Part shown: in pieces, positions 1-64,000 of the stretch | Layout of the letters: each line of letters starts with the position of its first letter | How positions within the stretch are numbered: the first letter of the stretch is position 1 | NCBI RefSeq assembly: GCF_013282155.1 | Contig: NZ_BLWI01000010.1 | Span: 372,001-436,000 of the forward strand | Source of the DNA: Sulfitobacter sp. HGT1 | GTDB lineage: Bacteria; Pseudomonadota; Alphaproteobacteria; Rhodobacterales; Rhodobacteraceae | Length of the DNA stretch: 64,000 bases | Reading direction: 5' to 3' | The notes under the pieces: generated by a model | What the model was told of the DNA's origin: nothing | What the model saw: the letters and a program-made list of their open reading frames with translations, nothing else | Databases searched by the model: none | Position numbers and translations under genes: made by a program

Positions 1-162
1 GAAGCCCGCGAAATAGGCCGACATAACGATCGACATCTGCAAGGTCGAGAAATCTTCGATGCCGCCGCGGATACCCAATAGTGTGCCTTGCATGCCGTTG
101 CCGATCATCAGCAAGCACATACCCAGCAACAGCGCCCATACGCTTGCGAAAACCTTTAGCAT
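1..162 (-). CDS. MFS transporter, N-terminal fragment (runs off the window)
   Basis: The 54 residues visible begin with the ATG at 160-162 and show one hydrophobic helix (about residues 7-22) followed by the start of a second segment near the window edge. The pattern, a short N-terminus, a first helix with several Gly and Met, then a polar loop, fits the first helices of a major facilitator superfamily exporter of the YcaD-like group common in Roseobacters. The substrate cannot be told. It lies 73 bp downstream of queA on the same strand and could share its transcript. Family assignment rests on the N-terminus only. Confidence 0.6.
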   Translation of the reverse strand, partial: MLKVFASVWALLLGMCLLMIGNGMQGTLLGIRGGIEDFSTLQMSIVMSAYFAGF

Positions 163-235
163 CTATCGAATCCCATCTTCCGTTCTGTCCCTCCCTGATC
201 CTGTTCGAGGGATATGTCATCCCCTTGTACGACAC

Positions 236-1300
236 TCAGGCGGGTTTTTGCGCCTCGGGCAAAAGCAATGATGCGTCACCGTAGGAAAAGAACCGGTAAT
301 TTGAATCAATTGCGTGGGAATAAATGTTTTTTATCGCGTCCTGCCCCATCAAAGCTGCGACCAGCATCATCAATGTGGATTTCGGCAGATGGAAATTTGT
401 CATCAGCGCATCGGCGACATTAAAGGTGAACCCCGGCGTGATGAAGATATCGGTATCGCCTTCCCACGGCTGGATCGCCCCGCTGCGGCCTGCTGTTTCG
501 ATCAGGCGCAGCGCCGTGGTGCCCACGGGAATAATCCGACCGCCCGCCGCTTTGGTGGCTGCAATCTCGGAGGCGGCTTGAGCACTGACCTGCCCCCATT
601 CGCTGTGCATCTTGTGGTCAGATATATCGTCTACCTTGACCGGCAGGAACGTACCCGCGCCGACATGCAGCGTGACATGGGTGAAGTCGACCCCCATCGC
701 CGCCAGCTGCGCCAGCAGCGCGTCGTCAAAATGCAGCGATGCGGTGGGGGCGGCCACGGCCCCTTTGTTGCGGGCGAAAACCGTTTGGTAATCGGTCATG
801 TCCTGCGCATCGGCGGGGCGTTTGGCGGCAATATAGGGCGGTAACGGCATGGCACCGGCGGCATTCAGCGCCGCGTCGAAATCATCGCCCGCGCAGTTGA
901 ACCGCAGATGCCCCTGCCCGTCTTCGATCGCCTCAAGCGTCGCCCGCAGATCATCGCTGAACACGACCTCTTCGCCGATCTTCAGCTTTTTCAACGGCTT
1001 GATCAGAGCGGCCCAGGTCCCTTCGGCACGCGGCTCAAGCAGGGTGACCTCGATACGGGCCTGCACCGGCCCTTGGGCGCTGGCGCGGTGGCGCAGCCCG
1101 TTCAGGCGTGCGGGAATAACGCGGGTGTCATTCAGCACCAGCCGGTCGCCCGCGCGCAGCCAGTCGGGCAGATCGCTGACTGTTTTATCATGCAGCACGG
1201 GGCCCTCGGCCACCAGCAAACGTGCAGAGGTGCGCGGGACTGCGGGGCGCGTGGCAATCAGCGCGTCGGGCAGATCAAAATCAAAATCGCTTAGTTTCAT
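236..1300 (-). CDS. queA: S-adenosylmethionine:tRNA ribosyltransferase-isomerase
   Basis: QueA transfers and isomerises the ribosyl group of S-adenosylmethionine onto 7-aminomethyl-7-deazaguanine in tRNA anticodons, giving epoxyqueuosine, the penultimate step of queuosine synthesis in the cytoplasm. The 354-residue length is normal for the family. Recognisable blocks are [13 protein letters not shown] (about residues 56-68), [14 protein letters not shown] (about 213-226) and the C-terminal [20 protein letters not shown]. It starts with an ATG 9 bp after the stop of the AsmA-like gene, so the two are probably cotranscribed. No other queuosine gene is in the window. Confidence 0.96.
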
Positions 1301-1309
1301 GGCAGCCGC

Positions 1310-4300
1310 TTAGCGCCCCTCATAAGGTGCTACAACCGGTTTTTCCGGCGCAGCAGGTGTGGCGGGCAAGGTCAACCCGCTGACCCCGTCGACCGGCGGC
1401 AAATCGGGGGGCGGCGCACGAAAGATCTCGCGCAGGAAACCGGGGGCCAGTGCAGAGAGCGGGTTTACCGACACTTGCGGATCTTGGGGCGTGCCGCCGA
1501 GAGTATAGTTGAACCCCAGCAAGCCTTCGCCTTTGCGGGTCAGAAAGCTGCCGATCCCGTTGAGCAGATACACCGGGGAAATCACCCCTTGCAGGGCCAT
1601 GCGACCGGTATCGGTGGCAAAGACGCCATCCATCGAAATGCCCAGCGATGCGCCCGTGGCGCTTGCCTCCGCCAGGGTGATGCGGTTCGGGGTCATGCGA
1701 AACCCGGCCTCGACCGTATCGAAATAGATGCCATCGCCATTCAATTCATTCACCAGCCCGACAACCGACACCGCATTGACCAAGGCCGCAATCGCGGGGG
1801 CGTCCTTGATCCTGACATCGGTGATCTGGGCGCGCCCGTCGAACGCGCCGCCCGACCCGACCGGCACCAGGGTCAGCGACAGGTTTCCGCCGCGCACCTG
1901 TGTCAGCATATTCGCCGAGCGCAAGACCCCGCCCGCATCCGCCGAATTCAGCTGGATCGCGCTGCGCCCGTTTTGCGGCACCACGCGCCCCGACACAGGG
2001 GTGCCGCCGTTCAGGTTCGCGGTAAACCGCCCGTCAAGCCCCCAGGCCATATCAAACTGGCCGCGCATATTGGTCAGCGCGATCTTGTCGGTGACCTGAA
2101 GCCGGTCAAGCTGCACCAGCATCGGCGGGCCTTTGATGCCGCTGGGCTTCGATGTGCCAAATTCGGCCTTGCGCAGATCAAGGCTGCCGCCCCGCACGAC
2201 GACCTGCACGGGCGCGTTTGGCCCCTGCCCCAACAGATCGACCGGCATGTTCAGCCAGCGTCCGACAGTCAGCGTGTCAAAGCGCACCCGCTCCAATGCG
2301 CCGCCACTGGCCAGCTTGACCGACCCCTTGGCCGCCAACCCTGCGGCTTTCGCCTCGATCAGATCAACTTGGGGGACCGGCCCCAGCTTGCCCGCCACCA
2401 GCAGCGATCCCGTGGCCGCGGCGGGTTTACTCCACCCCAGTTGCGGCACCTTGAGCTGCAACCCTTTCATATCCGAAGTGATTGAAAACGAAGGCGCGCG
2501 CCCCTTGGCCAGATCCAGCGCAAACCAGCCGCGCCCTTGGCCCGACACGCTGCCGGGGGGCAGTTTGATGTTAAAGGTATCAAGCGCTTTTTGGTTCAGC
2601 ACGATATCGGCGCGCACTTCGCTGGGGGCACCGGCGCGGCCCAGGGGCTGTGACCAGCCGCCGTCAAACGCCACACCGTCAATATTGCCCGGCCCTTTGA
2701 TCGTGATGTTGCTGTTTGACACCACCACGTTCATTTTTTCCGCAGCAAGGGTCCGGTCCTTGACCAGAACATCGCTGCGCAGGTCCAGCAGATCGCCGCT
2801 GATGTCAAAGACGGTCAGCTTGGGGTCCGATCCTTTTTTCATCGGAAAGGCAATCGTGCCGGACAGGTCCGCCGTCCCTTGGGCCAAAGTCACCGGCTGG
2901 TTGGCTTTGTCCATGATGCTCAGCGGCGGCAGGTTCAGCAAGGACAGCACCGAGGTGATCGAGGATTGGGTGTTCAGCCGGACAATGCCGGGCGGCGCAT
3001 CCTTGATCGTCACGTCAGGCATGATGAAAGACGAGGCGCTGATCGCGATCTCGCCGCCTTGGGGGGCAGTGATCCGGCCACTGTCCACACTTGCGACAAA
3101 GCGGTTTTTCAGCAGGCTGGCATGGCCGCTGGCCTTGGTGATATTGGGCATGCTGCGCAAGAACCGCGCCTCGGTCTCCAGAAAATCAAACGCCAGATAG
3201 GTCTGCGGCCGCGCGTCCGGCTGCAATCGAAAGGCCACATCGACGTTCCTGAGCTTGCCCGCATAGACATTCTCCGCCACCCATTTGCGGGTCTTGACCT
3301 TGGCCTTCTCGGGCCACAGTTCCATGACCCGCTCGGGCGAGATTTCGTTCAGACCGGCATCGAGTGCGACCTGCCAGCCGTCCGGCCCTGCGGTTAAATC
3401 ACCCCTGACGTTCAGCGTTGTATCGGCGTCGTGGATATCCATGCGCCCGAGGGTCAGGTGAAACGGGTTGAGCTTGATCTGAAGGTCCAGATCGGCCCCG
3501 TCGATGCTGATGGGCTGGGCGTAAACTTCGGCCGGATTGGCCACCAGATCCCGCAGTCGGATTTGCGCGGTCAGATCACTGAGCTTGCCGTTCTTCAACG
3601 CGCCGATGGTTGCTTCGCCTTCGATGCGCCCCGACACCCATTGGCTCTGGACCGACAGTTCATCAAATTGCAGCAGCTTTTGGTCGGGGTGATAGCTGAA
3701 ATAGCTGCGCACCCCGTCAAAGGGGATCGGCGTTGCATTGGCATTGGGCTGCACCACGCCGCTGCCGATCTGCAAGGTGGCGTTCAGCGGCTCGAAGGCA
3801 CCGTCGTCGTCGATGCTGCTGCGCACCGACCCCGAAATCGACGCGCGCAAGACGTTCAACCACGCAAAGGCCGGGCTTTGCACCGCGATGTCTGCGGCAT
3901 CGACGCCATCAAAGGTCACGCCGAATTGCGCGGCGGTATCGCCCAGGACGCTGGTGTAATTCGCCGCCAGCGTGGCCACGTTTGCGCCGCCCCCCAACAC
4001 CGCAAGATCGGCGGTCACGCTCAGGATATCGCCGTCGCGGGTCATCCGCAGACGCCCGCCATCCGCTGTCCAGACCCGCGAGGATTGCAGATCGGTATAG
4101 CTGAGGGTCAAGGCACGCACGTCGATCGACCGCAACCGGCTGAGCGCGGGCATCAGCAGCGCCTGATCCAATTGACCGATCAGCTGCGGCATGGTGGCGG
4201 CGCGCCGCTCGGCCGGGGCCTGGCCCGCACTTGCCCGCAAGGCGACGCGGCCATCCTGATCACGGCGCAAATCCGCAACGATGCCCGACAGCGCCAGATC

Positions 4301-4672
4301 GCGCAGTTTGATCTGCCCTTCCATCAAGGCGCGGGTTGAAAAACTGGCGCGCACCTCGCGGAAGGCGGCCAGTTCGGCCCCTTCGGGATTTGTGACCGAC
4401 ACATCCTGCAACCGGATGCGGGGCCGCCAGCCATCATCCACGATCAACACCATCTCGCCAAATCTGACCCGCGCTGTCGGCAAATCTTGCGCCAGCCGCG
4501 CCTCGATCCGGGTCTCGACCCATTGCGGCACAATGATGGGACTGCGGATCAGATACAGCGCCGTTCCCGCCACGGCAGCCACGCAAATCACGATGAACAA
4601 CAACGACCATTTGGTCGCCTGCCACAGCCGTTTGGTTTTTTTTGCCGGTGTGCTGGCGGTTTCGTCTGACAT
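1310..4672 (-). CDS. AsmA/YhdP-like large envelope protein (DUF3971 and AsmA C-terminal type)
   Basis: This 1120-residue protein has a Lys-rich cytoplasmic N-terminus and a single transmembrane helix at about residues 20-43, followed by a long beta-rich region with no further membrane helices. This is the layout of the AsmA/YhdP/TamB group, thought to be periplasmic bridge proteins that move phospholipid between membranes. The last 250 residues contain the AsmA-like C-terminal region, and the very end is Pro-rich. The ATG at 4670-4672 is divergent from bcp. The specific role in this organism is inferred from family only. Confidence 0.8.
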   Translation of the reverse strand: MSDETASTPAKKTKRLWQATKWSLLFIVICVAAVAGTALYLIRSPIIVPQWVETRIEARLAQDLPTARVRFGEMVLIVDDGWRPRIRLQDVSVTNPEGAELAAFREVRASFSTRALMEGQIKLRDLALSGIVADLRRDQDGRVALRASAGQAPAERRAATMPQLIGQLDQALLMPALSRLRSIDVRALTLSYTDLQSSRVWTADGGRLRMTRDGDILSVTADLAVLGGGANVATLAANYTSVLGDTAAQFGVTFDGVDAADIAVQSPAFAWLNVLRASISGSVRSSIDDDGAFEPLNATLQIGSGVVQPNANATPIPFDGVRSYFSYHPDQKLLQFDELSVQSQWVSGRIEGEATIGALKNGKLSDLTAQIRLRDLVANPAEVYAQPISIDGADLDLQIKLNPFHLTLGRMDIHDADTTLNVRGDLTAGPDGWQVALDAGLNEISPERVMELWPEKAKVKTRKWVAENVYAGKLRNVDVAFRLQPDARPQTYLAFDFLETEARFLRSMPNITKASGHASLLKNRFVASVDSGRITAPQGGEIAISASSFIMPDVTIKDAPPGIVRLNTQSSITSVLSLLNLPPLSIMDKANQPVTLAQGTADLSGTIAFPMKKGSDPKLTVFDISGDLLDLRSDVLVKDRTLAAEKMNVVVSNSNITIKGPGNIDGVAFDGGWSQPLGRAGAPSEVRADIVLNQKALDTFNIKLPPGSVSGQGRGWFALDLAKGRAPSFSITSDMKGLQLKVPQLGWSKPAAATGSLLVAGKLGPVPQVDLIEAKAAGLAAKGSVKLASGGALERVRFDTLTVGRWLNMPVDLLGQGPNAPVQVVVRGGSLDLRKAEFGTSKPSGIKGPPMLVQLDRLQVTDKIALTNMRGQFDMAWGLDGRFTANLNGGTPVSGRVVPQNGRSAIQLNSADAGGVLRSANMLTQVRGGNLSLTLVPVGSGGAFDGRAQITDVRIKDAPAIAALVNAVSVVGLVNELNGDGIYFDTVEAGFRMTPNRITLAEASATGASLGISMDGVFATDTGRMALQGVISPVYLLNGIGSFLTRKGEGLLGFNYTLGGTPQDPQVSVNPLSALAPGFLREIFRAPPPDLPPVDGVSGLTLPATPAAPEKPVVAPYEGR

Positions 4673-4769
4673 GATCGTCCGTTTTCAGGGCTCTGGGGCT
4701 TTAAGTTCCGCCAAGCCGTTCTACTATGCCACCCTAAGATAAGGCTTCCAAGACAATAGAAAGTGACCC

Positions 4770-5231
4770 ATGTCAGAAATATCCCAGCCCGCCCCCGATT
4801 TTACAGCCCCCGTCACCGGCGGCGGCGAGGTGACCCTGTCGGCGCTCAAGGGCAAAGCCGTTGTTTTGTACTTTTATCCCCGCGACGACACCCCCGGCTG
4901 CACCAAAGAGGCCATCGGCTTTTCCGAGCACCTGCAAGCGTTCAAGGACGCCGGAGCCGAGGTTTTCGGCGTGTCGCGCGACACGATGGCCAAGCATGAC
5001 AAATTCACCGCCAAACATGAACTGACCGTGCCATTGCTGACCGATGACGATGGCACGCTGACCGAAAGCTATGGCGTCTGGGTTGAAAAGAACATGTATG
5101 GCAAGAAATCCATGGGGATCGAACGCGCGACCTATCTGATTGATGCGCAAGGCAACATCGCGCGGATCTGGCGCAAGGTCAAAGTGCCCGGTCACGTCGA
5201 AGAAGTGTTGGAAGCGGTGCGCGCGCTATGA
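4770..5231 (+). CDS. bcp: Thioredoxin-dependent thiol peroxidase (BCP/PrxQ peroxiredoxin)
   Basis: The 153-residue cytoplasmic peroxiredoxin reduces hydrogen peroxide and organic hydroperoxides with thioredoxin as reductant. The peroxidatic cysteine is Cys44 in the motif DDTPGCTKEA. No other cysteine is present, so it lacks the usual resolving cysteine five residues further on and would work as a 1-Cys enzyme. The stop overlaps the ATG of the following DUF455 gene by 4 nt (ATGA), which indicates translational coupling. The pair starts from a 97-bp divergent region shared with the AsmA-like gene. Confidence 0.93.
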   Translation: MSEISQPAPDFTAPVTGGGEVTLSALKGKAVVLYFYPRDDTPGCTKEAIGFSEHLQAFKDAGAEVFGVSRDTMAKHDKFTAKHELTVPLLTDDDGTLTESYGVWVEKNMYGKKSMGIERATYLIDAQGNIARIWRKVKVPGHVEEVLEAVRAL

Positions 5232-6037
5232 TGCCGCTGGCACAAATGGCCGAAGCCGTCTTGAGCACCGCAGATGGCCGCGAGAAGACCGCCCTGTCGC
5301 ATCAGTTTGCGGCCCAGTGGCGTGCGGCCCGCGCCACGGGTGAAAAGCCCGAAATCGGCACGGCCAACCCGCCGATGCAGCCCGCACGGCCCGAAAAGCC
5401 CGAACTGCTGTCGCCCCGCGACGTGCCCCACCGCAAGCCCGGCTCCCCCGAGGGGCGCATCGCCTTGTTGCATGCTGTGGCCCATATCGAATTGAACGCC
5501 GTGGACCTGCATTGGGACATCATCGCGCGGTTTACGGACATCAAAATGCCCATCGGTTTTTATGATGACTGGGTCAAATCTGCGGATGAAGAATCCAAGC
5601 ATTTCAATCTGATGTGCGATTGCCTTGAGGCCTTGGGCAGCCATTACGGGGCCTTGCCCGCCCATGCCGGCATGTGGCGCGCAGCCGAAGATACGGCGGA
5701 TGATTTCATGGGCCGCCTGGCCGTTGTGCCGATGGTCCTCGAGGCGCGCGGGCTGGATGTGACGCCCAACATGATCAAGATTTTCAAACAGGCCAAAGCC
5801 ACCCAGGCCGTCGAGGCGCTCGAGACGATCTATGCCGAGGAAGTGGCCCATGTGGCCTATGGGTCGAAGTGGTTTCATTTTCTGTGCGGCCGCCACGAGA
5901 TGGACCCGAAAGACGCCTTTCACGCGCTGGTCCGGAAGTATTTCCACGGGCTGTTGAAACCCCCGTTCAACGAGGAAAAGCGTGCCGAAGCGGGTATCCC
6001 GCCCGATTTCTACTGGCCCCTCACCGAAACCGCATGA
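5228..6037 (+). CDS. Ferritin-like domain protein (DUF455)
   Basis: A 269-residue soluble protein of the DUF455 ferritin-like family. The four-helix-bundle metal ligands are visible as Glu in AHIEL (about residue 83), Glu and His in DEESKH (about 121-126), Glu in VLEARG and Glu/His in EEVAHV (about 210-215), a di-iron carboxylate pattern. The biochemical activity of the family is not established; a redox or hydroxylase-like role is usually inferred. Translational overlap with the upstream peroxiredoxin suggests a link to oxidative stress or iron. Two consecutive ATG codons (5228, 5231) make the start uncertain by one residue. Confidence 0.88.
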   Translation: MMPLAQMAEAVLSTADGREKTALSHQFAAQWRAARATGEKPEIGTANPPMQPARPEKPELLSPRDVPHRKPGSPEGRIALLHAVAHIELNAVDLHWDIIARFTDIKMPIGFYDDWVKSADEESKHFNLMCDCLEALGSHYGALPAHAGMWRAAEDTADDFMGRLAVVPMVLEARGLDVTPNMIKIFKQAKATQAVEALETIYAEEVAHVAYGSKWFHFLCGRHEMDPKDAFHALVRKYFHGLLKPPFNEEKRAEAGIPPDFYWPLTETA

Positions 6038-6249
6038 CCCGAATTCGAATGAATGGTGCTGAACAAGTCATTGAATAGGCGGATTTTCGCCACCCTTGCG
6101 GACAAATAATTCAAAAGGCGCCCATTCAGGGGTAACAGGCTTGCCCGATTGGACACCCTTGGCTAAGCACACCTGATGCTAACAGCGCCGGCCCCGGCAG
6201 GCGAGAGCGCTGAAGCATGGAACAAGGACGGAACAAGGGATACCAAAAC

Positions 6250-7578
6250 GTGCGAACGAGGTTGGCGATTAAAATCCATTCGGTTCTGGAAAATTATTTT
6301 CCAGAGCGACGCGTCTTTCTGAAATCAGACACCGATACCCGTTTTATTCGCCTTAGACCCGGAACCCAACTTGTCGCCTTTGCCGGATGTACCGCCCTGG
6401 TTGCCTGGGCGATCATCGCCACGGCGATCCTGCTGATGGATAGCATCGGGTCGGGTAATTTCCGCGAACAGGCGAAACGCGATCAAAGCACCTATCAGGC
6501 CCGCCTGTCCGATCTCTCCGCACAGCGCAACGGCCGCGCCGAAGAAGCGGTGGCCGCGCAGGAACGTTTCAACGCCGCGCTGAAACAGATTTCGGTCATG
6601 CAATCGGAATTGCTGGCCTCCGAAACACACCGCCGCGAGCTTGAGACCGGGATCGAAGTGATCCAATCCACCTTGCGCGACACAATGAAACAACGCGAAG
6701 AGGCCCGTGTGAAACTGGCCGCCATCGAGGGCAGCGTCGCCGAAGGTGGCACTGCGGTCGCACAGAGTTCGGGGTCTTCCGCGCCGATCAGCATTCTTGC
6801 AGATGCCCTTGCCCGCACCGCCGCGGAACGCGATCAGGTCGTGATTGATGCCCAGGACGCACTGATCCAGGCCGAGGACCTGACCCAGAAGCTGGCCGTG
6901 ATGCGTGACCAGAACGATGCGATTTTCCGCCAGCTCGAGGAAGCCATGACCGTTTCCGTGGCCCCGCTGGACAAGATGTTCCGCAGTGCCGGAATGCCCA
7001 CAGACCGGATGCTGGAAACCGTGCGCCGGGGATATTCCGGTCAGGGTGGCCCTTTGATGCCGCTTAGTTTTTCCACCCGTGGCGAAGAACAAACAGCCGA
7101 TACAATGCGCGCCAACCGCCTGCTGAACCAGATGGACCGGCTGAACATGTACCGCATCGCGGCGCAAAAAGCGCCCTTTGCGAACCCTGTGAAAAACGCA
7201 TTCCGCTTTACCAGCCAGTTCGGCTTTCGCCGCGATCCAAAGACCGGCGGACGCCGCATGCACAGCGGCGTAGACTTTGCCGCAAGTTCGGGCACACCGC
7301 TTTACTCAACGGCGGACGGTGTTGTAACACATGCAGGCTGGGGCTCAGGATATGGCCGGCTCGTCAAGATACAGCATGAGTTCGGCGTCGAGACACGATA
7401 TGCGCATTTGTCAAAATTGCGTGTGAAAGTTGGCCAAAGGGTATCGCGCGGACAGCATATAGGTGATATGGGGGCCTCAGGACGGGTAACCGGTGTTCAC
7501 CTTCACTATGAAGTTCGTATTGGTGGCAAGGCTGTAAATCCCATGATCTTTATCAAGGCTGCAAACGATGTTTTCTAA
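6250..7578 (+). CDS. M23 family peptidoglycan endopeptidase with N-terminal membrane anchor and coiled coil
   Basis: The 442-residue protein has a cytoplasmic Arg/Lys-rich segment, one transmembrane helix (about 41-62), a long coiled-coil-like region (about 70-250) and a C-terminal LytM/M23 domain (about 320-425). Zinc-site signatures MHSGVDF and GVHLHYEV are intact, so it should cut peptidoglycan cross-links in the periplasm. I chose the GTG at 6250 because related Rhodobacterales proteins begin MRTRL and an AAGGG lies 10 nt upstream; an in-frame ATG at 6217 is the alternative. It overlaps the bactofilin gene by 11 nt, a pairing known from LmdC-type peptidases that work with bactofilins in local cell-wall remodelling. 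Confidence 0.88.
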   Translation: MRTRLAIKIHSVLENYFPERRVFLKSDTDTRFIRLRPGTQLVAFAGCTALVAWAIIATAILLMDSIGSGNFREQAKRDQSTYQARLSDLSAQRNGRAEEAVAAQERFNAALKQISVMQSELLASETHRRELETGIEVIQSTLRDTMKQREEARVKLAAIEGSVAEGGTAVAQSSGSSAPISILADALARTAAERDQVVIDAQDALIQAEDLTQKLAVMRDQNDAIFRQLEEAMTVSVAPLDKMFRSAGMPTDRMLETVRRGYSGQGGPLMPLSFSTRGEEQTADTMRANRLLNQMDRLNMYRIAAQKAPFANPVKNAFRFTSQFGFRRDPKTGGRRMHSGVDFAASSGTPLYSTADGVVTHAGWGSGYGRLVKIQHEFGVETRYAHLSKLRVKVGQRVSRGQHIGDMGASGRVTGVHLHYEVRIGGKAVNPMIFIKAANDVF

Positions 7579-8074
7579 AAGCAAAATCAACGATCCCGCC
7601 CCAAAGCAAGACGCACCAGCGTCCGGCACGTCGGCATCTTCTTCTGCGCCAGCGGCACCTGCCGTACCCAAGGCGAATGAATTCAAAGCAAGCGCACCAA
7701 AGGCCAAGCCGCCCGCGTCTATCCTGTCGTCCGATCTGCACGTGACCGGCAACATGAAGACAACCGGCGACATTCAGGTCGAAGGCACTGTTGAGGGCGA
7801 CATTCGCGCGCATCTGTTGACCATCGGTGAAACCGCCACCATCAAAGGCGAAGTGATTGCCGATGATGTTGTGATCAACGGTCGTATCGTTGGCCGTGTG
7901 CGTGGCCTCAAGGTCCGCCTGACATCGACCGCACGGGTCGAGGGCGACATCATCCACAAGACCATCGCGATCGAAAGCGGTGCGCATTTCGAAGGCTCCG
8001 TTCAGCGTCAGGACGATCCGTTGAACCCCGGTTCGAAATCCGCCCCGGTACAAAAGCCGAACCCGGCTTCCTAA
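7568..8074 (+). CDS. Bactofilin (polymer-forming cytoskeletal protein)
   Basis: The 168-residue protein consists of a Pro/Ala/Lys-rich disordered N-terminus (about 1-55), a bactofilin beta-helix (about 56-145) with regularly spaced Val/Ile and Gly turns (for example TTGDIQVEGTVEGDI), and a short Pro/Lys tail. Bactofilins polymerise without nucleotide and recruit cell-wall enzymes to define shape or growth zones. The start codon lies inside the last codons of the M23 endopeptidase gene, so the two are translationally coupled, which supports a joint complex. A strong intrinsic terminator follows at 8099-8137. Confidence 0.93.
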   Translation: MFSKSKINDPAPKQDAPASGTSASSSAPAAPAVPKANEFKASAPKAKPPASILSSDLHVTGNMKTTGDIQVEGTVEGDIRAHLLTIGETATIKGEVIADDVVINGRIVGRVRGLKVRLTSTARVEGDIIHKTIAIESGAHFEGSVQRQDDPLNPGSKSAPVQKPNPAS

Positions 8075-8098
8075 GCTTTCACGCTGACAAGATTTTCA

Positions 8099-8137
8099 CG
8101 GGCATCGCAGGCAACTGCGGTGCCCGTTTTCTTTTTT
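8099..8137 (+). terminator. Rho-independent terminator after bactofilin
   Basis: An imperfect stem of CGGGCA/TGCCCG and GCAG/CTGC around a GCAA tetraloop is followed by TTTTCTTTTTT. It ends the M23-bactofilin operon. Confidence 0.85.
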
Positions 8138-8455
8138 GGGGGGGGCATCCTTAGCGAAGGGCGCGTTCGAGCCGTGATTGACCGCTCCCGCGTCTTCTTC
8201 CAATGGCATCACTACGCGGAGGAAATAGGGTGAATGGTCAACATACCGTGGCATGAACAGGTCCGGCTATATGCCGGATTTTGACTTACGTCAGTGGGTC
8301 AATTTCGTCAGCGTGCTAGATACGGTGGAACTATTACGCCGCAGCATTCGTTGGTGTGGTAGAATGGAACATCGGCCGTGTTCGCCTCGACAGTCAAAGT
8401 CTTGAGGATCAGAATAATCTGTTTGATCCAGCACACCGAGTATGAAGGACTTTCA
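8138..8455. other. Intergenic stretch without recognisable gene
   Basis: About 320 bp between the bactofilin terminator and the secreted Lys-rich protein. It holds a G-run at the start. I find no convincing ORF, RNA gene or repeat. It probably carries the promoter of the next gene, whose ribosome-binding site GAAGGA lies 6 nt before the ATG at 8456. Confidence 0.5.
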
Positions 8456-9481
8456 ATGAAATACGCTCCCCTCGCTTTTGCAACAATCTTTGCATGCGCA
8501 ACCACCCCCGCTCTTGCGGCCAGTGTTGCGCTTCCAGTTTCTGCGCTTTCCTCAGCTTCTGAAGTTTCCGTTGTGACCTTGCACTCAGCCCTGAACGACC
8601 AGATCGTCCAAGTCAAAAACGACAAGGCTGATAAGGATCAGAACAAGTCTAACGGGAACAAACCCAAAAAGCCGAAAGAACCTAAAAAGCCCAAAGAACC
8701 CAACTCGGCATCGAAAAAAGACAAGCCGAACAATCAAAAAGCCGAAAAATCCAATACGCCCGACAAAGCAAACAAGCCCGACAAGATCGTAGCTAAAGTC
8801 AAACGGTCGAAAGAAGACCGTGTGCGGATTTCGAATGAAATCCTGCAGGTGCCTGCCCCCAAGAGCCGTGACATGACCGTGCTTCTTGGTGCCGCACCGC
8901 TTGTGCTGTTGGGTTCCCAAATCAGCTTCCCCGATGTCACGGACGAGCAACTCCTGACCTATCGCAACTGCCCCCCGGGGCTCGCGAAGAAGGACCCACC
9001 GTGCGTGCCTCCCGGGCTTGCCAAGAAAGGCGTGACCTATGACGAATGGGTAGCGTATGACGCTGATCGGCTTGACGAACTCTATCTTGAGCAGCGAGGA
9101 GACTACTTGGAGCCATACGGGTCTCTTGATGACAATAACCTGCTCCTCAGTTCCGACCAGATTGCATCGCTCTACGGGCTTCGTCCCGCACCAGCAGGTA
9201 ATCGCTATGCTTTGATAGACGGCCAACCGGTTTTGCTGAGTGACAAAGATTACACGTCGCTGCTGCGGATCAATGATATGGCGCGGGTTGAAAACCTTCC
9301 TGCTGGGCTGCGTGTGGCACCTACCGCCGCGCTGACCCAAAGCGAATTGCGTCAAACCTACAAGCTGCCGGAGCTTGCGCCGGGTTACAACTATGCCGTG
9401 GTGAATGGTGAGTTGGTGACTTTGCAGGACAGCGCATTTGAAACTTTGCAGTTGATCCGTATCGCACGCGCCATCTTCTGA
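8456..9481 (+). CDS. Secreted Lys/Pro/Asn-rich protein with PPGLAKK motifs, unknown function
   Basis: The 341-residue product begins with a clean Sec signal peptide (cleavage near ALA-AS, about residue 22). Residues about 55-115 are a highly charged low-complexity segment built on Lys, Pro, Asn and Asp (KPKKPKEPKKPKEP). A central hydrophobic stretch (about 135-150) is followed by two copies of PPGLAKK around a CPPG/PCVPPG pair, and the C-terminal 130 residues form a globular domain with two similar halves (GNRYALIDGQPVLL and GYNYAVVNGELVTL). PGLAK motifs occur in small RcnB/CigR-like periplasmic proteins, but I cannot assign a function. The ATG at 8456 was chosen for its GAAGGA site and signal peptide. 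Confidence 0.7.
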   Translation: MKYAPLAFATIFACATTPALAASVALPVSALSSASEVSVVTLHSALNDQIVQVKNDKADKDQNKSNGNKPKKPKEPKKPKEPNSASKKDKPNNQKAEKSNTPDKANKPDKIVAKVKRSKEDRVRISNEILQVPAPKSRDMTVLLGAAPLVLLGSQISFPDVTDEQLLTYRNCPPGLAKKDPPCVPPGLAKKGVTYDEWVAYDADRLDELYLEQRGDYLEPYGSLDDNNLLLSSDQIASLYGLRPAPAGNRYALIDGQPVLLSDKDYTSLLRINDMARVENLPAGLRVAPTAALTQSELRQTYKLPELAPGYNYAVVNGELVTLQDSAFETLQLIRIARAIF

Positions 9482-9505
9482 TCTGCTGCCATATTAATTT
9501 TGAAG

Positions 9506-9533
9506 GGGGCTGCTTTATGCGGCCCCTTTTTTT
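9506..9533 (+). terminator. Rho-independent terminator
   Basis: GGGGCTGC, loop TTTAT, GCGGCCCC (one G-T pair), then seven T. It ends the secreted Lys-rich gene. Confidence 0.85.
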
Positions 9534-9716
9534 CGGATTTAGATACGGTCTTGCGATGACCCTTGGCTTATCCTTGGCCATCACCCGAGCGTCTGTTTGT
9601 ATCGCCGCGTTTCTAGAACTGACATTGACGCGAACAAAGTCTTCTCTTCTGGGTAATCAGCGCTCCGCGCCAATCGGGCCGTTTTCGTTTCCGGCCTCCA
9701 AAGCCTCGGATAAACG

Positions 9717-9744
9717 AAAAAGGGCGGACTTTGCAGCCCGCCCC
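9717..9744 (-). terminator. Rho-independent terminator of the cyclophilin pair
   Basis: On the minus strand the GGGCGG/CCGCCC stem is followed by a T-run (plus-strand A-run at 9717-9721). It lies 24 bp after the stop codon of the exported cyclophilin. Confidence 0.75.
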
Positions 9745-9767
9745 ATCAAATCGTTCTAACGATGATC

Positions 9768-10322
9768 TCAGTCGGTAACGGTGACTGTTTTCATCATATC
9801 AGGGGTGCCCACGACAGCGCCATTGCCGCCTGTGCCACGCTTTATCGCGTCCAGCACGTCCAACCCTTCGGTAACCTTACCCACAACGGTGTACTGCCCG
9901 TTCAGGAAGTGACCTTCGTCGAACATGATAAAGAACTGCGAGTTCGCGGAATCAGGGTTCTGGCTGCGCGCCATTCCGACAATGCCACGGTCAAACGGCA
10001 GGTCCGAAAATTCGGCCGGCAGATCGTCCATGTCAGAGCCACCCATACCTGCACGCCCGGTGTCGCCACCGGCCTTGCCGAATTCGACATCGCCGGTTTG
10101 CGCCATGAAGCCGTCGATCACGCGGTGAAACACCACGCCATCATAGGCCCCTGCTTCGGCCAATGCCGTCAGGCGGGCCGCATGCTGGGGGGCCACGTCT
10201 TCGAGCAGGTCAATCCTGATCACGCCCTGGGCTTCGCCATCGACGGTGATTTCAAGCCCGCTGGCGACTGCCGCGCTGCCCATCAGGACGGTGGTGACAG
10301 CTGCTGCAAATAGCTTACGCAT
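9768..10322 (-). CDS. Exported peptidyl-prolyl isomerase, cyclophilin type
   Basis: The 184-residue protein has a Sec signal peptide (RKLF then a hydrophobic run ending SAAVASG) and a full cyclophilin domain with FHRVIDGFMAQTGD and NSQFFIMF, the conserved active-site blocks including the catalytic Arg. It should assist proline isomerisation of proteins in the periplasm. The ATG at 10322 overlaps the stop of the cytoplasmic paralogue by 8 nt; a TTG three codons upstream also reads in frame but lacks a better ribosome site. The two cyclophilins form a tandem duplicated pair with one terminator. Confidence 0.92.
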   Translation of the reverse strand: MRKLFAAAVTTVLMGSAAVASGLEITVDGEAQGVIRIDLLEDVAPQHAARLTALAEAGAYDGVVFHRVIDGFMAQTGDVEFGKAGGDTGRAGMGGSDMDDLPAEFSDLPFDRGIVGMARSQNPDSANSQFFIMFDEGHFLNGQYTVVGKVTEGLDVLDAIKRGTGGNGAVVGTPDMMKTVTVTD

Positions 10323-10821
10323 CTGCGGCAACTTTCACGCTGATCATGCGGTCAGGGTTCGCAGGCGGCTCGCCACGGGTGATCGCATCAACATGTTCCA
10401 TGCCGGAAATGACCTGACCGTAAACGGTGTACTGACCGTTCAGGAAGTCATTGTCCTTGAAGTTGATGAAAAACTGGCTGTTGGCGCTGTCGGGGTTGGC
10501 GGAACGTGCGGCACCGATGCTGCCACGCGCATGGGGCACCTTGGAGAATTCAGCCGGTACGTTTGGCAAATCCGACCCGCCTGTGCCCGCGGCACGCAGG
10601 TTGAAGTTGTCTTCCATGTTGCCATTGGCCACGTCGCCTGTCTGCGCCATGAACCCTTCGATGACGCGGTGGAAGGCCACGTTGTCGTACTTGCCCGCGC
10701 GGGCCAGTTCTTTCATGCGCTCGACGTGCTTTGGGGCAAGGTCCGGCAGCAGTTGAATTGTGACGGTCCCGCCCTTGAGTTCCATCAGGATCGTGTTTTC
10801 TGGGTCTTTGATCTCGGCCAT
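10315..10821 (-). CDS. Cytoplasmic peptidyl-prolyl isomerase, cyclophilin type
   Basis: This 168-residue cyclophilin lacks a signal peptide and carries the same active-site blocks as its neighbour (FHRVIEGFMAQTGD, NSQFFINF). It is therefore the cytoplasmic member of an exported/cytoplasmic pair, as found in many alphaproteobacteria. AGGAG lies 6 nt before the ATG. It is divergent from pgk across a 140-bp region and is probably translationally coupled to the exported paralogue. Confidence 0.93.
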   Translation of the reverse strand: MAEIKDPENTILMELKGGTVTIQLLPDLAPKHVERMKELARAGKYDNVAFHRVIEGFMAQTGDVANGNMEDNFNLRAAGTGGSDLPNVPAEFSKVPHARGSIGAARSANPDSANSQFFINFKDNDFLNGQYTVYGQVISGMEHVDAITRGEPPANPDRMISVKVAADA

Positions 10822-10961
10822 GCCGCTCTCCTATCCGTAAATTTGGTAAATCGTTGCCTGTTACCTAAGACGACTTGCAGCAATTGCCAAGCAGGTGCAT
10901 TGACCCCGCGCGTGATAACGGCAAAACACAGGGCCAACTGCGGAATGAATTGGGAAAACAG

Positions 10962-12155
10962 ATGAGCTGGAAAACACTGGATGACATGGACCTGCGCGGC
11001 AAGCGGGTTCTGGTGCGGGTTGATATCAATGTACCGGTCGAAAACGGACGGGTCACCGATGACACGCGCATCCAGCGGATCGTGCCCACGGTGCATGACA
11101 TTCTGGCGAAAGGCGGCAAACCGCTGCTGCTGGCGCATTTTGGCCGCCCCAAGGGCAAACGCGTGCAAGACCTGAGCCTGCTGGTTGTGAAACCCGCGCT
11201 TGAGGCTGCCCTTGCCCGCAAGGTGGTGCTGGCCGAAACGCTCGAAGCAGCCGAGACCGGCACCGAGGAAATCGCGGCCGCCGATGTGGTTTTGCTGGAA
11301 AACATCCGCTTTCACCCCGGCGAGACCGCCAATGATCCCGAATTCGCGCAACGTCTGGCGGGTCTGGGCGATGTCTATTGCAACGACGCGTTTTCGGCGG
11401 CGCACCGCGCCCATGCCTCGACCGAAGGACTGGCGCGGTTGCTGCCCGCCTGTGCAGGTCGCCTGATGCAAGCCGAACTTTCCGCGCTTGAGGCGGCATT
11501 GGCCAAGCCCGAACGCCCCGTGGGTGCCGTGGTGGGCGGGGCCAAGGTGTCGACCAAGATCGAGTTGCTGGAAAACCTCGTGAACCGGCTCGACCTGCTG
11601 GTGATCGGCGGCGGCATGGCGAATACGTTTCTGGCCGCAATGGGTGCGCAGCTTGGTAAATCCTTGTCGGAGCCTGATTTTTTCGACACCGCCAAAGACA
11701 TCATGGCGCAAGCCGACAAAGCCGGATGCCGCGTCTTGCTGCCTGTGGACGGGCTGGTCGCGCGCGAATTTGCGGCGGGTGCGGATCACGAGGTGGTCCA
11801 GCTGGGCCCCGATACCGTGCTCGACGACGACCAGATGGTGTTGGACGCCGGACCCGATACTGTTGAACTGGTCCAGAACGCCTTTGCCGGATTGAAAACG
11901 CTGATCTGGAACGGCCCCATGGGTGCCTTCGAGATCGCGCCCTTTGATACCGCGACCGTGGCGGCGGCACAGGCGGCAGCACGACTGACCCGCGATGGCG
12001 CGTTGATTTCGGTCGCGGGCGGCGGCGACACGGTCGCGGCGCTGAACCAAGCCGGTGCAGCGGATGATTTCACCTATATCTCGACCGCCGGTGGCGCGTT
12101 TCTGGAATGGATGGAAGGCAAGACCTTGCCGGGTGTGGCCGCTTTGGGGGGCTAG
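10962..12155 (+). CDS. pgk: Phosphoglycerate kinase
   Basis: Pgk converts 1,3-bisphosphoglycerate and ADP to 3-phosphoglycerate and ATP in glycolysis, or the reverse in gluconeogenesis. The 397-residue length is typical. Visible signatures are the substrate loop [30 protein letters not shown] and the nucleotide-binding Gly-rich GGGDTVAAL near the C-terminus. The ATG at 10962 gives the usual N-terminus ([10 protein letters not shown]); the frame is open further upstream but that segment has no family resemblance. A paired palindrome follows immediately after the stop. Confidence 0.97.
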
Positions 12156-12203
12156 CCGTTTTCTTTCAAAGAAAACGGGCCGGAATTTTTGGAAAATTCC
12201 GGC
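12156..12203. repeat. Paired palindromes downstream of pgk (dispersed repeat, copy 1)
   Basis: Directly after the pgk stop codon come two perfect inverted repeats: 12156-12178 (11-bp arms, 1-nt centre, core TTTTCTTT/AAAGAAAA) and 12179-12203 (GCCGGAATTTT, TGG, AAAATTCCGGC). The second palindrome shares its GGAATTTT/AAAATTCC core with copies at 42183-42228 and 57546-57589. No T-run follows, so it is not a classical intrinsic terminator, although it may end or protect the transcript. Confidence 0.75.
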
Positions 12204-12233
12204 ACCCCGATGTGAACAGAATTCCGCTAACAG

Positions 12234-12260
12234 CGAATCAGGGGATTCCCTTTGCGAATC
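12234..12260. promoter_or_regulatory. Cluster of three GANTC (CcrM methylation) sites before the FtsB-like gene
   Basis: GAATC at 12234-12238, GATTC at 12244-12248 and GAATC at 12256-12260 fall within 27 bp, ending 54 bp before the ATG of the FtsB-like gene. In alphaproteobacteria the cell-cycle methyltransferase CcrM methylates GANTC, and promoter sites can make transcription depend on replication. The regulatory role here is inferred. Confidence 0.5.
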
Positions 12261-12314
12261 GCCTGTGTCATACTGGTGCCACGTCCACCAAGAGACGGTT
12301 TGAGGCAGACCCAG

Positions 12315-12614
12315 ATGAACCGACCCCCCCGCCCCGCATTCGGCACCCTATTGTTTTTCTCGATCGCTTTCGGGCTGGCGTTGTATTTCGCTTTCGCCGC
12401 CGTGCAGGGTAATTTCGGCCTGTTTCGCCGCGCCGAGATCGTGGCCGAGGCGCAAGACCTCAAGCTGCAATTGACCCAGGTCCAGACCGATGTGACGCGC
12501 ATGGAAAACCTGACCGCGCGCCTGTCCGACGATTATCTCGACCTTGATTTGCTGGACGAACAGACCCGCAAGGTTCTGGGCATGATCCGCACCGACGAGA
12601 TCGTCATCCGCTAA
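12315..12614 (+). CDS. FtsB/DivIC-like septum formation initiator
   Basis: The 99-residue bitopic protein has a short cytoplasmic Pro/Arg-rich start, one transmembrane helix (about 13-33) and a periplasmic coiled coil (about 38-80, heptad Leu/Val in EAQDLKLQLTQVQTDVTRME), then a short tail. This is the layout of FtsB, which forms the FtsQ-FtsB-FtsL bridge that activates septal peptidoglycan synthesis. It sits between pgk and pdhA, its usual neighbourhood (often near eno or pdhA) in alphaproteobacteria. The ATG at 12315 was chosen because the upstream in-frame extension is not hydrophobic or conserved-looking. Confidence 0.85.
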   Translation: MNRPPRPAFGTLLFFSIAFGLALYFAFAAVQGNFGLFRRAEIVAEAQDLKLQLTQVQTDVTRMENLTARLSDDYLDLDLLDEQTRKVLGMIRTDEIVIR

Positions 12615-12726
12615 CCCCCCGTCTTTTGCACCGCCCGTGATCGTGCCAATCAAATGTGCCTGACAGCACAGTTTTAAGGTTCCGGGCAAAAGCCTCTCGC
12701 TATCAATGTTCGAATCCGTTATTAGA

Positions 12727-12744
12727 TAGTTTAACGCTAAACTA
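12727..12744. promoter_or_regulatory. 18-bp palindrome in the pdhA promoter region (candidate operator)
   Basis: TAGTTTA-ACGC-TAAACTA is an exact inverted repeat with 7-bp arms, 41 bp before the pdhA ATG. A GAATC site lies just upstream at 12712-12716. Its position suits an operator overlapping the promoter of the pdh operon. The cognate regulator is unknown. Confidence 0.5.
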
Positions 12745-12785
12745 ATTTGCGCGTGCGCGGGACAACGTTACGGAGGATTTGCCTC

Positions 12786-13796
12786 ATGGCTGCCAAGAAA
12801 CCGACCAAGAAAACCAATGCCAGTGCCGATGAGCTGAAGGCCTATTACAAGACCATGCTGCTGATCCGGCGGTTCGAGGAAAAGGCGGGCCAGCTTTATG
12901 GCATGGGTCTGATCGGCGGCTTTTGCCACCTTTATATCGGGCAGGAAGCCGTTGTTGTCGGCCTTGAGGCCACCACCAAAGAAGGTGACAGCCGCATCAC
13001 CACCTACCGCGACCACGGTCACATGCTGGCCTGTGGCATGAACCCTGACGGCGTCATGGCCGAGCTGACGGGCCGCGAAGGTGGCTATTCGCGCGGCAAG
13101 GGCGGTTCCATGCACATGTTCTCGAAAGAGAAAAAGTTTTACGGCGGCCACGGCATCGTGGGCGCGAACGTGCCCTTGGGCGCGGGTGTTGCCTTTGCTG
13201 ACAAATACAAAGGCAATGACAACGTCACCTTTACCTATTTCGGCGACGGTGCCGCGAACCAGGGTCAGGTCTACGAGACGTTCAACATGGCGGCCCTTTG
13301 GAAGCTGCCGGTGATCTTCGTGATCGAGAACAACCAATACGCCATGGGCACCTCTCAGCAACGCTCGACCTCGAGCGCGGAAATCTGGGAACGTGGCAAG
13401 GCCTTTGGCATCCCCGGCGAAGCGGTCGATGGCATGGATGTGCTGGCGGTCAAGGATGCCGGCGAACGTGCTGTGAAACACGCGCGCAGCGGCGACGGCC
13501 CCTATATCCTCGAGATCAAGACATACCGCTACCGTGGCCATTCGATGTCGGACCCGGCCAAGTATCGCACCCGCGAAGAAGTGCAGAAAATGCGCGACGA
13601 GCGTGACCCGATCGAACAGGTCCGCAACATCCTGCTCGAGAATAAATACGCAAGCGAAGACGATCTGAAGGCGATCGACAAAGAGATCAAGAAGATCGTC
13701 AACGACAGCGCCGAATTCGCCAAGACCAGCCCCGAGCCGGCCCCGGAAGAGCTCTGGACAGATATTTACGCAACTGAAGTCCCGCAGGAGGCATAA
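12786..13796 (+). CDS. pdhA: Pyruvate dehydrogenase E1 component, alpha subunit
   Basis: The 336-residue subunit forms, with PdhB, the thiamine diphosphate-dependent E1 of the pyruvate dehydrogenase complex that decarboxylates pyruvate and acetylates the E2 lipoyl arm. GGFCHLYIGQEAVVVG and the thiamine-binding motif GDGAANQGQVYETFNMAALW through FVIENN are intact. The N-terminus is Lys-rich (AAKKPTKKTN). A GGAGG lies before the ATG at 12786. It is followed within 3 bp by pdhB and then pdhC. The E3 gene (lpd) is not in this window. Confidence 0.97.
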   Translation: MAAKKPTKKTNASADELKAYYKTMLLIRRFEEKAGQLYGMGLIGGFCHLYIGQEAVVVGLEATTKEGDSRITTYRDHGHMLACGMNPDGVMAELTGREGGYSRGKGGSMHMFSKEKKFYGGHGIVGANVPLGAGVAFADKYKGNDNVTFTYFGDGAANQGQVYETFNMAALWKLPVIFVIENNQYAMGTSQQRSTSSAEIWERGKAFGIPGEAVDGMDVLAVKDAGERAVKHARSGDGPYILEIKTYRYRGHSMSDPAKYRTREEVQKMRDERDPIEQVRNILLENKYASEDDLKAIDKEIKKIVNDSAEFAKTSPEPAPEELWTDIYATEVPQEA

Positions 13797-13799
13797 TAA

Positions 13800-15167
13800 A
13801 TGGCAACCGAAATTCTTATGCCCGCCCTGAGCCCGACCATGGAAGAAGGCACGCTGGCCAAATGGCTGGTTAAGGAGGGCGATACCGTGTCCTCTGGTGA
13901 CGTCATGTGCGAGATTGAAACCGACAAGGCCACGATGGAGTTCGAGGCCGTCGATGAAGGTGTGATCGGCAAGATCCTGATCGCCGAAGGCACCGAAGGC
14001 GTCAAGGTGAACACCGCGATTGCCGTGCTGCTGGAAGAAGGTGAAGATGCCTCTGCCGCTGACAGTGTATCGTCTGATGCGCCAGCGGCGGCCCCTGCCC
14101 CCGCAGCGCCAAGCAAACCCGCAGAGGCCAAAGCGCCCGCCGCGCCCGAAACCGACACCACCCCCGATTGGCCCGAAGGTACCAAGCTGAAAAAGCAGAC
14201 CGTGCGCGAAGCCTTGCGTGACGGTATGGCCGAAGAAATGCGCCGCGACGAAAACGTGTTCCTGATGGGCGAGGAAGTTGCCGAATATCAGGGCGCTTAC
14301 AAAATCTCCCAAGGGTTGCTGGATGAATTTGGTGCCAAGCGCGTCATTGACACCCCGATCACGGAACATGGTTTTGCCGGTATCGGTGTGGGTGCGGCCT
14401 TTGGTGGCCTGCGTCCGATCGTGGAATTCATGACCTGGAACTTCGCCATGCAGGCGATTGACCACATCCTGAACTCTGCCGCCAAGACGCTGTATATGTC
14501 CGGTGGCCAGATGGGTGCGCCCATGGTGTTCCGTGGCCCCAACGGTGCTGCGGCGCGTGTTGGCGCACAGCACAGCCAGGATTACGCGGCATGGTACATG
14601 CAAATCCCCGGCCTCAAGGTGGCGATGCCCTACTCCGCATCCGATGCCAAAGGCCTGATGAAATCCGCGATCCGCGATCCGAACCCCGTCGTGTTCCTTG
14701 AAAACGAGATCATGTACGGCAAGAGCTTTGATGTCCCCGATGTCGAAGACTACACCGTCCCGTTCGGCAAGGCCCGCATCTGGCGCGAAGGCAGCGATGT
14801 GACCATCGTCAGCTTTGGCATCGGCATGACCTATGCGCTTGAAGCCGCTGAGAAACTGGCCGCCGAAGGCATCGACGCCGAAGTCCTTGACCTGCGCACC
14901 CTGCGCCCGATGGACACCGCCAGCATCATCAAATCGGTGATGAAGACCAACCGCTGCGTCACCGTCGAGGAAGGCTGGCCGCAAGGCTCTGTTGGCAACT
15001 ACATCACCAGCGTGATCATGCAAGAAGCGTTCGATTATCTGGACGCGCCGGTGATCAACTGCACAGGCAAGGACGTGCCCATGCCCTATGCAGCGAACCT
15101 TGAAAAGCTGGCCCTGCTGACCACGGATGACGTGATCGCAGCGGTCAAAAAAGTCACTTACAAATAA
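13800..15167 (+). CDS. pdhB: Pyruvate dehydrogenase E1 component, beta subunit, with N-terminal lipoyl domain
   Basis: The 455-residue protein is a fusion: residues 1-80 are a biotinyl/lipoyl domain with the lipoylated Lys43 in [11 protein letters not shown], then an Ala/Pro-rich linker (about 85-125), then the E1-beta transketolase-like domain. A lipoylated E1 beta is known from several alphaproteobacteria (for example Sinorhizobium-type pdhB). The lipoyl domain is almost identical to that of the neighbouring E2. GGAGG precedes the ATG, and the gene lies 3 bp after pdhA. With PdhA it makes the pyruvate-decarboxylating E1 of the complex. Confidence 0.97.
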
Positions 15168-15179
15168 GGAGCGGACCAC

Positions 15180-16484
15180 ATGCCCATAGAAATCCTCATG
15201 CCCGCCCTCAGCCCCACAATGGAAGAAGGCACATTGGCCAAATGGCTGGTCAAAGAGGGCGACACCGTGTCCTCTGGCGATGTGATGTGCGAAATCGAAA
15301 CCGATAAGGCCACGATGGAGTTCGAGGCCACCGACGAAGGTGTCATCGGCAAGATCCTGGTCGCGGATGGCACCGAAGGCGTGAAAGTGAACACGCCGAT
15401 TGCTGTGCTGCTGGAAGACGGCGAAAGCGCGAGCGACATCAGTGCAGCCTCTGCCCCCGCCGCCGCATCCGCCCCTGCCCCTGCGTCGCAAGCGGCATCC
15501 GCGCCTGCCCCTGCGGCACCTACTGCGCCTGCGGCACCTAAGTCAGGCGACGGCACCCGCATTTTCGCAACCCCGTTGGCGCGGCGCATCGCTGCGGACA
15601 AAGGGTTGGACCTGTCCCAAGTCACAGGCTCCGGCCCCCATGGCCGCATCGTCAAAGCCGATGTCGAAGGCCTGTCCAAATCCGACGCCCCGAAAGCCGC
15701 AGCAGCAGCCCCGGCCGCAGCCGCAGCAGCCGCCAAACCCGCGCTCGCCGCAGGCCCATCCGCCGACGCCGTCATGAAAATGTACGAAGGCCGCGCGTAT
15801 GAGGAAATCACCCTCAACGGCATGCGCAAAACCATCGCGTCGCGCCTGACCGAAGCCAAACAATCCATCCCGCATTTCTATCTGCGCCGGGACATCCAGC
15901 TGGATGCCCTGATGGCGTTCCGGGCTGACCTGAACAAACAACTCGAAACCCGCGGCGTGAAACTGTCGGTCAATGACTTCATCATCAAGGCCTGCGCCCT
16001 GGCGCTGCAAGCCGTGCCCGATGCCAATGCAGTCTGGGCCGGTGACCGCATTCTGAAACTGAAACCGTCAGATGTGGCTGTGGCAGTGGCCATCGACGGC
16101 GGGCTGTTCACCCCTGTGCTGAAAGATTCCGAGAATAAATCGCTCTCGGCCCTCTCGGCTGAAATGAAAGACCTCGCCACCCGTGCCCGCGACCGCAAAC
16201 TTGCACCGCATGAATATCAGGGCGGCAGCTTTGCGATCTCCAACCTTGGCATGTTCGGCATTGATAACTTCGATGCGGTCATCAACCCGCCCCATGGCGC
16301 GATCCTCGCCGTTGGCGCGGGCGTGAAAAAACCTGTCGTCGGAAAAGATGGCGAACTGGCAGTGGCCACCGTGATGTCGGTCACCTTGTCAGTAGATCAC
16401 CGCGTTATCGACGGGGCCCTCGGCGCGCAGCTGTTGACGGCAATCAAGGACAACCTTGAGAACCCCATGACCATGCTGGCCTGA
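15180..16484 (+). CDS. pdhC: Dihydrolipoyllysine acetyltransferase, E2 of pyruvate dehydrogenase
   Basis: The 434-residue E2 core has one lipoyl domain (1-80, Lys43 lipoylated), a long Ala/Pro linker, a peripheral subunit-binding domain (about 121-160, with [14 protein letters not shown]), a second Ala-rich linker and the trimeric catalytic domain. The catalytic HxxxDG is present as [15 protein letters not shown] near residue 405. It transfers the acetyl group from lipoyl to CoA. The AAGGAG ribosome site lies 7 nt before the ATG. The operon ends with an intrinsic terminator at 16593-16620. Confidence 0.97.
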
Positions 16485-16522
16485 CCCCAAATCCAAATGG
16501 ACCAAAATCCTCGGGGGGGCTT

Positions 16523-16577
16523 GGGGGGCAGACAGCCCCCCTTCTTCTTTTCAAAGGGATGGGGCAGACAGCCCCCC
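16523..16577. repeat. Two copies of a GC-rich hairpin with a CAGACAG core
   Basis: GGGGGGCAGACAGCCCCCC at 16523-16541 and GGGGCAGACAGCCCCCC at 16561-16577 are separated by a T/C-rich spacer. Each folds into a G/C stem with a short AGACA-type loop. They lie between pdhC and its terminator and are probably a small local duplication of an intergenic repeat. Confidence 0.55.
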
Positions 16578-16592
16578 TCTTATAATAGAAAC

Positions 16593-16620
16593 AAAGCCGG
16601 GATCATCTGATCCCGGCTTT
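16593..16620. terminator. Bidirectional intrinsic terminator between pdhC and cysE
   Basis: A perfect inverted repeat with 13-bp arms (AAAGCCGGGATCA and its complement) and a 2-nt centre has A and T tracts on its two sides, so it can serve both the rightward pdh operon and the leftward cysE. Confidence 0.85.
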
Positions 16621-16651
16621 TCCATTTTCTTACAGCGGATCGGTAAAAACC

Positions 16652-17464
16652 TCAGTCGCCTTGCGGGCCGATGATATGGTCCATCAAGATCGAAGGTTGG
16701 TCACAGCCCGCCTCGCCTACGACACGCGCCGGAATGCCGGCAACGGTTTTGCATGGCGGCACGGCCTCAAGCACCACTGAACCCGCTGCGATCCGGCTGC
16801 AATGCCCGACGGTGATATTGCCCAGAACCTTGGCCCCGGCACCGATCAACACACCATCTCCGATCTTGGGATGCCTGTCCTGTTCCTCTTTGCCCGTCCC
16901 GCCCAGCGTCACCGAATGCAGCATCGACACATTGTCGCCCACCACAGCGGTTTCCCCGATCACCACAGAATGCGCATGGTCGATCATGATGCCCTTGCCG
17001 ATTTTGGCAGCCGGGTGAATGTCGACGCCGAAAATCTCGCTGACCCGCATCTGAACAAAATACGCCAGATCATACTGGCCCTTCATCCACAGGTGATGCC
17101 CGACCCGGTAGGCCTGAACAGCCTGATAGCCCTTGAAATACAAGATCGGCTGCAACAAACGGTGGCACGCAGGATCGCGCTCATAGATCGCGACCAGATC
17201 GGCACGGGCCGCTTTGATCAGCGATGGATCACTTGCATAGGCTTCCTGCACCATTTCACGCACAACCATCATCGACATTTCATTCGATGCCAGCTTGGCC
17301 GCAATTCGGTAGGACAGTGCTTTTTCGATGGATTTATGGTGCAAAATACACGCATGGACAAAGCCGCCCATCAACGGCTCATCGCGCACAGCCTTCTGCG
17401 CTTCGGTCAGGATCTGATCCCAAACAGGGTCAACGGATGCAATATTTCTGCGCGGTTCTGCCAT
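16652..17464 (-). CDS. cysE: Serine O-acetyltransferase
   Basis: CysE makes O-acetylserine from serine and acetyl-CoA, the first step of cysteine synthesis. The 270-residue protein has the N-terminal helical domain (to about residue 145) and a left-handed beta-helix with hexapeptide repeats (DIHPAAKIGKGIMIDHAHS and following). The C-terminus ends IIGPQGD and lacks the terminal Ile that docks into cysteine synthase in enteric enzymes, so complex formation may differ. AAGGA precedes the ATG. It lies 116 bp downstream of GTA g15 on the same strand, a neighbourhood conserved around Rhodobacterales GTA clusters. Confidence 0.95.
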   Translation of the reverse strand: MAEPRRNIASVDPVWDQILTEAQKAVRDEPLMGGFVHACILHHKSIEKALSYRIAAKLASNEMSMMVVREMVQEAYASDPSLIKAARADLVAIYERDPACHRLLQPILYFKGYQAVQAYRVGHHLWMKGQYDLAYFVQMRVSEIFGVDIHPAAKIGKGIMIDHAHSVVIGETAVVGDNVSMLHSVTLGGTGKEEQDRHPKIGDGVLIGAGAKVLGNITVGHCSRIAAGSVVLEAVPPCKTVAGIPARVVGEAGCDQPSILMDHIIGPQGD

Positions 17465-17580
17465 GACAATATCCTTCTTTGTCCTGACAATATATCATTT
17501 CCGCGCAAAGTGCCAAACGCAAAGCCTTGATCACCCGTATCAATATCCATGATCCAAACCCCGCCTCCCTTGGGGCGACA

Positions 17581-20500
17581 TCAGATCACCACCGACGCTG
17601 CGGGCCCTATGCCATAGCTGGCCGACACCTGCGCAACCGAAATCAGGGCAGCCCCCGCCAGACCATCGGCCAGTTGCACGGAATCATCATAATGCCAGGT
17701 CGGGCCATTGGTTCGGGTCTCGCGGATGACCCGCCCGTTTTGCGACACACGGATAAGGTATTGCTCGGTTTCTTCGCCCAAGGGCACCTCAATATTGTCC
17801 CACCCGTCCCCGTCTATGCGGGTGCGCCTGATCCAGTCAAAGGTCTTGCCGCTTTGGGTCGTCGTGCAGCGCAGGTGACAGGGGCGCAGTGGCCGCAACC
17901 CATTGCCATCAAAGGCTTGGGAACGGTGGATATAAGACGGATCATCATAGCCGCGCCGCGCAGGGCCAATCCGGTAATTCTGGACAATGCGCCGCAAATT
18001 GGGGCTTAGGGCCAGTTGCGAGGGCACGCCGTTCAGCAAAACGAATTGCGATCCCACAGGCCAGACAGGCGGCATCAGCGCATCAGACCCCGCCTGCCCG
18101 CGCAGCCGTTTGGTCAACCAATAGGTGTTCGGGGCTACCAGGTCCGCCTCGCCAAACTGGAAAACCTCCCAGTTGTCCGCCGTTCCATCCCCGATCGCCG
18201 CCAGATTTGCACCGCCAAGCAAGGCCGGGATATCAACGCTTTCCAGCGCGCCACTGGTCAGCCGCACTTGCAAGACGCTGCCATGATCCAAAACCCCCGC
18301 ACGCGATGCAGCCATATCGGTTTCGGTGACGCCCATTGTCGCGCGGATTGGCAGGACTTTGTTCAATTGATAATTTTCGTCCGTAGCAGCCCCATAAACC
18401 GCGACACTGCCCGGCCAAGGCTGCGCAGTTGTGGCGACATAGGGCGCGTGTGGCACCTCGTCCCCGCGCAGCAACGGCAGATCCATGAACAATGCGGTGA
18501 CCGGCACAGGCGCTGAAAACGGCCTGAGCGCGGCAAGTTCGTCATCAAACGGGGCGGGATCATAGACTTCGGGTTCAATCCGCACCGCCTCGACCAATTG
18601 CAGCTCGCCCTGCTCGACACGGTCGATGCGGTACAGCGCGTCGGCTTCCTCCCCGTCGGCGGGCAGTTCGATCACATCCCCAGCCCCGACGGACAGCATC
18701 GAGGGCGGCAAGGCCAGCCGGACCGTTTCGCGCGACACCCGCGCCTCGGTCAACCAACGTTCGATCACCTGACGCCCCTCTGCACGGGTCAGGGCCATGT
18801 TGAATTCGGACGCGGCGATTGCGTGGGTTGCGTCCTGCGCCAGAACCGCTTCCTCTGCGAGGGTGTCGAAATTCCCGTCGGCCTGCACAAACCGCAGACG
18901 TACACGGCCGGCGATTTCGGCCTGTGCTTCGCGGGTCTGCTCCATGCTACCGTTCAAATCATTGCTGACCGCCAGCAAGGTCCGATCCAGACGCACAGCA
19001 TTCAACCCGTCGCGCATCACAAATTGCAGCACACCGCCCCGCTCTACCGCGTCAAACCCATAGCGCAACATCAGCGGTTGCAGGCTTGCCCGCGCATCGC
19101 TGACCTGATCCACGGCATAGCCCCGCACAACACCATAAAGCGCCGACGTATCAAACGCCTCAAGCCCCGCACGGCGACAGATTTGCGCGACCACCGCCGA
19201 CAGCGGTTGCGAGGACGACCGCCCGTTCAGCCAGTGCCCCCGCGCATAATTCTGCCCGTCGCTCCATAGATTGCGGTTGTTGGGAAAATACGGATAGGGC
19301 CGCGTATCCCAAGCCCAGACAAATGCACGCGACATATCAATCATCGGTGCGCCATATTCTGTCGAAACCGGATTATGCGCGGGGTCCGACCAATAGTCGG
19401 TAAAGGCGCGCAGATATTGCATTTGCAGCAGATCGTCCCGCGCGCCGGTCGAATGGTGCGGCAGGCTGCTCTCCGAGCTTTTGAGGTCCAGAAATTTATT
19501 CGGCTGGTTGGTGCCCTTGTCTATCGCGGCACAACCGTATTCCGTAAACCAGACCGGCTTTGACCCGGGCACCCAAGCGGTCGGGTTTTCGGCGCGAACG
19601 CCGCCAATGCGGTCGTGATGCGGGTTGGACCACCAGTTGCGAATATCCTTGTAGCGATAGATCCATGGCTCATCTTCCTGCGCATCCGTGATCGGCGTGC
19701 GTATCTGCGCGGCGCGGGCCTCGTCTGAATGATAATACCACGCATATCCTTCCCCACCTTCGATGTTGGACTTGAGGTAGTCGAGGTTATGGATCGCGTC
19801 CCATTCCTGCCCGTCCAGATGATCGCGGGTTTCGCGCCAGTCCGACAGCGGCATGTAATTGTCGATGCCGATGAAATCGATGTTCGGATCGGCCCAAAGC
19901 GGATCAAGGTGGAACAAGCGATCGCCACTGCCGTCTTGGGGTTGGTATCCGAAATACTCTGTCCAATCCGCAGCATAGCTGATCTTTGTGTCTTGCCCCA
20001 ACAACGCACGCGCCTGACCTGCAAGGTCGCGGAACCGCTGCACGGCGGTAAAGACGCCAGCCGCCCCCCTGATCTGGGTCAGCCCGCGCATCTCGGTGCC
20101 GATGCAAAATCCTTCGACGCCGCCCGCCGCTGCGCAAAGCGCCGCATAATGCAGGATAAACCGCGAAAGCGACCATTCGTCAGGGCCAAAGTACGTCACC
20201 TGCCCGCCCGACACCTGAAAATGCGCCGCTGTCACGGTACCAAAGAACGCTGCGACCTGCGCATCCGCCGTTACCGTCCCGTCAGGGCTGCCCGCATACC
20301 CCGGAGCCCTGGACAAGGTGATCCGACCGCGCCAGGGCAGTTTGGGCTGGCTTTGCGCATCGCTATAGGGATCAGCAAGGCTGTTGCCCGCCAGCTGATC
20401 CATCAGGATGAACGGGTAAAACAGCACCGCCTTGCCGGCAGCATTCATCGCCTGAATGGCCTCGATCACTGCGGCGTCTGCTGGCGTGCCCCCGTAAACC

Positions 20501-21504
20501 GGCCTGTCGTCCTCGCGTCCGATAACTTGCGCCGTTCCGCGCGTCAGCGTCGATACCCTCCAAGGCATGTTTTCACCCTCAATCGTGGGGCTTTCAACCT
20601 TGGGCCTGACCGAACAATCCCCGCAACGCAGATCGTCGCCAAACCAGGACACAACCAGCGACGCGGCCTCAAGCCGGGGCAGATCGGACGTCAAACTCTC
20701 AAGCGAAGCCAGAAAATCCGGCTTGCCCGCCGGTGTTGATACGTTTGCGCTCCATCTTGCGCCTTTCCCATCCGCATAATGCACAGGGGTCGTCGCCAGC
20801 GCATATTCGCCGGTTCCGGGGATCAGCGCGACGCCGCTCACACCATGGGTAACACTTTGCGCGCCTTCCGGTGATCCGGCTTCCTCGGGGCGTGTGACCT
20901 CGAATGAAAACTGCGGCACGCGGTTGCCAAATTGCCCAAGCGGCAGGTTGTCAAACACCACATATGCCGTCCCGCGATAGGCTGGCACGCGGTCCGCCCC
21001 TTCGATCGCGGCAATCGTGGGGTCAGGCAACTGGACGCGCGTCCCGTGATAGACGCTGATGTTCAGATCGGTTTGTGCGACTTCCTCCCCATCGGCCCAA
21101 ATGCGGTGCACGCCGGTGATCTCCCCCTCGCACAAGGCGACAGCAAGGCTGACGGCGTAGCTGTATTGCGTGGTTTGCGGGGTCGATGGCGCACCCTTGC
21201 CGCCGCCCCCACTGACTGTGGTGGTCTCGGTAAAGTCCGATGCCCATATCACCTGCCCGCCGATCCGCATCCGCCCATAGAGCTGCGCAATGGCCGACCC
21301 TTCGCCCGCGTTGGTCAAACGGAAACGATCCACCTTGCCCGTTTCAACCGCTTGTGCGCCCTGACCCAGCAGGCGCTGATCCACCACCCGCCCCAAAGTC
21401 GCGCCCACAGCCCGCCCGACCGCAACCGAGGACAACCCCGCAAGCGTGCCCCCGATCGAGCCGCCAATCGCCGCACCTGCTGCAGAAAGTAAAATCGTCG
21501 CCAT
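17581..21504 (-). CDS. GTA g15: tail tip / host-specificity protein with TIM-barrel domain
   Basis: The 1307-residue protein matches the length of the RcGTA megatron-like tip protein. An N-terminal Gly/Ala-rich hydrophobic stretch (about 1-40) is followed by phage tail domains, a central glycoside hydrolase TIM-barrel-like GTA domain (about 420-760, containing FIGIDNYMPLSDW and VWFTEYGCAAIDKG) and C-terminal tail-tip domains. It closes the tail at the baseplate and is thought to help pass the envelope of the recipient. Its ATG overlaps the g14 stop by 1 nt. It is the last gene of the cluster, followed by cysE. Confidence 0.95.
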   Translation of the reverse strand: MATILLSAAGAAIGGSIGGTLAGLSSVAVGRAVGATLGRVVDQRLLGQGAQAVETGKVDRFRLTNAGEGSAIAQLYGRMRIGGQVIWASDFTETTTVSGGGGKGAPSTPQTTQYSYAVSLAVALCEGEITGVHRIWADGEEVAQTDLNISVYHGTRVQLPDPTIAAIEGADRVPAYRGTAYVVFDNLPLGQFGNRVPQFSFEVTRPEEAGSPEGAQSVTHGVSGVALIPGTGEYALATTPVHYADGKGARWSANVSTPAGKPDFLASLESLTSDLPRLEAASLVVSWFGDDLRCGDCSVRPKVESPTIEGENMPWRVSTLTRGTAQVIGREDDRPVYGGTPADAAVIEAIQAMNAAGKAVLFYPFILMDQLAGNSLADPYSDAQSQPKLPWRGRITLSRAPGYAGSPDGTVTADAQVAAFFGTVTAAHFQVSGGQVTYFGPDEWSLSRFILHYAALCAAAGGVEGFCIGTEMRGLTQIRGAAGVFTAVQRFRDLAGQARALLGQDTKISYAADWTEYFGYQPQDGSGDRLFHLDPLWADPNIDFIGIDNYMPLSDWRETRDHLDGQEWDAIHNLDYLKSNIEGGEGYAWYYHSDEARAAQIRTPITDAQEDEPWIYRYKDIRNWWSNPHHDRIGGVRAENPTAWVPGSKPVWFTEYGCAAIDKGTNQPNKFLDLKSSESSLPHHSTGARDDLLQMQYLRAFTDYWSDPAHNPVSTEYGAPMIDMSRAFVWAWDTRPYPYFPNNRNLWSDGQNYARGHWLNGRSSSQPLSAVVAQICRRAGLEAFDTSALYGVVRGYAVDQVSDARASLQPLMLRYGFDAVERGGVLQFVMRDGLNAVRLDRTLLAVSNDLNGSMEQTREAQAEIAGRVRLRFVQADGNFDTLAEEAVLAQDATHAIAASEFNMALTRAEGRQVIERWLTEARVSRETVRLALPPSMLSVGAGDVIELPADGEEADALYRIDRVEQGELQLVEAVRIEPEVYDPAPFDDELAALRPFSAPVPVTALFMDLPLLRGDEVPHAPYVATTAQPWPGSVAVYGAATDENYQLNKVLPIRATMGVTETDMAASRAGVLDHGSVLQVRLTSGALESVDIPALLGGANLAAIGDGTADNWEVFQFGEADLVAPNTYWLTKRLRGQAGSDALMPPVWPVGSQFVLLNGVPSQLALSPNLRRIVQNYRIGPARRGYDDPSYIHRSQAFDGNGLRPLRPCHLRCTTTQSGKTFDWIRRTRIDGDGWDNIEVPLGEETEQYLIRVSQNGRVIRETRTNGPTWHYDDSVQLADGLAGAALISVAQVSASYGIGPAASVVI

Positions 21505-21950
21505 CAGCTCGCCTCCGTCGGAAATGCAAATCGTGCCACCACACGCCGCCGCCAGGGCGCACTTAGCGGGCTTTCGGTCACACCGTGACCGCTGTAGGCA
21601 TGGATAAACGTCGCATCCGGCCCTACCTGCGCCGCCAGACCCAGATGCTTGGCGACCGCATTGCTGCGCATCCGGAACAACAACACATCACCTGCGGCGG
21701 CGTCCTCCAGCGGTTTCGCCACAAGATGCCTGAGGGCTGCTTGCCACAGCCGTTCGTCGCCTTGCGGCTCCGACCAATCCATCGAATAGGCCGGCACCGC
21801 TTCCGGCTCCGGCCCCATGACCTCGCGCCAAATGCCCCGCAACAAACCCAGACAATCGCAGCCCGCGTCTTTGACGGCACTTTGATGCACATAAGGTGTC
21901 CCGATCCAGCCCCGCGCAGCCGTGACGATCTGATCCTGAAAAGCTGTCAT
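21504..21950 (-). CDS. GTA g14: NlpC/P60 cell-wall peptidase
   Basis: The 148-residue protein has the NlpC/P60 cysteine peptidase signature with the catalytic Cys in AGCDCLGLLRGIW (about residue 33) and the His in AKHLGLA (about 100). In the GTA tail it is expected to cleave recipient peptidoglycan during DNA entry. I chose the ATG at 21950, which overlaps the g13 stop by 4 nt; the frame is open 18 codons further inside g13 but that segment is not family-like. Confidence 0.92.
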   Translation of the reverse strand: MTAFQDQIVTAARGWIGTPYVHQSAVKDAGCDCLGLLRGIWREVMGPEPEAVPAYSMDWSEPQGDERLWQAALRHLVAKPLEDAAAGDVLLFRMRSNAVAKHLGLAAQVGPDATFIHAYSGHGVTESPLSAPWRRRVVARFAFPTEAS

Positions 21951-22834
21951 CGCAAGGAACCACCCGTGTTTGCGCCGGATGATTTTGGCACCGCCATCAC
22001 CCAATCCTCGTTGGGAATGTCAGGAAAACCCTGGAAATTCAGCAAGTTGTTGAACTTTAACCGGCAGGTTTCCATCCGCTTGTCGCAGCCTGCCACCAGA
22101 CGCACCTGCATCCCTTTCGTGACGTTGCCGCGGATCGGCTCCCACAGTTCCACCTCGCGGGAGCCGTCCAGCTTGCGGTCGTGTTTCACCATGCCCCACA
22201 AGCCAACGGCGGCCCCGTCCAGAACCTCTAGCCGCCCGCGCGCGAACCAGCCGTCGTCAAAGCCCGGCAGGTCATCCCAACGGAATATCCGGCCTTCCTC
22301 GCAGCGGTCGACAGCGGCTGAAACCGCATATCCCGGCGTTGCCAAATCAAACCCGCACCCCGCGTCGCCCAGAACGGCCGTACAGGGCTTTTGATAAATC
22401 CGGCCAAGCGGTCGGTTCAGCGCCTCGGTCAAACCGCGCAGCTCGGCCCGAAATGCCCCGCCGGAACGGTGCATTTCCCCGATACTGCCGCGAAACAACA
22501 CGGTGCGCTGCGCGACATCAACCCAATTGACCCGCCAGCACGTCACTTCGGCCCCGTCAAAGCGCCCCTGCTCGATTTCATCCTCGCGGATCGCCCAATG
22601 GCTCAGCGCGCCCATTGCTTCGGTGTTATCCACCGACAAACCGGTGCTTTGCGCCAAGGCACGCGCGCTCAGACCACTGTCCGCGCGAAACGATACCCCT
22701 TCAAAGGACAACGCCCGATCGTGATCGGTAAACGCCAAGGTGACCCCGTCCTGCCTGCGGATCGCCCAGGCATGGCAAAGCGTCGTCAGCCCGGTTTTCA
22801 CATGCGCATCAAGCGCTTGGTTGAACTTTGCCAT
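21947..22834 (-). CDS. GTA g13: tail hub protein (DUF2163 / phage BR0599 family)
   Basis: The 295-residue protein belongs to the DUF2163 family that forms the trimeric hub at the tail baseplate. Four cysteines, Cys151 and Cys160 (C-x8-C) and Cys250 and Cys257 (C-x6-C), have the spacing seen in iron-sulfur cluster hub proteins such as lambda gpL, and an iron-sulfur cluster was described for the RcGTA hub. Overlaps: 1 nt with g12 and 4 nt with g14. Confidence 0.92.
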   Translation of the reverse strand: MAKFNQALDAHVKTGLTTLCHAWAIRRQDGVTLAFTDHDRALSFEGVSFRADSGLSARALAQSTGLSVDNTEAMGALSHWAIREDEIEQGRFDGAEVTCWRVNWVDVAQRTVLFRGSIGEMHRSGGAFRAELRGLTEALNRPLGRIYQKPCTAVLGDAGCGFDLATPGYAVSAAVDRCEEGRIFRWDDLPGFDDGWFARGRLEVLDGAAVGLWGMVKHDRKLDGSREVELWEPIRGNVTKGMQVRLVAGCDKRMETCRLKFNNLLNFQGFPDIPNEDWVMAVPKSSGANTGGSLR

Positions 22835-23466
22835 CAGACCCGCACCTCGATCACCGGAACGTTGGGCACCTGTCCGGCCTGAAAACTGGCCACGCTGACC
22901 AGAATCCGGTCCGTATCAAACCGCACAGGCACGTCGAATTCAAACCCGGCCGACACAACCAGATCACTGTCCGGCGCGCTTGCAAAACGGATCACGCCCG
23001 TCGCAAGGTCGATCTCGAAATCAATCCCTTCTTGCAACTCGTCCTGCTCAATCCCCACGCGCACAGTGCCTTGTACCGGCTTGGTAATGGGCCGGTGATA
23101 GCTGTGATCGCCAGATCTATAGACCTTCACCAGTTGGAAATCCGTCAGCGTGCCATCCCCGAACCCAAGAACCTGATCGTCGAAGGCGACCGCGACGGCC
23201 GACCGGCAGGATTTGAAATCCGCCCAGTCTTTCCAGCGAAACCCATACATCTGACCGAACCGCGCCTCAAAGAACGCGGTAAGCGCCTGCACATCGTCGA
23301 TCGACCGCATCCCAAGCCCTGCATCATAAACCCTGCGCGAATGGGCCCAAGGTGTGTTGCGTTCCTCAAACCCGTTCGCAAGCGTGACCACATCCGTGCG
23401 CCGCTGCGGCCCACCAACCGATCCGAAACTCAACGAGGGTGGAAATCTGATGTCGTGAAAATCCAT
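22834..23466 (-). CDS. GTA g12: distal tail protein (DUF2460, TIGR02217)
   Basis: The 210-residue protein starts MDFHDIRFPPSLSFGSVGG, a start characteristic of the DUF2460/TIGR02217 family, and contains FRWKDWADFKS. In RcGTA this protein forms the distal ring joining the tail tube to the hub. GGAG lies about 7 nt before the ATG. It is 12 bp downstream of g11. Confidence 0.93.
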   Translation of the reverse strand: MDFHDIRFPPSLSFGSVGGPQRRTDVVTLANGFEERNTPWAHSRRVYDAGLGMRSIDDVQALTAFFEARFGQMYGFRWKDWADFKSCRSAVAVAFDDQVLGFGDGTLTDFQLVKVYRSGDHSYHRPITKPVQGTVRVGIEQDELQEGIDFEIDLATGVIRFASAPDSDLVVSAGFEFDVPVRFDTDRILVSVASFQAGQVPNVPVIEVRV

Positions 23467-23478
23467 ATCGGCGCTCCT

Positions 23479-24135
23479 TTACCGGTTGCGGTTGCCGCTG
23501 TTCAGCGCCCGTGACATCTGCGCTGCGATCTGGCTTTGGCTGCGCTGGAACCCCTGCACATCCGGGGTCGAGATATTCATGACCACGGTCGTGCCCCCAC
23601 CGCCGCCGCCCTTCACGCCCAGCTTGCCGTCCGGACCACGTGCCAGCGGCATGATCGCCTCCGGGCCCGCTTCGCCCATAACGCCCATGCCGCCGCGCAT
23701 CCCGAATGCCGTCGCATTGCTGACGATCCCGCCTTGCGCAAAAGGCATGACCTTGCCCTGGGAAAACGGTGCCCCATTGGCAAAAGGCAAAATCCCCTGA
23801 ACCAACGATCCGACGCCCTGACTGATCAACCCGCCAAAGTGATCGGCGACCGGTTTCATCGCGGCGTTATAGGTCGTGTTGACCATCGACCGCGCGACCG
23901 TCGACAGTGCATCCGACAGTTTCATCCCATCGAATGCCACCCCGTCAAAGGCGCGTCGCAACCCGCGGCTCAACCCCTTTTCCAAACTCGCCACGTCCTT
24001 GCCCGTGCCGGCAATCGCGGTCCGCATCCGGCGCAGTTCGCTGTCAAAACCGGATACCAAAGCGCTGGTTTCAGCCAATGTGCCGTTCAGCCGCTCCGCC
24101 CCGTCCTCAAGCCCGTCAAACGTCTCGTCTGTCAT
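23479..24135 (-). CDS. GTA g11: tail tape measure protein
   Basis: The 218-residue protein has a helical N-terminus, a Gly/Phe-rich hydrophobic middle (about 100-165: VGSLVQGILPFANG, FAQGGIVSNATAFGMRGG) and the GPEAIMPL motif typical of short tape measure proteins. It sets the length of the short GTA tail and may form the DNA channel in the recipient inner membrane. The small size agrees with RcGTA. Start overlaps the g10.1 stop by 4 nt. Confidence 0.92.
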   Translation of the reverse strand: MTDETFDGLEDGAERLNGTLAETSALVSGFDSELRRMRTAIAGTGKDVASLEKGLSRGLRRAFDGVAFDGMKLSDALSTVARSMVNTTYNAAMKPVADHFGGLISQGVGSLVQGILPFANGAPFSQGKVMPFAQGGIVSNATAFGMRGGMGVMGEAGPEAIMPLARGPDGKLGVKGGGGGGTTVVMNISTPDVQGFQRSQSQIAAQMSRALNSGNRNR

Positions 24136-24341
24136 GTCTTTTCCCCTTCCGATGTGTCGGGATAGGCCGCCATCAACGCGGTCAATCCGTCGCTCAATAA
24201 CGGTGCCTGTGCCCCGGTTGTGCCCAGCATCAACTGCAACTCGGCGGGCGTCAGCGCCCAGAAATCCGCAGGCGTCAGCCCCAAGCCCTTAAGGCCCGCG
24301 CGCATCAATGCTGGCCAATCAAGCCCCGTTTGCACTGTCAC
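24132..24341 (-). CDS. GTA g10.1: small tail assembly protein (rcc01693 family)
   Basis: A 69-residue protein with a conserved-looking core DWPALMRAGLKGLGLTPADF and an acidic tail. It begins with GTG that overlaps the g10 stop by 4 nt. Its position between g10 and the tape measure gene matches the tail assembly chaperone pair of tailed phages, in which the second product is usually read from an overlapping frame. Confidence 0.88.
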   Translation of the reverse strand: MTVQTGLDWPALMRAGLKGLGLTPADFWALTPAELQLMLGTTGAQAPLLSDGLTALMAAYPDTSEGEKT

Positions 24342-24652
24342 GAAGGCACCGCAAACGCCCGTGCCAACAGCTCGGCAGCTGCCTTGGCCGCGGCCATCGG
24401 GCCACCGTCGATCTGTGCCTGTCCCAATCCGGCTTCCGTTGTCTCGAACCCGCCCGCGCGCAAGCCGGCGACCAGCAAGCGCAACACGTCACGGCTGGAG
24501 AAACGGTTGCTTTCAAACCGCTCGACCAAAGCCACCAATGACGGCTCTTCCAGCGTCTCTTCCAATTCGGCCAATGCACCCAGGGTCAGGCGCGCCACAT
24601 GACGCTGCCCGTCAATCACCAGCGCGACATCCCCCCTCCAAGGATTTGCCAT
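24338..24652 (-). CDS. GTA g10: tail assembly chaperone-like protein (GTA-gp10)
   Basis: A 104-residue protein of the GTA gp10 family (start MANPWRGDVALVIDGQ, then helices LTLGALAELEETLEE). It lies 3 bp after the tail tube gene and overlaps g10.1 by 4 nt. By position it corresponds to the first tail assembly chaperone. No membrane segment or signal is seen. Confidence 0.9.
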   Translation of the reverse strand: MANPWRGDVALVIDGQRHVARLTLGALAELEETLEEPSLVALVERFESNRFSSRDVLRLLVAGLRAGGFETTEAGLGQAQIDGGPMAAAKAAAELLARAFAVPS

Positions 24653-24655
24653 GCG

Positions 24656-25096
24656 CTAGACCCCGGTTTGCGGGTCAACGACCACGTCGGGCGTGAACAC
24701 CAACTGCCCCGCCGATTGCAGGCTCAGCTCATAAGTTGCCTCGCCGTTCAACGATCCGCCATATTCAATCGCGGCCACCTGAAACGGGCCTTCGATGATG
24801 CCAAAGCTGGGGATGATGATCTGGAAATCCGGCGTCAGCCCGTCAAAGAACAGCTGCCGTGCGCGTTCATCCGTCCCCGCATCGCGAAACACCCCCGACC
24901 CGCTGATCGCGGCGGAACGCACACCGGCACCGGCCAGCAATTCGCGCCACCCGCCGTCACTGTCCAAAGACGTGACTTCAACCGGTTCCGCGTTGAAACT
25001 GATGCGCGTGGCCCGCAAGCCCGCGATGGTTTCAAACTGACCATCCGTTGTCATATCTACTTTGACCAAAAGGTCCTTACCTGCTTGAACGCTCAT
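24656..25096 (-). CDS. GTA g9: major tail protein (TP901-1 family tail tube)
   Basis: The 146-residue protein is the tail tube subunit of the TP901-1 major tail family. It starts with VQAGKDLLVKVD and contains GLRATRISFNAEPVEVTSLD and a C-terminal TYELSLQSAGQLVF, the beta-sandwich pattern of tube proteins. Stacked hexamers form the tail tube of the particle. GGAG precedes the ATG. Confidence 0.94.
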   Translation of the reverse strand: MSVQAGKDLLVKVDMTTDGQFETIAGLRATRISFNAEPVEVTSLDSDGGWRELLAGAGVRSAAISGSGVFRDAGTDERARQLFFDGLTPDFQIIIPSFGIIEGPFQVAAIEYGGSLNGEATYELSLQSAGQLVFTPDVVVDPQTGV

Positions 25097-25132
25097 CTCG
25101 GTTCTCCTTGAAAATGAAAATCATTGCTTGCC

Positions 25133-25543
25133 TCAGCCGTCCTGGACCCGTGCGCGAAACTGCATGTCAATCTGGCGCAGCTGCGTGGCGGCGATAAATC
25201 TGGCCGTGGCGCGCTCGAACCTGAGGCTCACCAGATGCCCCCTGCTCAGCCCAAGATCGGCGTTGTGCAAAATATCACTGACCGCAGCCGCCACCTGCTT
25301 GGCACCGGCAAATCCGGGGGCATCGCTGACAACAGAAATCCGGAACCGGTGCATGGCCCCCGCGCCTGACCCGTCAGACGCATCGCGCACGTCTTCCTCG
25401 CCCAAGCGCAGATATAGCGGCGGCACATCGCCCGTAGGGGCCGCGTCAAAGATCGCCCCCCCGACCAAACCCGCCAGACCTGCATCGGCCGTCAGCGCGG
25501 CAAACACCGCCTGCTGCAAAGGGGCTGTCATGGCATAGCTCAT
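25133..25543 (-). CDS. GTA g8: tail terminator (DUF3168)
   Basis: The 136-residue DUF3168 protein caps the tail tube and joins it to the head. It starts MSYAMTAPLQQAVFAAL and has the core VPPLYLRLGEEDV. It overlaps g7 by 4 nt (ATGA). A 36-bp gap separates it from g9. Confidence 0.93.
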   Translation of the reverse strand: MSYAMTAPLQQAVFAALTADAGLAGLVGGAIFDAAPTGDVPPLYLRLGEEDVRDASDGSGAGAMHRFRISVVSDAPGFAGAKQVAAAVSDILHNADLGLSRGHLVSLRFERATARFIAATQLRQIDMQFRARVQDG

Positions 25544-25878
25544 ACGACCAGCTCCTCTTGTGCGAGGCAGATAAGATAGCGCCCCTGCGGATCACGCTCG
25601 GCCACGGTCTCAATGCTGTAAACCCGATCCCCGTCGCGAAACCGCTGCTCCGGCTTGGGCCGCTCGGCGCTGCCAAAGGGTGCTGCACGCAGGCTGATCG
25701 CATATCCCATCCGGCTGACCGCGACTCCGGCGCTGCCGTTCTCGCGGCCACTGCGCGCGACGACTTCGGCCCAGACTTCGCCCAAGGCGGTCCACGCAAC
25801 CTGATACCCGCCCGCCCCGTCGCCCTGACGCGTTGGGGTCTCCAGCACCAGCCGGCGGTTCAGGTGCGGGCCCTTCAT
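25540..25878 (-). CDS. GTA g7: head closure (stopper) protein
   Basis: The 112-residue protein is a phage head-tail adaptor of the SPP1 gp16-like group, with NRRLVLETPTRQGDGAGGY near the start and the repeat-like ending FRDGDRVYSIETVAERDPQG. It sits between portal adaptor and tail terminator in the connector. It overlaps g6 and g8 by 4 nt each. Confidence 0.92.
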   Translation of the reverse strand: MKGPHLNRRLVLETPTRQGDGAGGYQVAWTALGEVWAEVVARSGRENGSAGVAVSRMGYAISLRAAPFGSAERPKPEQRFRDGDRVYSIETVAERDPQGRYLICLAQEELVV

Positions 25879-26474
25879 TGGACCGCTCCAAACCCTAGGC
25901 GCACCGATTTATAGCGCTCAATCAGACTGCTGACCCCGAACGGCATACACCCGTCGCTCAGGCTGGTTTCATGGCGAAACTCGTAGTAATGCGCAGCCAG
26001 CAAGAACACCGCCTGCTGTAAATCGGCAGGCACCTGCCCCCAGGCCGCGCCAAAGCCCGCGTCAATCACCAAGGTCACAGACCCGCCCTTGGGCACGCCG
26101 GGCAAAGCAGCGCCGGTCGAGCGCAAAACAGGGCGCTGCGCGTCCCGCTCCAGCCAATAGCGCTGTGGGTCGATCACCGTCTCGGCCCCGTCACGCGCCA
26201 CAATGGTCACGGTACTGACAGCATGCACAGGGGCCAAGGGCAACGCTTGTGCATCCACGGCCCGCCACCCCGCTAGGGACCAGTGAAACACCCGTCGCAG
26301 CAGGGCCTTGCCGGTGCGCGCCTCGATCGCGGCCAGGGCCGCGCGCAAAAAGCTGACCAACACCTCGTCTTGCAAACTGTCGGTGCCAAAACCGCTCCCC
26401 AGCCGCAAATGCGCCTTAAAGGCATCAACGGGCAATGCGGTATCCGGCACGCTTGTCTCTTCGATCAACATCAT
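25875..26474 (-). CDS. GTA g6: head-tail connector (adaptor) protein
   Basis: The 199-residue protein has the adaptor pattern VDAFKAHLRLGSGFGTD then a long helix LVSFLRAALAAIEARTG, typical of phage gp6-like head-tail connectors. I chose the ATG at 26474 (a second ATG follows directly) because GGAG lies 7 nt upstream; the reading frame continues 34 codons into the g5-g6 gap without family resemblance. Confidence 0.9.
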   Translation of the reverse strand: MMLIEETSVPDTALPVDAFKAHLRLGSGFGTDSLQDEVLVSFLRAALAAIEARTGKALLRRVFHWSLAGWRAVDAQALPLAPVHAVSTVTIVARDGAETVIDPQRYWLERDAQRPVLRSTGAALPGVPKGGSVTLVIDAGFGAAWGQVPADLQQAVFLLAAHYYEFRHETSLSDGCMPFGVSSLIERYKSVRLGFGAVQ

Positions 26475-26640
26475 GGAACGTCTCCAAAATTTCCGTTCTT
26501 CCCTGTCCCCTGAAAAGGAACCCGGACGCGCACCAGGCTGCATTGCTCGGTCGGAGGGAGCAGCTAGACAATGCACCCAAACCTTGCGGTACGCGCCCGG
26601 ACCGGGGCCAAGTCGCCCCGGCCCCGTGTTCGACGCCGCT
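26475..26640 (-). other. Structured 166-bp gap between capsid gene g5 and g6
   Basis: The gap between g5 and g6 holds two possible RNA structures. One is a G/C hairpin at 26603-26626 just after the g5 stop (GGGGCC/GGCCCC arms). The other is a longer inverted repeat with TGCATTG at 26539-26545 and CAATGCA at 26569-26575 plus inner TGCTC/GAGCA arms. There is no T-run. It may be a processing or partial-termination element that lets capsid mRNA exceed that of the tail genes (inference). Confidence 0.45.
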
Positions 26641-27816
26641 TTACGCGATGCCGAATTTCAAAAGCTTGATTGCCGCAAAGTCGCTGACATCGCCGCCCAC
26701 ACGCTTGGTGGCGTAAAACAACACATGCGGCTTGGCGCTGAACGGATCACGCAGGATGCGCAAGTCGGGCCGCTCTGCCACGGTATAGCCCGCCGCAAAG
26801 TCACCAAACGCGACCGAGAATGATCCCGTCGCCACATCCGGCATGTCCTCGGCCACCAGCACGGGATAGCCCATCAGGCGGGCTGGCTCGCCCTGCGCCA
26901 GGCCGTCCGACCACAAGAAACGCCCATCCAGATCTTTCAACTTGCGCACACGGCCGGCGGTTTTCGAACTCATGACAAAGCTCGCATTGGCGCGGTACTG
27001 CGCACCCAGCGCATAGACCAGATCAACGACTGAATCGGCCGTAACCTCGCCATCAACACCCGTCGGCACATAGCCCAGATTGCCCCAGGTCCAGATTTCG
27101 TTGTCGATCTTGCCATGCGCCAACACCCCCTTGGGCTTGTCGATACCATCGCCGCTGATAAATGCTGCCGCCTCGGCGCGCGAGAACTTGTCGGCAATTC
27201 GCCCGGCCAGCCAGCCTTCGATGTCAAAGGCGGAATCGTCCAGCAGACGCTGCGACGCCTTCGGCAAAGCGCTCAACTCGTGCAACTGCACGGTAATGCG
27301 ATCAATCTGCGGCGTGTCCGTTTCCCCCACAGATCCGGCCTCCGTGGCCCAACCGGCCCCGACATCGGTGTGATCTACCAATACGTCATAGGATGTCGCC
27401 TCGACCTGCACGACCGACGCAATCGCGCGGATGGATGCCGTGGCATTCAACACCGACTTCACCCGATCCGAGGTCTGCGGATCGACCAGATACCCCCCAT
27501 CCGAATTGACGGCAGAGGACAGCGATTTGCTCTCCATCTCAAGGCCGCGCAACCCGTCATCATCACCATTGCGGATATAGGCGTTCATTGCCTTTTGATG
27601 GGGCGCACCCGTTTCCACAGCACCGCCCAAAGGTGTACGCGCAGGCAAAGTCATTTTACGGTCCAACATAGTCATTCGCTCTTCTGTTTGTTGCAACTTG
27701 GTCGTCATTTCGGCCTGAAAGCCTTTGAAATCCCGCACAAAGCCGGTCACAGCCTCGCGGACTTCCTCTGCGGCGGACGCAGGTGCGCCACGCGATTTGG
27801 TTTCCATCTGATCCAT
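26641..27816 (-). CDS. GTA g5: major capsid protein (HK97 fold)
   Basis: The 391-residue HK97-type capsid protein has an N-terminal helical delta region (about 1-100, VTGFVRDFKGFQAEMTTKLQ) that is removed by the g4 protease, and the mature shell domain with SLSSAVNSDGGYLVDPQTSD and IDRITVQLHELSALPKASQRL. It builds the small GTA head. The ATG directly follows the g4 stop (TGAATG), with AAGGG 7 nt upstream. Confidence 0.96.
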   Translation of the reverse strand: MDQMETKSRGAPASAAEEVREAVTGFVRDFKGFQAEMTTKLQQTEERMTMLDRKMTLPARTPLGGAVETGAPHQKAMNAYIRNGDDDGLRGLEMESKSLSSAVNSDGGYLVDPQTSDRVKSVLNATASIRAIASVVQVEATSYDVLVDHTDVGAGWATEAGSVGETDTPQIDRITVQLHELSALPKASQRLLDDSAFDIEGWLAGRIADKFSRAEAAAFISGDGIDKPKGVLAHGKIDNEIWTWGNLGYVPTGVDGEVTADSVVDLVYALGAQYRANASFVMSSKTAGRVRKLKDLDGRFLWSDGLAQGEPARLMGYPVLVAEDMPDVATGSFSVAFGDFAAGYTVAERPDLRILRDPFSAKPHVLFYATKRVGGDVSDFAAIKLLKFGIA

Positions 27817-28467
27817 TCACTTACCCTTGGTTAAAGTTGGAATTTTTTGGCGTGCCGCGATGGCCTGCATCTCGGCCCGCGCGCCTTGGAACGCCTCCGC
27901 CATCTCGTGCAGCACGTCTTCCACCGCGACGAAATCACTCTTTGCGGCAACCCGCGCTGTGGGCAGCATCGGAAAGGTCACCAGCGACACTTCCCACAGG
28001 TCCAGCTCGGTCAACATCCGCTGGCCAGCGTCGTTCTTTGCAGCCCGTACCGTGCGATAGCCGATGCTCAGCCCGTCAATGGCCCCCGCCGCGATCAAGG
28101 CCGCGGCTTCACGCCCCCGTGCCACACTGTCCAGAATACGCCCCTTGACCCACAGACCGCGCGCATCCTCGCGCACCTCGTCCCAGACGCCGATGGGCTG
28201 ACCGGGATCGTGCTGCCACAGCATCTTGATCCGGCGTCCCGCCTTGCTCCCCGTGGCAAGCGACGCGGCATAGGCCCCCTTGCGCACGATATCTCCCCCC
28301 TGATCTGCCGCCCCGAACAAACTGGCGTAGCCGCTGATCTCGGTGCCACCCTCTACGGTGATCCCTTCCCCGAAACGGGCGAACTTATGCTCCAGCCCAG
28401 CGCCGTTCACAGGCAAGCCTCTCTCGTTCCCCGACCAATGGACGGGGCTAAACATGTCACTTTCCAT
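27817..28467 (-). CDS. GTA g4: HK97-family prohead protease
   Basis: The 216-residue serine protease matures the capsid. The family signatures are seen in GYASLFGAADQGGDIV, the catalytic His in MLWQHDPGQPIG and the catalytic Ser in DGLSIGYRT, with LWEVSLVTFPMLP after it. GGAGG lies 5 nt before the ATG. The end is Lys/Gln-rich and helical. Confidence 0.94.
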   Translation of the reverse strand: MESDMFSPVHWSGNERGLPVNGAGLEHKFARFGEGITVEGGTEISGYASLFGAADQGGDIVRKGAYAASLATGSKAGRRIKMLWQHDPGQPIGVWDEVREDARGLWVKGRILDSVARGREAAALIAAGAIDGLSIGYRTVRAAKNDAGQRMLTELDLWEVSLVTFPMLPTARVAAKSDFVAVEDVLHEMAEAFQGARAEMQAIAARQKIPTLTKGK

Positions 28468-28493
28468 GACTGCCTCCTTTGAAATTCATTTCC

Positions 28494-28718
28494 CTAGGGC
28501 TGGACCACCAGAAACGATTGCACCCCTTGCGCCAGAATGACCGCCACCACCCCATAAACCGTCAGCCACAACCGCCGCTCCAGCCGCTCCATCATCTCCT
28601 CCAGCCGGTCCAACCGCTGCAAAAGGTTCTCGTGATGGATCGCACTCACCCGCTCATGCGCCTGCAACCTCAATCCCGGCGCACATTCGAACTGGTCCAG
28701 ATGGCTTGGCTCACGCAT
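28494..28718 (-). CDS. GTA g3.5: small membrane-type head formation protein
   Basis: The 74-residue protein has a helical N-terminal half with many charged residues (NLLQRLDRLEEMMERLERR) and a C-terminal hydrophobic helix (about residues 52-70). It belongs to the GTA head formation family found between portal and protease genes. The ATG at 28718 overlaps the portal stop by 8 nt. Its exact structural role is not known to me. Confidence 0.85.
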   Translation of the reverse strand: MREPSHLDQFECAPGLRLQAHERVSAIHHENLLQRLDRLEEMMERLERRLWLTVYGVVAVILAQGVQSFLVVQP

Positions 28719-29889
28719 CAGCCGCCACCGCAGGCAACCCCAACAGGCTGCGCTTCTCCGCCTCACTCAGAAAATCGGCCGCAGCCACACGCGCCCATTG
28801 GGCATCGCGCTCTTGCGCCAGGGCCGATACCTGATCCAGATCCGGTTTCAACGCGACCGCCTCCCCCGAGAACCCTGACAACCACTGCGCCAATGCCGCC
28901 GTCACACGGGTCGCCAAAGGCAACACCGTCAACCGATAGAAAGCCCGATGCGCCTCCTGATAATTGGCATAGGTCGCATCCCCCGCGATCCCCAGCAACA
29001 TCGGCGGCACCCCAAAGGCCAAGGCAATCTCGCGCGCGGCAGCCTCCTTGGTCTTGTGGAACTCCATATCCGAAGGCGAGAACCCCATAGGCTTCCAATC
29101 CAGCCCGCCTTCCAGCAACATCGGCCGCCCCGCATTGCGCGCGCCCTGATGATGGCTCTCCATCTCGGTGACCAAGCGGTCATACTGGTCATCACTCAAC
29201 TTACCCTGACCTTCCGCCCCCCGGTAGATGATCGCACCCGACGGGCGCGCCGCATTGTCCAACAACGCCTTGCTCCACCGCGAGGCCGAATTATGCACAT
29301 CCATCGCCATCGCCGCCGCCTGCATGGGGCTAAACCCGTAATGATCGTCCTGCGGATGAAAATTCTTGATGTGACATACCGGTGGCACGGACCCGCTGGC
29401 ATCAAAGCGGTGCTTGCGCCCCCCGACAGCATATTCATAAGCCACAGGCCAGCCATCTGCACCGGGCACCACCGACATCCGGTCGGACCGCAACACATGC
29501 AACTCGGCCGGCACGCCTGCCTCGCCGCCCACAGCCTCGACATAACCGTTCCCCGACAACAGCAACTGCCCGTAAAGCGCCTCCAGCAACTCGGCCCGCC
29601 CTTGCGCCCCGTTGGGACGGCTCACCAACCCCATCAACGGATGCGTGTCATAGCGCCGCTCGGCATCCTGCAACACCAGTGGCAAAGCCGCGGCCGCCTC
29701 GGCAATCAACTTGACCGACCGAAAGCCGACAGGATTCCCGCAAAACCCGACCCGCGTCAGGCTCACCGCATCCCGCGGGCTCCAGGCCACACGACCACTG
29801 GTCTGATAGGCAACCACAGGCCCGGTGGCCGATGCCTTGCGCTCGGGCAGATCAACCGCCGCCCCGCGCCTTAGAAAATCAAAAACCAT
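28711..29889 (-). CDS. GTA g3: portal protein
   Basis: The 392-residue HK97-type portal forms the dodecameric DNA channel at the head vertex. Visible blocks are SRPNGAQGRAELLEALYGQL, VCHIKNFHPQDDHYGFSPMQ and ALAFGVPPMLLGIAGDATYA, all typical of GTA and related phage portals. It starts with ATG at 29889, 177 bp after the terminase stop, the largest gap in the cluster. Confidence 0.95.
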   Translation of the reverse strand: MVFDFLRRGAAVDLPERKASATGPVVAYQTSGRVAWSPRDAVSLTRVGFCGNPVGFRSVKLIAEAAAALPLVLQDAERRYDTHPLMGLVSRPNGAQGRAELLEALYGQLLLSGNGYVEAVGGEAGVPAELHVLRSDRMSVVPGADGWPVAYEYAVGGRKHRFDASGSVPPVCHIKNFHPQDDHYGFSPMQAAAMAMDVHNSASRWSKALLDNAARPSGAIIYRGAEGQGKLSDDQYDRLVTEMESHHQGARNAGRPMLLEGGLDWKPMGFSPSDMEFHKTKEAAAREIALAFGVPPMLLGIAGDATYANYQEAHRAFYRLTVLPLATRVTAALAQWLSGFSGEAVALKPDLDQVSALAQERDAQWARVAAADFLSEAEKRSLLGLPAVAADA

Positions 29890-30066
29890 ATCGCCCCACT
29901 CCTGTGCCCGCTTCGCTCAACTGCTGCGCATCGTCCGCATATTCAAAATGCCACCAAAGCTTTAACGCCGCCAAAACCGACCGTACGCTGCCCCCGCAAC
30001 ACCGCCCCCAATTCATTTTGCCAAACAAACTCTCCCCGAAGGGCCGGCCCGCCACACACGCCCCCC

Positions 30067-31326
30067 TCACAGCAACCGCACCCCCGGTGCCCGCCAATGC
30101 GCCGCAGGCTCGATCATCAACTCGTGCAAGGCCCACACCAAGGCATCGACCCGGTCCGGTGACCCACTCCCCTCATAGCCCCGCGCCGTCATCCGGCACA
30201 TCTGGTCTTCCAACGCATCAAGGCCCGCCACATGACCGACCCGCCCCTGCTCGTACAGGGCCGCCACAGGCTCGGCCCGTGCAACCTTGCCCCGTGACGC
30301 ATGAACCGACTTCAAGGGCACCAGCGGGTCGATCTGGCGCAGCACCTCGCCGACCATCAGCCCGCCCTGATTGGTCTCGACCACCAGCCGGTCGGCACCA
30401 TGCTGCTCCATCGCTGAAATCGCGGCCCGCGCCCAACCTGACGGCGTGGCCCCTTGCACGGTGCAATCGGCCAGAACAACCGCCCGCCAGTTCTGCGGCG
30501 GCCCCTTGGTCTGCGCGCCAACCACCACGATCCCGCATTCATCCGACCCCGACCCGGCGGTCGTCGCAGGATCGACCCCGACGACAATCCGGTCAAACGC
30601 GGGCACGTCGCGCAGCCGTCCGCCCTCGATCATCTCCGAGGTCCACAGCGCCCCTTCGGCATCCGCCAGCAACACACCGTCCAGTTCCTGCCGCCCCAAC
30701 CGCGTCCCGCGATAACGCGCACGTACTTCTTCCAGAAACGACCCCGCCAAATTCGCGGCATTCGCTTCCGTCGGCGCATGGGTGCTGACCGTTGACGGCG
30801 ACGCCAACAGCTTTTTCAGCACACCGACATTGCGCGGCGTCGTGGTCACACAGACCCGTGGGTCATCCCCAAGCCGCAACGCAAACTGCAACTGGTCCCA
30901 GGTTTCCTCGGCCTTCTTCCACTTGGCCAGCTCGTCAACCCAGGCCCCGTCAAACTGTGGCCCGCGCAAGCCTTCGGGGTCATGGGCCGTATGCACCGTC
31001 GCCACCGCACCATTGGGCCAGACCAGCCGCTTGCGTGTCGCCTCCCAATCAGGCCGGCGGTCCGCAGGCGAACAGGCCAGAATGCCGCTATCCCCAAAGA
31101 TCATCACCTCGCGCACCTGCTCGATCGTCTCGCCCACCAGCGCCACGCGGCGGCACCGCCCCGCATCCAGGGGCCGCGCACCTTCGACCATCGACCTTAC
31201 CCATTCGGCACCGGCACGGGTTTTGCCCGCACCCCGCCCGCCCAAGATCACCCAAGACCGCCACGCGCCTTCGGGCGGCAGCTGATGCGGCATCGCCCAG
31301 AACTCGAATAAAAAAGGGAGAGCCAT
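30067..31326 (-). CDS. GTA g2: large terminase subunit
   Basis: The DNA-packaging motor has an N-terminal ATPase with Walker A GGRGAGKTRAGAEWV and a C-terminal nuclease with VGVDPATTAGSGSDECG and VVETNQGG. The ATG at 31326 has GGAG 5 nt upstream and lies 19 bp after g1, so I use it. The frame is open to an ATG at 31479, and residues just before 31326 (QDQFLNELDEGEL) look like the N-terminus of homologues, so a longer product overlapping g1 is possible. The end is about 180 bp before the portal gene. Confidence 0.93.
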   Translation of the reverse strand: MALPFLFEFWAMPHQLPPEGAWRSWVILGGRGAGKTRAGAEWVRSMVEGARPLDAGRCRRVALVGETIEQVREVMIFGDSGILACSPADRRPDWEATRKRLVWPNGAVATVHTAHDPEGLRGPQFDGAWVDELAKWKKAEETWDQLQFALRLGDDPRVCVTTTPRNVGVLKKLLASPSTVSTHAPTEANAANLAGSFLEEVRARYRGTRLGRQELDGVLLADAEGALWTSEMIEGGRLRDVPAFDRIVVGVDPATTAGSGSDECGIVVVGAQTKGPPQNWRAVVLADCTVQGATPSGWARAAISAMEQHGADRLVVETNQGGLMVGEVLRQIDPLVPLKSVHASRGKVARAEPVAALYEQGRVGHVAGLDALEDQMCRMTARGYEGSGSPDRVDALVWALHELMIEPAAHWRAPGVRLL

Positions 31327-31345
31327 AAGCTCTCCCTCATCCAGT

Positions 31346-31690
31346 TCATTCAGAAACTGGTCTTGCAGCGCCGCATCGGCGGAGCCGATCCAGCTTGCAC
31401 CCGATCTCAGCCCGTGCCCGGTCAAGATCAAGGGCATACCCCCCTCGAGCAATGCCCGCTTGTCTGTTCCTACAGTCATTCAGATAACTCTCCACTTTGA
31501 CGCAGGTCGCCACCATGCCGCTGGCTTTACCCAGTGCCTTTGACGCCGCAGTTTCGTTCAGTTCCTCCCCGGATGTGGCCTGTTCTCTCAGGCTCTCGAT
31601 TTCACGACGCAGGTCGCGGATTGCCGATTGAAGCGCTTTGAAATGCTCTTCGCTCGTCGCAATCTCTTGCTCCGGGGTAATCATAGTCAT
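31346..31690 (-). CDS. GTA g1: small terminase-like protein
   Basis: The 114-residue protein has a long N-terminal coiled coil (ATSEEHFKALQSAIRDLRRE and on to about residue 45), a short linker and a C-terminal helix ending in Arg/Cys-rich sequence (KLDRLRRCGAARP). It matches the small terminase role in GTA, where it promotes headful packaging without site specificity. The ATG at 31690 (another at 31684) lies 7 nt after the stop of a 30-codon leader ORF and about 47 nt after the U-run of a strong terminator hairpin. Confidence 0.85.
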   Translation of the reverse strand: MTMITPEQEIATSEEHFKALQSAIRDLRREIESLREQATSGEELNETAASKALGKASGMVATCVKVESYLNDCRNRQAGIARGGYALDLDRARAEIGCKLDRLRRCGAARPVSE

Positions 31691-31697
31691 TTTGCTC

Positions 31698-31790
31698 TTA
31701 CCTCTCGTTTGGAACCTCCAAATCCGAGCGAACACGAAAAAACGGCCACCGGAAATTAATCCGGGGCCGTTTGCCCATTTCGTCTAGCAT
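31698..31790 (-). CDS. Candidate 30-residue leader ORF of the GTA operon
   Basis: An ATG at 31788-31790 opens 30 codons (MLDEMGKRPRINF, then RWPFFRVRS, then acidic DLEVPNER) to a TAA 7 nt before g1. The peptide is Arg/Phe-rich, and its codons span the terminator hairpin and U-run. The predicted transcription start is at or within a few bases of the ATG, so it would be leaderless or nearly so. It is too short for ordinary ORF calling, and expression is unproven. Confidence 0.35.
   Translation of the reverse strand: MLDEMGKRPRINFRWPFFRVRSDLEVPNER
31737..31772 (-). terminator. Intrinsic terminator/attenuator between GTA promoter and g1
   Basis: On the minus strand AACGGCC, CCGGA, loop TTAATT, TCCGG, bulged T, GGCCGTT forms a 12-bp hairpin followed by TTTTTT. 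It sits downstream of the sigma70-like promoter at 31798-31826 and about 47 nt before g1, so GTA transcripts must read through it. It could also stop readthrough from mltG. Confidence 0.75.
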
Positions 31791-31797
31791 GCCTAGA

Positions 31798-31826
31798 TAT
31801 CTACGTCAGAGCGGTCGCAAAGTCAA
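31798..31826 (-). promoter_or_regulatory. Sigma70-like promoter of the GTA operon
   Basis: On the minus strand TTGACT (plus coordinates 31821-31826) and TAGATA (31798-31803) are separated by exactly 17 bp. Expected initiation is near 31791, at the leader ORF ATG. It lies downstream of the CtrA box. Confidence 0.6.
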
Positions 31827-31863
31827 GGAAAACAAAGTTACCGAAACCTTCCAACCCCTTACG

Positions 31864-31882
31864 ATGGTTAAGGAATTCTTAA
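31864..31882 (-). promoter_or_regulatory. Full CtrA-type box upstream of the GTA promoter
   Basis: On the minus strand TTAA-GAATTCC-TTAACCAT is a complete CtrA consensus (TTAA-N7-TTAA) with the TTAACCAT half-site known from Caulobacter. It is centred about 80 bp upstream of the predicted GTA start and 35 bp after the mltG stop. CtrA controls GTA production in Rhodobacterales. Confidence 0.65.
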
Positions 31883-31916
31883 AATCCCCACCCCACCCAC
31901 AAGGCCAACCCCAAGG

Positions 31917-33101
31917 TCAGTCTCCCCCCGTTGATGCGTTGCCCGCCGCTGCTGCACCACGCTCGGCTTCAATCACGCGCCAGGCTGCGACATTGCGGTT
32001 ATGCTCCTCCAGCGTCACCGCAAAAGCATGTCCGCCCGTGCCGTCCGCAACAAAGAAAACATATTTTTCTTCAACGGGTTGCGCCGCCGCCATCAGGCTC
32101 GCAAGACCGGGGTTTGCAATCGGCGTGGGCGGCAATGCCGGAATGACATAGGTGTTATACGGCGTCTCTGCACGCAGCTCGCTGCGGCGCAAACCACGGC
32201 CCAGAATACCCTCGCCCTTGGTGATCCCGTAGATCACCGTGGGGTCGGTCTGCAACCGCATCCCTTGGTTCAAACGGTTGATGAACACACTTGCCACCTG
32301 CCGACGTTCTTCGGGCACACCAGTCTCTTTTTCGATGATCGACGCCAAAATCAGCATTTCTTCGGGGGTTTCAATCGGCAGACCGGGGTCGCGCGCTTCC
32401 CATGCCTCTGCCAAACGCCGCTCTTGCGAGGCTTGCATCGCCGCCAAAACCGTAGTGCGATCCTGACCTTGCCGCACCTCATAGCTGTCCGGTGCCAACG
32501 TCCCCTCAGCAGGCACCGCATCAACGGAGCCTTCCAGCAAATCAATCGACTTCAACGCCTCGACCACCTGCCAGCTGGTCACACCTTCTGCCATGGCGAT
32601 ACGGTACCGCGTGTCGGCCTGGGCTTTGGTCTGGGTGTAAACCTCGGGCACCTCATCCACACCGGGTGTGAACTCGGCCCGCTCCACGAAACGGCTGGTT
32701 GCCGGATCCAATTCGCGCACCTGCGTGCTGATCCGGTTGATCCCGATGCGGTACACGACTTCGGTACCGCAGGTGCTGGCCCCGCCCCGTGTGACCGTGT
32801 CCACGATCTCTTTCATGCTGGCTTCGGGCTCGATCAGATAGCTGCCGAACTTCAGATCATTGGTCTTTTCTTCATACTTGGACCCAAGCCGGAAAATCGA
32901 CGCCGAACGCACCGCGCCCTGCTCGGCAAGGTTATCGCCGACAGCCCGCATGTTCGATCCACGCTCGACCTGCAAACAAATCGCCTGCGACAGCGGTCCG
33001 GGCGCGTCATACTGCCCCCGGCCCCAGATAATGACGCCCCCCAAAAGGAACAGCGCCAAAATCAGGAACGTCACTGCGTTAGACGCAATATGTCTCCACA
33101 T
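31917..33101 (-). CDS. mltG: Endolytic murein transglycosylase MltG
   Basis: The 394-residue bitopic protein has a transmembrane helix at about 8-28, a LysM-like module and the YceG catalytic domain. The catalytic Glu lies in LASIIEKETGVPEERRQV and is followed by FINRLNQGMRLQTDPTVIYG. MltG cuts nascent glycan strands and is thought to set their length. Its ATG overlaps the fabF stop by 1 nt, so the two are cotranslated. The C-terminal tail after about residue 370 is Ala/Glu-rich. GTA g1 lies 226 bp downstream. Confidence 0.95.
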   Translation of the reverse strand: MWRHIASNAVTFLILALFLLGGVIIWGRGQYDAPGPLSQAICLQVERGSNMRAVGDNLAEQGAVRSASIFRLGSKYEEKTNDLKFGSYLIEPEASMKEIVDTVTRGGASTCGTEVVYRIGINRISTQVRELDPATSRFVERAEFTPGVDEVPEVYTQTKAQADTRYRIAMAEGVTSWQVVEALKSIDLLEGSVDAVPAEGTLAPDSYEVRQGQDRTTVLAAMQASQERRLAEAWEARDPGLPIETPEEMLILASIIEKETGVPEERRQVASVFINRLNQGMRLQTDPTVIYGITKGEGILGRGLRRSELRAETPYNTYVIPALPPTPIANPGLASLMAAAQPVEEKYVFFVADGTGGHAFAVTLEEHNRNVAAWRVIEAERGAAAAGNASTGGD

Positions 33102-34360
33102 TAGGAAATCTTTCCGAACAACACGCTCGCGTTGGTGCCGCCAAACCCGAACGAGTTGCTCAGCGCGACATCAATCTTGCGCTCGACCTTCTTGTTCGGT
33201 GCCAGATCAATCTTTGTCTCGACCGCAGGATTGTCCAGGTTGATGGTGGGCGGTGCCACCTGATCACGGATCGCAAGGATCGAGAAAATCGCCTCGATCG
33301 CGCCGGCGGCCCCCAACAGGTGCCCCGTGGCGGATTTGGTCGAAGACATGGTGACGCCGCCGACAGCATCCCCCAACATCCGCTCGACCGCGCCCAGCTC
33401 GATCACATCCGCCATGGTCGATGTGCCATGCGCGTTGATATAGTCGATGTCTTTTGGCTCAAGCCCCGCACCGCGCAAGGCACTGCGCATGGACCGTTCA
33501 GCGCCGTCACCATCTTCGGCAGGTGCAGTGATGTGATAAGCGTCGCCAGACAGACCATAGCCCAGCACTTCGGCGTAAATCTTGGCACCGCGCGCTTTGG
33601 CGTGCTCGTATTCTTCCAGCACCACAATGCCCGCCCCTTCGCCCATGACGAAACCGTCACGGTCCGCATCATAGGGACGGCTGGCTTTCTTGGGGTCGTC
33701 GCCACGTTTGGTCGACAAGGCCTTGCACGCGTTAAAGCCGGCAATACCGATTTCGCAAATCGCGGCCTCGGCCCCGCCTGCAATCATCACATCGGCGTCG
33801 CCATGCATGATCAAACGGCTTGCGTCGCCGATGGCATGGGCCCCGGTGGAACAGGCCGTCACAACCGAATGGTTCGGACCACGGAAGCCATAGCGAATCG
33901 ACACCTGCCCCGAGATCAGGTTGATCAACGCGCCGGGCACAAAGAACGGGCTGACGCGGCGCGGGCCTTTTTCATGCATCATGATGGCCGTGTTGGCGAT
34001 GGAATTCAGACCACCAATGCCCGACCCGATCAGAACACCGGTGCGTTCCTGATCTTCGCGGTCGGTGGGCAACCAACCTGAATCCTCGATCGCCTGCTGG
34101 GCAGCGGCAACACCGAACATGATGAACGTATCAACCTTGCGCTGCTCTTTCGGCTCCATGTATTTGTCGGCATTGAACGTGCCGTCGGTGCCATCACCAA
34201 GAGGAACCTCGCAAGCGTATTGCGTGACCAAACGACTGGCATCAAAGCCCGTGATCGGCCCTGCGCCCGATTGACCGTCCAAAATTCTGGACCAGCTGGC
34301 CTCGACCCCATCGGCCAACGGCGTCACTAGCCCCAAACCTGTCACCACTACTCTGCGCAT
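33101..34360 (-). CDS. fabF: Beta-ketoacyl-ACP synthase II
   Basis: FabF elongates acyl chains by condensing malonyl-ACP with acyl-ACP in type II fatty acid synthesis. The 419-residue enzyme has the active-site Cys in VTACSTGAHAIGDA and both His in INAHGTSTM and KSATGHLLGAAG. I use the ATG at 34360 (MRRVVVTGLGLVTP); a TTG two codons earlier is in frame. It sits in the leftward fabD-fabG-acpP-fabF set, here with a GNAT gene between acpP and fabF. Confidence 0.97.
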   Translation of the reverse strand: MRRVVVTGLGLVTPLADGVEASWSRILDGQSGAGPITGFDASRLVTQYACEVPLGDGTDGTFNADKYMEPKEQRKVDTFIMFGVAAAQQAIEDSGWLPTDREDQERTGVLIGSGIGGLNSIANTAIMMHEKGPRRVSPFFVPGALINLISGQVSIRYGFRGPNHSVVTACSTGAHAIGDASRLIMHGDADVMIAGGAEAAICEIGIAGFNACKALSTKRGDDPKKASRPYDADRDGFVMGEGAGIVVLEEYEHAKARGAKIYAEVLGYGLSGDAYHITAPAEDGDGAERSMRSALRGAGLEPKDIDYINAHGTSTMADVIELGAVERMLGDAVGGVTMSSTKSATGHLLGAAGAIEAIFSILAIRDQVAPPTINLDNPAVETKIDLAPNKKVERKIDVALSNSFGFGGTNASVLFGKIS

Positions 34361-34446
34361 ATCCAAGCCCCTTGGTGTTTTTGTGCGTTAACCGGCTATA
34401 CCTTGGCAGCGTGTCGAATTTCAAGACGCGATGCATCGCTTCGATT

Positions 34447-34980
34447 TCAGACGGGCGGGCCTTTGCGCGTCATCAGGCACACATCCGTGCCCTCGACCGC
34501 AACTTCGCGCAGCGCGACATAACCCAAGGCCTGCGCCAGATGCAGCGACACTTTGTTCTGCACATCAATCATGCAAACCGTGCGCCCCGTGACCACGCGA
34601 TCAAACCAGTCATGGGCAGCTTTCGCAGCCTCCAGCCCCAATCCGCAGCCTTGCGCATCGGGGGCCAAGACCCAACCGGCCTCGGGGAAAGGGTCGAAAT
34701 CATCCCCGAATCCGCGCGACCCAAAGAAAAATCCGGTTTGCCCGGCCATTTCGCGGGTGCCATGCGGCTGGATCGCCCATTGCCCGAATCCGACAATCTG
34801 CCAATGCCCCGCATTGCGCAAAAACGCGTCCCAAGACCGCGCCTTGGGCCAGGGTTTGCCGCTGATATGGGTGACAACCTCGGGCGTGGCCCAGATTTCG
34901 GCATAGCGCGCGAAGTCTTCTGAGCGCATGGCCCGCAAGGTCAGTCTGGCAGTGTTGATCGTCGGGACAGCTCGGGACAT
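34447..34980 (-). CDS. GNAT family N-acetyltransferase (RimJ/RimL-like)
   Basis: The roughly 177-residue protein starts with a TARLTLRAMRSEDFARYAEI segment typical of RimJ/RimL-like acetyltransferases and carries the acetyl-CoA-binding loop GCGLGLEAAKAAHDW. The substrate (protein N-terminus or small molecule) cannot be told. ATG at 34980 is chosen over a GTG at 34998; neither has a strong ribosome site. It lies between acpP and fabF and is downstream of the acpP terminator, so it may have its own promoter. Confidence 0.88.
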   Translation of the reverse strand: MSRAVPTINTARLTLRAMRSEDFARYAEIWATPEVVTHISGKPWPKARSWDAFLRNAGHWQIVGFGQWAIQPHGTREMAGQTGFFFGSRGFGDDFDPFPEAGWVLAPDAQGCGLGLEAAKAAHDWFDRVVTGRTVCMIDVQNKVSLHLAQALGYVALREVAVEGTDVCLMTRKGPPV

Positions 34981-35070
34981 ATGGTGAATTGCTTTCACGC
35001 TGATTGTTTTGTGCCCCCACTGTCACCCAAGCCCGCCCATTGAGACAAGCAAGAACCAACCGCGCAAATG

Positions 35071-35107
35071 AAAAACGGCGCCCTTCCGCTGTGGAAGAAC
35101 GCCGTTT
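35071..35107 (-). terminator. Intrinsic terminator of acpP
   Basis: On the minus strand an AACGGCG/CGCCGTT stem extended by TTCC/GGAA is followed by a T-run (plus-strand AAAAA at 35071). It lies 50 bp after the acpP stop. Confidence 0.8.
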
Positions 35108-35156
35108 CAGAATTATTCTGCCGACCAACCCGCCAGGCGGGTCAACGGCGCAAAGC

Positions 35157-35390
35157 TTAGGAAGCTTCTTTGATGAACTTCACGGCGTCGCCGAAAGTCT
35201 GGATGTTTTCAGCCGCATCATCAGGGATTTCGATGCCGAATTCTTCTTCGAACGCCATCACCAGCTCAACAGTGTCGAGGCTGTCTGCGCCTAGATCGTC
35301 GATGAACGATGCGTTCTCGACAACTTTGTCTTCTTCAACACCCAAGTGCTCTACAACGATCTTCTTTACGCGGTCTGCGACGTCGCTCAT
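35157..35390 (-). CDS. acpP: Acyl carrier protein
   Basis: The 77-residue acidic four-helix protein carries the growing acyl chain on a phosphopantetheine attached to Ser37 in the motif [19 protein letters not shown]. Sequence and length are typical of bacterial AcpP. GAGGA lies 7 nt before the ATG. A 200-bp gap to fabG probably contains a separate promoter, and its own terminator follows, which fits the need for abundant ACP. Confidence 0.98.
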
Positions 35391-35591
35391 AATCAGTCCT
35401 CATTCATTCGGGCAACTCTTGCCCTCTTCTGTTTCCGCCCAAAGCCGAAAGGCCCGTTTGGATCGTGCCCCGAAGGGCGGCTATGGTCCTTGTTGACACA
35501 AGGCATGGGGGGCAATCAAGCCTTCCCAAATTCAAATCTGCGCCTCCTTTAGCATAAGACGCAGCTTTGGCAAACGCTTTGCAGCGCGAGG

Positions 35592-36329
35592 TCACAACAT
35601 GGCCATACCACCGTTCACATGCAAGGTCGTTCCTGTGACATAGGCGGCTTCGGCACTGGCAAGATAAACGACAGCGGCAGCAATTTCGGATGGCTCGCCC
35701 ATGCGGGCCGCCGGAATCTGCGCCATGATTCCCGCTTTCTGATCATCGGTCAACTTTTCGGTCATCGCCGTTGTGATGAACCCAGGCGCAATCGCGTTGA
35801 CCGTGATCCCACGGCTGGCGACCTCATAGGCCAGTGATTTCGACATCCCCACCATGCCCGCCTTGGACGCGGCATAATTGGCCTGACCGGGGTTGCCCGT
35901 CGCCCCCACGATGCTCGAGATGTTCACGATCCGGCCCCAACGCGATTTCATCATGCCGCGCATCACGCCTTTGCACAGCTTGAAGGTCGCGGTCAGGTTG
36001 ACGTTGATCACCGAATTCCATTCATCATCCGACATGCGCATGAACAGGTTGTCGCGGGTGATACCGGCGTTGTTGACCAGAATATCAACCGATCCCATCG
36101 CCTCGATCGCCTGCTTGGGCAGGGCTTCGACCGCGTCCATATCGCTCAGGTTACAGGGCAGCACATGGGCGCGCTCGCCCAACTCGGCCTTGAGCGCCTC
36201 CAGCGGCTCTGTCCGTGTGCCAGACAGCCCGACGGTCGCACCCTGCGCATGCAAACTGCGTGCGATATCCGCACCAATGCCACCGGACGCACCTGTGATA
36301 AGCGCATTTTTTCCTGTCAGATCAAACAT
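35592..36329 (-). CDS. fabG: 3-oxoacyl-ACP reductase
   Basis: FabG reduces 3-oxoacyl-ACP with NADPH. The 245-residue short-chain dehydrogenase has the Rossmann motif TGASGGIGADIA, NNAG, and the catalytic Ser-Tyr-Lys (SSIVGATGNPGQANYAASKAG). The ATG at 36329 is family-like; the open frame upstream lies within fabD. It follows fabD by 11 bp. Confidence 0.97.
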   Translation of the reverse strand: MFDLTGKNALITGASGGIGADIARSLHAQGATVGLSGTRTEPLEALKAELGERAHVLPCNLSDMDAVEALPKQAIEAMGSVDILVNNAGITRDNLFMRMSDDEWNSVINVNLTATFKLCKGVMRGMMKSRWGRIVNISSIVGATGNPGQANYAASKAGMVGMSKSLAYEVASRGITVNAIAPGFITTAMTEKLTDDQKAGIMAQIPAARMGEPSEIAAAVVYLASAEAAYVTGTTLHVNGGMAML

Positions 36330-36340
36330 ATACCCGTCCT

Positions 36341-37273
36341 TTATTTCTGGTTCATCGCAGCGGCATCTGCCGCGGTGCCAACATTCACGCAAGCGATGTC
36401 TTTGTTGATGCGGCGGATCATGCCGGACAAGGCCTTGCCCGCGCCGATCTCCCAAATCTCGGTCACGCCCTGCGCGCCCATCCATTCAACCGACGACAAC
36501 CAGCGCACCTGCCCGGTGACCTGTTCGATCAGCAATTTGCGAATCTGGTCCGGGTCGCTGACAGCTTGCGCGATCACATTCGCAACCACCGGCACCTTTG
36601 GCGCGTGCATGGTCACATCGGCCAGCGCGCCGGCCATTTCCTCGGCTGCGGGGGCCATCAACGCACAGTGAAACGGTGCAGAGACAGGCAACAACAAGGC
36701 CCGCTTTGCCCCTGCCGCCTTGGCCAGATCAAGCGCGCGTTCAACGGCGGCCTTGCTGCCCGATACAACATTCTGCGCGGGATCATTCTGGTTGGCGACC
36801 TGACAGACTTCGCCTTGGGCGGCCTCGGCTGCGACCTGTTCGGCCTGCTCAAAGCTAAGCCCCAGCAACGCGGCCATTGCCCCCTGCCCGACCGGCACAG
36901 CGGCCTGCATGGCGCGCCCACGGATGCGCAGCAACCGCGCGGTATCGGCCAGCGAAAACGTGCCCGCCGCACAAAGTGCTGCATATTCCCCCAAGGAATG
37001 GCCCGCAACATAGGCGGCTTTCTCGACCGTGATCCCTTCGGCGTTCAACGCGGCCATTGCCGCCATCGATGTGGCCATCAACGCAGGTTGCGCGTTTTGG
37101 GTCAGGGTCAGCGCCTCGGCGTCACCTTCCCAGATCAATGTCGACAGTTTCTCGCCAAGCGCCTCGTCGACCTCGTCAAAGACAGCCTTGGCTGCCGGAT
37201 AGGCGTCTGCCAGATCGCGGCCCATACCGATGGTTTGCGCGCCTTGGCCCGGATATACGAATGCAATGCTCAT
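36341..37273 (-). CDS. fabD: Malonyl-CoA:ACP transacylase
   Basis: FabD loads malonate onto ACP. The 310-residue enzyme has the N-terminal FVYPGQGAQTIGMG block, the nucleophile Ser in AGHSLGEYAALCAAG and the catalytic His in VSAPFHCALM. It is the first gene of the leftward fatty acid set and is divergent from the cytochrome b561-YceI gene across 140 bp. Confidence 0.97.
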   Translation of the reverse strand: MSIAFVYPGQGAQTIGMGRDLADAYPAAKAVFDEVDEALGEKLSTLIWEGDAEALTLTQNAQPALMATSMAAMAALNAEGITVEKAAYVAGHSLGEYAALCAAGTFSLADTARLLRIRGRAMQAAVPVGQGAMAALLGLSFEQAEQVAAEAAQGEVCQVANQNDPAQNVVSGSKAAVERALDLAKAAGAKRALLLPVSAPFHCALMAPAAEEMAGALADVTMHAPKVPVVANVIAQAVSDPDQIRKLLIEQVTGQVRWLSSVEWMGAQGVTEIWEIGAGKALSGMIRRINKDIACVNVGTAADAAAMNQK

Positions 37274-37413
37274 AAGGTCCCCCCGTTTTTCATTGGAACG
37301 GCTTTACCGCGTGGGCTGCGCGCAAACAAGCCTGCACCGCCCCTGTGCGGATATCCAGATTGTCTGGCACCTGGAATCAATTACAGTGAACCCGAATGAA
37401 ACCGGAGACCAAG

Positions 37414-38622
37414 ATGGCCCTTAGCAACACTGCAATCCGCTACGGCGGCGTTACGAAATTCTTTCACTGGCTGACCGCCCTGCTGATCCTGTCGCTGATT
37501 GCATCCGGCATGTTCGCCGAGGATCTCCCCCATGAAACACAGATCCAGCTGACCCAGAAAGCGTGGTTCTTTTCCCTGCATAAAACCATGGGCGTCACGG
37601 TGTTTTTCGTGGCCTTGCTGCGGATCATCTGGGCCATCAGCCAACCCAAACCCGGCCTGTTGAACGCCGATAAAAAGCTGGAAAGCTGGCTGGCTGAAAC
37701 CGTGCATTGGGTGCTTTATGGCTCGATCGTGATTGTGCCGCTTGCCGGTTGGATCAGCCACGCCGCGGCGTCCGGTTTCGCGCCGATCTGGTGGCCGTTT
37801 GGCCAGAACCTGCCGCTGGTCCCCAAAAGCACCTCCATCGAACATCTGTTTGGCGCGGTGCATGTGATTTCGGGCAAGGTCCTGATTGGCGCAGTCGTCC
37901 TGCATGTCGCAGGCGCGCTCAAGCATCACGTGATCGACCGCGATTCGACCCTGCGCCGCATGCTCCCCGGAGAGCCGCCCATCGGCCCCATGCCCGCACA
38001 ACACCACAGCAGCGCGCCCGTCCTGACCGCCCTTGCGATCTGGGTCGCGGCCCTGGTTGTCGGGTTCGGCCTGGGCATTGCGGGCGACAAGCAAGGCGCA
38101 GAGGCATCCCAGGCACCGGCATTGGAACAGGTGGCCTCCGAATGGACGGTGGAGGACGGCACAATCACCATTTCCGTCAGCCAGTTCGGCTCAACCGTCG
38201 AAGGCAGCTTTGCTGACTGGACCTCGGCCATCGCCTTTGACGAAACCGTGCAAATCGGCAAGGCGGGCACGGTCACGACGACCATTTCCATCCCGTCACT
38301 CACCATGGGGTCGGTCACCGGTCAGGCGATGGGCCCTGATTTCTTTAACGCCGACAACTTCCCAACTGCCACGTTTGAGGCCGATATCAATGTCGCCTCC
38401 GACAGCTATCTGGCCGATGGCACGCTCACCATCAAGGACCAGTCGGTGCCGGTGTCCCTGCCCTTTACCCTGTCGGTCAGTGACGACCGGGCGGTGATGC
38501 GCGGCACCACCACATTGGACCGCCGCGCCTTTGCGATCGGTCAGGATGTGACCGACACGGCAACCTTGGGGTTTGAGGTCACAATCGAGATCAGACTGAC
38601 CGCCACCCGCCCCGCGCAATAA
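37414..38622 (+). CDS. Cytochrome b561-type membrane protein fused to a YceI domain
   Basis: The 402-residue protein joins an N-terminal four-helix cytochrome b561 domain (about 1-175, heme-ligand candidates in FFHWLTALL, LHKTMGV, HVISGKVL and VVLHVAGALKHH), a further membrane helix (about 203-222) and a C-terminal YceI lipocalin-like domain (about 235-400). Cytochrome b561 proteins carry electrons across the membrane, and YceI domains bind isoprenoid lipids such as quinones, so the fusion may oxidise or sense quinol in the periplasm. GGAG lies 6 nt before the ATG at 37414. Confidence 0.9.
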   Translation: MALSNTAIRYGGVTKFFHWLTALLILSLIASGMFAEDLPHETQIQLTQKAWFFSLHKTMGVTVFFVALLRIIWAISQPKPGLLNADKKLESWLAETVHWVLYGSIVIVPLAGWISHAAASGFAPIWWPFGQNLPLVPKSTSIEHLFGAVHVISGKVLIGAVVLHVAGALKHHVIDRDSTLRRMLPGEPPIGPMPAQHHSSAPVLTALAIWVAALVVGFGLGIAGDKQGAEASQAPALEQVASEWTVEDGTITISVSQFGSTVEGSFADWTSAIAFDETVQIGKAGTVTTTISIPSLTMGSVTGQAMGPDFFNADNFPTATFEADINVASDSYLADGTLTIKDQSVPVSLPFTLSVSDDRAVMRGTTTLDRRAFAIGQDVTDTATLGFEVTIEIRLTATRPAQ

Positions 38623-38644
38623 CAACACCTACCATCCAGACATA

Positions 38645-38674
38645 AAAACGCCGGGGTCATTGCCCCGGCGTTTT
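38645..38674. terminator. Bidirectional intrinsic terminator between the two YceI genes
   Basis: A perfect inverted repeat, AAAACGCCGGGG with its complement and a 6-nt loop, has A and T tracts on both sides and separates convergent genes. Confidence 0.88.
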
Positions 38675-38698
38675 CAATTTCAACGATCGTAGTAAGGC

Positions 38699-39274
38699 TT
38701 ACTCAGCCTTCATTGCCTCGATCGAGATGTCGATTTGCACTTCGTCGCTGACGAATGGCGCGAATTTGCCAAGGTTGAAGTCAGAGCGCAGAACAGTCGC
38801 TGTGGCATCAAAACCGGCCCAAGGCTTGCCCGCCATCGGGTGGTCGCCCATCTGGTTCAGCTTTGCGTCCAGAACAACCGATTTGGTCACGCCGTTCATG
38901 GTCAGGTCGCCAGTGATCAGGCCGGTCGTCTCGCCAGTTACTTCGATACCGGTCGATGCGAATGTCACCATGTCGCCGTCGGCTGCGCCAAAGAAGTCAT
39001 CGGACATGAAGTGATCGGTGCGGGCCTGCCAGCCGGTGATCATGTCCATCACGGGAAACGATACCGACACGGAAGAATTCGCAGGCTCTGCCGCGTCCAT
39101 CATGATTTCGCCGTCAAATCCGCTGAACATGGATGTGGTGGTGGAAAAACCAAGGTGGTTATAGGTGAAAACGATCTGGCTGTGGCTGGCGTCAAGAACG
39201 TATTTCTCGGCAGCGAATGCAGATGTGGCCCCAAACGCGAGCGCAGAGGCAAGAAGAACGGATTTGAAAGTCAT
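38699..39274 (-). CDS. Periplasmic YceI family protein
   Basis: The 191-residue protein has a Sec signal peptide (cut near SAFA-AEK, about residue 22) and a single YceI domain that starts VLDASHSQIVFTYNHLGFST. YceI proteins are lipocalin-like carriers for polyisoprenoids or amides. GGAG lies 7 nt before the ATG at 39274. It faces the cytochrome b561-YceI fusion gene across a shared terminator, so two YceI domains are encoded side by side. Confidence 0.93.
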   Translation of the reverse strand: MTFKSVLLASALAFGATSAFAAEKYVLDASHSQIVFTYNHLGFSTTTSMFSGFDGEIMMDAAEPANSSVSVSFPVMDMITGWQARTDHFMSDDFFGAADGDMVTFASTGIEVTGETTGLITGDLTMNGVTKSVVLDAKLNQMGDHPMAGKPWAGFDATATVLRSDFNLGKFAPFVSDEVQIDISIEAMKAE

Positions 39275-39436
39275 GGCGATACTCCAGGTTGCAATTATGT
39301 ATGTCCCACAATTGCGACTTATGGTCACGTAAACAATCCATCAAGGTCAAACACTGTCTGCGCAGGAATGAACAGTCAGGGTACAACACGGCGCAGGTTT
39401 CGCGCGGTTTTCGGCCGCATAGACCTGGTGCCGTTT

Positions 39437-39931
39437 CTAAAGCCTGACCCCTGCGTCAAGCAGACCCGAAACCAGAAAATCCATGGTTTTCGGTTCGGTC
39501 ACATGCACATCAGCCAGAAATTCGCCCTGCTGATCCCAGAACTTCAACACATTCTCGGAGTTCTCGACCCGGCCCAATTGATCAAATCTGCTGCTATACA
39601 CCACCAACATGGCCCCCATCGCACCGGGGCGCAGAATGCGCAGTTCGGACCGCGACACATCCAGTTCGACCTCGGTCTGGGCGGTGGGCCGGACTGCGAA
39701 GACCAGCCAGAACCCCAAAAGCAGCGCAATTGTCGACAGGCCCATCTTCATCAGCATCACATCGCCGCTGAAATCCGCGCCCGGCAACACCCAAAGCCCC
39801 GATGCCGCCGCAATCATCGAAATACCCAAGAGCCGTTGCAACATGCAAACAATGGTCCGAAGCCCGTCCGAAGACCCGTTTGCCCCCGGATAGCTTGCGC
39901 TGCCGGTCATGAAATCGGATGTTGCTGACAT
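39437..39931 (-). CDS. Small membrane protein, unknown function
   Basis: The 164-residue protein has two transmembrane helices (about 30-50 and 63-82) and a C-terminal domain of about 80 residues with no motif I recognise (ELDVSRSELRILRPGAMGAM). AAGGG precedes the ATG. It lies between YceI and rpsF on the opposite strand from rpsF. Such proteins recur in Roseobacters but I cannot assign a role. Confidence 0.65.
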   Translation of the reverse strand: MSATSDFMTGSASYPGANGSSDGLRTIVCMLQRLLGISMIAAASGLWVLPGADFSGDVMLMKMGLSTIALLLGFWLVFAVRPTAQTEVELDVSRSELRILRPGAMGAMLVVYSSRFDQLGRVENSENVLKFWDQQGEFLADVHVTEPKTMDFLVSGLLDAGVRL

Positions 39932-40227
39932 ATGTTACCCTTTGCCTCTTGTTGGCCACCTGTCCGATGCGACCTTTCCTTAGGTCCAGAGATCGCGGCA
40001 AAATAAGGCCGTAAAAAGGAAGCATCGTGTCAGACACCGGGCAATTGCACGAAATGCGCAAGCCCGCCCGCCTGGCCGTCTGTATTGCCCCTTGCCCCGC
40101 ACGCGAAACCGTGTATATCGACCCTTCGTTTTGCATCATCTTTTGAACCGCGCAGACTCTCGTGGTGAGGCCGCAAAACGCTCTTGCCTCGCCTATGAAA
40201 TGCGCCTTGATATAAATAGGAGTGCAC

Positions 40228-40590
40228 ATGCCGCTTTATGAGCATGTTATGATTGCGCGTCAGGACTTGTCCAACACGCAAGCAGAAGGCCTTATCGAAC
40301 ATTTTGGCACAGTTTTGGCTGACAACGACGGCAAGCTCGTCGACAGCGAATACTGGGGCGTCAAAACGATGGCCTATAAGATCAACAAAAACCGCAAGGG
40401 CCACTATGCCTTCCTGCGTTCGGACGCCCCTGCGACCGCAATTCAGGAAATGGAGCGTCTGATGCGTTTGCACGACGACGTAATGCGCGTTCTGACCATC
40501 AAAGTTGATGAGCATAAAGAACTGCCATCCGTTCAAATGCAAAAACGTGACGAACGCCCCGAGCGCGGCGAGCGCCGCGAGCGCCGTTGA
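40228..40590 (+). CDS. rpsF: 30S ribosomal protein S6
   Basis: The 120-residue S6 starts PLYEHVMIARQDLS and contains YWGVKTMAYKINKNRKGHY, the RNA- and S18-binding face. The C-terminus ends in an Arg/Glu-rich tail (RDERPERGERRERR). GGAG lies before the ATG at 40228. It leads the S6-S18-L9 operon. Confidence 0.98.
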   Translation: MPLYEHVMIARQDLSNTQAEGLIEHFGTVLADNDGKLVDSEYWGVKTMAYKINKNRKGHYAFLRSDAPATAIQEMERLMRLHDDVMRVLTIKVDEHKELPSVQMQKRDERPERGERRERR

Positions 40591-40619
40591 TCATCAGCTT
40601 GAAAGAAAGGACATAAACC

Positions 40620-40847
40620 ATGGCCGCAAAACCATTTTTCCGCCGTCGTAAAGTCTGCCCCTTCTCGGGCGACAACGCACCGGCAATCGATTACAAAGAC
40701 ACACGTCTTCTGCAGCGCTACATCTCTGAGCGCGGCAAAATCGTACCATCCCGCATCACAGCAGTCTCTGCGAAAAAGCAGCGTGAATTGGCCCGTGCCA
40801 TCAAACGCGCCCGCTTCCTCGCCTTGCTGCCCTACGCCGTTAAGTAA
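40620..40847 (+). CDS. rpsR: 30S ribosomal protein S18
   Basis: The 75-residue S18 pairs with S6 on the 30S platform. It has [12 protein letters not shown] and the basic C-terminal half with [18 protein letters not shown] sequence (here [16 protein letters not shown]). GAAAGGA precedes the ATG. One cysteine, in KVCPF, remains; zinc ligation is unlikely. Confidence 0.98.
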
Positions 40848-40858
40848 GGAGAAAGCAC

Positions 40859-41479
40859 ATGCAAGTTATCCTTCTGGAACGTGTGGCCAAGCTTGGTCAA
40901 ATGGGCGAAGTCGTGGACGTAAAGCCAGGCTACGCACGCAACTATCTGCTGCCACAAGGCAAAGCGCTGTCGGCTTCCAAAGCCAACATCGAAGCCTTTG
41001 AAGGCCAGAAAGCACAGCTTGAGGCGCAAAACCTCGAGACCAAAAAAGAAGCCGAATCCATGGCGGACAAGCTGAACGGTCAGCAGTTCGTTGTGATCCG
41101 TTCCGCTTCCGATTCGGGTGCTTTGTACGGTTCGGTTACAACACGTGACGCAGCCGACGTTGCAACAGCCGAAGGTTTCACAGTCGACCGCAAGCAGGTC
41201 GTTCTGCGCAACCCGATCAAAGATCTGGGCCTGCACGATGTAACAGTCAATCTGCACCCCGAAGTCGAAGCCACCATTCAGCTGAACGTCGCACGTTCCG
41301 TTGAAGAGGCCGAACTTCAGGCCGCAGGCAAATCGATCCAGGAACTGGCCGCGGAAGAAGAAGCCGCAGCAGAGTTCGAAATCTCTGAATTGTTCGACGA
41401 TATCGGCTCTGCCGCGAATGATGACGAAGATCTGGCCGAAGCTGTTGAAGCGCAGGAAGACGACGAAGCGAAAGCTTAA
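40859..41479 (+). CDS. rplI: 50S ribosomal protein L9
   Basis: The 206-residue L9 has the N-terminal 23S-binding domain ([20 protein letters not shown]) and the C-terminal domain, followed by an acidic Glu/Asp/Ala tail of about 50 residues, a common alphaproteobacterial extension. It is 11 bp after rpsR. A strong terminator at 41504-41541 ends the operon. Confidence 0.98.
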
Positions 41480-41503
41480 GTCTCTCCCCGTCCAAGAAAA
41501 ATT

Positions 41504-41541
41504 GACGCCGCTCCCGATCACTCGGGGGCGGCGTTTTCTTT
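41504..41541 (+). terminator. Intrinsic terminator of the rpsF-rpsR-rplI operon
   Basis: GACGCCGC, CCCGA, loop TCAC, TCGGG, GCGGCG, then TTTTCTTTT. Confidence 0.88.
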
Positions 41542-41699
41542 TGGCCGCCCCTCGTAGGGCCTGCCCTCTTGGCTCACCCATCTGCGCTTCTACGCTCATT
41601 CAGGGGCAGTTTCGGCGACCATTTGCCCATGCAAACCGCCAAGGTTGCAGCGCACGTCAACCGATGTAGGGTCTCCAAAGCAAAAACCAGAGTTTTCAA

Positions 41700-42182
41700 A
41701 TGCCAAACATCTCTCGCCGTCTTTTGTGCCTGATGCTCATATGCAGCACAGGCGTTGCTGCTTGTGCCACTACGCCACCAGCGCCCCCCGCCCCGGCCCC
41801 GCAAATGCAGCTCTATCCGAACGAGACGCCTGAACTGCGCAGCCTGATCAACAAATGGGCCGACTTCTACGACGTGCCCCGCCCGCTGGTCCACAAGCTG
41901 GCCATCCGCGAAAGCACACACCGCCCTGAGGCGCGCAACGGGCCCTATTTCGGGCTGTTGCAGATCCTGCCTGCCACAGCCCGAGGGATGGGTTTTCAGG
42001 GCAGCGCTGACGACTTGCTGAACCCAGACCTAAACCTGAAATACGGTGTCAAATATCTGCGCGGTGCATGGCTGCTGGCAGACGGCGATCACGCGACCGC
42101 AATCAAATGGTACGCCCGCGGCTACTATTACGAAGCAAAACGGCGAAACATGCTGGTAGAGACCGGCCTGCGCAAAGGCTGA
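41700..42182 (+). CDS. Lytic transglycosylase lipoprotein
   Basis: The 160-residue protein has a lipoprotein signal with lipobox GVAAC (Cys about residue 22), a Pro-rich linker and a small SLT lysozyme-like domain. The catalytic Glu lies in LAIRESTHRPEARNG, and the GLLQILPATARGMGF motif is present. It should cleave peptidoglycan glycan strands from the outer membrane. Paired palindromes start directly after its stop codon. Confidence 0.9.
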   Translation: MPNISRRLLCLMLICSTGVAACATTPPAPPAPAPQMQLYPNETPELRSLINKWADFYDVPRPLVHKLAIRESTHRPEARNGPYFGLLQILPATARGMGFQGSADDLLNPDLNLKYGVKYLRGAWLLADGDHATAIKWYARGYYYEAKRRNMLVETGLRKG

Positions 42183-42228
42183 CCGGAAAATTTCAAATTT
42201 TCCGGCCCGGAATTTTTGAAAAATTCCG
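42183..42228. repeat. Paired palindromes after the transglycosylase gene (copy 2)
   Basis: Two perfect inverted repeats follow the stop codon without a gap: 42183-42205 (CCGGAAAATTT, C, complement) and 42208-42228 (CGGAATTTTT, G, complement). They share the GGAAAATT and GGAATTTT cores with the copies at 12179-12203 and 57546-57589. Confidence 0.78.
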
Positions 42229-42243
42229 CCCCCGCCAAATAGC

Positions 42244-42273
42244 AAAAGGGCCACCCAACCGGATGGCCCTTTT
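42244..42273. terminator. Bidirectional intrinsic terminator between transglycosylase and tig
   Basis: AAAAGGGCCA and TGGCCCTTTT arms around a 10-nt loop, with A and T tracts on either side, lie 28 bp from the tig stop codon. Confidence 0.85.
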
Positions 42274-42301
42274 CTAATTCAGCGTATCAAAGCGGTAAGA
42301 C

Positions 42302-43633
42302 TTATTCGTCTTCCAGTGCTTCAACGGCTTTTTGCAGATCTTCTTTGGACACTTCTTTTTCGTTCAAAGTTGCCTGCTCGAACACATAGTCAACGACTTT
42401 GTCTTCAAACAATGGCGCACGCAGCTGCTGCTGCATTTGCTGGTTTTGCTGAACGAATTCAAAGAACTGACGCTCTTGGCCCGGGTACTGGCGCGCCTGG
42501 TTCATGATCGCTTGGGTCATTTCGGCGTCTGTTACCTGAACTTCGGCCTTCTGACCCAGCTCTGCCAACAGCAGGCCAAGACGAACGCGACGTGTGGCCA
42601 AAGTCTTGTGCTCTTCTGTGGTTTCGATTTCCGGGTGGTCGTGGCCCTGAACATCAGGGTTCTCTTCGTGCCACAGCTGATGCGCAATCTGGCCCGCTTC
42701 GGCATCCAGCAAGGACGGTGGCAAGTCAAAGCTGACCAGCTTGTCCAGCGCGTCCAGCAAACCACGTTTCATGACAGCGCGCGATGCGCCCATGTATTCG
42801 GCTTCCAGACGCTCGGCGATCTGACCTTTCAGGCCAGCAAGGTCTTCGGCACCGAATTTGGTGGCCAGCTCGTCGTCGATCTTGGCGGCAACAGGCTTCT
42901 TGACGTCTTTGATTTTGCACTCAAACACGGCTTCTTTGCCAGCAAGGTGAGGCGCTTGGTAATCGTCTGGGAAAGAAACGGTAACGTTCTTTTCCTCATC
43001 CGCAACAACACCGACCAGCTGCTCTTCGAAACCGGGGATAAAGGAGTTGGAGCCCAGAACCAAAGGATAATCCTCGGCGGCACCACCGTCGAACGCAACG
43101 CCGTCAACCTTACCAAGGAAGTCGAACACGATCTGGTCGCCGTCTTTGGATTTCACGCCAGCTTTGCGCGATTTGAAATCCTGTGCGGTTTCGGCAAGGT
43201 TTGCCAGCGCTTCGTCAACGGCCGCATCGTCAGCTTTGACAACCATTTTATCAAGCGTGATGGAGGTCAGATCAACTTCGGGGATCTCGGGCAGTGCTTC
43301 GTAGGTCATTGTGACCTCGACATCGTCGCCTTCTTTCCAGTCTTCGTTGGCCATCTTTACATCAGGCTGCATCGCAGGGCGATCGCCGGATTTTTCAAAG
43401 TGCTCTTGCATGGCGCCATCAATGGCTTCCTGCATGGCTTCGCCCATAACCTTCTGGCCGAACTGCTTTTTCAGCAGCGCCATAGGTACTTTACCTTTGC
43501 GAAAGCCCTTCATTTCGACTTCGGGCTGTGCTTCGGCCAGCTTCTCGTTGACCTTGGCCTCCAGTTCAGCTGCTGTCACAGTGATGGCATAGCCGCGTTT
43601 CAGACCTTCGTTCAGCGTCTCGTTGACCTGCAT
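42302..43633 (-). CDS. tig: Trigger factor
   Basis: The 443-residue ribosome-associated chaperone and prolyl isomerase has the ribosome-binding signature [17 protein letters not shown] (about 42-58), the FKBP-type domain (about 150-235) and the helical chaperone arms. It folds nascent chains at the ribosome exit. The usual genomic partners clpP-clpX are not next to it here. Confidence 0.97.
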
Positions 43634-43775
43634 GTTTGCTCCATAGGGTAAGGCCGCGCGATTATTGGCGCGGGCGGAAAAATTTCCGCTCTTCTATTTG
43701 GGCCTGCGCTTGGGCGCAAGCGGATTTGGCTCTGGCGTGTCAGGGCGGGTCGTTTTCCACCCCCCCGTTGGCACA

Positions 43776-44060
43776 TCACATGCCCAAGGCTTCTTTATAC
43801 ATCTCCAACACCGCTTCTTCTTCGGCGATATCGTCCTTGTCGCGTTTGCGCAGGGCAATCACCTTGCGCAGCACTTTGGTGTCATAGCCGCGGGACTTCG
43901 CCTCGGCCATGACCTCTTTTTGCTGCTCTGCCAGATCTTTCTTTTCGGAATCAAGGCGTTCGATCCGTTCAACGAACTGGCGAAGCTCGTTTGCAGTGAC
44001 GCGGTAGGTCGCATCGCCAACGACGTCGGCGGATTCGGGGTTGGTGGCACTGTCGCTCAT
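43776..44060 (-). CDS. gapR: GapR-like DNA-binding protein (DUF2312)
   Basis: The 94-residue coiled-coil protein contains the DUF2312 core (FVERIERLDSEKKDLAEQQK, RGYDTKVLRKVIALRKRDKD). In Caulobacter GapR is an essential nucleoid protein that clamps overtwisted DNA ahead of polymerases and stimulates gyrase and topoisomerase IV. The ATG at 44060 gives a length like Caulobacter GapR. The frame is open upstream but not family-like. It lies upstream of tig on the same strand. Confidence 0.93.
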   Translation of the reverse strand: MSDSATNPESADVVGDATYRVTANELRQFVERIERLDSEKKDLAEQQKEVMAEAKSRGYDTKVLRKVIALRKRDKDDIAEEEAVLEMYKEALGM

Positions 44061-44166
44061 TGCGGGGTCCTGTGTCTGGAAAGGGTCAGCGCCCTGACTA
44101 ACGCCGCACCTGCCCTCCCGCAAGCCACACTTGCGATACCTTGCCAATTGAGGTAGCCCGCGCCTC

Positions 44167-44406
44167 ATGGAAAATGCATCAACTTCTCTGTTCGACATCT
44201 TGATCTGGGCCGGCGCGCTGATCTCGCTGGTGGGATTCTTTGGCCTTGTTTGGTGTATCGTCACCGTGATGCGCGCAAAACGCGCCAATCTGCCCGAGGA
44301 TGACATGCGGCTGGTCTTGCAAAAAGCGCTGCCGCTAAACCTTGGCGCGCTGTTTCTGTCGGTGATCGGGCTGATGATGGTCGTGATCGGGATCATGCTG
44401 GGCTAA
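44167..44406 (+). CDS. Small two-helix membrane protein, unknown function
   Basis: The 79-residue protein has two hydrophobic helices (about 10-32 and 55-77) joined by a basic/acidic cytoplasmic loop (MRAKRANLPEDDMRLVLQKA). It is divergent from gapR across 106 bp. I recognise no motif; similar small proteins accompany gapR in Rhodobacterales. Confidence 0.65.
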   Translation: MENASTSLFDILIWAGALISLVGFFGLVWCIVTVMRAKRANLPEDDMRLVLQKALPLNLGALFLSVIGLMMVVIGIMLG

Positions 44407-44512
44407 TCGCAGTCTTTGTGATTTGCTTCTTGCCACACATTCAAAAAACTTTATGTATTATGGCGACGCGGGCCGCTTTGCGCCCTTTCTTAACGTGTGA
44501 TCGGAATAAAAT

Positions 44513-44944
44513 ATGATTGAGATGGATTGGATCTGGGGCCTGATTGGCGGCCTCATCATCGGCTGCGGCGGTGCCGTCTATTTGCTGGGCAACGGGCGCA
44601 TCATGGGGGCCAGCGGCATTATCGGTGGTCTGGTTGACGGGTCGGGCCGCAGCAACTGGATCGAGCGGGTATGTTTCGTCGCGGCGCTGCTTATCGCCCC
44701 TGCGGTACTGATCCTGTTTACGGGAGTTCCTGGGGAAACCAACGTGACCGATAACTATGCCTTGATCGTGATTGGCGGCCTTTTGGTCGGTGTCGGTACA
44801 CGGATCGGCGGCGGCTGTACCTCCGGCCACGGGGTCTGCGGTATTTCGCGGCTGTCCCCACGCGGGATCGTGTCGACCTTGATCTATATCTTTGCGGGCG
44901 CGGTGATGGTTGCTGCCCTGCGCGCCATGACAGGAGCACTGTAA
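44513..44944 (+). CDS. YeeE/YedE family transporter, first half
   Basis: The 143-residue membrane protein has four hydrophobic segments and the signature GGGCTSGHGVCGISRLSPRG with Cys residues that relay thiosulfate in the TsuA/YeeE family. It represents the N-terminal half of a YeeE transporter whose second half is the next gene, 1 bp downstream. It likely imports a sulfur compound (thiosulfate or related). Confidence 0.88.
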   Translation: MIEMDWIWGLIGGLIIGCGGAVYLLGNGRIMGASGIIGGLVDGSGRSNWIERVCFVAALLIAPAVLILFTGVPGETNVTDNYALIVIGGLLVGVGTRIGGGCTSGHGVCGISRLSPRGIVSTLIYIFAGAVMVAALRAMTGAL

Positions 44945-44945
44945 G

Positions 44946-45368
44946 ATGCGGAATATGTTTGCCATTTTGTCCGGTGCCCTGTTCGGCATTGGCCTGTACC
45001 TTGCCGATATGACCAACACGGTCAAAGTTCAGGGGTACCTTGATTTCTTCGGTAATTGGGATCCGACTTTGGCCTTTGTTATGGGCGGCGCGATCTTGCC
45101 AATGGCCGTTGCCTGGGTTTTGACACGCAACCGCAAACCCGTGATTGGCGGCGAATTCCCTGCGCCCGCGCCGGCAAAGTTTGACCGCAAGCTGATCATC
45201 GGTGCCATTCTGTTCGGCATGGGCTGGGGTCTGGTCGGGCTTTGCCCGGGTCCGGCTGTCGCATCGCTGAGCTTTGGCGGCGTTGCAGGGTTGGTCTTTC
45301 TGGTCGCGATGCTGGCGGGCATGTTGATTGCCCCCAAAGTGTCACCACTGCTGGACAGCAAAGGCTGA
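44946..45368 (+). CDS. YeeE/YedE family transporter, second half (DUF6691)
   Basis: The 140-residue membrane protein has about four helices and the conserved GMGWGLVGLCPGPAVASLSFG with the second functional Cys. With the preceding gene it forms a two-subunit version of the one-chain thiosulfate transporter. It is followed after 17 bp by the TIGR01244 gene, and all three probably form a sulfur-handling operon. Confidence 0.88.
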   Translation: MRNMFAILSGALFGIGLYLADMTNTVKVQGYLDFFGNWDPTLAFVMGGAILPMAVAWVLTRNRKPVIGGEFPAPAPAKFDRKLIIGAILFGMGWGLVGLCPGPAVASLSFGGVAGLVFLVAMLAGMLIAPKVSPLLDSKG

Positions 45369-45385
45369 GCTGGTTAAATCAAGCT

Positions 45386-45808
45386 ATGGATATGCGCAAA
45401 ATCACCCCCCGCTTCTTTGCTTCGCCTCAGATTGATCCGTCCGACATGGCCGCGATCGCCGAGGCAGGTATCACCTTGATCCTGTGCAACCGCCCGGATG
45501 CGGAAGTGCCCCCAAGCCATCAGCACGAGGCCATCAAAGCCGCCGCCGAGGCTGCGGGGATCAAATTTGCGTATCAGCCGCTGACCCATCAGACGATGAC
45601 ACCTGATGTCATCGCCAATAACCGCGCGATCAGCACGGCACTGGACGAAACCGTGCTGGCCTATTGCGCGTCAGGGACACGCTCTACCATTGCTTGGGCG
45701 CTTGGTCAGGCTGGCGAAGTTCCTGCCGACGAGCTGATCGAAGCCGCGCGTGCGGGGGGCTATGATCTGTCCCACATGCGCGGCGTCCTAAGCGCGTCAT
45801 ACGCCTAG
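45386..45808 (+). CDS. TIGR01244 sulfur transferase / phosphatase-like domain
   Basis: The 140-residue protein matches the dual-specificity-phosphatase-like domain that is the N-terminal part of Blh (bifunctional sulfur transferase/dioxygenase) proteins. The catalytic loop AYCASGTRSTIAWAL has Cys and Arg but Tyr in place of the usual His before Cys. No dioxygenase domain follows. Together with YeeE it points to sulfide or persulfide metabolism. ATG at 45386; a second ATG two codons on (45392) is possible. Confidence 0.85.
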   Translation: MDMRKITPRFFASPQIDPSDMAAIAEAGITLILCNRPDAEVPPSHQHEAIKAAAEAAGIKFAYQPLTHQTMTPDVIANNRAISTALDETVLAYCASGTRSTIAWALGQAGEVPADELIEAARAGGYDLSHMRGVLSASYA

Positions 45809-45833
45809 GCGACTAGCACGCATAATTTTTCGA

Positions 45834-47162
45834 TCAGCCGGTCTGAAACTGGCTGATCGGGTTTGCGTCATTTCCCTCCCCCTCCTCATCCTCGAAACCC
45901 GGCAGGTCCGACATGTCGGGCATCGGGGCGTTGGCAAAGCCCATTTCAGGATCAGGCAACCCTGACGATGGCAGATCCGGCATTCCTGACGATGGCAGAT
46001 CCGGCATTCCTGACATTGGCATATCAGGCAACCCTGACGTTGGCAGATCCGGCATGCCTGACATTGGCATCCCTTTGTCTGGCATTCCTGACGTCGGGAA
46101 ACCTGATGTCGGCAATCCGAAGTCTGGCAAACCGGCATCGGGCATCTGCGGATGCTCAGGCAATGCAGGCAGGTCTTGCACGCTATAGAAATCTTCGAAT
46201 TGTGCATCTAGTGCGCCTTCGTCGCGCAATGCATTGCCGTCAGTCTCCCTTCGTCTTGGCGCATCCTGTTTTTTCGCACGGTGCTTCAAACGCAATGCGC
46301 GCTGGCCATCCTTCTGGCCCAGCACGCCTTCTCCCAATATCCGCCCCTGCCGTGTGCGCACCTGTGCCGTCTCAAAACTGACATGGCCCAAATCAAGCAC
46401 CTGCCCGACCTGCAATGCCCCTGCCGCCCGGATCGACATCTTGATCTGCGTCAGTGACACGATCAAATCAGCCTTCAGGCCCAAGACATTCTCGCACAGG
46501 GTTTTTCTTGTGCCCGACACGGCACCGTCTTCACCGTCCGGGTCAGTCTGTTCGACCTTGGGCGGTGGCGCAGGTACCGGCAGACAGAACAGCATTTCGC
46601 CCTGCCGCGCCCCTTTGCACAAATCCAGCGTAAAACGCAGGATATGAAATTCATGGGCATCCAGCGCCAGCATCAGCAAGCGCACATCCTGCGCCTTGGC
46701 TCCGAACCGGAACCCCGTCAGCATCCGCTGTTCTTTTTCGGTTTCGGGCAAAGGGGCCGCGCGTTCCAACAGGCTGTTGATCAAGGGCTCGATCAGCGAT
46801 GCATCCGTGGCCGTCATGGCGCGCGCGGGTCCGTCCCCCTTGACCGGATGCACTTCTCCCATTGTTTGCTGCTGGATCAGCCCCCCGACCAGCGCCGGGG
46901 CAACCATCACCGCCCCGCGTGCCCCGGCCGGACCATCCAGCAGGATCAGCAAATGATCGTCCTGAAACACGTCGACACAGGCATCGTTTTCAATAATCTC
47001 CTGCGTCGCCCCCAATGTGGCCACGGGCAGCGAAAACAGATCATTGCCGACTTTGGACAGGGTCAGCCGCAGCGCCTTGAGCACGGAAACAGTGCGCGAC
47101 TGGTGCAAAGCCCGCCCCGCATGCGCCTTGCGCCGCATCACTGATTGTTGCTGCTCCGTCAC
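45834..47162 (-). CDS. FliM/FliN C-terminal (SpoA) domain protein with Gly/Met/Pro repeat tail
   Basis: The 442-residue protein has a FliM-like N-terminal and middle region and a SpoA domain (about 235-305, VSLTQIKMSIRAAGALQVGQ), the fold of the flagellar motor switch proteins FliM/FliN. After about residue 340 come tandem repeats of the type LPSSGMPD and FPTSGMPD, then an acidic end. I choose the GTG at 47162 because GGAG lies 6 nt upstream; a TTG seven codons further up is also open. It follows the histidine kinase by about 65 bp. Whether it works in a flagellar switch or another complex is not known. Confidence 0.8.
   Translation of the reverse strand: MTEQQQSVMRRKAHAGRALHQSRTVSVLKALRLTLSKVGNDLFSLPVATLGATQEIIENDACVDVFQDDHLLILLDGPAGARGAVMVAPALVGGLIQQQTMGEVHPVKGDGPARAMTATDASLIEPLINSLLERAAPLPETEKEQRMLTGFRFGAKAQDVRLLMLALDAHEFHILRFTLDLCKGARQGEMLFCLPVPAPPPKVEQTDPDGEDGAVSGTRKTLCENVLGLKADLIVSLTQIKMSIRAAGALQVGQVLDLGHVSFETAQVRTRQGRILGEGVLGQKDGQRALRLKHRAKKQDAPRRRETDGNALRDEGALDAQFEDFYSVQDLPALPEHPQMPDAGLPDFGLPTSGFPTSGMPDKGMPMSGMPDLPTSGLPDMPMSGMPDLPSSGMPDLPSSGLPDPEMGFANAPMPDMSDLPGFEDEEGEGNDANPISQFQTG
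45950..46140 (-). repeat. Tandem 24-30 bp coding repeats in the FliM-like gene
   Basis: The stretch repeats a core GGCAGATCCGGCATTCCTGAC (plus strand) with variants; two copies at about 45970-46015 are almost identical. They encode SGMPDLPS-type repeats on the minus strand. Such tracts can change in copy number. Confidence 0.7.
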
Positions 47163-47228
47163 TGGATACTCCGCCGGACTCAAAACCCCATTAGGTCAGG
47201 TCTAGACGGTTAATGGTAAAGATGACCT

Positions 47229-49955
47229 TTATGCAGATGCGGCGGCATCAATATTATCACTGGCACCGTTGCGCGGCATCGCAGGCAAAGTCACGCGAAA
47301 TCCGGTGCCCTGCGCATCGGGCAAATAGGTGATATTCCCCTGCAAACGCGTGATAATTTCACGGCAGATCGCAAGGCCCAAACCCGCCCCTTCGCCGCCC
47401 TGTCCCGGAACGCGGGCAAATTTCTCAAAGATCAACGCACGCGATGCCACTTCAATGCCGCTGCCGTTGTCAATAAAATCAATCGCAACCTGATCGCCTT
47501 GCAGCATGACGTTGATCCCCAGTTCCGGCGTGTCAGAGACACAATATTTCTGCGCATTGGTGATCAGATTGATGAACACCTGCGCAAGCCGGTCCAGATC
47601 GGTCTCGAGCATCACGTCTTCGTCGGCGGGGTTTCGAATGATCTTGATCGTGCGGGTATTTGCCGCCTGTGCCGTGGTCACGGCAAGGTCAAGCACCCCG
47701 CGCAATGCGCCCTTTTGCCGGTTCAACGTGACGGCCCCGTTTTCCAGAACCGACAACCCCAGCAGATCGTCCAACAGCCGCGTCAGGCGGATCGTCTCGG
47801 AATGGATGATCGACGCATAGCGGGTCTTTTCCTCGGGGCTTAATGCTTCGGCATCGCGCAAGATTTCCGAGAACGACCGGATTGACGTCATGGGCGTGCG
47901 CAATTCATGGCTGATCTGGCTGAGAAAACTGTCTTTTTGATGCGACAACTGGGTCAACTTGTCATTGGCGCTGCGCAGTTTTTCCGCCGTATCCGACAAT
48001 TCACGCGACTTGATCTCGAGTTGGCTGGAATATTCCAGCATCTGTGCGGATTCGTCGGCCACCGCCAGCAGGTCGCGTACCGATACCGATGTGCCCCCCA
48101 CCAGTTGCGCCACCATCGCATGGGCCGTTGCGGCCCCCACCGATGCCGCAAGCTCGCGCTCCAGCGCCTGAACAAAGCGCGGCGTGGGTTCCGGCAATCC
48201 TTCGGCTTTTTCCTGCAACTGCGCCTGAGCGCGAAAAAACGCCTGCGCCTCGACCGGCCCCAGAATGCGCTGCGCCATGATCATCAGGTCTTCGGTTCCG
48301 GCCTCGGAGGCGGTCCAGCCGCGTGTCGGGCTTGAATGGTCAAAGATGTTGACGAATTGCGCGCCCTGCAACCGCTCCACCGGAGAGGGGAAACTGACCA
48401 GTGATCCAAAAATGAAAGCCAGCGTGTTGAGCGACAGGCTCCAGACCACGGCATGCACGGTCGGGTCCAGCCCGCTGACGCCGAACATCGCCTCGGGGCG
48501 CAGCCATGCCAGCCCCCACAACCCCTGCTCAAAGGTCTGTGCAGACAGCGCTCCGTCGGGGCCAAAGCTGGGCAAGAGCATGGTGAACACCCACACGGAA
48601 AAGCCGATGCACAGGCCGAAAACCGCCCCCGTACGGGTTGCCCCGCGCCAGAACACACCGCCCAGCAAAACCGGCAGAAACTGCGCCACCCCGCCAAAGG
48701 AAATCGTCCCGATGGCCGCCAGCGCGCCACTGCCCCCCGAGGCACGGTAATAGAAATAGCCAAGTGCGATGATAAACAGGATCGACAGCCGCCGCGACAG
48801 GATCACCACATGGCGCACGTCCCCCGACTGCTGCACGGTGCCCTGCCCGAAGGCCAGCCAGATCGGCATCACGATGTGGTTGCTGACCATTGTGGACAGC
48901 GCGAGGGTCGCCACAATCACCATCGACGTCGCTGATGAGAACCCGCCCAGAAACGCCAGCATCGCCAGATTGTTCTGCCCCTGGCTTAACGGCAGGCTCA
49001 GCACGAACAAATCGGGGTTCGACCCTTCGGGCAGCAGGTCAAGCCCGACCACCGCGATCGGCACGACGAACAGGCTCATCATCATCAGATACAGCGGAAA
49101 GGCCCAGCTGGCGATTTGCAGATGGCGTTCGTCGTCGTTTTCAACGACCAGAACCTGAAACATCCGTGGCAAACAGATCAGCGCGGCGGCGGCCAGCAAG
49201 GTCAGCGTCGCCCACCGCCCGCCATCCACCTGCCATGTTCCGATGTCAGACCGGTCGATCTGTGCCATCGCCTCGGTCACGCCGCCGGCAAGGCCCCAGA
49301 CCACAAAGATACCGACGGCAATCAGCGCCAGCAGCTTTACGATGGCTTCGACCGCGATGGCGATCACAACGCCGTGGTGGCGTTCGTTGACGTTCAGGTT
49401 GCGGGTGCCGAACAGGACGGTAAACAGCCCCAGCCCCACCGCCACCCAAAACGCGGCCTGCGCGGTGTTGATCGGGTCGCCGGCCCCTCCGGTCAGGTTT
49501 GGCGGGGCGGCAAATATCGACAGGGACAAGGTAACCGACTGCAATTGCAAGGCAATATAAGGGGTCACGCCGATCACGGCCATCACCGTCACCAGAATAG
49601 CCAACAGGTTCGACTTGCCATAGCGCGATGAAATCAGATCCGCGACCGATGTCACGCGGTGGGACCGCCCGATGCGCACAAGGCGGCGCAGCAGCCACCA
49701 CCAGCCGATCATCACAAGACTGGGGCCCAGATAGATCGTCACATATTCCAGCCCCGACCGCGCGGCATAGCCAACCGCGCCGTAGAACGTCCAGCCGGTG
49801 CAATAAATCGACAGCGACAAGGTATAGACCAAAGGCGAGCGCAACAGCCAGTCGCCCCGCCCTTTGACCGCCGCCCGTTCAGCCGCAAAGGCAACTGCAA
49901 ACAACCCGACAACATACAGCAGGCAAACCGCAATCAGTTGGTTCAGGGACACCAT
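47229..49955 (-). CDS. Sodium/solute symporter-type histidine kinase (CbrA-like)
   Basis: The 908-residue kinase has an N-terminal sodium:solute symporter module (about 13 helices to residue 520), a linker (to 640), a dimerisation/phosphoacceptor domain with the His in FLSQISHELRTPMTSIRSFS, and a HATPase with NLITNAQKYC, IDFIDNGSGI and GAGLGLAICRE. CbrA-like proteins may sense by transporting or binding a solute. The ATG overlaps the small membrane gene stop by 1 nt, and a response regulator gene lies upstream, so all three form one operon. Confidence 0.93.
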   Translation of the reverse strand: MVSLNQLIAVCLLYVVGLFAVAFAAERAAVKGRGDWLLRSPLVYTLSLSIYCTGWTFYGAVGYAARSGLEYVTIYLGPSLVMIGWWWLLRRLVRIGRSHRVTSVADLISSRYGKSNLLAILVTVMAVIGVTPYIALQLQSVTLSLSIFAAPPNLTGGAGDPINTAQAAFWVAVGLGLFTVLFGTRNLNVNERHHGVVIAIAVEAIVKLLALIAVGIFVVWGLAGGVTEAMAQIDRSDIGTWQVDGGRWATLTLLAAAALICLPRMFQVLVVENDDERHLQIASWAFPLYLMMMSLFVVPIAVVGLDLLPEGSNPDLFVLSLPLSQGQNNLAMLAFLGGFSSATSMVIVATLALSTMVSNHIVMPIWLAFGQGTVQQSGDVRHVVILSRRLSILFIIALGYFYYRASGGSGALAAIGTISFGGVAQFLPVLLGGVFWRGATRTGAVFGLCIGFSVWVFTMLLPSFGPDGALSAQTFEQGLWGLAWLRPEAMFGVSGLDPTVHAVVWSLSLNTLAFIFGSLVSFPSPVERLQGAQFVNIFDHSSPTRGWTASEAGTEDLMIMAQRILGPVEAQAFFRAQAQLQEKAEGLPEPTPRFVQALERELAASVGAATAHAMVAQLVGGTSVSVRDLLAVADESAQMLEYSSQLEIKSRELSDTAEKLRSANDKLTQLSHQKDSFLSQISHELRTPMTSIRSFSEILRDAEALSPEEKTRYASIIHSETIRLTRLLDDLLGLSVLENGAVTLNRQKGALRGVLDLAVTTAQAANTRTIKIIRNPADEDVMLETDLDRLAQVFINLITNAQKYCVSDTPELGINVMLQGDQVAIDFIDNGSGIEVASRALIFEKFARVPGQGGEGAGLGLAICREIITRLQGNITYLPDAQGTGFRVTLPAMPRNGASDNIDAAASA

Positions 49956-50230
49956 CAGCTTTGGTTTTCCCGGGCAATCTGGCGCGCGGTCCGCCGCCAC
50001 AGAAACACGCCCAGCACAATCATGCCCAACCAGACCCCAAAGATATAGCGCAGCGCATGAGACGTGGTCACCGCCGGATCGGACGCCTGATCAGGGACCG
50101 GCCACAAAAGCGGCACCAGCCAAAAGGCCAGCGCCAGAACCGGCAGCAGCCGCACGGCATCCATCAAGCGGCGAAACCGGTAGCTGCGCCGTGCCAGAAA
50201 CAGGGGCGATCCGGGCCGGTTGGTGGTCAT
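49955..50230 (-). CDS. Small membrane protein between response regulator and kinase
   Basis: The 91-residue protein has two hydrophobic helices (about 25-43 and 62-82) with basic N- and C-termini (RRSYRFRRL, WRRTARQIARE). It overlaps the response regulator by 4 nt and the kinase by 1 nt, which suggests a tight stoichiometric partner. No family is recognised. It could assist kinase folding or sensing. Confidence 0.7.
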   Translation of the reverse strand: MTTNRPGSPLFLARRSYRFRRLMDAVRLLPVLALAFWLVPLLWPVPDQASDPAVTTSHALRYIFGVWLGMIVLGVFLWRRTARQIARENQS

Positions 50231-50610
50231 GACGGGGTCGGCGTCGCCGTGGTAAGCGACTGGACCGCCTCAAGCATTTCTGCATTCGAAAACGGTTTCG
50301 TCATAAAGCGGCTGACACCGGCACCTTCGGCCATCTCGCGGTCACGGGCCTGCCCGCGCGCGGTCAGCATCAGGATCGGCAGATCGGCAAATCCCGGATC
50401 GGCGCGCAATTCCTTTAAAATCTCGAACCCGCTTTTTCCGGGTAACATCACATCAAGCATCACCAGATCGGGGCGGGCCTTGCGGATCACATCGACTGCC
50501 GTCGCACCATTGGCCAATGTTTCGACCCGCCAGCCCTCGCGGCCCAGCAAAAAGCGGATCGCCTCTGCAATGTTTGTTTCATCCTCGACGAGCACCACGT
50601 GCTTTGCCAT
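50227..50610 (-). CDS. Single-domain response regulator
   Basis: The 127-residue CheY-like receiver has acidic pocket residues in VLVEDET, the phosphoacceptor Asp in LVMLDVMLPGKSGFEIL and the Lys in RFMTKPF. There is no output domain. I use the ATG at 50610 because GGAGGG lies 8 nt upstream. It is translated together with the small membrane protein and the symporter-kinase and is their likely partner. Confidence 0.9.
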   Translation of the reverse strand: MAKHVVLVEDETNIAEAIRFLLGREGWRVETLANGATAVDVIRKARPDLVMLDVMLPGKSGFEILKELRADPGFADLPILMLTARGQARDREMAEGAGVSRFMTKPFSNAEMLEAVQSLTTATPTPS

Positions 50611-50738
50611 CGACATATCCCTCCCCTGAAGGTGCCTGCCGCTTTGAAAAGCGATCTTTGACACCGGTTTGAAGGATGCACCTTATTGCCGGGACTGTCA
50701 AAACACTGTTGGCGCTAACACCGCCGATACACGGGATA

Positions 50739-52037
50739 CTAGACGCCGTCGTTCAGGATCGATGGTTCGCGCCGTGCCGGACAGTGGTCGCGCGGACAGA
50801 CCCGGCAGGTCGCCCCCACATCCAGCCTGGGCCCCGCCGCCAGCCCCTGCGCGGGCAAAATCAACATCACCGACTGCACCAAGGGCTGCGCATTATAGCT
50901 GTGCGCGGATTGGACTTCGCAGGCGGCAATACAGTCGAATTCAGCGTGACTGCGGCCCAATTGCGCCAGCCGTTCCTTGACCACGACGCCGGGGTTTCCC
51001 AACACCGCAAACAGCGGCCACAGCGGGCAGCCCGCGCCAAAACGCGGCACCACGAAACCTTCGATGGATTTGCGGAAAATCACCGTTCCGGACCGGTCGC
51101 AGACCAGCAAACCGGCCCCCAGATCGGGCATTGCGGCCATCCGCCGCAGCACGCGGCCGACCGGTTGATGCAGCTGCTGCGCCAAGGCCATCGGGTCACG
51201 GCCAAGGCTCTCCATCACCTCTGCGAGCCGCGCAATCGGCAAGGCATCCGCATCCACAGCGACCTGTTGCAAGACCGTGCGCGCGATATGGCGGGCCGCG
51301 ACGCTTTTCAATTCGGGCGCGGCCTGGGCCAGCGCCTCGATCGCAGTCTCGTCATGGCCGGCTTGTTCCAACACGGCAAACTGGAACCGGTGCGCCGCCA
51401 GAAAGGCCTCGACCTCTTCTTGGGGGGAACTGGCGGCGGGTGTGGTTTCGGGGTCCGCCTCAAGATAACCGACCAAAGCCTGCGCACTGTCGGCCAGACG
51501 GCGGCTGTCCTGGTCAATGTTGATGTGAAAACGGTCGCGCCATTCGGGTTCAAGCGTCTTGGTATCTGCCAGGATCGACGCCGTGGACCGGATCGCCGCC
51601 GCCGTGGTCAGCAATTCATGCATGGAGGCCGCAAGATGGGGGTCATGGGCCAGACGGTCGGTCAGGGTTTCGATGGTCCGCTCAAGCGTTGCAATGCGCC
51701 GTTGGGTGTTGGCCAGCACATCCGCCCAGCCGGGAAAACGCCCGGCGAATTCATCCGCGCGCCCGACCTCGGGGCCGCTGAGCCCTGCATCAACCGCCGC
51801 CTCGCGCAGGGTGCCAATCAGCGCGGCTTCGGCCCCTTCTGTGAGGGCCGTCGGCTCGACCCCAAGTGCTGCGGCGATGTTCAGCAACAGCTTGCCGCCG
51901 ATTCTGCGGCGGTTGTGTTCGATCAGATTCAGATAGCTGGCCGAGATTCCGATGACATTGGCAAGGTCGGCTTGCTTCTGCCCTGCCATGATCCGCCGCT
52001 CGCGAATACGGCTGCCGGTCAGCGCCTCACGCAACAA
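50739..52037 (-). CDS. ScfR-type transcriptional regulator (XRE HTH, DUF2083)
   Basis: The 432-residue protein has an N-terminal XRE helix-turn-helix (about 9-65, QADLANVIGISASYLNLIEH), a helical middle and a C-terminal DUF2083 domain with a likely metal site (CRVCPRDHCPARREP). ScfR/RamB/MccR family members sense short-chain acyl-CoA and control acetate, propionate or related pathways. Translation probably starts at TTG (52037), the only family-like start. It is divergent from the ABC importer across 229 bp, a likely target. Confidence 0.88.
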   Translation of the reverse strand: MLREALTGSRIRERRIMAGQKQADLANVIGISASYLNLIEHNRRRIGGKLLLNIAAALGVEPTALTEGAEAALIGTLREAAVDAGLSGPEVGRADEFAGRFPGWADVLANTQRRIATLERTIETLTDRLAHDPHLAASMHELLTTAAAIRSTASILADTKTLEPEWRDRFHINIDQDSRRLADSAQALVGYLEADPETTPAASSPQEEVEAFLAAHRFQFAVLEQAGHDETAIEALAQAAPELKSVAARHIARTVLQQVAVDADALPIARLAEVMESLGRDPMALAQQLHQPVGRVLRRMAAMPDLGAGLLVCDRSGTVIFRKSIEGFVVPRFGAGCPLWPLFAVLGNPGVVVKERLAQLGRSHAEFDCIAACEVQSAHSYNAQPLVQSVMLILPAQGLAAGPRLDVGATCRVCPRDHCPARREPSILNDGV

Positions 52038-52266
52038 TAGTCTTAGATCCCGAATTAGCGCGCAATTTCAACGGCTTTCTGCAATGCAACATCATAAAGT
52101 TTACAACTTCCTCGCCTTGTTTGCGAATATATTTACAGAATAAGTGTTTTTATCAAGGGGCTTATTGATTGGTTTTCAGTTTTCCCCTCATATCGTCTTT
52201 GCACCTCTGTGCATCGTGTACATGGAAAATAACCATGACGCGGTTTCAACAATTGGGAGGAAATAC
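52038..52266. promoter_or_regulatory. Divergent control region, ScfR regulator and ABC importer
   Basis: The AT-rich region contains TTTGCGAA at 52120-52127, resembling the TTTGCAAA sites of the RamB/ScfR family. GGGAGG lies before the SBP ATG. Binding by the adjacent ScfR is inferred from arrangement. Confidence 0.4.
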
Positions 52267-53631
52267 ATGTCATTTTCGAATTTGACACGTCGTGGTCTTA
52301 TGAAGACCGGTGCCGTTGCCGGCGCTGGCCTTGCACTGCCGACGTATCTTAGCGCTGCGTCGCATTCCGGCTTTACCAACGCGCCACAGGGCGACACGGT
52401 CACGCTGGGCTTTAACGTTCCACAATCGGGCCCCTACGCGGATGAGGGCGCAGACGAACTGCGCGCATTCGAGCTCGCGGTCGAGCACCTGAACGGTGGC
52501 GGCGACGGCGGCATGCTGCAAACCTTCAGCTCCAAGGCGCTTGAAGGCAACGGTATCATGGGCAAGAAAGTCCAGTTCGTTACCGGTGACACACAGACAA
52601 AATCCGACGCGGCACGTGCTTCGGCGCAGTCGATGATCCAGAAAGACGGCGCAATCATGATCTCCGGTGGCTCGTCCTCCGGTGTGGCTGTTGCTGTTCA
52701 GGGCCTGTGCCAAGAAGCCGGCGTGATCTTCATGGCGGGTCTGACCCACTCCAACGACACAACAGGCAAAGACAAGAAGGCCAACGGTTTCCGTCACTTC
52801 TTTAACGCCTACATGTCTGCTGCCGCTCTGGCACCGGTTCTCAAGAACCTCTATGGCGACGACCGCAAGGTCTACAGCCTGACAGCCGACTACACATGGG
52901 GCTGGACACAGCAGGAATCGATCCAGGCCGCAACCGAGGCAATGGGTTGGGAAACCATCAACGACGTGCGCACACCGCTCGCCGCGACTGACTTCTCCTC
53001 CTATATCGCACCTGTTCTGAACTCCGGTGCCGATGTTCTGGTTCTGAACCACTACGGCGGGAACATGGTTAACTCGTTGACCAACGCTGTTCAGTTCGGT
53101 CTGCGCGACAAGCAGGTTAACGGCAAGAACTTCGAAATCGTTGTTCCACTCTACTCCGAGCTGATGGCTCGTGGTGCAGGCAAGAACATTGCCGGTATCG
53201 TTGGTTCGCAGAACTGGGATTGGAAGCTCGAAGACCAGCTGGGCGCACGCTACACAGGTACAAACGCCTTTGTTCAGTCGTTCGGTACCAAGTACGGCTT
53301 CCCGCCAAGCCAGGCTGCTCAGACCTGCTATGCACAGACGCTGCTTTATGCTGATGCGGTTGCCCGCGCTGGTTCGTTCAACCCATGTGCCGTTGTCGAA
53401 GCTCTTGAAGGCTTTGAATTCGACGGTCTGGGCAACGGCCCGACGCTGTACCGTGCCGGCGATCACCAGTGCTTTAAGGACGTTGTCGTTGTGAAGGGTA
53501 AAGAGAACCCAGAAAACGAATACGATCTGGTGGAAATCGTTGAAGCAACACCAGCCGAGCAGGTTACCTATGATGTCGATCACCCGATGTTTGCGGGTGG
53601 CGAATTGGGCAACTGTAACCCAGGCGCGTAA
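52267..53631 (+). CDS. ABC importer substrate-binding protein (branched-chain amino acid/urea type)
   Basis: The 454-residue periplasmic binding protein has a Tat-like signal (SNLTRRGLMKTGAVAGAGLA, cut near LSAASH) and the peripla-binding_6 fold of LivK/urea-type SBPs (QSGPYADEGADELRAFELAV, ISGGSSSGVAVAVQGLCQEA). Several Cys occur, including two near the C-terminus. Substrate not known. GGGAGG lies before the ATG. A terminator follows, so SBP mRNA will exceed the rest of the operon. Confidence 0.9.
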   Translation: MSFSNLTRRGLMKTGAVAGAGLALPTYLSAASHSGFTNAPQGDTVTLGFNVPQSGPYADEGADELRAFELAVEHLNGGGDGGMLQTFSSKALEGNGIMGKKVQFVTGDTQTKSDAARASAQSMIQKDGAIMISGGSSSGVAVAVQGLCQEAGVIFMAGLTHSNDTTGKDKKANGFRHFFNAYMSAAALAPVLKNLYGDDRKVYSLTADYTWGWTQQESIQAATEAMGWETINDVRTPLAATDFSSYIAPVLNSGADVLVLNHYGGNMVNSLTNAVQFGLRDKQVNGKNFEIVVPLYSELMARGAGKNIAGIVGSQNWDWKLEDQLGARYTGTNAFVQSFGTKYGFPPSQAAQTCYAQTLLYADAVARAGSFNPCAVVEALEGFEFDGLGNGPTLYRAGDHQCFKDVVVVKGKENPENEYDLVEIVEATPAEQVTYDVDHPMFAGGELGNCNPGA

Positions 53632-53641
53632 GTACAAGTCT

Positions 53642-53667
53642 AAGGCGGAGGGATACCTCCGCCTTTT
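53642..53667 (+). terminator. Hairpin between SBP gene and livH
   Basis: AAGGCGGAGG, loop GATA, CCTCCGCCTT, then TT. Partial termination here would raise SBP expression above that of the permeases. Confidence 0.82.
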
Positions 53668-53720
53668 CTTGCAGGCGGTCTGATCCGCCTTTCACTCATT
53701 AAAAATTCGAGGGCCCCGCG

Positions 53721-54752
53721 ATGGACGCCATTCTTTTGCAACTTCTAAACGGGTTGGACAAAGGCTCAGCCTATGCGCTCATCGCGCTTGGTCTGACCCT
53801 GATCTTCGGCACGCTGGGTGTGGTCAACTTTGCACACGGCGCGATCTTTATGATCGGCGCATTCTGTGCTGTTACACTTAGCAAAATCTTCAGCTTGAGC
53901 CATCTGGCCTCCGAGCCGTCAGGCACTGATTTCTTGGGCAAGCCCAAGTACGACGATGTCCTTTATATCAAAGAATGGTTCGGCGAGAGCGCCGGTGCAT
54001 GGATGCTCGACTGGTCCGTTCCGCTGTCCATCCTGTTTGCCATCCCTGTGATGATCGCCATCGGCTTCATCATGGAGCGCGGTCTGATCAAACACTTCTA
54101 CAAGCGCCCTCACGCCGATCAGATCCTTGTGACCTTTGGTCTGGCGATCGTGCTTCAGGAAGTGATCAAGTATTTCTACGGTGCAAACCCGATCCCCACC
54201 GCCGCCCCCGAGGCGTTCCGCGGGTCGTTCGATTTCGGCGTGCTGCTGGGCTTTGATCCCAACGCGATCATCTACCCCTACTGGCGCCTGATCTATTTCG
54301 CCTTCTCGGCCGTGATCATCGGTGGCGTCTTTGCCTTCTTGCAGTTCACCACCTTCGGGATGGTTGTGCGCGCCGGTATGGCAGACCGCGAAACCGTCGG
54401 CCTTTTGGGGATCAACATCGACAAGCGCTTTACCATCATGTTTGGCATCGCCGCCGCAGTCGCGGGATTGGCAGGTGTCATGTACGCGCCGATTAACTCG
54501 CCCAACTATCATATGGGCATGGATTTTCTGGTTCTCAGCTTTGTTGTGGTTGTTGTCGGCGGCATGGGCTCTTTGCCCGGTGCGGTGCTGGCGGGCTTCC
54601 TTCTGGGTATCCTAGAATCCTTTGCCTCGATGAACGAAGTCAAGAATATCCTGCCGGGTATCGACCAGATCATCATTTATGTTGTCGCGATTATCATCTT
54701 GCTGACACGCCCACGGGGCCTGATGGGCCGCAAAGGCGTGATGGAGGAATAA
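53721..54752 (+). CDS. livH: ABC permease LivH-type
   Basis: The 343-residue permease has about eight helices, NFAHGAIFMIGAF near the N-terminus and the conserved GLLGINIDKRFTIMFGIAAAVAG coupling region split across the third cytoplasmic loop (only key parts: GINIDKR, FGIAAA). It pairs with the LivM-type permease. GAGGG lies before the ATG, 53 bp after the SBP hairpin. Confidence 0.94.
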   Translation: MDAILLQLLNGLDKGSAYALIALGLTLIFGTLGVVNFAHGAIFMIGAFCAVTLSKIFSLSHLASEPSGTDFLGKPKYDDVLYIKEWFGESAGAWMLDWSVPLSILFAIPVMIAIGFIMERGLIKHFYKRPHADQILVTFGLAIVLQEVIKYFYGANPIPTAAPEAFRGSFDFGVLLGFDPNAIIYPYWRLIYFAFSAVIIGGVFAFLQFTTFGMVVRAGMADRETVGLLGINIDKRFTIMFGIAAAVAGLAGVMYAPINSPNYHMGMDFLVLSFVVVVVGGMGSLPGAVLAGFLLGILESFASMNEVKNILPGIDQIIIYVVAIIILLTRPRGLMGRKGVMEE

Positions 54753-54755
54753 GCC

Positions 54756-55946
54756 ATGCTTGGACTGAACAAAAAAGACCTTGGGGTATTGTTGCTGGTG
54801 GCTCTTCTTGCCATGGCCGCACCGATCCTGCTCAACCCCTTTCCGGCTGATTCCGGCATGGCGCAATTCAACGCGGGCTATCCCGACCTGATGCAACGCT
54901 TTGTGATCTTCGGGATTTTCGCCATCGGCTATAACATCCTGTTTGGCCTGACCGGCTATCTCAGCTTCGGCCACGCCGCCTTTCTGGGTGTGGGAAGCTA
55001 CTCCGCCGTCTGGATGATGAAGCTTTTGTCGATGAACGTGATCCCAGCGATCCTGTTGTCAGTGATCGTGGCGGGCCTGTTCTCGGTCGTGATCGGCTAT
55101 GTGTCGCTGCGCCGTTCGGGGATCTACTTCTCGATCCTGACGCTGGCCTTTGCGCAAATGTCGTTCAACCTGGCCTATTCGGTGCTGACACCGATCACCA
55201 ATGGTGAAACCGGCCTGCAAATCTCGCTCAGTGATCCGCGCATTCTGGACGGGGCCAATGCACCAAGCTACCCCAACCTCTTCGGGGCGCAGATGAACTC
55301 CGCGGCCACCATTGATGTTGGCAGCTGGTCCTTCACCTTCTCCGTTGGCTACTACCTGTGTGCCCTGCTCATGCTCGTTGCCTTCTATATCTCGATCCGC
55401 ATCTTCCGCTCGCCTTTCGGGTTGATGCTGCGTGCCGTGAAATCGAACCAGCAGCGCATGAACTACACCGGCCTGAACACCAAGCCCTACACATTGGCGG
55501 CCTTTGTCATCTCGGGCATGTATGCCGGTCTTGCCGGTGGTTTGCTGGCCGCGATGGACCCGCTAGCCGGGGCCGAACGGATGCAGTGGACGGCCTCGGG
55601 CGAAGTGGTTCTGATGACGATCCTTGGCGGTGCCGGTACCCTTTTGGGGCCAGTATTGGGCGCGGGCTTTATCAAGTACTTTGAAAACATCTTCTCCAAG
55701 ATCAACGACAACGTTCTGCATGGCTGGTTTTCCTTCATGCCTGACGGGATCGAGGACTTTATCATCACGATCATCCACCCCTTCGTGGGCAAAGGCTGGC
55801 ACCTGACACTGGGTCTGTTGTTCATGCTGGTTGTGATCTTCCTGCCCGGTGGTCTGGTCGAGGGCGGTCAACGCATCGGTCGCCTGTTCCGCCGCAAGAA
55901 AGCGGATACCAACACGCCTGACGGCACAAAAACCCCTGCAGAATAA
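54756..55946 (+). CDS. livM: ABC permease LivM-type
   Basis: The 396-residue permease has about ten helices, [19 protein letters not shown] and the coupling loop [19 protein letters not shown]. It begins 3 bp after livH and is followed 12 bp later by livG. The C-terminal end is basic ([14 protein letters not shown]). Confidence 0.94.
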
Positions 55947-55958
55947 GGAGCGGACGCG

Positions 55959-56723
55959 ATGAATATTCTTGAAGTCAAAAACGTCAACAAGCGCTTTGGT
56001 GGTCTGCAAGCGCTAGGCAATGTGAACCTGAATGTTGCCGAAAACACGGTCCATGCGATCATCGGACCGAACGGCGCGGGCAAATCCACCCTGCTCAACT
56101 GCCTTGTCGGCAAACTGATCCCCGATACCGGATCGGTTATGTTCGACGGGCGGTCGGTGCTGGGGCGCAAACCCTACGAGATCAACCAGATGGGCATTTC
56201 CCGCGTTTTCCAGACGCCCGAAATCTTTGGCGATCTCAGCGTGCAGGAAAACATGTTGATCCCGTGTTTTGCCAAACGTGACGGGGCTTTTGCGTTGAAC
56301 GGCTACGGCTCTGTCGGCAGCCAACGCGATGTGATCGACAAAGCCGAGGAAATGCTGGTCGAGATGAAACTGGCGGATAAACGTCACATGCACGCGGCTT
56401 CCATGTCGCGTGGTGACAAACGCCGGCTCGAGATCGCGATGTGTCTGGCGCAAGACCCCCGCCTGTTGCTGCTGGATGAACCGACAGCCGGCATGGCGCG
56501 CGCCGATACCAACAACACCATTGATCTGCTCAAACAGATCAAAGAGGAGCGCGACATCACCATCGCCATCATCGAACATGACATGCATGTGGTGTTCTCG
56601 CTGGCCGAACGGATCACCGTGCTGGCCCAAGGCACGCCCCTTGTCGAAGACACCCCCGATAACATCAAGGGCCACCCCAAGGTCCGCGAAGCATATCTGG
56701 GCGAATCTCAAGACGCTGCATGA
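55959..56723 (+). CDS. livG: ABC ATPase LivG-type
   Basis: The 254-residue ATPase has Walker A IIGPNGAGKSTLLN, Walker B LLLLDEPTAG and the signature MSRGDKRRLEIA, a variant of LSGGQ shared by this importer subgroup. An H-loop follows in IIEHDMHVVF. AAGGAG lies before the ATG. Confidence 0.95.
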   Translation: MNILEVKNVNKRFGGLQALGNVNLNVAENTVHAIIGPNGAGKSTLLNCLVGKLIPDTGSVMFDGRSVLGRKPYEINQMGISRVFQTPEIFGDLSVQENMLIPCFAKRDGAFALNGYGSVGSQRDVIDKAEEMLVEMKLADKRHMHAASMSRGDKRRLEIAMCLAQDPRLLLLDEPTAGMARADTNNTIDLLKQIKEERDITIAIIEHDMHVVFSLAERITVLAQGTPLVEDTPDNIKGHPKVREAYLGESQDAA

Positions 56724-56767
56724 CGTTGGGCGGGGCTCGGACCCGCACCCCTCGTAAGGATAGAATT

Positions 56768-57523
56768 ATGAACACGACCCCCGATTTTTCCAATAGCGCC
56801 AACCACGCGGCGACCGCCCCCGCCTATCTGTCGGTGTGGGATATCCATGCCTATTATGGCGAAAGCTATATCGTGCAAGGTGTCAGCTTTAACGTTCACG
56901 AAGGCGAAATTCTCGCCCTTCTGGGGCGCAACGGCGCGGGCAAGACATCGACGTTGCGCACCATCGCGCAGATCGGCGACCCGGAATTGCGCAAGGGCGA
57001 AGTGTGGCTGGATCACAAACCGCTGCACAAGATGGCCAGCCACGAGGCCGCGGCCAACGGCATGGCACTGGTCCCCGAAGACCGCAGGATCATCGCCGGC
57101 CTGACGGTCGAGGAAAACCTGCAACTTGCGCAGATCGCCCCACCCATCGGCTGGTCGCTGGAACGCATCTATGAACTTTTCCCCCGCCTGAAGGAACGCC
57201 GCAAACAAGAAGGCGTGACATTGTCGGGGGGTGAACAGCAGATGCTCGCCATCGCCCGCGCATTGGCGCGTGACATCAAGGTGCTGCTGCTGGATGAACC
57301 TTACGAGGGTCTGGCCCCGGTGATTGTCGACGAGATCGAAAAGACACTGAGCTTGATCAAATCCCAAGGGATCACGACCATTCTGGTGGAACAAAACGCC
57401 GTGCGCGCGCTGAAACTGGCGGACCGTGCGGTGATCATGGACACCGGCAGCGTGGTCTTTGACGGCTCCGCCGAAGAAGTGTTGAACAATGCCGAATTGC
57501 GGGCCGAATACCTCGCCATCTAA
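56768..57523 (+). CDS. livF: ABC ATPase LivF-type
   Basis: The 251-residue ATPase has Walker A LLGRNGAGKTSTLRT, a canonical LSGGEQQMLAIARALA signature and Walker B VLLLDEPYEGLAPVI. I use the ATG at 56768 with AAGGA upstream; the open frame reaches back into livG. Paired palindromes follow 22 bp after its stop. Confidence 0.95.
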   Translation: MNTTPDFSNSANHAATAPAYLSVWDIHAYYGESYIVQGVSFNVHEGEILALLGRNGAGKTSTLRTIAQIGDPELRKGEVWLDHKPLHKMASHEAAANGMALVPEDRRIIAGLTVEENLQLAQIAPPIGWSLERIYELFPRLKERRKQEGVTLSGGEQQMLAIARALARDIKVLLLDEPYEGLAPVIVDEIEKTLSLIKSQGITTILVEQNAVRALKLADRAVIMDTGSVVFDGSAEEVLNNAELRAEYLAI

Positions 57524-57545
57524 AGCGACCGGCAGCGGGGGGCGG

Positions 57546-57589
57546 CGGAATTTTTCAAAATTCCGGTCCGGAAAATTCGAAATTTTCCG
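57546..57589. repeat. Paired palindromes between livF and the acyl-CoA synthetase (copy 3)
   Basis: 57546-57565 (CGGAATTTT, TC, AAAATTCCG) and 57569-57589 (CGGAAAATT, CGA, AATTTTCCG) repeat the cores of copies 1 and 2. They separate convergent genes and may act as a terminator. Confidence 0.75.
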
Positions 57590-57603
57590 CCCCCGTTGCC
57601 CCT

Positions 57604-59109
57604 TTAGGGTTTCAACAGCAACCGCAGTTCCGTCTTTAGCACCTTGCCATAGTTGTTTTTCGGCAGGCTATCGACCCGGACATAGGTTTTGGGCCGTTTG
57701 AACCGCGCAATGCGGTCAAGGCACAACGCGTCAAGCTCGCCCTCAGGTGCCGTTCCCACAATGAAGGCCACCACTTCCTCGCCCCAATCAGCATGGGCAC
57801 GCCCCACAACCGATGCTTCAATCACCCCGCCATGTTCCAGCAGGATTTCCTCGACCTCGCGGGGGTAGACGTTCGAGCCGCCGGTGATGATCACATCCTT
57901 GCTGCGGTCTTGCAGGGTGACATAGCCTTCGCCGTCCATCATCCCCACGTCCCCCGTCATCAGCCAGCCGTCTTGCAGCGTTGCATCTGTGGCGGCCGGA
58001 TTATTCCAATAGCCCGGCATCACCGTCTGCCCGCGCACCATGATTTCGCCCGCGGTGCCATCGGCGACGGGCCTGCCATCCGCATCGCCGATCCGCACCT
58101 CCACCGCCGATTGCGCGCGCCCGACCGACCCCAGCCTTGCCCGCCATCCGGGGTGCGTGCGATCCGAAACAGCCGCGCGCGGCAGTGCCGTGATGCCCAT
58201 GGGGCATTCGCCCTGCCCGTAAATCTGCACGAAGACCGGCCCGAAATAATCAACCGCATCAATGATATCGGCGTTGTACATCGGCCCGCCCGCATAGACG
58301 ATCGTGCGCAGCCCCGTGCCGTCACGCCCCAATGCCCGCGCCCCGTCGGTCAGCCGTTTCACCATCGTGGGGGCTGCAAACATGTGAACCCGCCCAAAGT
58401 GTGCTGCCAAATCCAGAATCTCCGACACCTCAAATCCGCCCGAAGCGGGGCAGACATGGCGCGCGCCGGCCTGCACATGCATCAGATTGTACAGCCCCGC
58501 GCCGTGGCTCATCGGGGCGGCATAAAGCGCTGTATCATCGCCCGAAACCTGATCCACATCCACGCCGTAGCAAAGCGCCATCGACAGGGCCATGCCGTGG
58601 GTGATGATCACGCCCTTGGGTTTGCCCGTCGTACCCGAGGTGTAAAACAGCCATGCCAGATCATCCGCACCACGGCTCGCCACCGCGTCAACCGGCGCGG
58701 ATGTCAGAATTTCATCATAACGCGCCGAAGGGGTGACAATCACATCGCTGCTTAGACCCGAACCCTCCCCCAAACCCTCGGCCAGTCCGGCACTGGCAAA
58801 GACCACGCGCGCGCCGGAATCGGCAAGGATGAAGTCCGCCTCGCGGCTGTGCAGCTTGGCGTTGATCGGCACAACGGCGGCCCCAGCATACCAGATCCCG
58901 TAGAACACGATCAGATAGTCCGGCGTGTTCTTCATAAAGATCGCCACGCGGTCGCCGGGGGTCACGCCCTGCCCGCGCAACCAACCCGCCACCGCCCGCG
59001 CACGCGCGTCAAATTCCGCATAGCTTGCAACACAGGTTTCCCCGTGAAACAGCGCAGGGCGATCCCCGCCCGTCTGCGCGCTGCGTGCCAGCCAATGTGC
59101 CAAGTTCAT
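57604..59109 (-). CDS. Acyl-CoA synthetase (AMP-binding, FadD/MatB-like)
   Basis: The 501-residue adenylate-forming enzyme has the P-loop LFYTSGTTGKPKGVIITHG, the hinge TGDVGMMDGEGYVTLQDRSKD and the catalytic Lys in PKNNYGKVLKTELR. It activates a carboxylic acid to its CoA thioester. Substrate unclear; size and motifs fit malonyl-CoA- or medium-chain-type ligases. It is convergent with the Liv importer, and an ScfR regulator is nearby, which suggests uptake and activation of an organic acid. Confidence 0.9.
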   Translation of the reverse strand: MNLAHWLARSAQTGGDRPALFHGETCVASYAEFDARARAVAGWLRGQGVTPGDRVAIFMKNTPDYLIVFYGIWYAGAAVVPINAKLHSREADFILADSGARVVFASAGLAEGLGEGSGLSSDVIVTPSARYDEILTSAPVDAVASRGADDLAWLFYTSGTTGKPKGVIITHGMALSMALCYGVDVDQVSGDDTALYAAPMSHGAGLYNLMHVQAGARHVCPASGGFEVSEILDLAAHFGRVHMFAAPTMVKRLTDGARALGRDGTGLRTIVYAGGPMYNADIIDAVDYFGPVFVQIYGQGECPMGITALPRAAVSDRTHPGWRARLGSVGRAQSAVEVRIGDADGRPVADGTAGEIMVRGQTVMPGYWNNPAATDATLQDGWLMTGDVGMMDGEGYVTLQDRSKDVIITGGSNVYPREVEEILLEHGGVIEASVVGRAHADWGEEVVAFIVGTAPEGELDALCLDRIARFKRPKTYVRVDSLPKNNYGKVLKTELRLLLKP

Positions 59110-59258
59110 ACCCGATGCCCCCTCGTTTTGCGCAGTTTGGCAAGGCCCTGCCCCTTAGGCAACTGGTAGCTTTCCATAACCGCGCCCATGTCCTATAAGA
59201 CGTCAACTTTGGGGCACAGGCATTCGCGCCCCGCGTTATATACTGGCTGAGGAACAAA

Positions 59259-59759
59259 ATGACTAAAAACACCCATGACGCAGATGTGGCATTTATCCGT
59301 GCGCTTGCAGAGTTGTTGAACGAAAACGACCTGACCGAGCTTCAAGTCAAACGTGATTATGCAGAAGACGACAGCCTGAATGTGCGGGTCAGCCGCAAGC
59401 CGCCTCAGCAGATCGTGGCCCCGCAGCAGATGCATGCGGCCCCTGCACTGATGGCGTCTCCGGCACCGGCTGCAATGGCGTCACCTGCGCCTGCGTCCCC
59501 CGAAAACATGGACCCGGCCTCCGATCCGGGTGCGGTTGTGTCGCCGATGGTTGGTACGATCTATATGCAAGCAGAACCCGGTGCCCCTTCCTTTATCAGC
59601 GTCGGGACGACCGTCGCCGAAGGGGACACGTTGTTGATCGTGGAAGCCATGAAAACAATGAACCACATCCCCGCCCCGCGTGCGGGCACGGTCAAGCGTA
59701 TCTTGGTCGATGATGGTGCAGCCGTGGAATTTGGCGCACCTTTGGTGATCCTGGAATAA
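59259..59759 (+). CDS. accB: Biotin carboxyl carrier protein of acetyl-CoA carboxylase
   Basis: The 166-residue BCCP has an N-terminal dimerisation part, an Ala/Pro/Met-rich linker (about 60-85) and a biotinyl domain with the biotinylated Lys in VEAMKTMNHI. GAGGA lies before the ATG. It is 11 bp before accC, the usual pair. The promoter region 59110-59258 is shared divergently with the acyl-CoA synthetase. Confidence 0.97.
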   Translation: MTKNTHDADVAFIRALAELLNENDLTELQVKRDYAEDDSLNVRVSRKPPQQIVAPQQMHAAPALMASPAPAAMASPAPASPENMDPASDPGAVVSPMVGTIYMQAEPGAPSFISVGTTVAEGDTLLIVEAMKTMNHIPAPRAGTVKRILVDDGAAVEFGAPLVILE

Positions 59760-59770
59760 GGCGAAAACCC

Positions 59771-61123
59771 ATGTTCAAGAAAATCCTTATCGCCAACCGG
59801 GGCGAGATCGCGTTGCGCGTGATCCGCGCCGCGCGCGAAATGGGCATCGGTTCGGTCGCCGTCCATTCGACTGCGGATAGCGACGCGATGCATGTGCGCA
59901 TGGCCGACGAATCTGTCTGCATCGGCCCGCCGTCGTCCCAGCAATCCTATCTGTCGATCCCGTCGATCGTGGCTGCCTGCGAAATCACCGGTGCCGAAGC
60001 GATCCACCCCGGCTATGGCTTTCTGTCTGAAAACGCCGGTTTTGTGCAGATTCTCGAAGACCACGGCCTGACCTTTATCGGCCCAACAGCCGCGCATATC
60101 CGTATCATGGGCGACAAGATCACCGCCAAGGATACCATGAAAGAACTCGGCGTGCCTTGCGTGCCCGGATCTGACGGTGGTGTCCCGACACTGGATGACG
60201 CCAAGCGCATCGGCGCAGAAATCGGCTATCCTGTTATCATCAAGGCCACGGCTGGTGGTGGTGGCAAGGGCATGAAAGTCGCGCAGACTGCGGCCGACAT
60301 GGAACGCGCCTTTATGACCGCCCGCGCCGAAGGCAAATCGAACTTTGGCAATGACGAAGTCTACATCGAGAAATATCTGACCACGCCGCGCCACATCGAA
60401 ATTCAGGTGTTCGGCGATGGCAAAGGCCGCGCTGTGCATCTGGGTGAACGCGATTGTTCGCTGCAAAGGCGTCACCAAAAGGTATTCGAGGAAGCCCCCG
60501 GCCCGTCGATCAGCCAAGCCGAGCGCGACCGTATCGGCAAGGTCTGTGCCGACGCGATGGCCAACATCAACTATATCGGTGCGGGTACCATCGAATTCCT
60601 CTACGAGAACGGCGAGTTCTATTTCATCGAAATGAACACCCGTTTGCAGGTGGAACACCCTGTCACCGAAGCCATCTTTGGCGTCGATCTGGTGCGCGAA
60701 CAAATCCGTGTGGCTTCCGGCATGGACATGTCGTTCAAGCAAGAAGACCTCAAGATCAACGGCCACGCGATCGAAGTGCGTATCAACGCCGAAAAACTGC
60801 CGAACTTCTCGCCCTGCCCCGGTAAGATCACGCAGTACCATGCCCCCGGTGGCCTTGGTGTGCGGATGGACAGTGCGCTGTATGACGGCTATTCGATCCC
60901 GCCCTATTACGACAGTTTGATTGGCAAGCTGATCGTGCATGGCCGTGACCGCCCCGAAGCGCTGGCGCGCCTGAAACGTGCCTTGGGTGAATTGATCGTG
61001 GATGGCGTCGATACGACGATCCCGTTGTTTCACGCGCTGTTGGAAGAAAAAGATGTGCTGACAGGGGATTACAACATCCACTGGCTGGAACATTGGCTTG
61101 AAACCAACCTGGGCAATGCCTGA
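59771..61123 (+). CDS. accC: Biotin carboxylase of acetyl-CoA carboxylase
   Basis: The 450-residue ATP-grasp enzyme carboxylates biotin on AccB. Typical blocks are ILIANRGEIALRVIRAAREMG, the Gly-rich TAGGGGKGMKVA and IEMNTRLQVEHPVTE. The first committed step of fatty acid synthesis is completed by AccA/AccD, which are not in the window. The aat start overlaps its end by 8 nt. Confidence 0.97.
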   Translation: MFKKILIANRGEIALRVIRAAREMGIGSVAVHSTADSDAMHVRMADESVCIGPPSSQQSYLSIPSIVAACEITGAEAIHPGYGFLSENAGFVQILEDHGLTFIGPTAAHIRIMGDKITAKDTMKELGVPCVPGSDGGVPTLDDAKRIGAEIGYPVIIKATAGGGGKGMKVAQTAADMERAFMTARAEGKSNFGNDEVYIEKYLTTPRHIEIQVFGDGKGRAVHLGERDCSLQRRHQKVFEEAPGPSISQAERDRIGKVCADAMANINYIGAGTIEFLYENGEFYFIEMNTRLQVEHPVTEAIFGVDLVREQIRVASGMDMSFKQEDLKINGHAIEVRINAEKLPNFSPCPGKITQYHAPGGLGVRMDSALYDGYSIPPYYDSLIGKLIVHGRDRPEALARLKRALGELIVDGVDTTIPLFHALLEEKDVLTGDYNIHWLEHWLETNLGNA

Positions 61124-61751
61124 CCTGACGCCGGACCTGCTGTTAAAAGGCTATTCCGTGGGGATTTTCCCCATGGCAGAACACCGCGACGACCCGGAAA
61201 TTTTCTGGGTCGATCCGCGGCTGCGCGGGGTGTTTCCCATCGACGGGTTTCACATCTCGCGCAGTCTGGCGCGCGCCATGCGCCGCACCAAATTCACCGT
61301 CACCATTGATACCGCCTTTGCCGATGTGGTGCGCGGTTGTGCCGACCGCGAAGACACATGGATCAACGCCGAGATTTTCACCCTGTACCAAGCGCTCCAT
61401 GACCGCGGGGCGGCCCATTCCCTTGAGGTGTGGGACGGTGATGAACTGGTCGGCGGGGTGTACGGGGTCACGCTGGGGGCCGCGTTTTTCGGGGAAAGCA
61501 TGTTTTCGCGCCGCGATAACGCGTCAAAAATCGCCTTGGCCTGCCTGATCGACCGGCTGAAACGGGGTGGGTTCACGCTGTTTGATACGCAGTTCCTGAC
61601 GCCGCATCTTGCATCACTTGGCGCGATAGAGATCACCCGCGATGCCTATCACCGCCAACTCGACGCCGCACAGCAGCTTGAAGCAGATTTTAGCGGCCCC
61701 GCCCCTGCGACCCCTCAGGAGGTCGTGCAGCGGATGACCCAAATGTCGTAA
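61116..61751 (+). CDS. aat: Leucyl/phenylalanyl-tRNA-protein transferase
   Basis: Aat adds Leu or Phe to the N-terminus of proteins that begin with Arg or Lys, making N-end-rule substrates for ClpAP. The 211-residue protein has KGYSVGIFPMAEH and FWVDPRLRGVFPIDGFH. The ATG at 61116 overlaps the accC stop; two codon families upstream are also open. Its 3' end overlaps the convergent DUF2155 gene by 37 nt. Confidence 0.94.
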   Translation: MPDLTPDLLLKGYSVGIFPMAEHRDDPEIFWVDPRLRGVFPIDGFHISRSLARAMRRTKFTVTIDTAFADVVRGCADREDTWINAEIFTLYQALHDRGAAHSLEVWDGDELVGGVYGVTLGAAFFGESMFSRRDNASKIALACLIDRLKRGGFTLFDTQFLTPHLASLGAIEITRDAYHRQLDAAQQLEADFSGPAPATPQEVVQRMTQMS

Positions 61752-62068
61752 CGCGGGTGTTCAAGCGCCGACAATGCCGGGGCAGACGCGATCATCCAGC
61801 CTGAAAACAGCCGGTTCTCGCTTGCTTCTTCCCTAATCTCAAGCTCTGCAAAGGCATCGCCCGCAGGGTTGCCAGACGGAAAGCGGCAATCATTCATCTG
61901 AACTTCGAGGTTGCCGACACGGATGATCTGGCCGCGCACCATCTCGTAGTCTTTCGTGGTGCCCGATATCTTGTCCAGGGCCCGCAGGACGGCACCATTG
62001 GCGCTGGTCACCTGCTGCGCCTGAACCGGGGCGGCCAGCAGCGCCAACATAATCAGAATCTTGCGCAT
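61715..62068 (-). CDS. DUF2155 secreted protein
   Basis: The 117-residue protein has a Sec signal peptide (cut near VQA-QQ, about residue 18) and the DUF2155 domain with two Cys (NDCRF, VIRC) that may form a disulfide, plus LFSGWMIASAPALSALEHP. The function of the family is unknown. It lies 3 bp after the NDUFA12 gene on the same strand, an arrangement common in Rhodobacterales. Confidence 0.88.
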   Translation of the reverse strand: MRKILIMLALLAAPVQAQQVTSANGAVLRALDKISGTTKDYEMVRGQIIRVGNLEVQMNDCRFPSGNPAGDAFAELEIREEASENRLFSGWMIASAPALSALEHPRYDIWVIRCTTS

Positions 62069-62071
62069 GGA

Positions 62072-62455
62072 TTATTCCGGGCTCCAGGCCTCGTAATCGC
62101 CCCGATCTGCCGGTTTTGCCTGACGGATCGACCCTGCTGGCGCATAGGCCAGTGGCGTGCCGGTCAGGTTTTCCTGATGCGACTTTTCCCATGCCTTGTG
62201 CACCAGCGGGCGGTCGACAGGGGTTTGATCCCATGTGTGGTGCAGCCAGCCGTGCCAATCGGGGTTCACGCGCGACGCCTCGATCTCTCCGTTGAAGATC
62301 ACCCAGCGTTTGCTGTCATCGGCGTTACGGTAGTAAATATTGCCTTGGGCATCGTCACCCACCTTGATGCCCTTGCGCCACGTAAAGAGCTGCGTGTTCA
62401 GCGTCTGGCCGTTCCACCAAGTAACGCAGCGCAAGAAAGAAGATAGAATGCCCAT
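62072..62455 (-). CDS. NADH:ubiquinone oxidoreductase accessory subunit (NDUFA12/B17.2 family)
   Basis: The 127-residue protein is the alphaproteobacterial homologue of the mitochondrial complex I accessory subunit B17.2. Family marks are GNIYYRNADDSKRWVIFNGE, EASRVNPDWHGWLHHTWDQ and PLAYAPAGSI. It supports assembly or stability of respiratory complex I. It forms a two-gene unit with the DUF2155 gene. Confidence 0.93.
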   Translation of the reverse strand: MGILSSFLRCVTWWNGQTLNTQLFTWRKGIKVGDDAQGNIYYRNADDSKRWVIFNGEIEASRVNPDWHGWLHHTWDQTPVDRPLVHKAWEKSHQENLTGTPLAYAPAGSIRQAKPADRGDYEAWSPE

Positions 62456-62610
62456 TTAGGTCTCCTGAAGCTTTGTTTTGTCTATGCCCGATTGGTGGGG
62501 CAACGTCTAGTAGCCGCTCGGCACGCCTGCTGCGTTTTTGTCTGCCGATCCGGTATTTTGCGCGCGTTTCCGTTCAAAAGCCGGTTTGGTGGGCGGGATA
62601 TATCAAATCT

Positions 62611-62639
62611 TTGCTTTTTCCGTGTCGTTACCCTATATT
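62611..62639 (+). promoter_or_regulatory. Sigma70-like promoter upstream of the repeat micro-ORF
   Basis: TTGCTT (62611-62616) and TATATT (62634-62639) are spaced by exactly 17 bp. Initiation near 62646 would give a leader that contains the micro-ORF at 62739 and the DUF4760 gene at 62815. An 18-20 codon ORF also starts at 62661. Confidence 0.55.
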
Positions 62640-62738
62640 AACACTCACGGGCATAGAAGCATGCGTGTCTGCGAGAAGAACTGGCGCGTGGGTCTTTTTC
62701 ACGATATTGAACGAGTGTAGTGATTGAGGGGTAGAGCA

Positions 62739-62795
62739 ATGACAAGCGATGGTTTCGGCAACGGCCTTCCCCGTGACGGATTCGGCAACGGCTAA
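62739..62795 (+). CDS. Candidate 18-residue micro-ORF with two DGFGNG repeats
   Basis: GAGGGG lies about 8 nt before an ATG that encodes MTS, DGFGNG, LPR, DGFGNG and TAA. The two repeats are almost identical in DNA (GG-T/A-TTCGGCAACGGC). It ends 19 bp before the DUF4760 gene. Too short to identify; may be a leader peptide or small peptide gene. Confidence 0.4.
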   Translation: MTSDGFGNGLPRDGFGNG

Positions 62796-62814
62796 GGTCG
62801 GACATCTATAGAAT

Positions 62815-63531
62815 ATGATTGCGCGCGGTTTTCTTTATACAATTTGCGCGCTCTTTGCTTTCTGCACGATCTGCATCTTCCTGTTGATCCTGATGCCATT
62901 GGCATCGGCCAGCGTATCCAGCGTTTATGCGCAGTTTCCAGAAACGCCCGCCCCCCAATATTCCGCTTTTTTAACAGCAACGGGCACGATCGTTGCCGCC
63001 ATTTCTGTGATTGCCGCGATCCTGACCTTTTGGTTCAGCACCCGCGCTGCACGCCACGCGCAACGCAAGCAGCACACGATTACGGTTTTGCTTGAAACGC
63101 GGCTAAGCTCAGAATTTCAGGGCACAATTGAAAAACGGCGCGCGCATTTTCCTGAATATACCGACGTATCCTTTGAGGATTGGGACCAAGCCCGCAAGGC
63201 GACCGCGCCAGCGGATGCAACACCAGAAGTCATCCATGCGCAAAAGATCAAACGCGACAGCGCCCTCGCCCTGACGACCCTGCTGAACTATTACGAATTC
63301 CTCGCCGTCGGCATTACCGAAGGCGATCTGGACGAAGACATGCTGAAGAAAACCCTCAGATCAATCATGTGCAATCTTGTGGATGATTCCAGACATCTGA
63401 TTGCCGGCATGCAAAAGGTGAACCCGAACACCTATGAGCACCTTACAATCCTCTATGGTCAATGGCGCAAGACTGATGCCCGCGACATCAACGGGAGACA
63501 GAACGAGCGCCCTATCCCCCGCCTTGTTTAG
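62815..63531 (+). CDS. DUF4760-like membrane protein
   Basis: The 238-residue protein has two transmembrane helices (about 7-30 and 52-72) then a cytoplasmic helical domain that resembles DUF4760 (TTLLNYYEFLAVGITEGDLD, and LRSIMCNLVDDSRHLI). Function of the family is not known. Ribosome site is weak, which suggests coupling to the micro-ORF upstream. Its stop overlaps the convergent RidA gene by 4 nt. Confidence 0.75.
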   Translation: MIARGFLYTICALFAFCTICIFLLILMPLASASVSSVYAQFPETPAPQYSAFLTATGTIVAAISVIAAILTFWFSTRAARHAQRKQHTITVLLETRLSSEFQGTIEKRRAHFPEYTDVSFEDWDQARKATAPADATPEVIHAQKIKRDSALALTTLLNYYEFLAVGITEGDLDEDMLKKTLRSIMCNLVDDSRHLIAGMQKVNPNTYEHLTILYGQWRKTDARDINGRQNERPIPRLV

Positions 63532-63890
63532 GCTGTGGGGATGCAGGCGGTGACTTCGATTTCGATGCGGTATTTGTCGTCGATCAGGCCGCATTCGATC
63601 ATCGTGGCTGCGGGCGGTGTGGCACCAAAGGTTTCCGCAAGGATCGGCCAGCAGGGCTCAAATTCAGCACGGTCCGGCAGGTAATAGTTCACGCGCACGA
63701 CATCGGCCATGGAACAGCCCGCTTCTTTCAACGCGCCCGTAATCGTGGCCAAAGCGGCGCGGCATTGGTCGGTGACCGTGTCGCCCTGCCCCACGGTGCC
63801 TGCAACATGCACAAACCCGCCTGCAACGACCGCGCGGCAATAGCCGATCTTGGCCTCGAATTCGCCACCCGAAAAGATACGCTGTGTCAT
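63528..63890 (-). CDS. RidA family protein
   Basis: The 120-residue RidA/YjgF protein begins TQRIFSGGEFEAKIGYCRAV and has the conserved Arg in VVRVNYYLPDRAEFE and the C-terminal MIECGLIDDKYRIEIEVTA. RidA proteins hydrolyse reactive enamine/imine intermediates, though this more divergent subgroup may act on other substrates. AGGA lies before the ATG at 63890. The last 110 bp of the window hold nothing I can support. Confidence 0.9.
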   Translation of the reverse strand: MTQRIFSGGEFEAKIGYCRAVVAGGFVHVAGTVGQGDTVTDQCRAALATITGALKEAGCSMADVVRVNYYLPDRAEFEPCWPILAETFGATPPAATMIECGLIDDKYRIEIEVTACIPTA

Positions 63891-64000
63891 GGTTTGTCCT
63901 TTGTGAAACATATGCAGGCCAGTCAGACCCAATAGCCGATCTGCCGTCAAGATGCCAAATACAAAAGCCCGCCAAACACCCGCCGTCAAACGAAAAAAGC

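Follow-up and report, generated by a model that had tools for sequence, protein, structure and literature searches.

A predicted terminator-like leader hairpin and a phased CtrA-type box in the control region of the GTA cluster of Sulfitobacter sp. HGT1

Cells that produce GTA particles die in releasing them, and how a GTA cluster stays off is therefore a central question. The leaders of phage lambda Q and Pseudomonas AlpA are built of a promoter, a promoter element, a conserved early transcribed sequence, and a terminator placed before the genes. In R. capsulatus (RcGTA), CtrA binds at gafA and not at the 633-bp RcGTA promoter, and the N-terminal domain of GafA is DnaA-like (PMC6363796, partial text); this domain shifts two fragments of the RcGTA promoter specifically (PMC9638019, partial text). 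In the CtrA network of D. shibae, sites are found at gafA, as well as at Dshi_1585/2210 among the GTA-associated genes, and the start of the GTA cluster is not among the CtrA sites named in the partial text of PMC6473078. In Caulobacter crescentus (CcGTA), GafZ is an antiterminator that resembles the C terminus of GafA, binds between the -35 and -10 elements, and lets polymerase pass terminators; the GTA promoter needs IHF, and the authors suggested, without testing it there, that GafA might act as an antiterminator too (PMC11150451, partial text). The consensus of the CtrA site is quoted as TTAA-N7-TTAAC in PMC3692519 and PMC4046655 (partial texts).

The window considered here is a stretch of 64,000 nucleotides of the HGT1 genome, and it contains the head of an RcGTA-type GTA cluster, since genes for terminase, HK97 portal, protease, and capsid follow in order beside fabF and mltG in the part of the cluster that was scanned; the comparison is with the GTA gene order of R. 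capsulatus. The large terminase, g2 (30067..31479, minus strand), carries the Terminase_6N and Terminase_6C domains. The open reading frame of g1, the first gene of the cluster (31346..31690, minus strand, with its ATG at 31690), is the small terminase by position; it has no match in Pfam or NCBIfam, and its identity rests on gene order and the literature. The closest named relatives, among the best 80 of 489, belong to Sulfitobacter, with TerL 94% identical in S. marinus and Sulfitobacter sp. ANT-69. A search of phage records for RcGTA gave 315 matching records, all of them below 60% identity. The promoter of g1 reads TTGACT-17-TAGATA (31798..31826, minus strand), with the -35 hexamer TTGACT at 31826-31821 and the -10 hexamer TAGATA at 31803-31798 separated by a spacer of 17. 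A strict sigma-70/terminator scan of 31400-32100 returned no promoters and no terminators: TAGATA lacks the T demanded at position 6, and the hairpin described below contains a bulge, so that a scan for simple stems may miss it. In Rfam, the region 31300-32200 gave two sub-threshold matches (E 0.18 and 0.35), neither over the leader, which were taken as chance.

TerL searches found a match in 56 of 58 same-genus genomes and in 136 of 149 genomes of the family, and the best 80 of 489 relatives were used from the named collection; upstream DNA was taken from 50, 89, and 80 loci of these three sets, respectively, which overlap. A matrix spanning -2 to +43 around the -35 element, built from same-genus promoters, served as the anchor. 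Of the 220 loci on which it was run, 219 from GTA clusters and one from gafA, it anchored 173, of which 159 are unique, and left 47 unanchored. The anchored loci amount to 40/50 in the same-genus set, 71/80 in the named set, and 62/89 with one genome per genus; one of the latter was left out as a duplicate or too short, leaving 61 unique, and the 27 of 89 that lie outside the anchored set count against the reading preferred here. Conservation of the matrix columns is in part a product of the anchoring itself, and this applies to TTGAC (158/159 promoters) and TA at the -10 position (157/159), which fall inside the matrix; neither the upstream boxes nor the hairpin are covered by it.

The box TTAAGAATTCCTTAACCAT, of the form TTAA-N7-TTAACCAT, lies on the minus strand at 31882-31864, in the mltG–g1 intergenic region (the mltG frame ends at 31917), as a distal element at -56 from the start of the -35 hexamer. 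A sequence-only reading of the window had pointed, upstream of the GTA promoter, to a box with the complete CtrA consensus and a nearly symmetric core, TTAAGAATTCCTTAA; both observations stand, as does the promoter that it assigned to g1, while the distance of 38 bp that it gave between box and promoter measures 37 bases. The sequence of the box conforms to TTAA-N7-TTAAC. In the closest Sulfitobacter promoters the position is kept, with TTAACCAT present in 10/15 and the full box in 4/15.

The further idea that the box is special to one lineage is not supported. TTAA-N7-TTAA with at least seven of eight positions matching occurs between -105 and -1 of the -35 element in 95/159 promoters from many genera, compared with 9.5 (sd 2.7) in shuffles, and the exact form occurs in 36/159, compared with 0.9. 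These elements number 111, of which 38 start exactly at -56 and 31 exactly at -26 from the -35 hexamer, together 69. With one genome per genus, the distal element is present in 29/61 promoters (0.5 expected; 30/62 if the anchored locus that was left out is included) and its exact form in 11/61 (0.015 expected), the proximal IHF-like element in 19/61 (4.5 expected), and both elements in 12/61. The same-position element across relatives rules out a lineage-specific box. Judged by this phased conservation across species, the box of the window is a local form of an old element common to many genera; its position upstream of the gene is conserved in relatives as expected for a CtrA site, with the qualification that in some lineages IHF may be the protein concerned. 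Nine promoters, Tateyamaria by name (L123, L127, L130, L132, L143, L144, L146, L152, and L153), have a further TTAACC-N5-TTAACC-like box at -80, which in several of them is a stronger CtrA candidate than the box of the window.

Which protein would occupy the -56 element is a matter of weighing CtrA against IHF; the IHF consensus used here is that of E. coli. Positions 8–11 of the 15-mer are occupied in the 111 elements by T (66), T (80), T (84), and G (69), a bias of the spacer that fits IHF (YAA-N4-TTGATW). At the proximal position, YAA-N4-TTGATW with at least seven of nine positions matching is present in 66/159 promoters, compared with 14.7 expected, and TTG is found in the spacer of 23/31 elements at -28 to -24, compared with 20/53 at -58 to -54, where the reverse-sense CAA is found in 3/53. 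The element at -26 fits IHF better than CtrA. Its local form in the window (locus L017) is the weak GAAGGTTTCGGTA (31839..31851, minus strand), at -25. Neither this element (6/9) nor the window box (6/9 on the gene strand and 7/9 on the other) conforms to the IHF consensus WATCAANNNNTTR, and better matches than those of the window occur in other promoters.

It is conceivable, although we consider it rather unlikely, that IHF binds the -56 element as well and, by bending the DNA, brings a neighbouring GafA into contact with the polymerase, in the manner known for IHF and GafY in Caulobacter; the resemblance of the element to a CtrA site would then be a coincidence of overlapping consensus sequences (TTAA-N4-TTG-TTAA fits both). 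The genome encodes IHF alpha, the requirement of the Caulobacter promoter for IHF (PMC11150451, partial text) provides a precedent, and the full IHF consensus (9/9) occurs in 7/159 promoters and in no shuffles, mostly at proximal positions. TTG is present in 20/66 distal elements, more commonly in those without a proximal IHF-like site (17/41) than in those with one (3/25; p 0.014). However, TTG is absent from the other 46/66, in 25 promoters the distal box is accompanied by a proximal IHF-like site, with 22 of these 25 distal boxes lacking TTG, and the window box, which has no TTG and contains TTAACCAT, scores 8/8 for CtrA. C follows the second half site in 25/46 boxes without TTG and in 4/20 with it (p 0.0145), a contrast that falls short of significance when each genus is represented by a single genome (11/23 and 1/6, p 0.35); the TTG and C tests were chosen post hoc, and related promoters are not independent. 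The distribution of TTG and the contrast in C weaken a reading of the -56 element as a plain IHF site. The elements at -56 seem to fall into an IHF-like and a CtrA-like class, with the window box in the latter, and direct control of the HGT1 GTA promoter by CtrA is plausible from its sequence.

A stronger lead than direct CtrA control is offered by the leader, where a predicted intrinsic terminator, on which the sequence-only reading was silent, is placed between the promoter and g1. The hairpin AAACGGCCCCGG...CCGGTGGCCGTTT (31737..31772, minus strand) is G+C-rich and directly followed by a T run, as in intrinsic terminators, and the fold of the window leader has an energy of -29.9 kcal/mol (z -4.92). 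A hairpin with a T run is present between promoter and g1 in 158/159 regions, compared with 73/318 shuffles; the median energy of these hairpins is -22.6 kcal/mol, and they start at +45 to +58, with 67 of the 158 at +54. Changes that compensate each other across the two arms number 716, compared with 111 to 210 for slid partners, in gapless pairwise counts that are not independent of each other; a further 1190 one-sided changes keep the pair, and the 1166 changed pairs that are broken count against the reading preferred here. RNAalifold predicted no pairs on a MAFFT alignment of 60 leaders, in our opinion because the arms of the hairpin were misaligned, and the pairwise counts were used instead. 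A motif of the leader searched at the level of the class matched 10/289 genomes (two of the genus of the window and eight outside the family), compared with 19 matches of the reversed control; two further genomes of the family are without a match, so that the strict pattern also misses relatives.

Between promoter and hairpin lies a conserved initially transcribed sequence, CATGCTAGACGAAATGGGC (31773..31791, minus strand), and CAHGCTRG is found in 146/159 leaders, partly inside the anchor matrix. Besides truncated contigs, the unanchored loci include, by eye, Sulfitobacter loci without TTGAC that keep this transcribed stretch, as CATGCTAG, and a hairpin, and the leader is thus better kept than the promoter. 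In seven such Sulfitobacter loci (L046, L049, L055, L057, L063, L099, and L116), again by eye, a terminator-like hairpin is retained together with CATGCTAGGAGATTTGG; two of them, L063 and L099, seem to come from a single genome. Among the papers listed, as judged by the title, the opening of the abstract, or a passage, neither a terminator before g1 nor a CtrA box at the promoter of the GTA cluster is described for Rhodobacteraceae.

The hairpin would also serve as an insulator that shields the GTA cluster from transcription running on out of mltG, without being a switch, and a terminator acting in this way is described for Tn916 (PMC11658703, partial text). We consider insulation an unlikely explanation, however, since in 158/159 regions the hairpin is downstream of the GTA promoter, within the narrow range given above, and the GTA transcripts themselves must therefore cross it. 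Moreover, 33/159 promoters also have a terminator-like hairpin upstream of the promoter, a count without a shuffle control, in which some of the hairpins look like plain terminators and others are doubtful.

A role of the hairpin as a switch agrees with the element in the -35/-10 spacer, GCGACCGCTC (31809..31818, minus strand), which is in the same place as the GafZ element of Caulobacter. It matches GCGCACGGTC at 7/10 positions, and at least eight of ten are matched in 97/159 promoters, always at one spacer position; the element is inside the anchor matrix, and its conservation is partly by construction. Searched across the genome with up to two mismatches, the spacer motif gave 10 matches including the promoter, compared with 8 for the reversed control. 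The genome also encodes a regulator of the appropriate type, its own GafA, which ends in DUF6456, a family that is also present in Caulobacter. Taken together, the hairpin and the spacer motif suggest that GafA may work on GTA transcription partly by antitermination.

A candidate site for the N-terminal domain of GafA is CATCGTAAGG (31857..31866, minus strand), a local degenerate form of an element that in many other genera is CCGTACGGT-like. CCGTACGGT with at least seven of nine positions matching is found in 76/159 promoters, compared with 27/159 in one shuffle set, and 51 of these elements are at -38 to -36. In the window, CATCGTAAGG and the box overlap at 31866-31864, and many of the listed promoters read, by eye, like TTARGRATTTGTTAATNNTACCGTACGGTTA as a single block. 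Box and CCGTACGGT-type element might accordingly form one extended site for GafA or another regulator, with neither CtrA nor IHF at -56, and the specific shift of two RcGTA promoter fragments by the N-terminal domain of GafA (PMC9638019, partial text) could be read in the same sense. We find this improbable: by eye, the distance between the two parts differs among species, and CGnnCGG-like elements occur without the box in promoters that have only the -26 element.

The short box proves little as a single instance. TTAA-N7-TTAACCAT has one exact match in the 3.82-Mb genome, compared with 0.08 expected from an approximate base composition and none for the reversed pattern, while TTAA-N7-TTAA, of which composition alone predicts about 11 sites, has 30 and is not enriched genome-wide over the reversed pattern, which has 56; the weight of the evidence comes from cross-species conservation at a fixed position. 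This conservation across genera (29/61, compared with 0.5 expected) rules out a chance box, and a match without function is very improbable in spite of the lack of enrichment.

The route from CtrA to gafA is, as far as can be read from the genome, intact in HGT1. An exact TTAA-N7-TTAA is located at 107653-107667, about 57 bp upstream of its ctrA (C10:106925-107596), and its gafA is preceded by TTAAC-N6-GTAAC, TTAACAAACACGTAAC, beginning 86 bp before the ATG. This strict form is found in 22/30 same-genus gafA loci, gafA having been located by PF20057 after SufE failed as a neighbour marker. The CtrA-type sites of gafA start with TTAAC and the GTA box with TTAAG, a difference in the base after the first TTAA (C and G, respectively) that counts against the reading preferred here; their second halves agree in part. 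Compared with the CtrA boxes of Caulobacter and the Roseobacters, the GTA box has the full consensus with the TTAACCAT half site, but it differs from the site of its own gafA in this first half and is far upstream of the -35 element. Between the CtrA-type site and the start of gafA, the DnaA-box-like sequences TGTGGATAA and TGTGGACAA were seen (L249, G000:C10 ~84100-84180); a strict DnaA-box-like pattern is present in 9 of 22 testable same-genus gafA loci among 30 examined.

Our tentative preference is for a composite control region, common to many genera, with the box as a distal, CtrA-type input. The elements, their phasing, the hairpin, and the gafA site are read directly from the DNA, and to these the model adds predicted protein–DNA contacts in the genus, as well as antitermination. 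On the minus strand, the TTAA-N7-TTAA box at -56 would be followed by the CCGTACGGT-type element, which overlaps the box or comes directly behind it and is probably the binding site of the GafA N-terminal domain, then by the proximal IHF-like site at -25 and by the promoter with CGnACGGTC in its spacer, probably bound by the GafZ-like C-terminal domain of GafA, and finally by the conserved first transcribed stretch and the intrinsic terminator before g1. When GafA is absent, the few transcripts that are started would stop at the hairpin; when it is present, it would recruit polymerase and enable it to pass the terminator. In the lineage of the window, where the sequence at -56 is that of a CtrA site, CtrA might act twice in a feed-forward loop, first on gafA, for which R. 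capsulatus is the precedent, and then directly at the GTA promoter. We can speculate that Rhodobacteraceae have a two-lock GTA switch, in which CtrA acts on both gafA and the GTA promoter and GafA antiterminates the leader; in this general form the proposal is possible but doubtful. If it is true, the particle genes would be silent even with a leaky promoter, and direct CtrA input, if true, would couple particle production to the state of the cell at two points. The conserved hairpin before g1 offers a testable reason for the GafZ-like domain of GafA.

The HGT1 locus shares with RcGTA the type of the cluster head, a gafA with a CtrA site, and a candidate place of GafA action near the -10 and -35 elements. 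It differs in that CtrA does not bind the RcGTA promoter (PMC6363796, partial text), and in its hairpin: the word terminator is absent from the partial text of PMC9638019, the RcGTA promoter being compared by description. With CcGTA it has in common an element in the -35/-10 spacer, an upstream activator element, an IHF-like site, and a DUF6456-type regulator. However, HGT1 has a single protein, GafA, whereas Caulobacter has GafY and GafZ; its hairpin is before the first gene, whereas the Caulobacter terminator is after gtaT; it has an added CtrA-type box, and the motif in its spacer is distinct from the palindrome of Caulobacter. The layout of the leader is the same as in the lambda Q and AlpA leaders, with antitermination a prediction in HGT1, although GafZ has no sequence or structural similarity to either protein (PMC11150451, partial text).

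A separate observation concerns TerL itself. In 14 genomes the match to GTA TerL ends at residue 183–185, and 11 of them have an open frame of more than 800 aa. Inteins were considered for these long frames and rejected, since the five frames that were read (L301–L305) are in-frame fusions of the N-terminal part of TerL with a GTA tail protein, presumably g15. The fusions look as if about 11.4 kb had been deleted, and their junctions are closely similar in different genera (AWVDE-YGCAA and variants). The intact counterparts in the window, terL and the tail gene, are at about 30942 and 19509, respectively. In two of the genomes concerned (L065 and L066), the promoter and the leader are kept.
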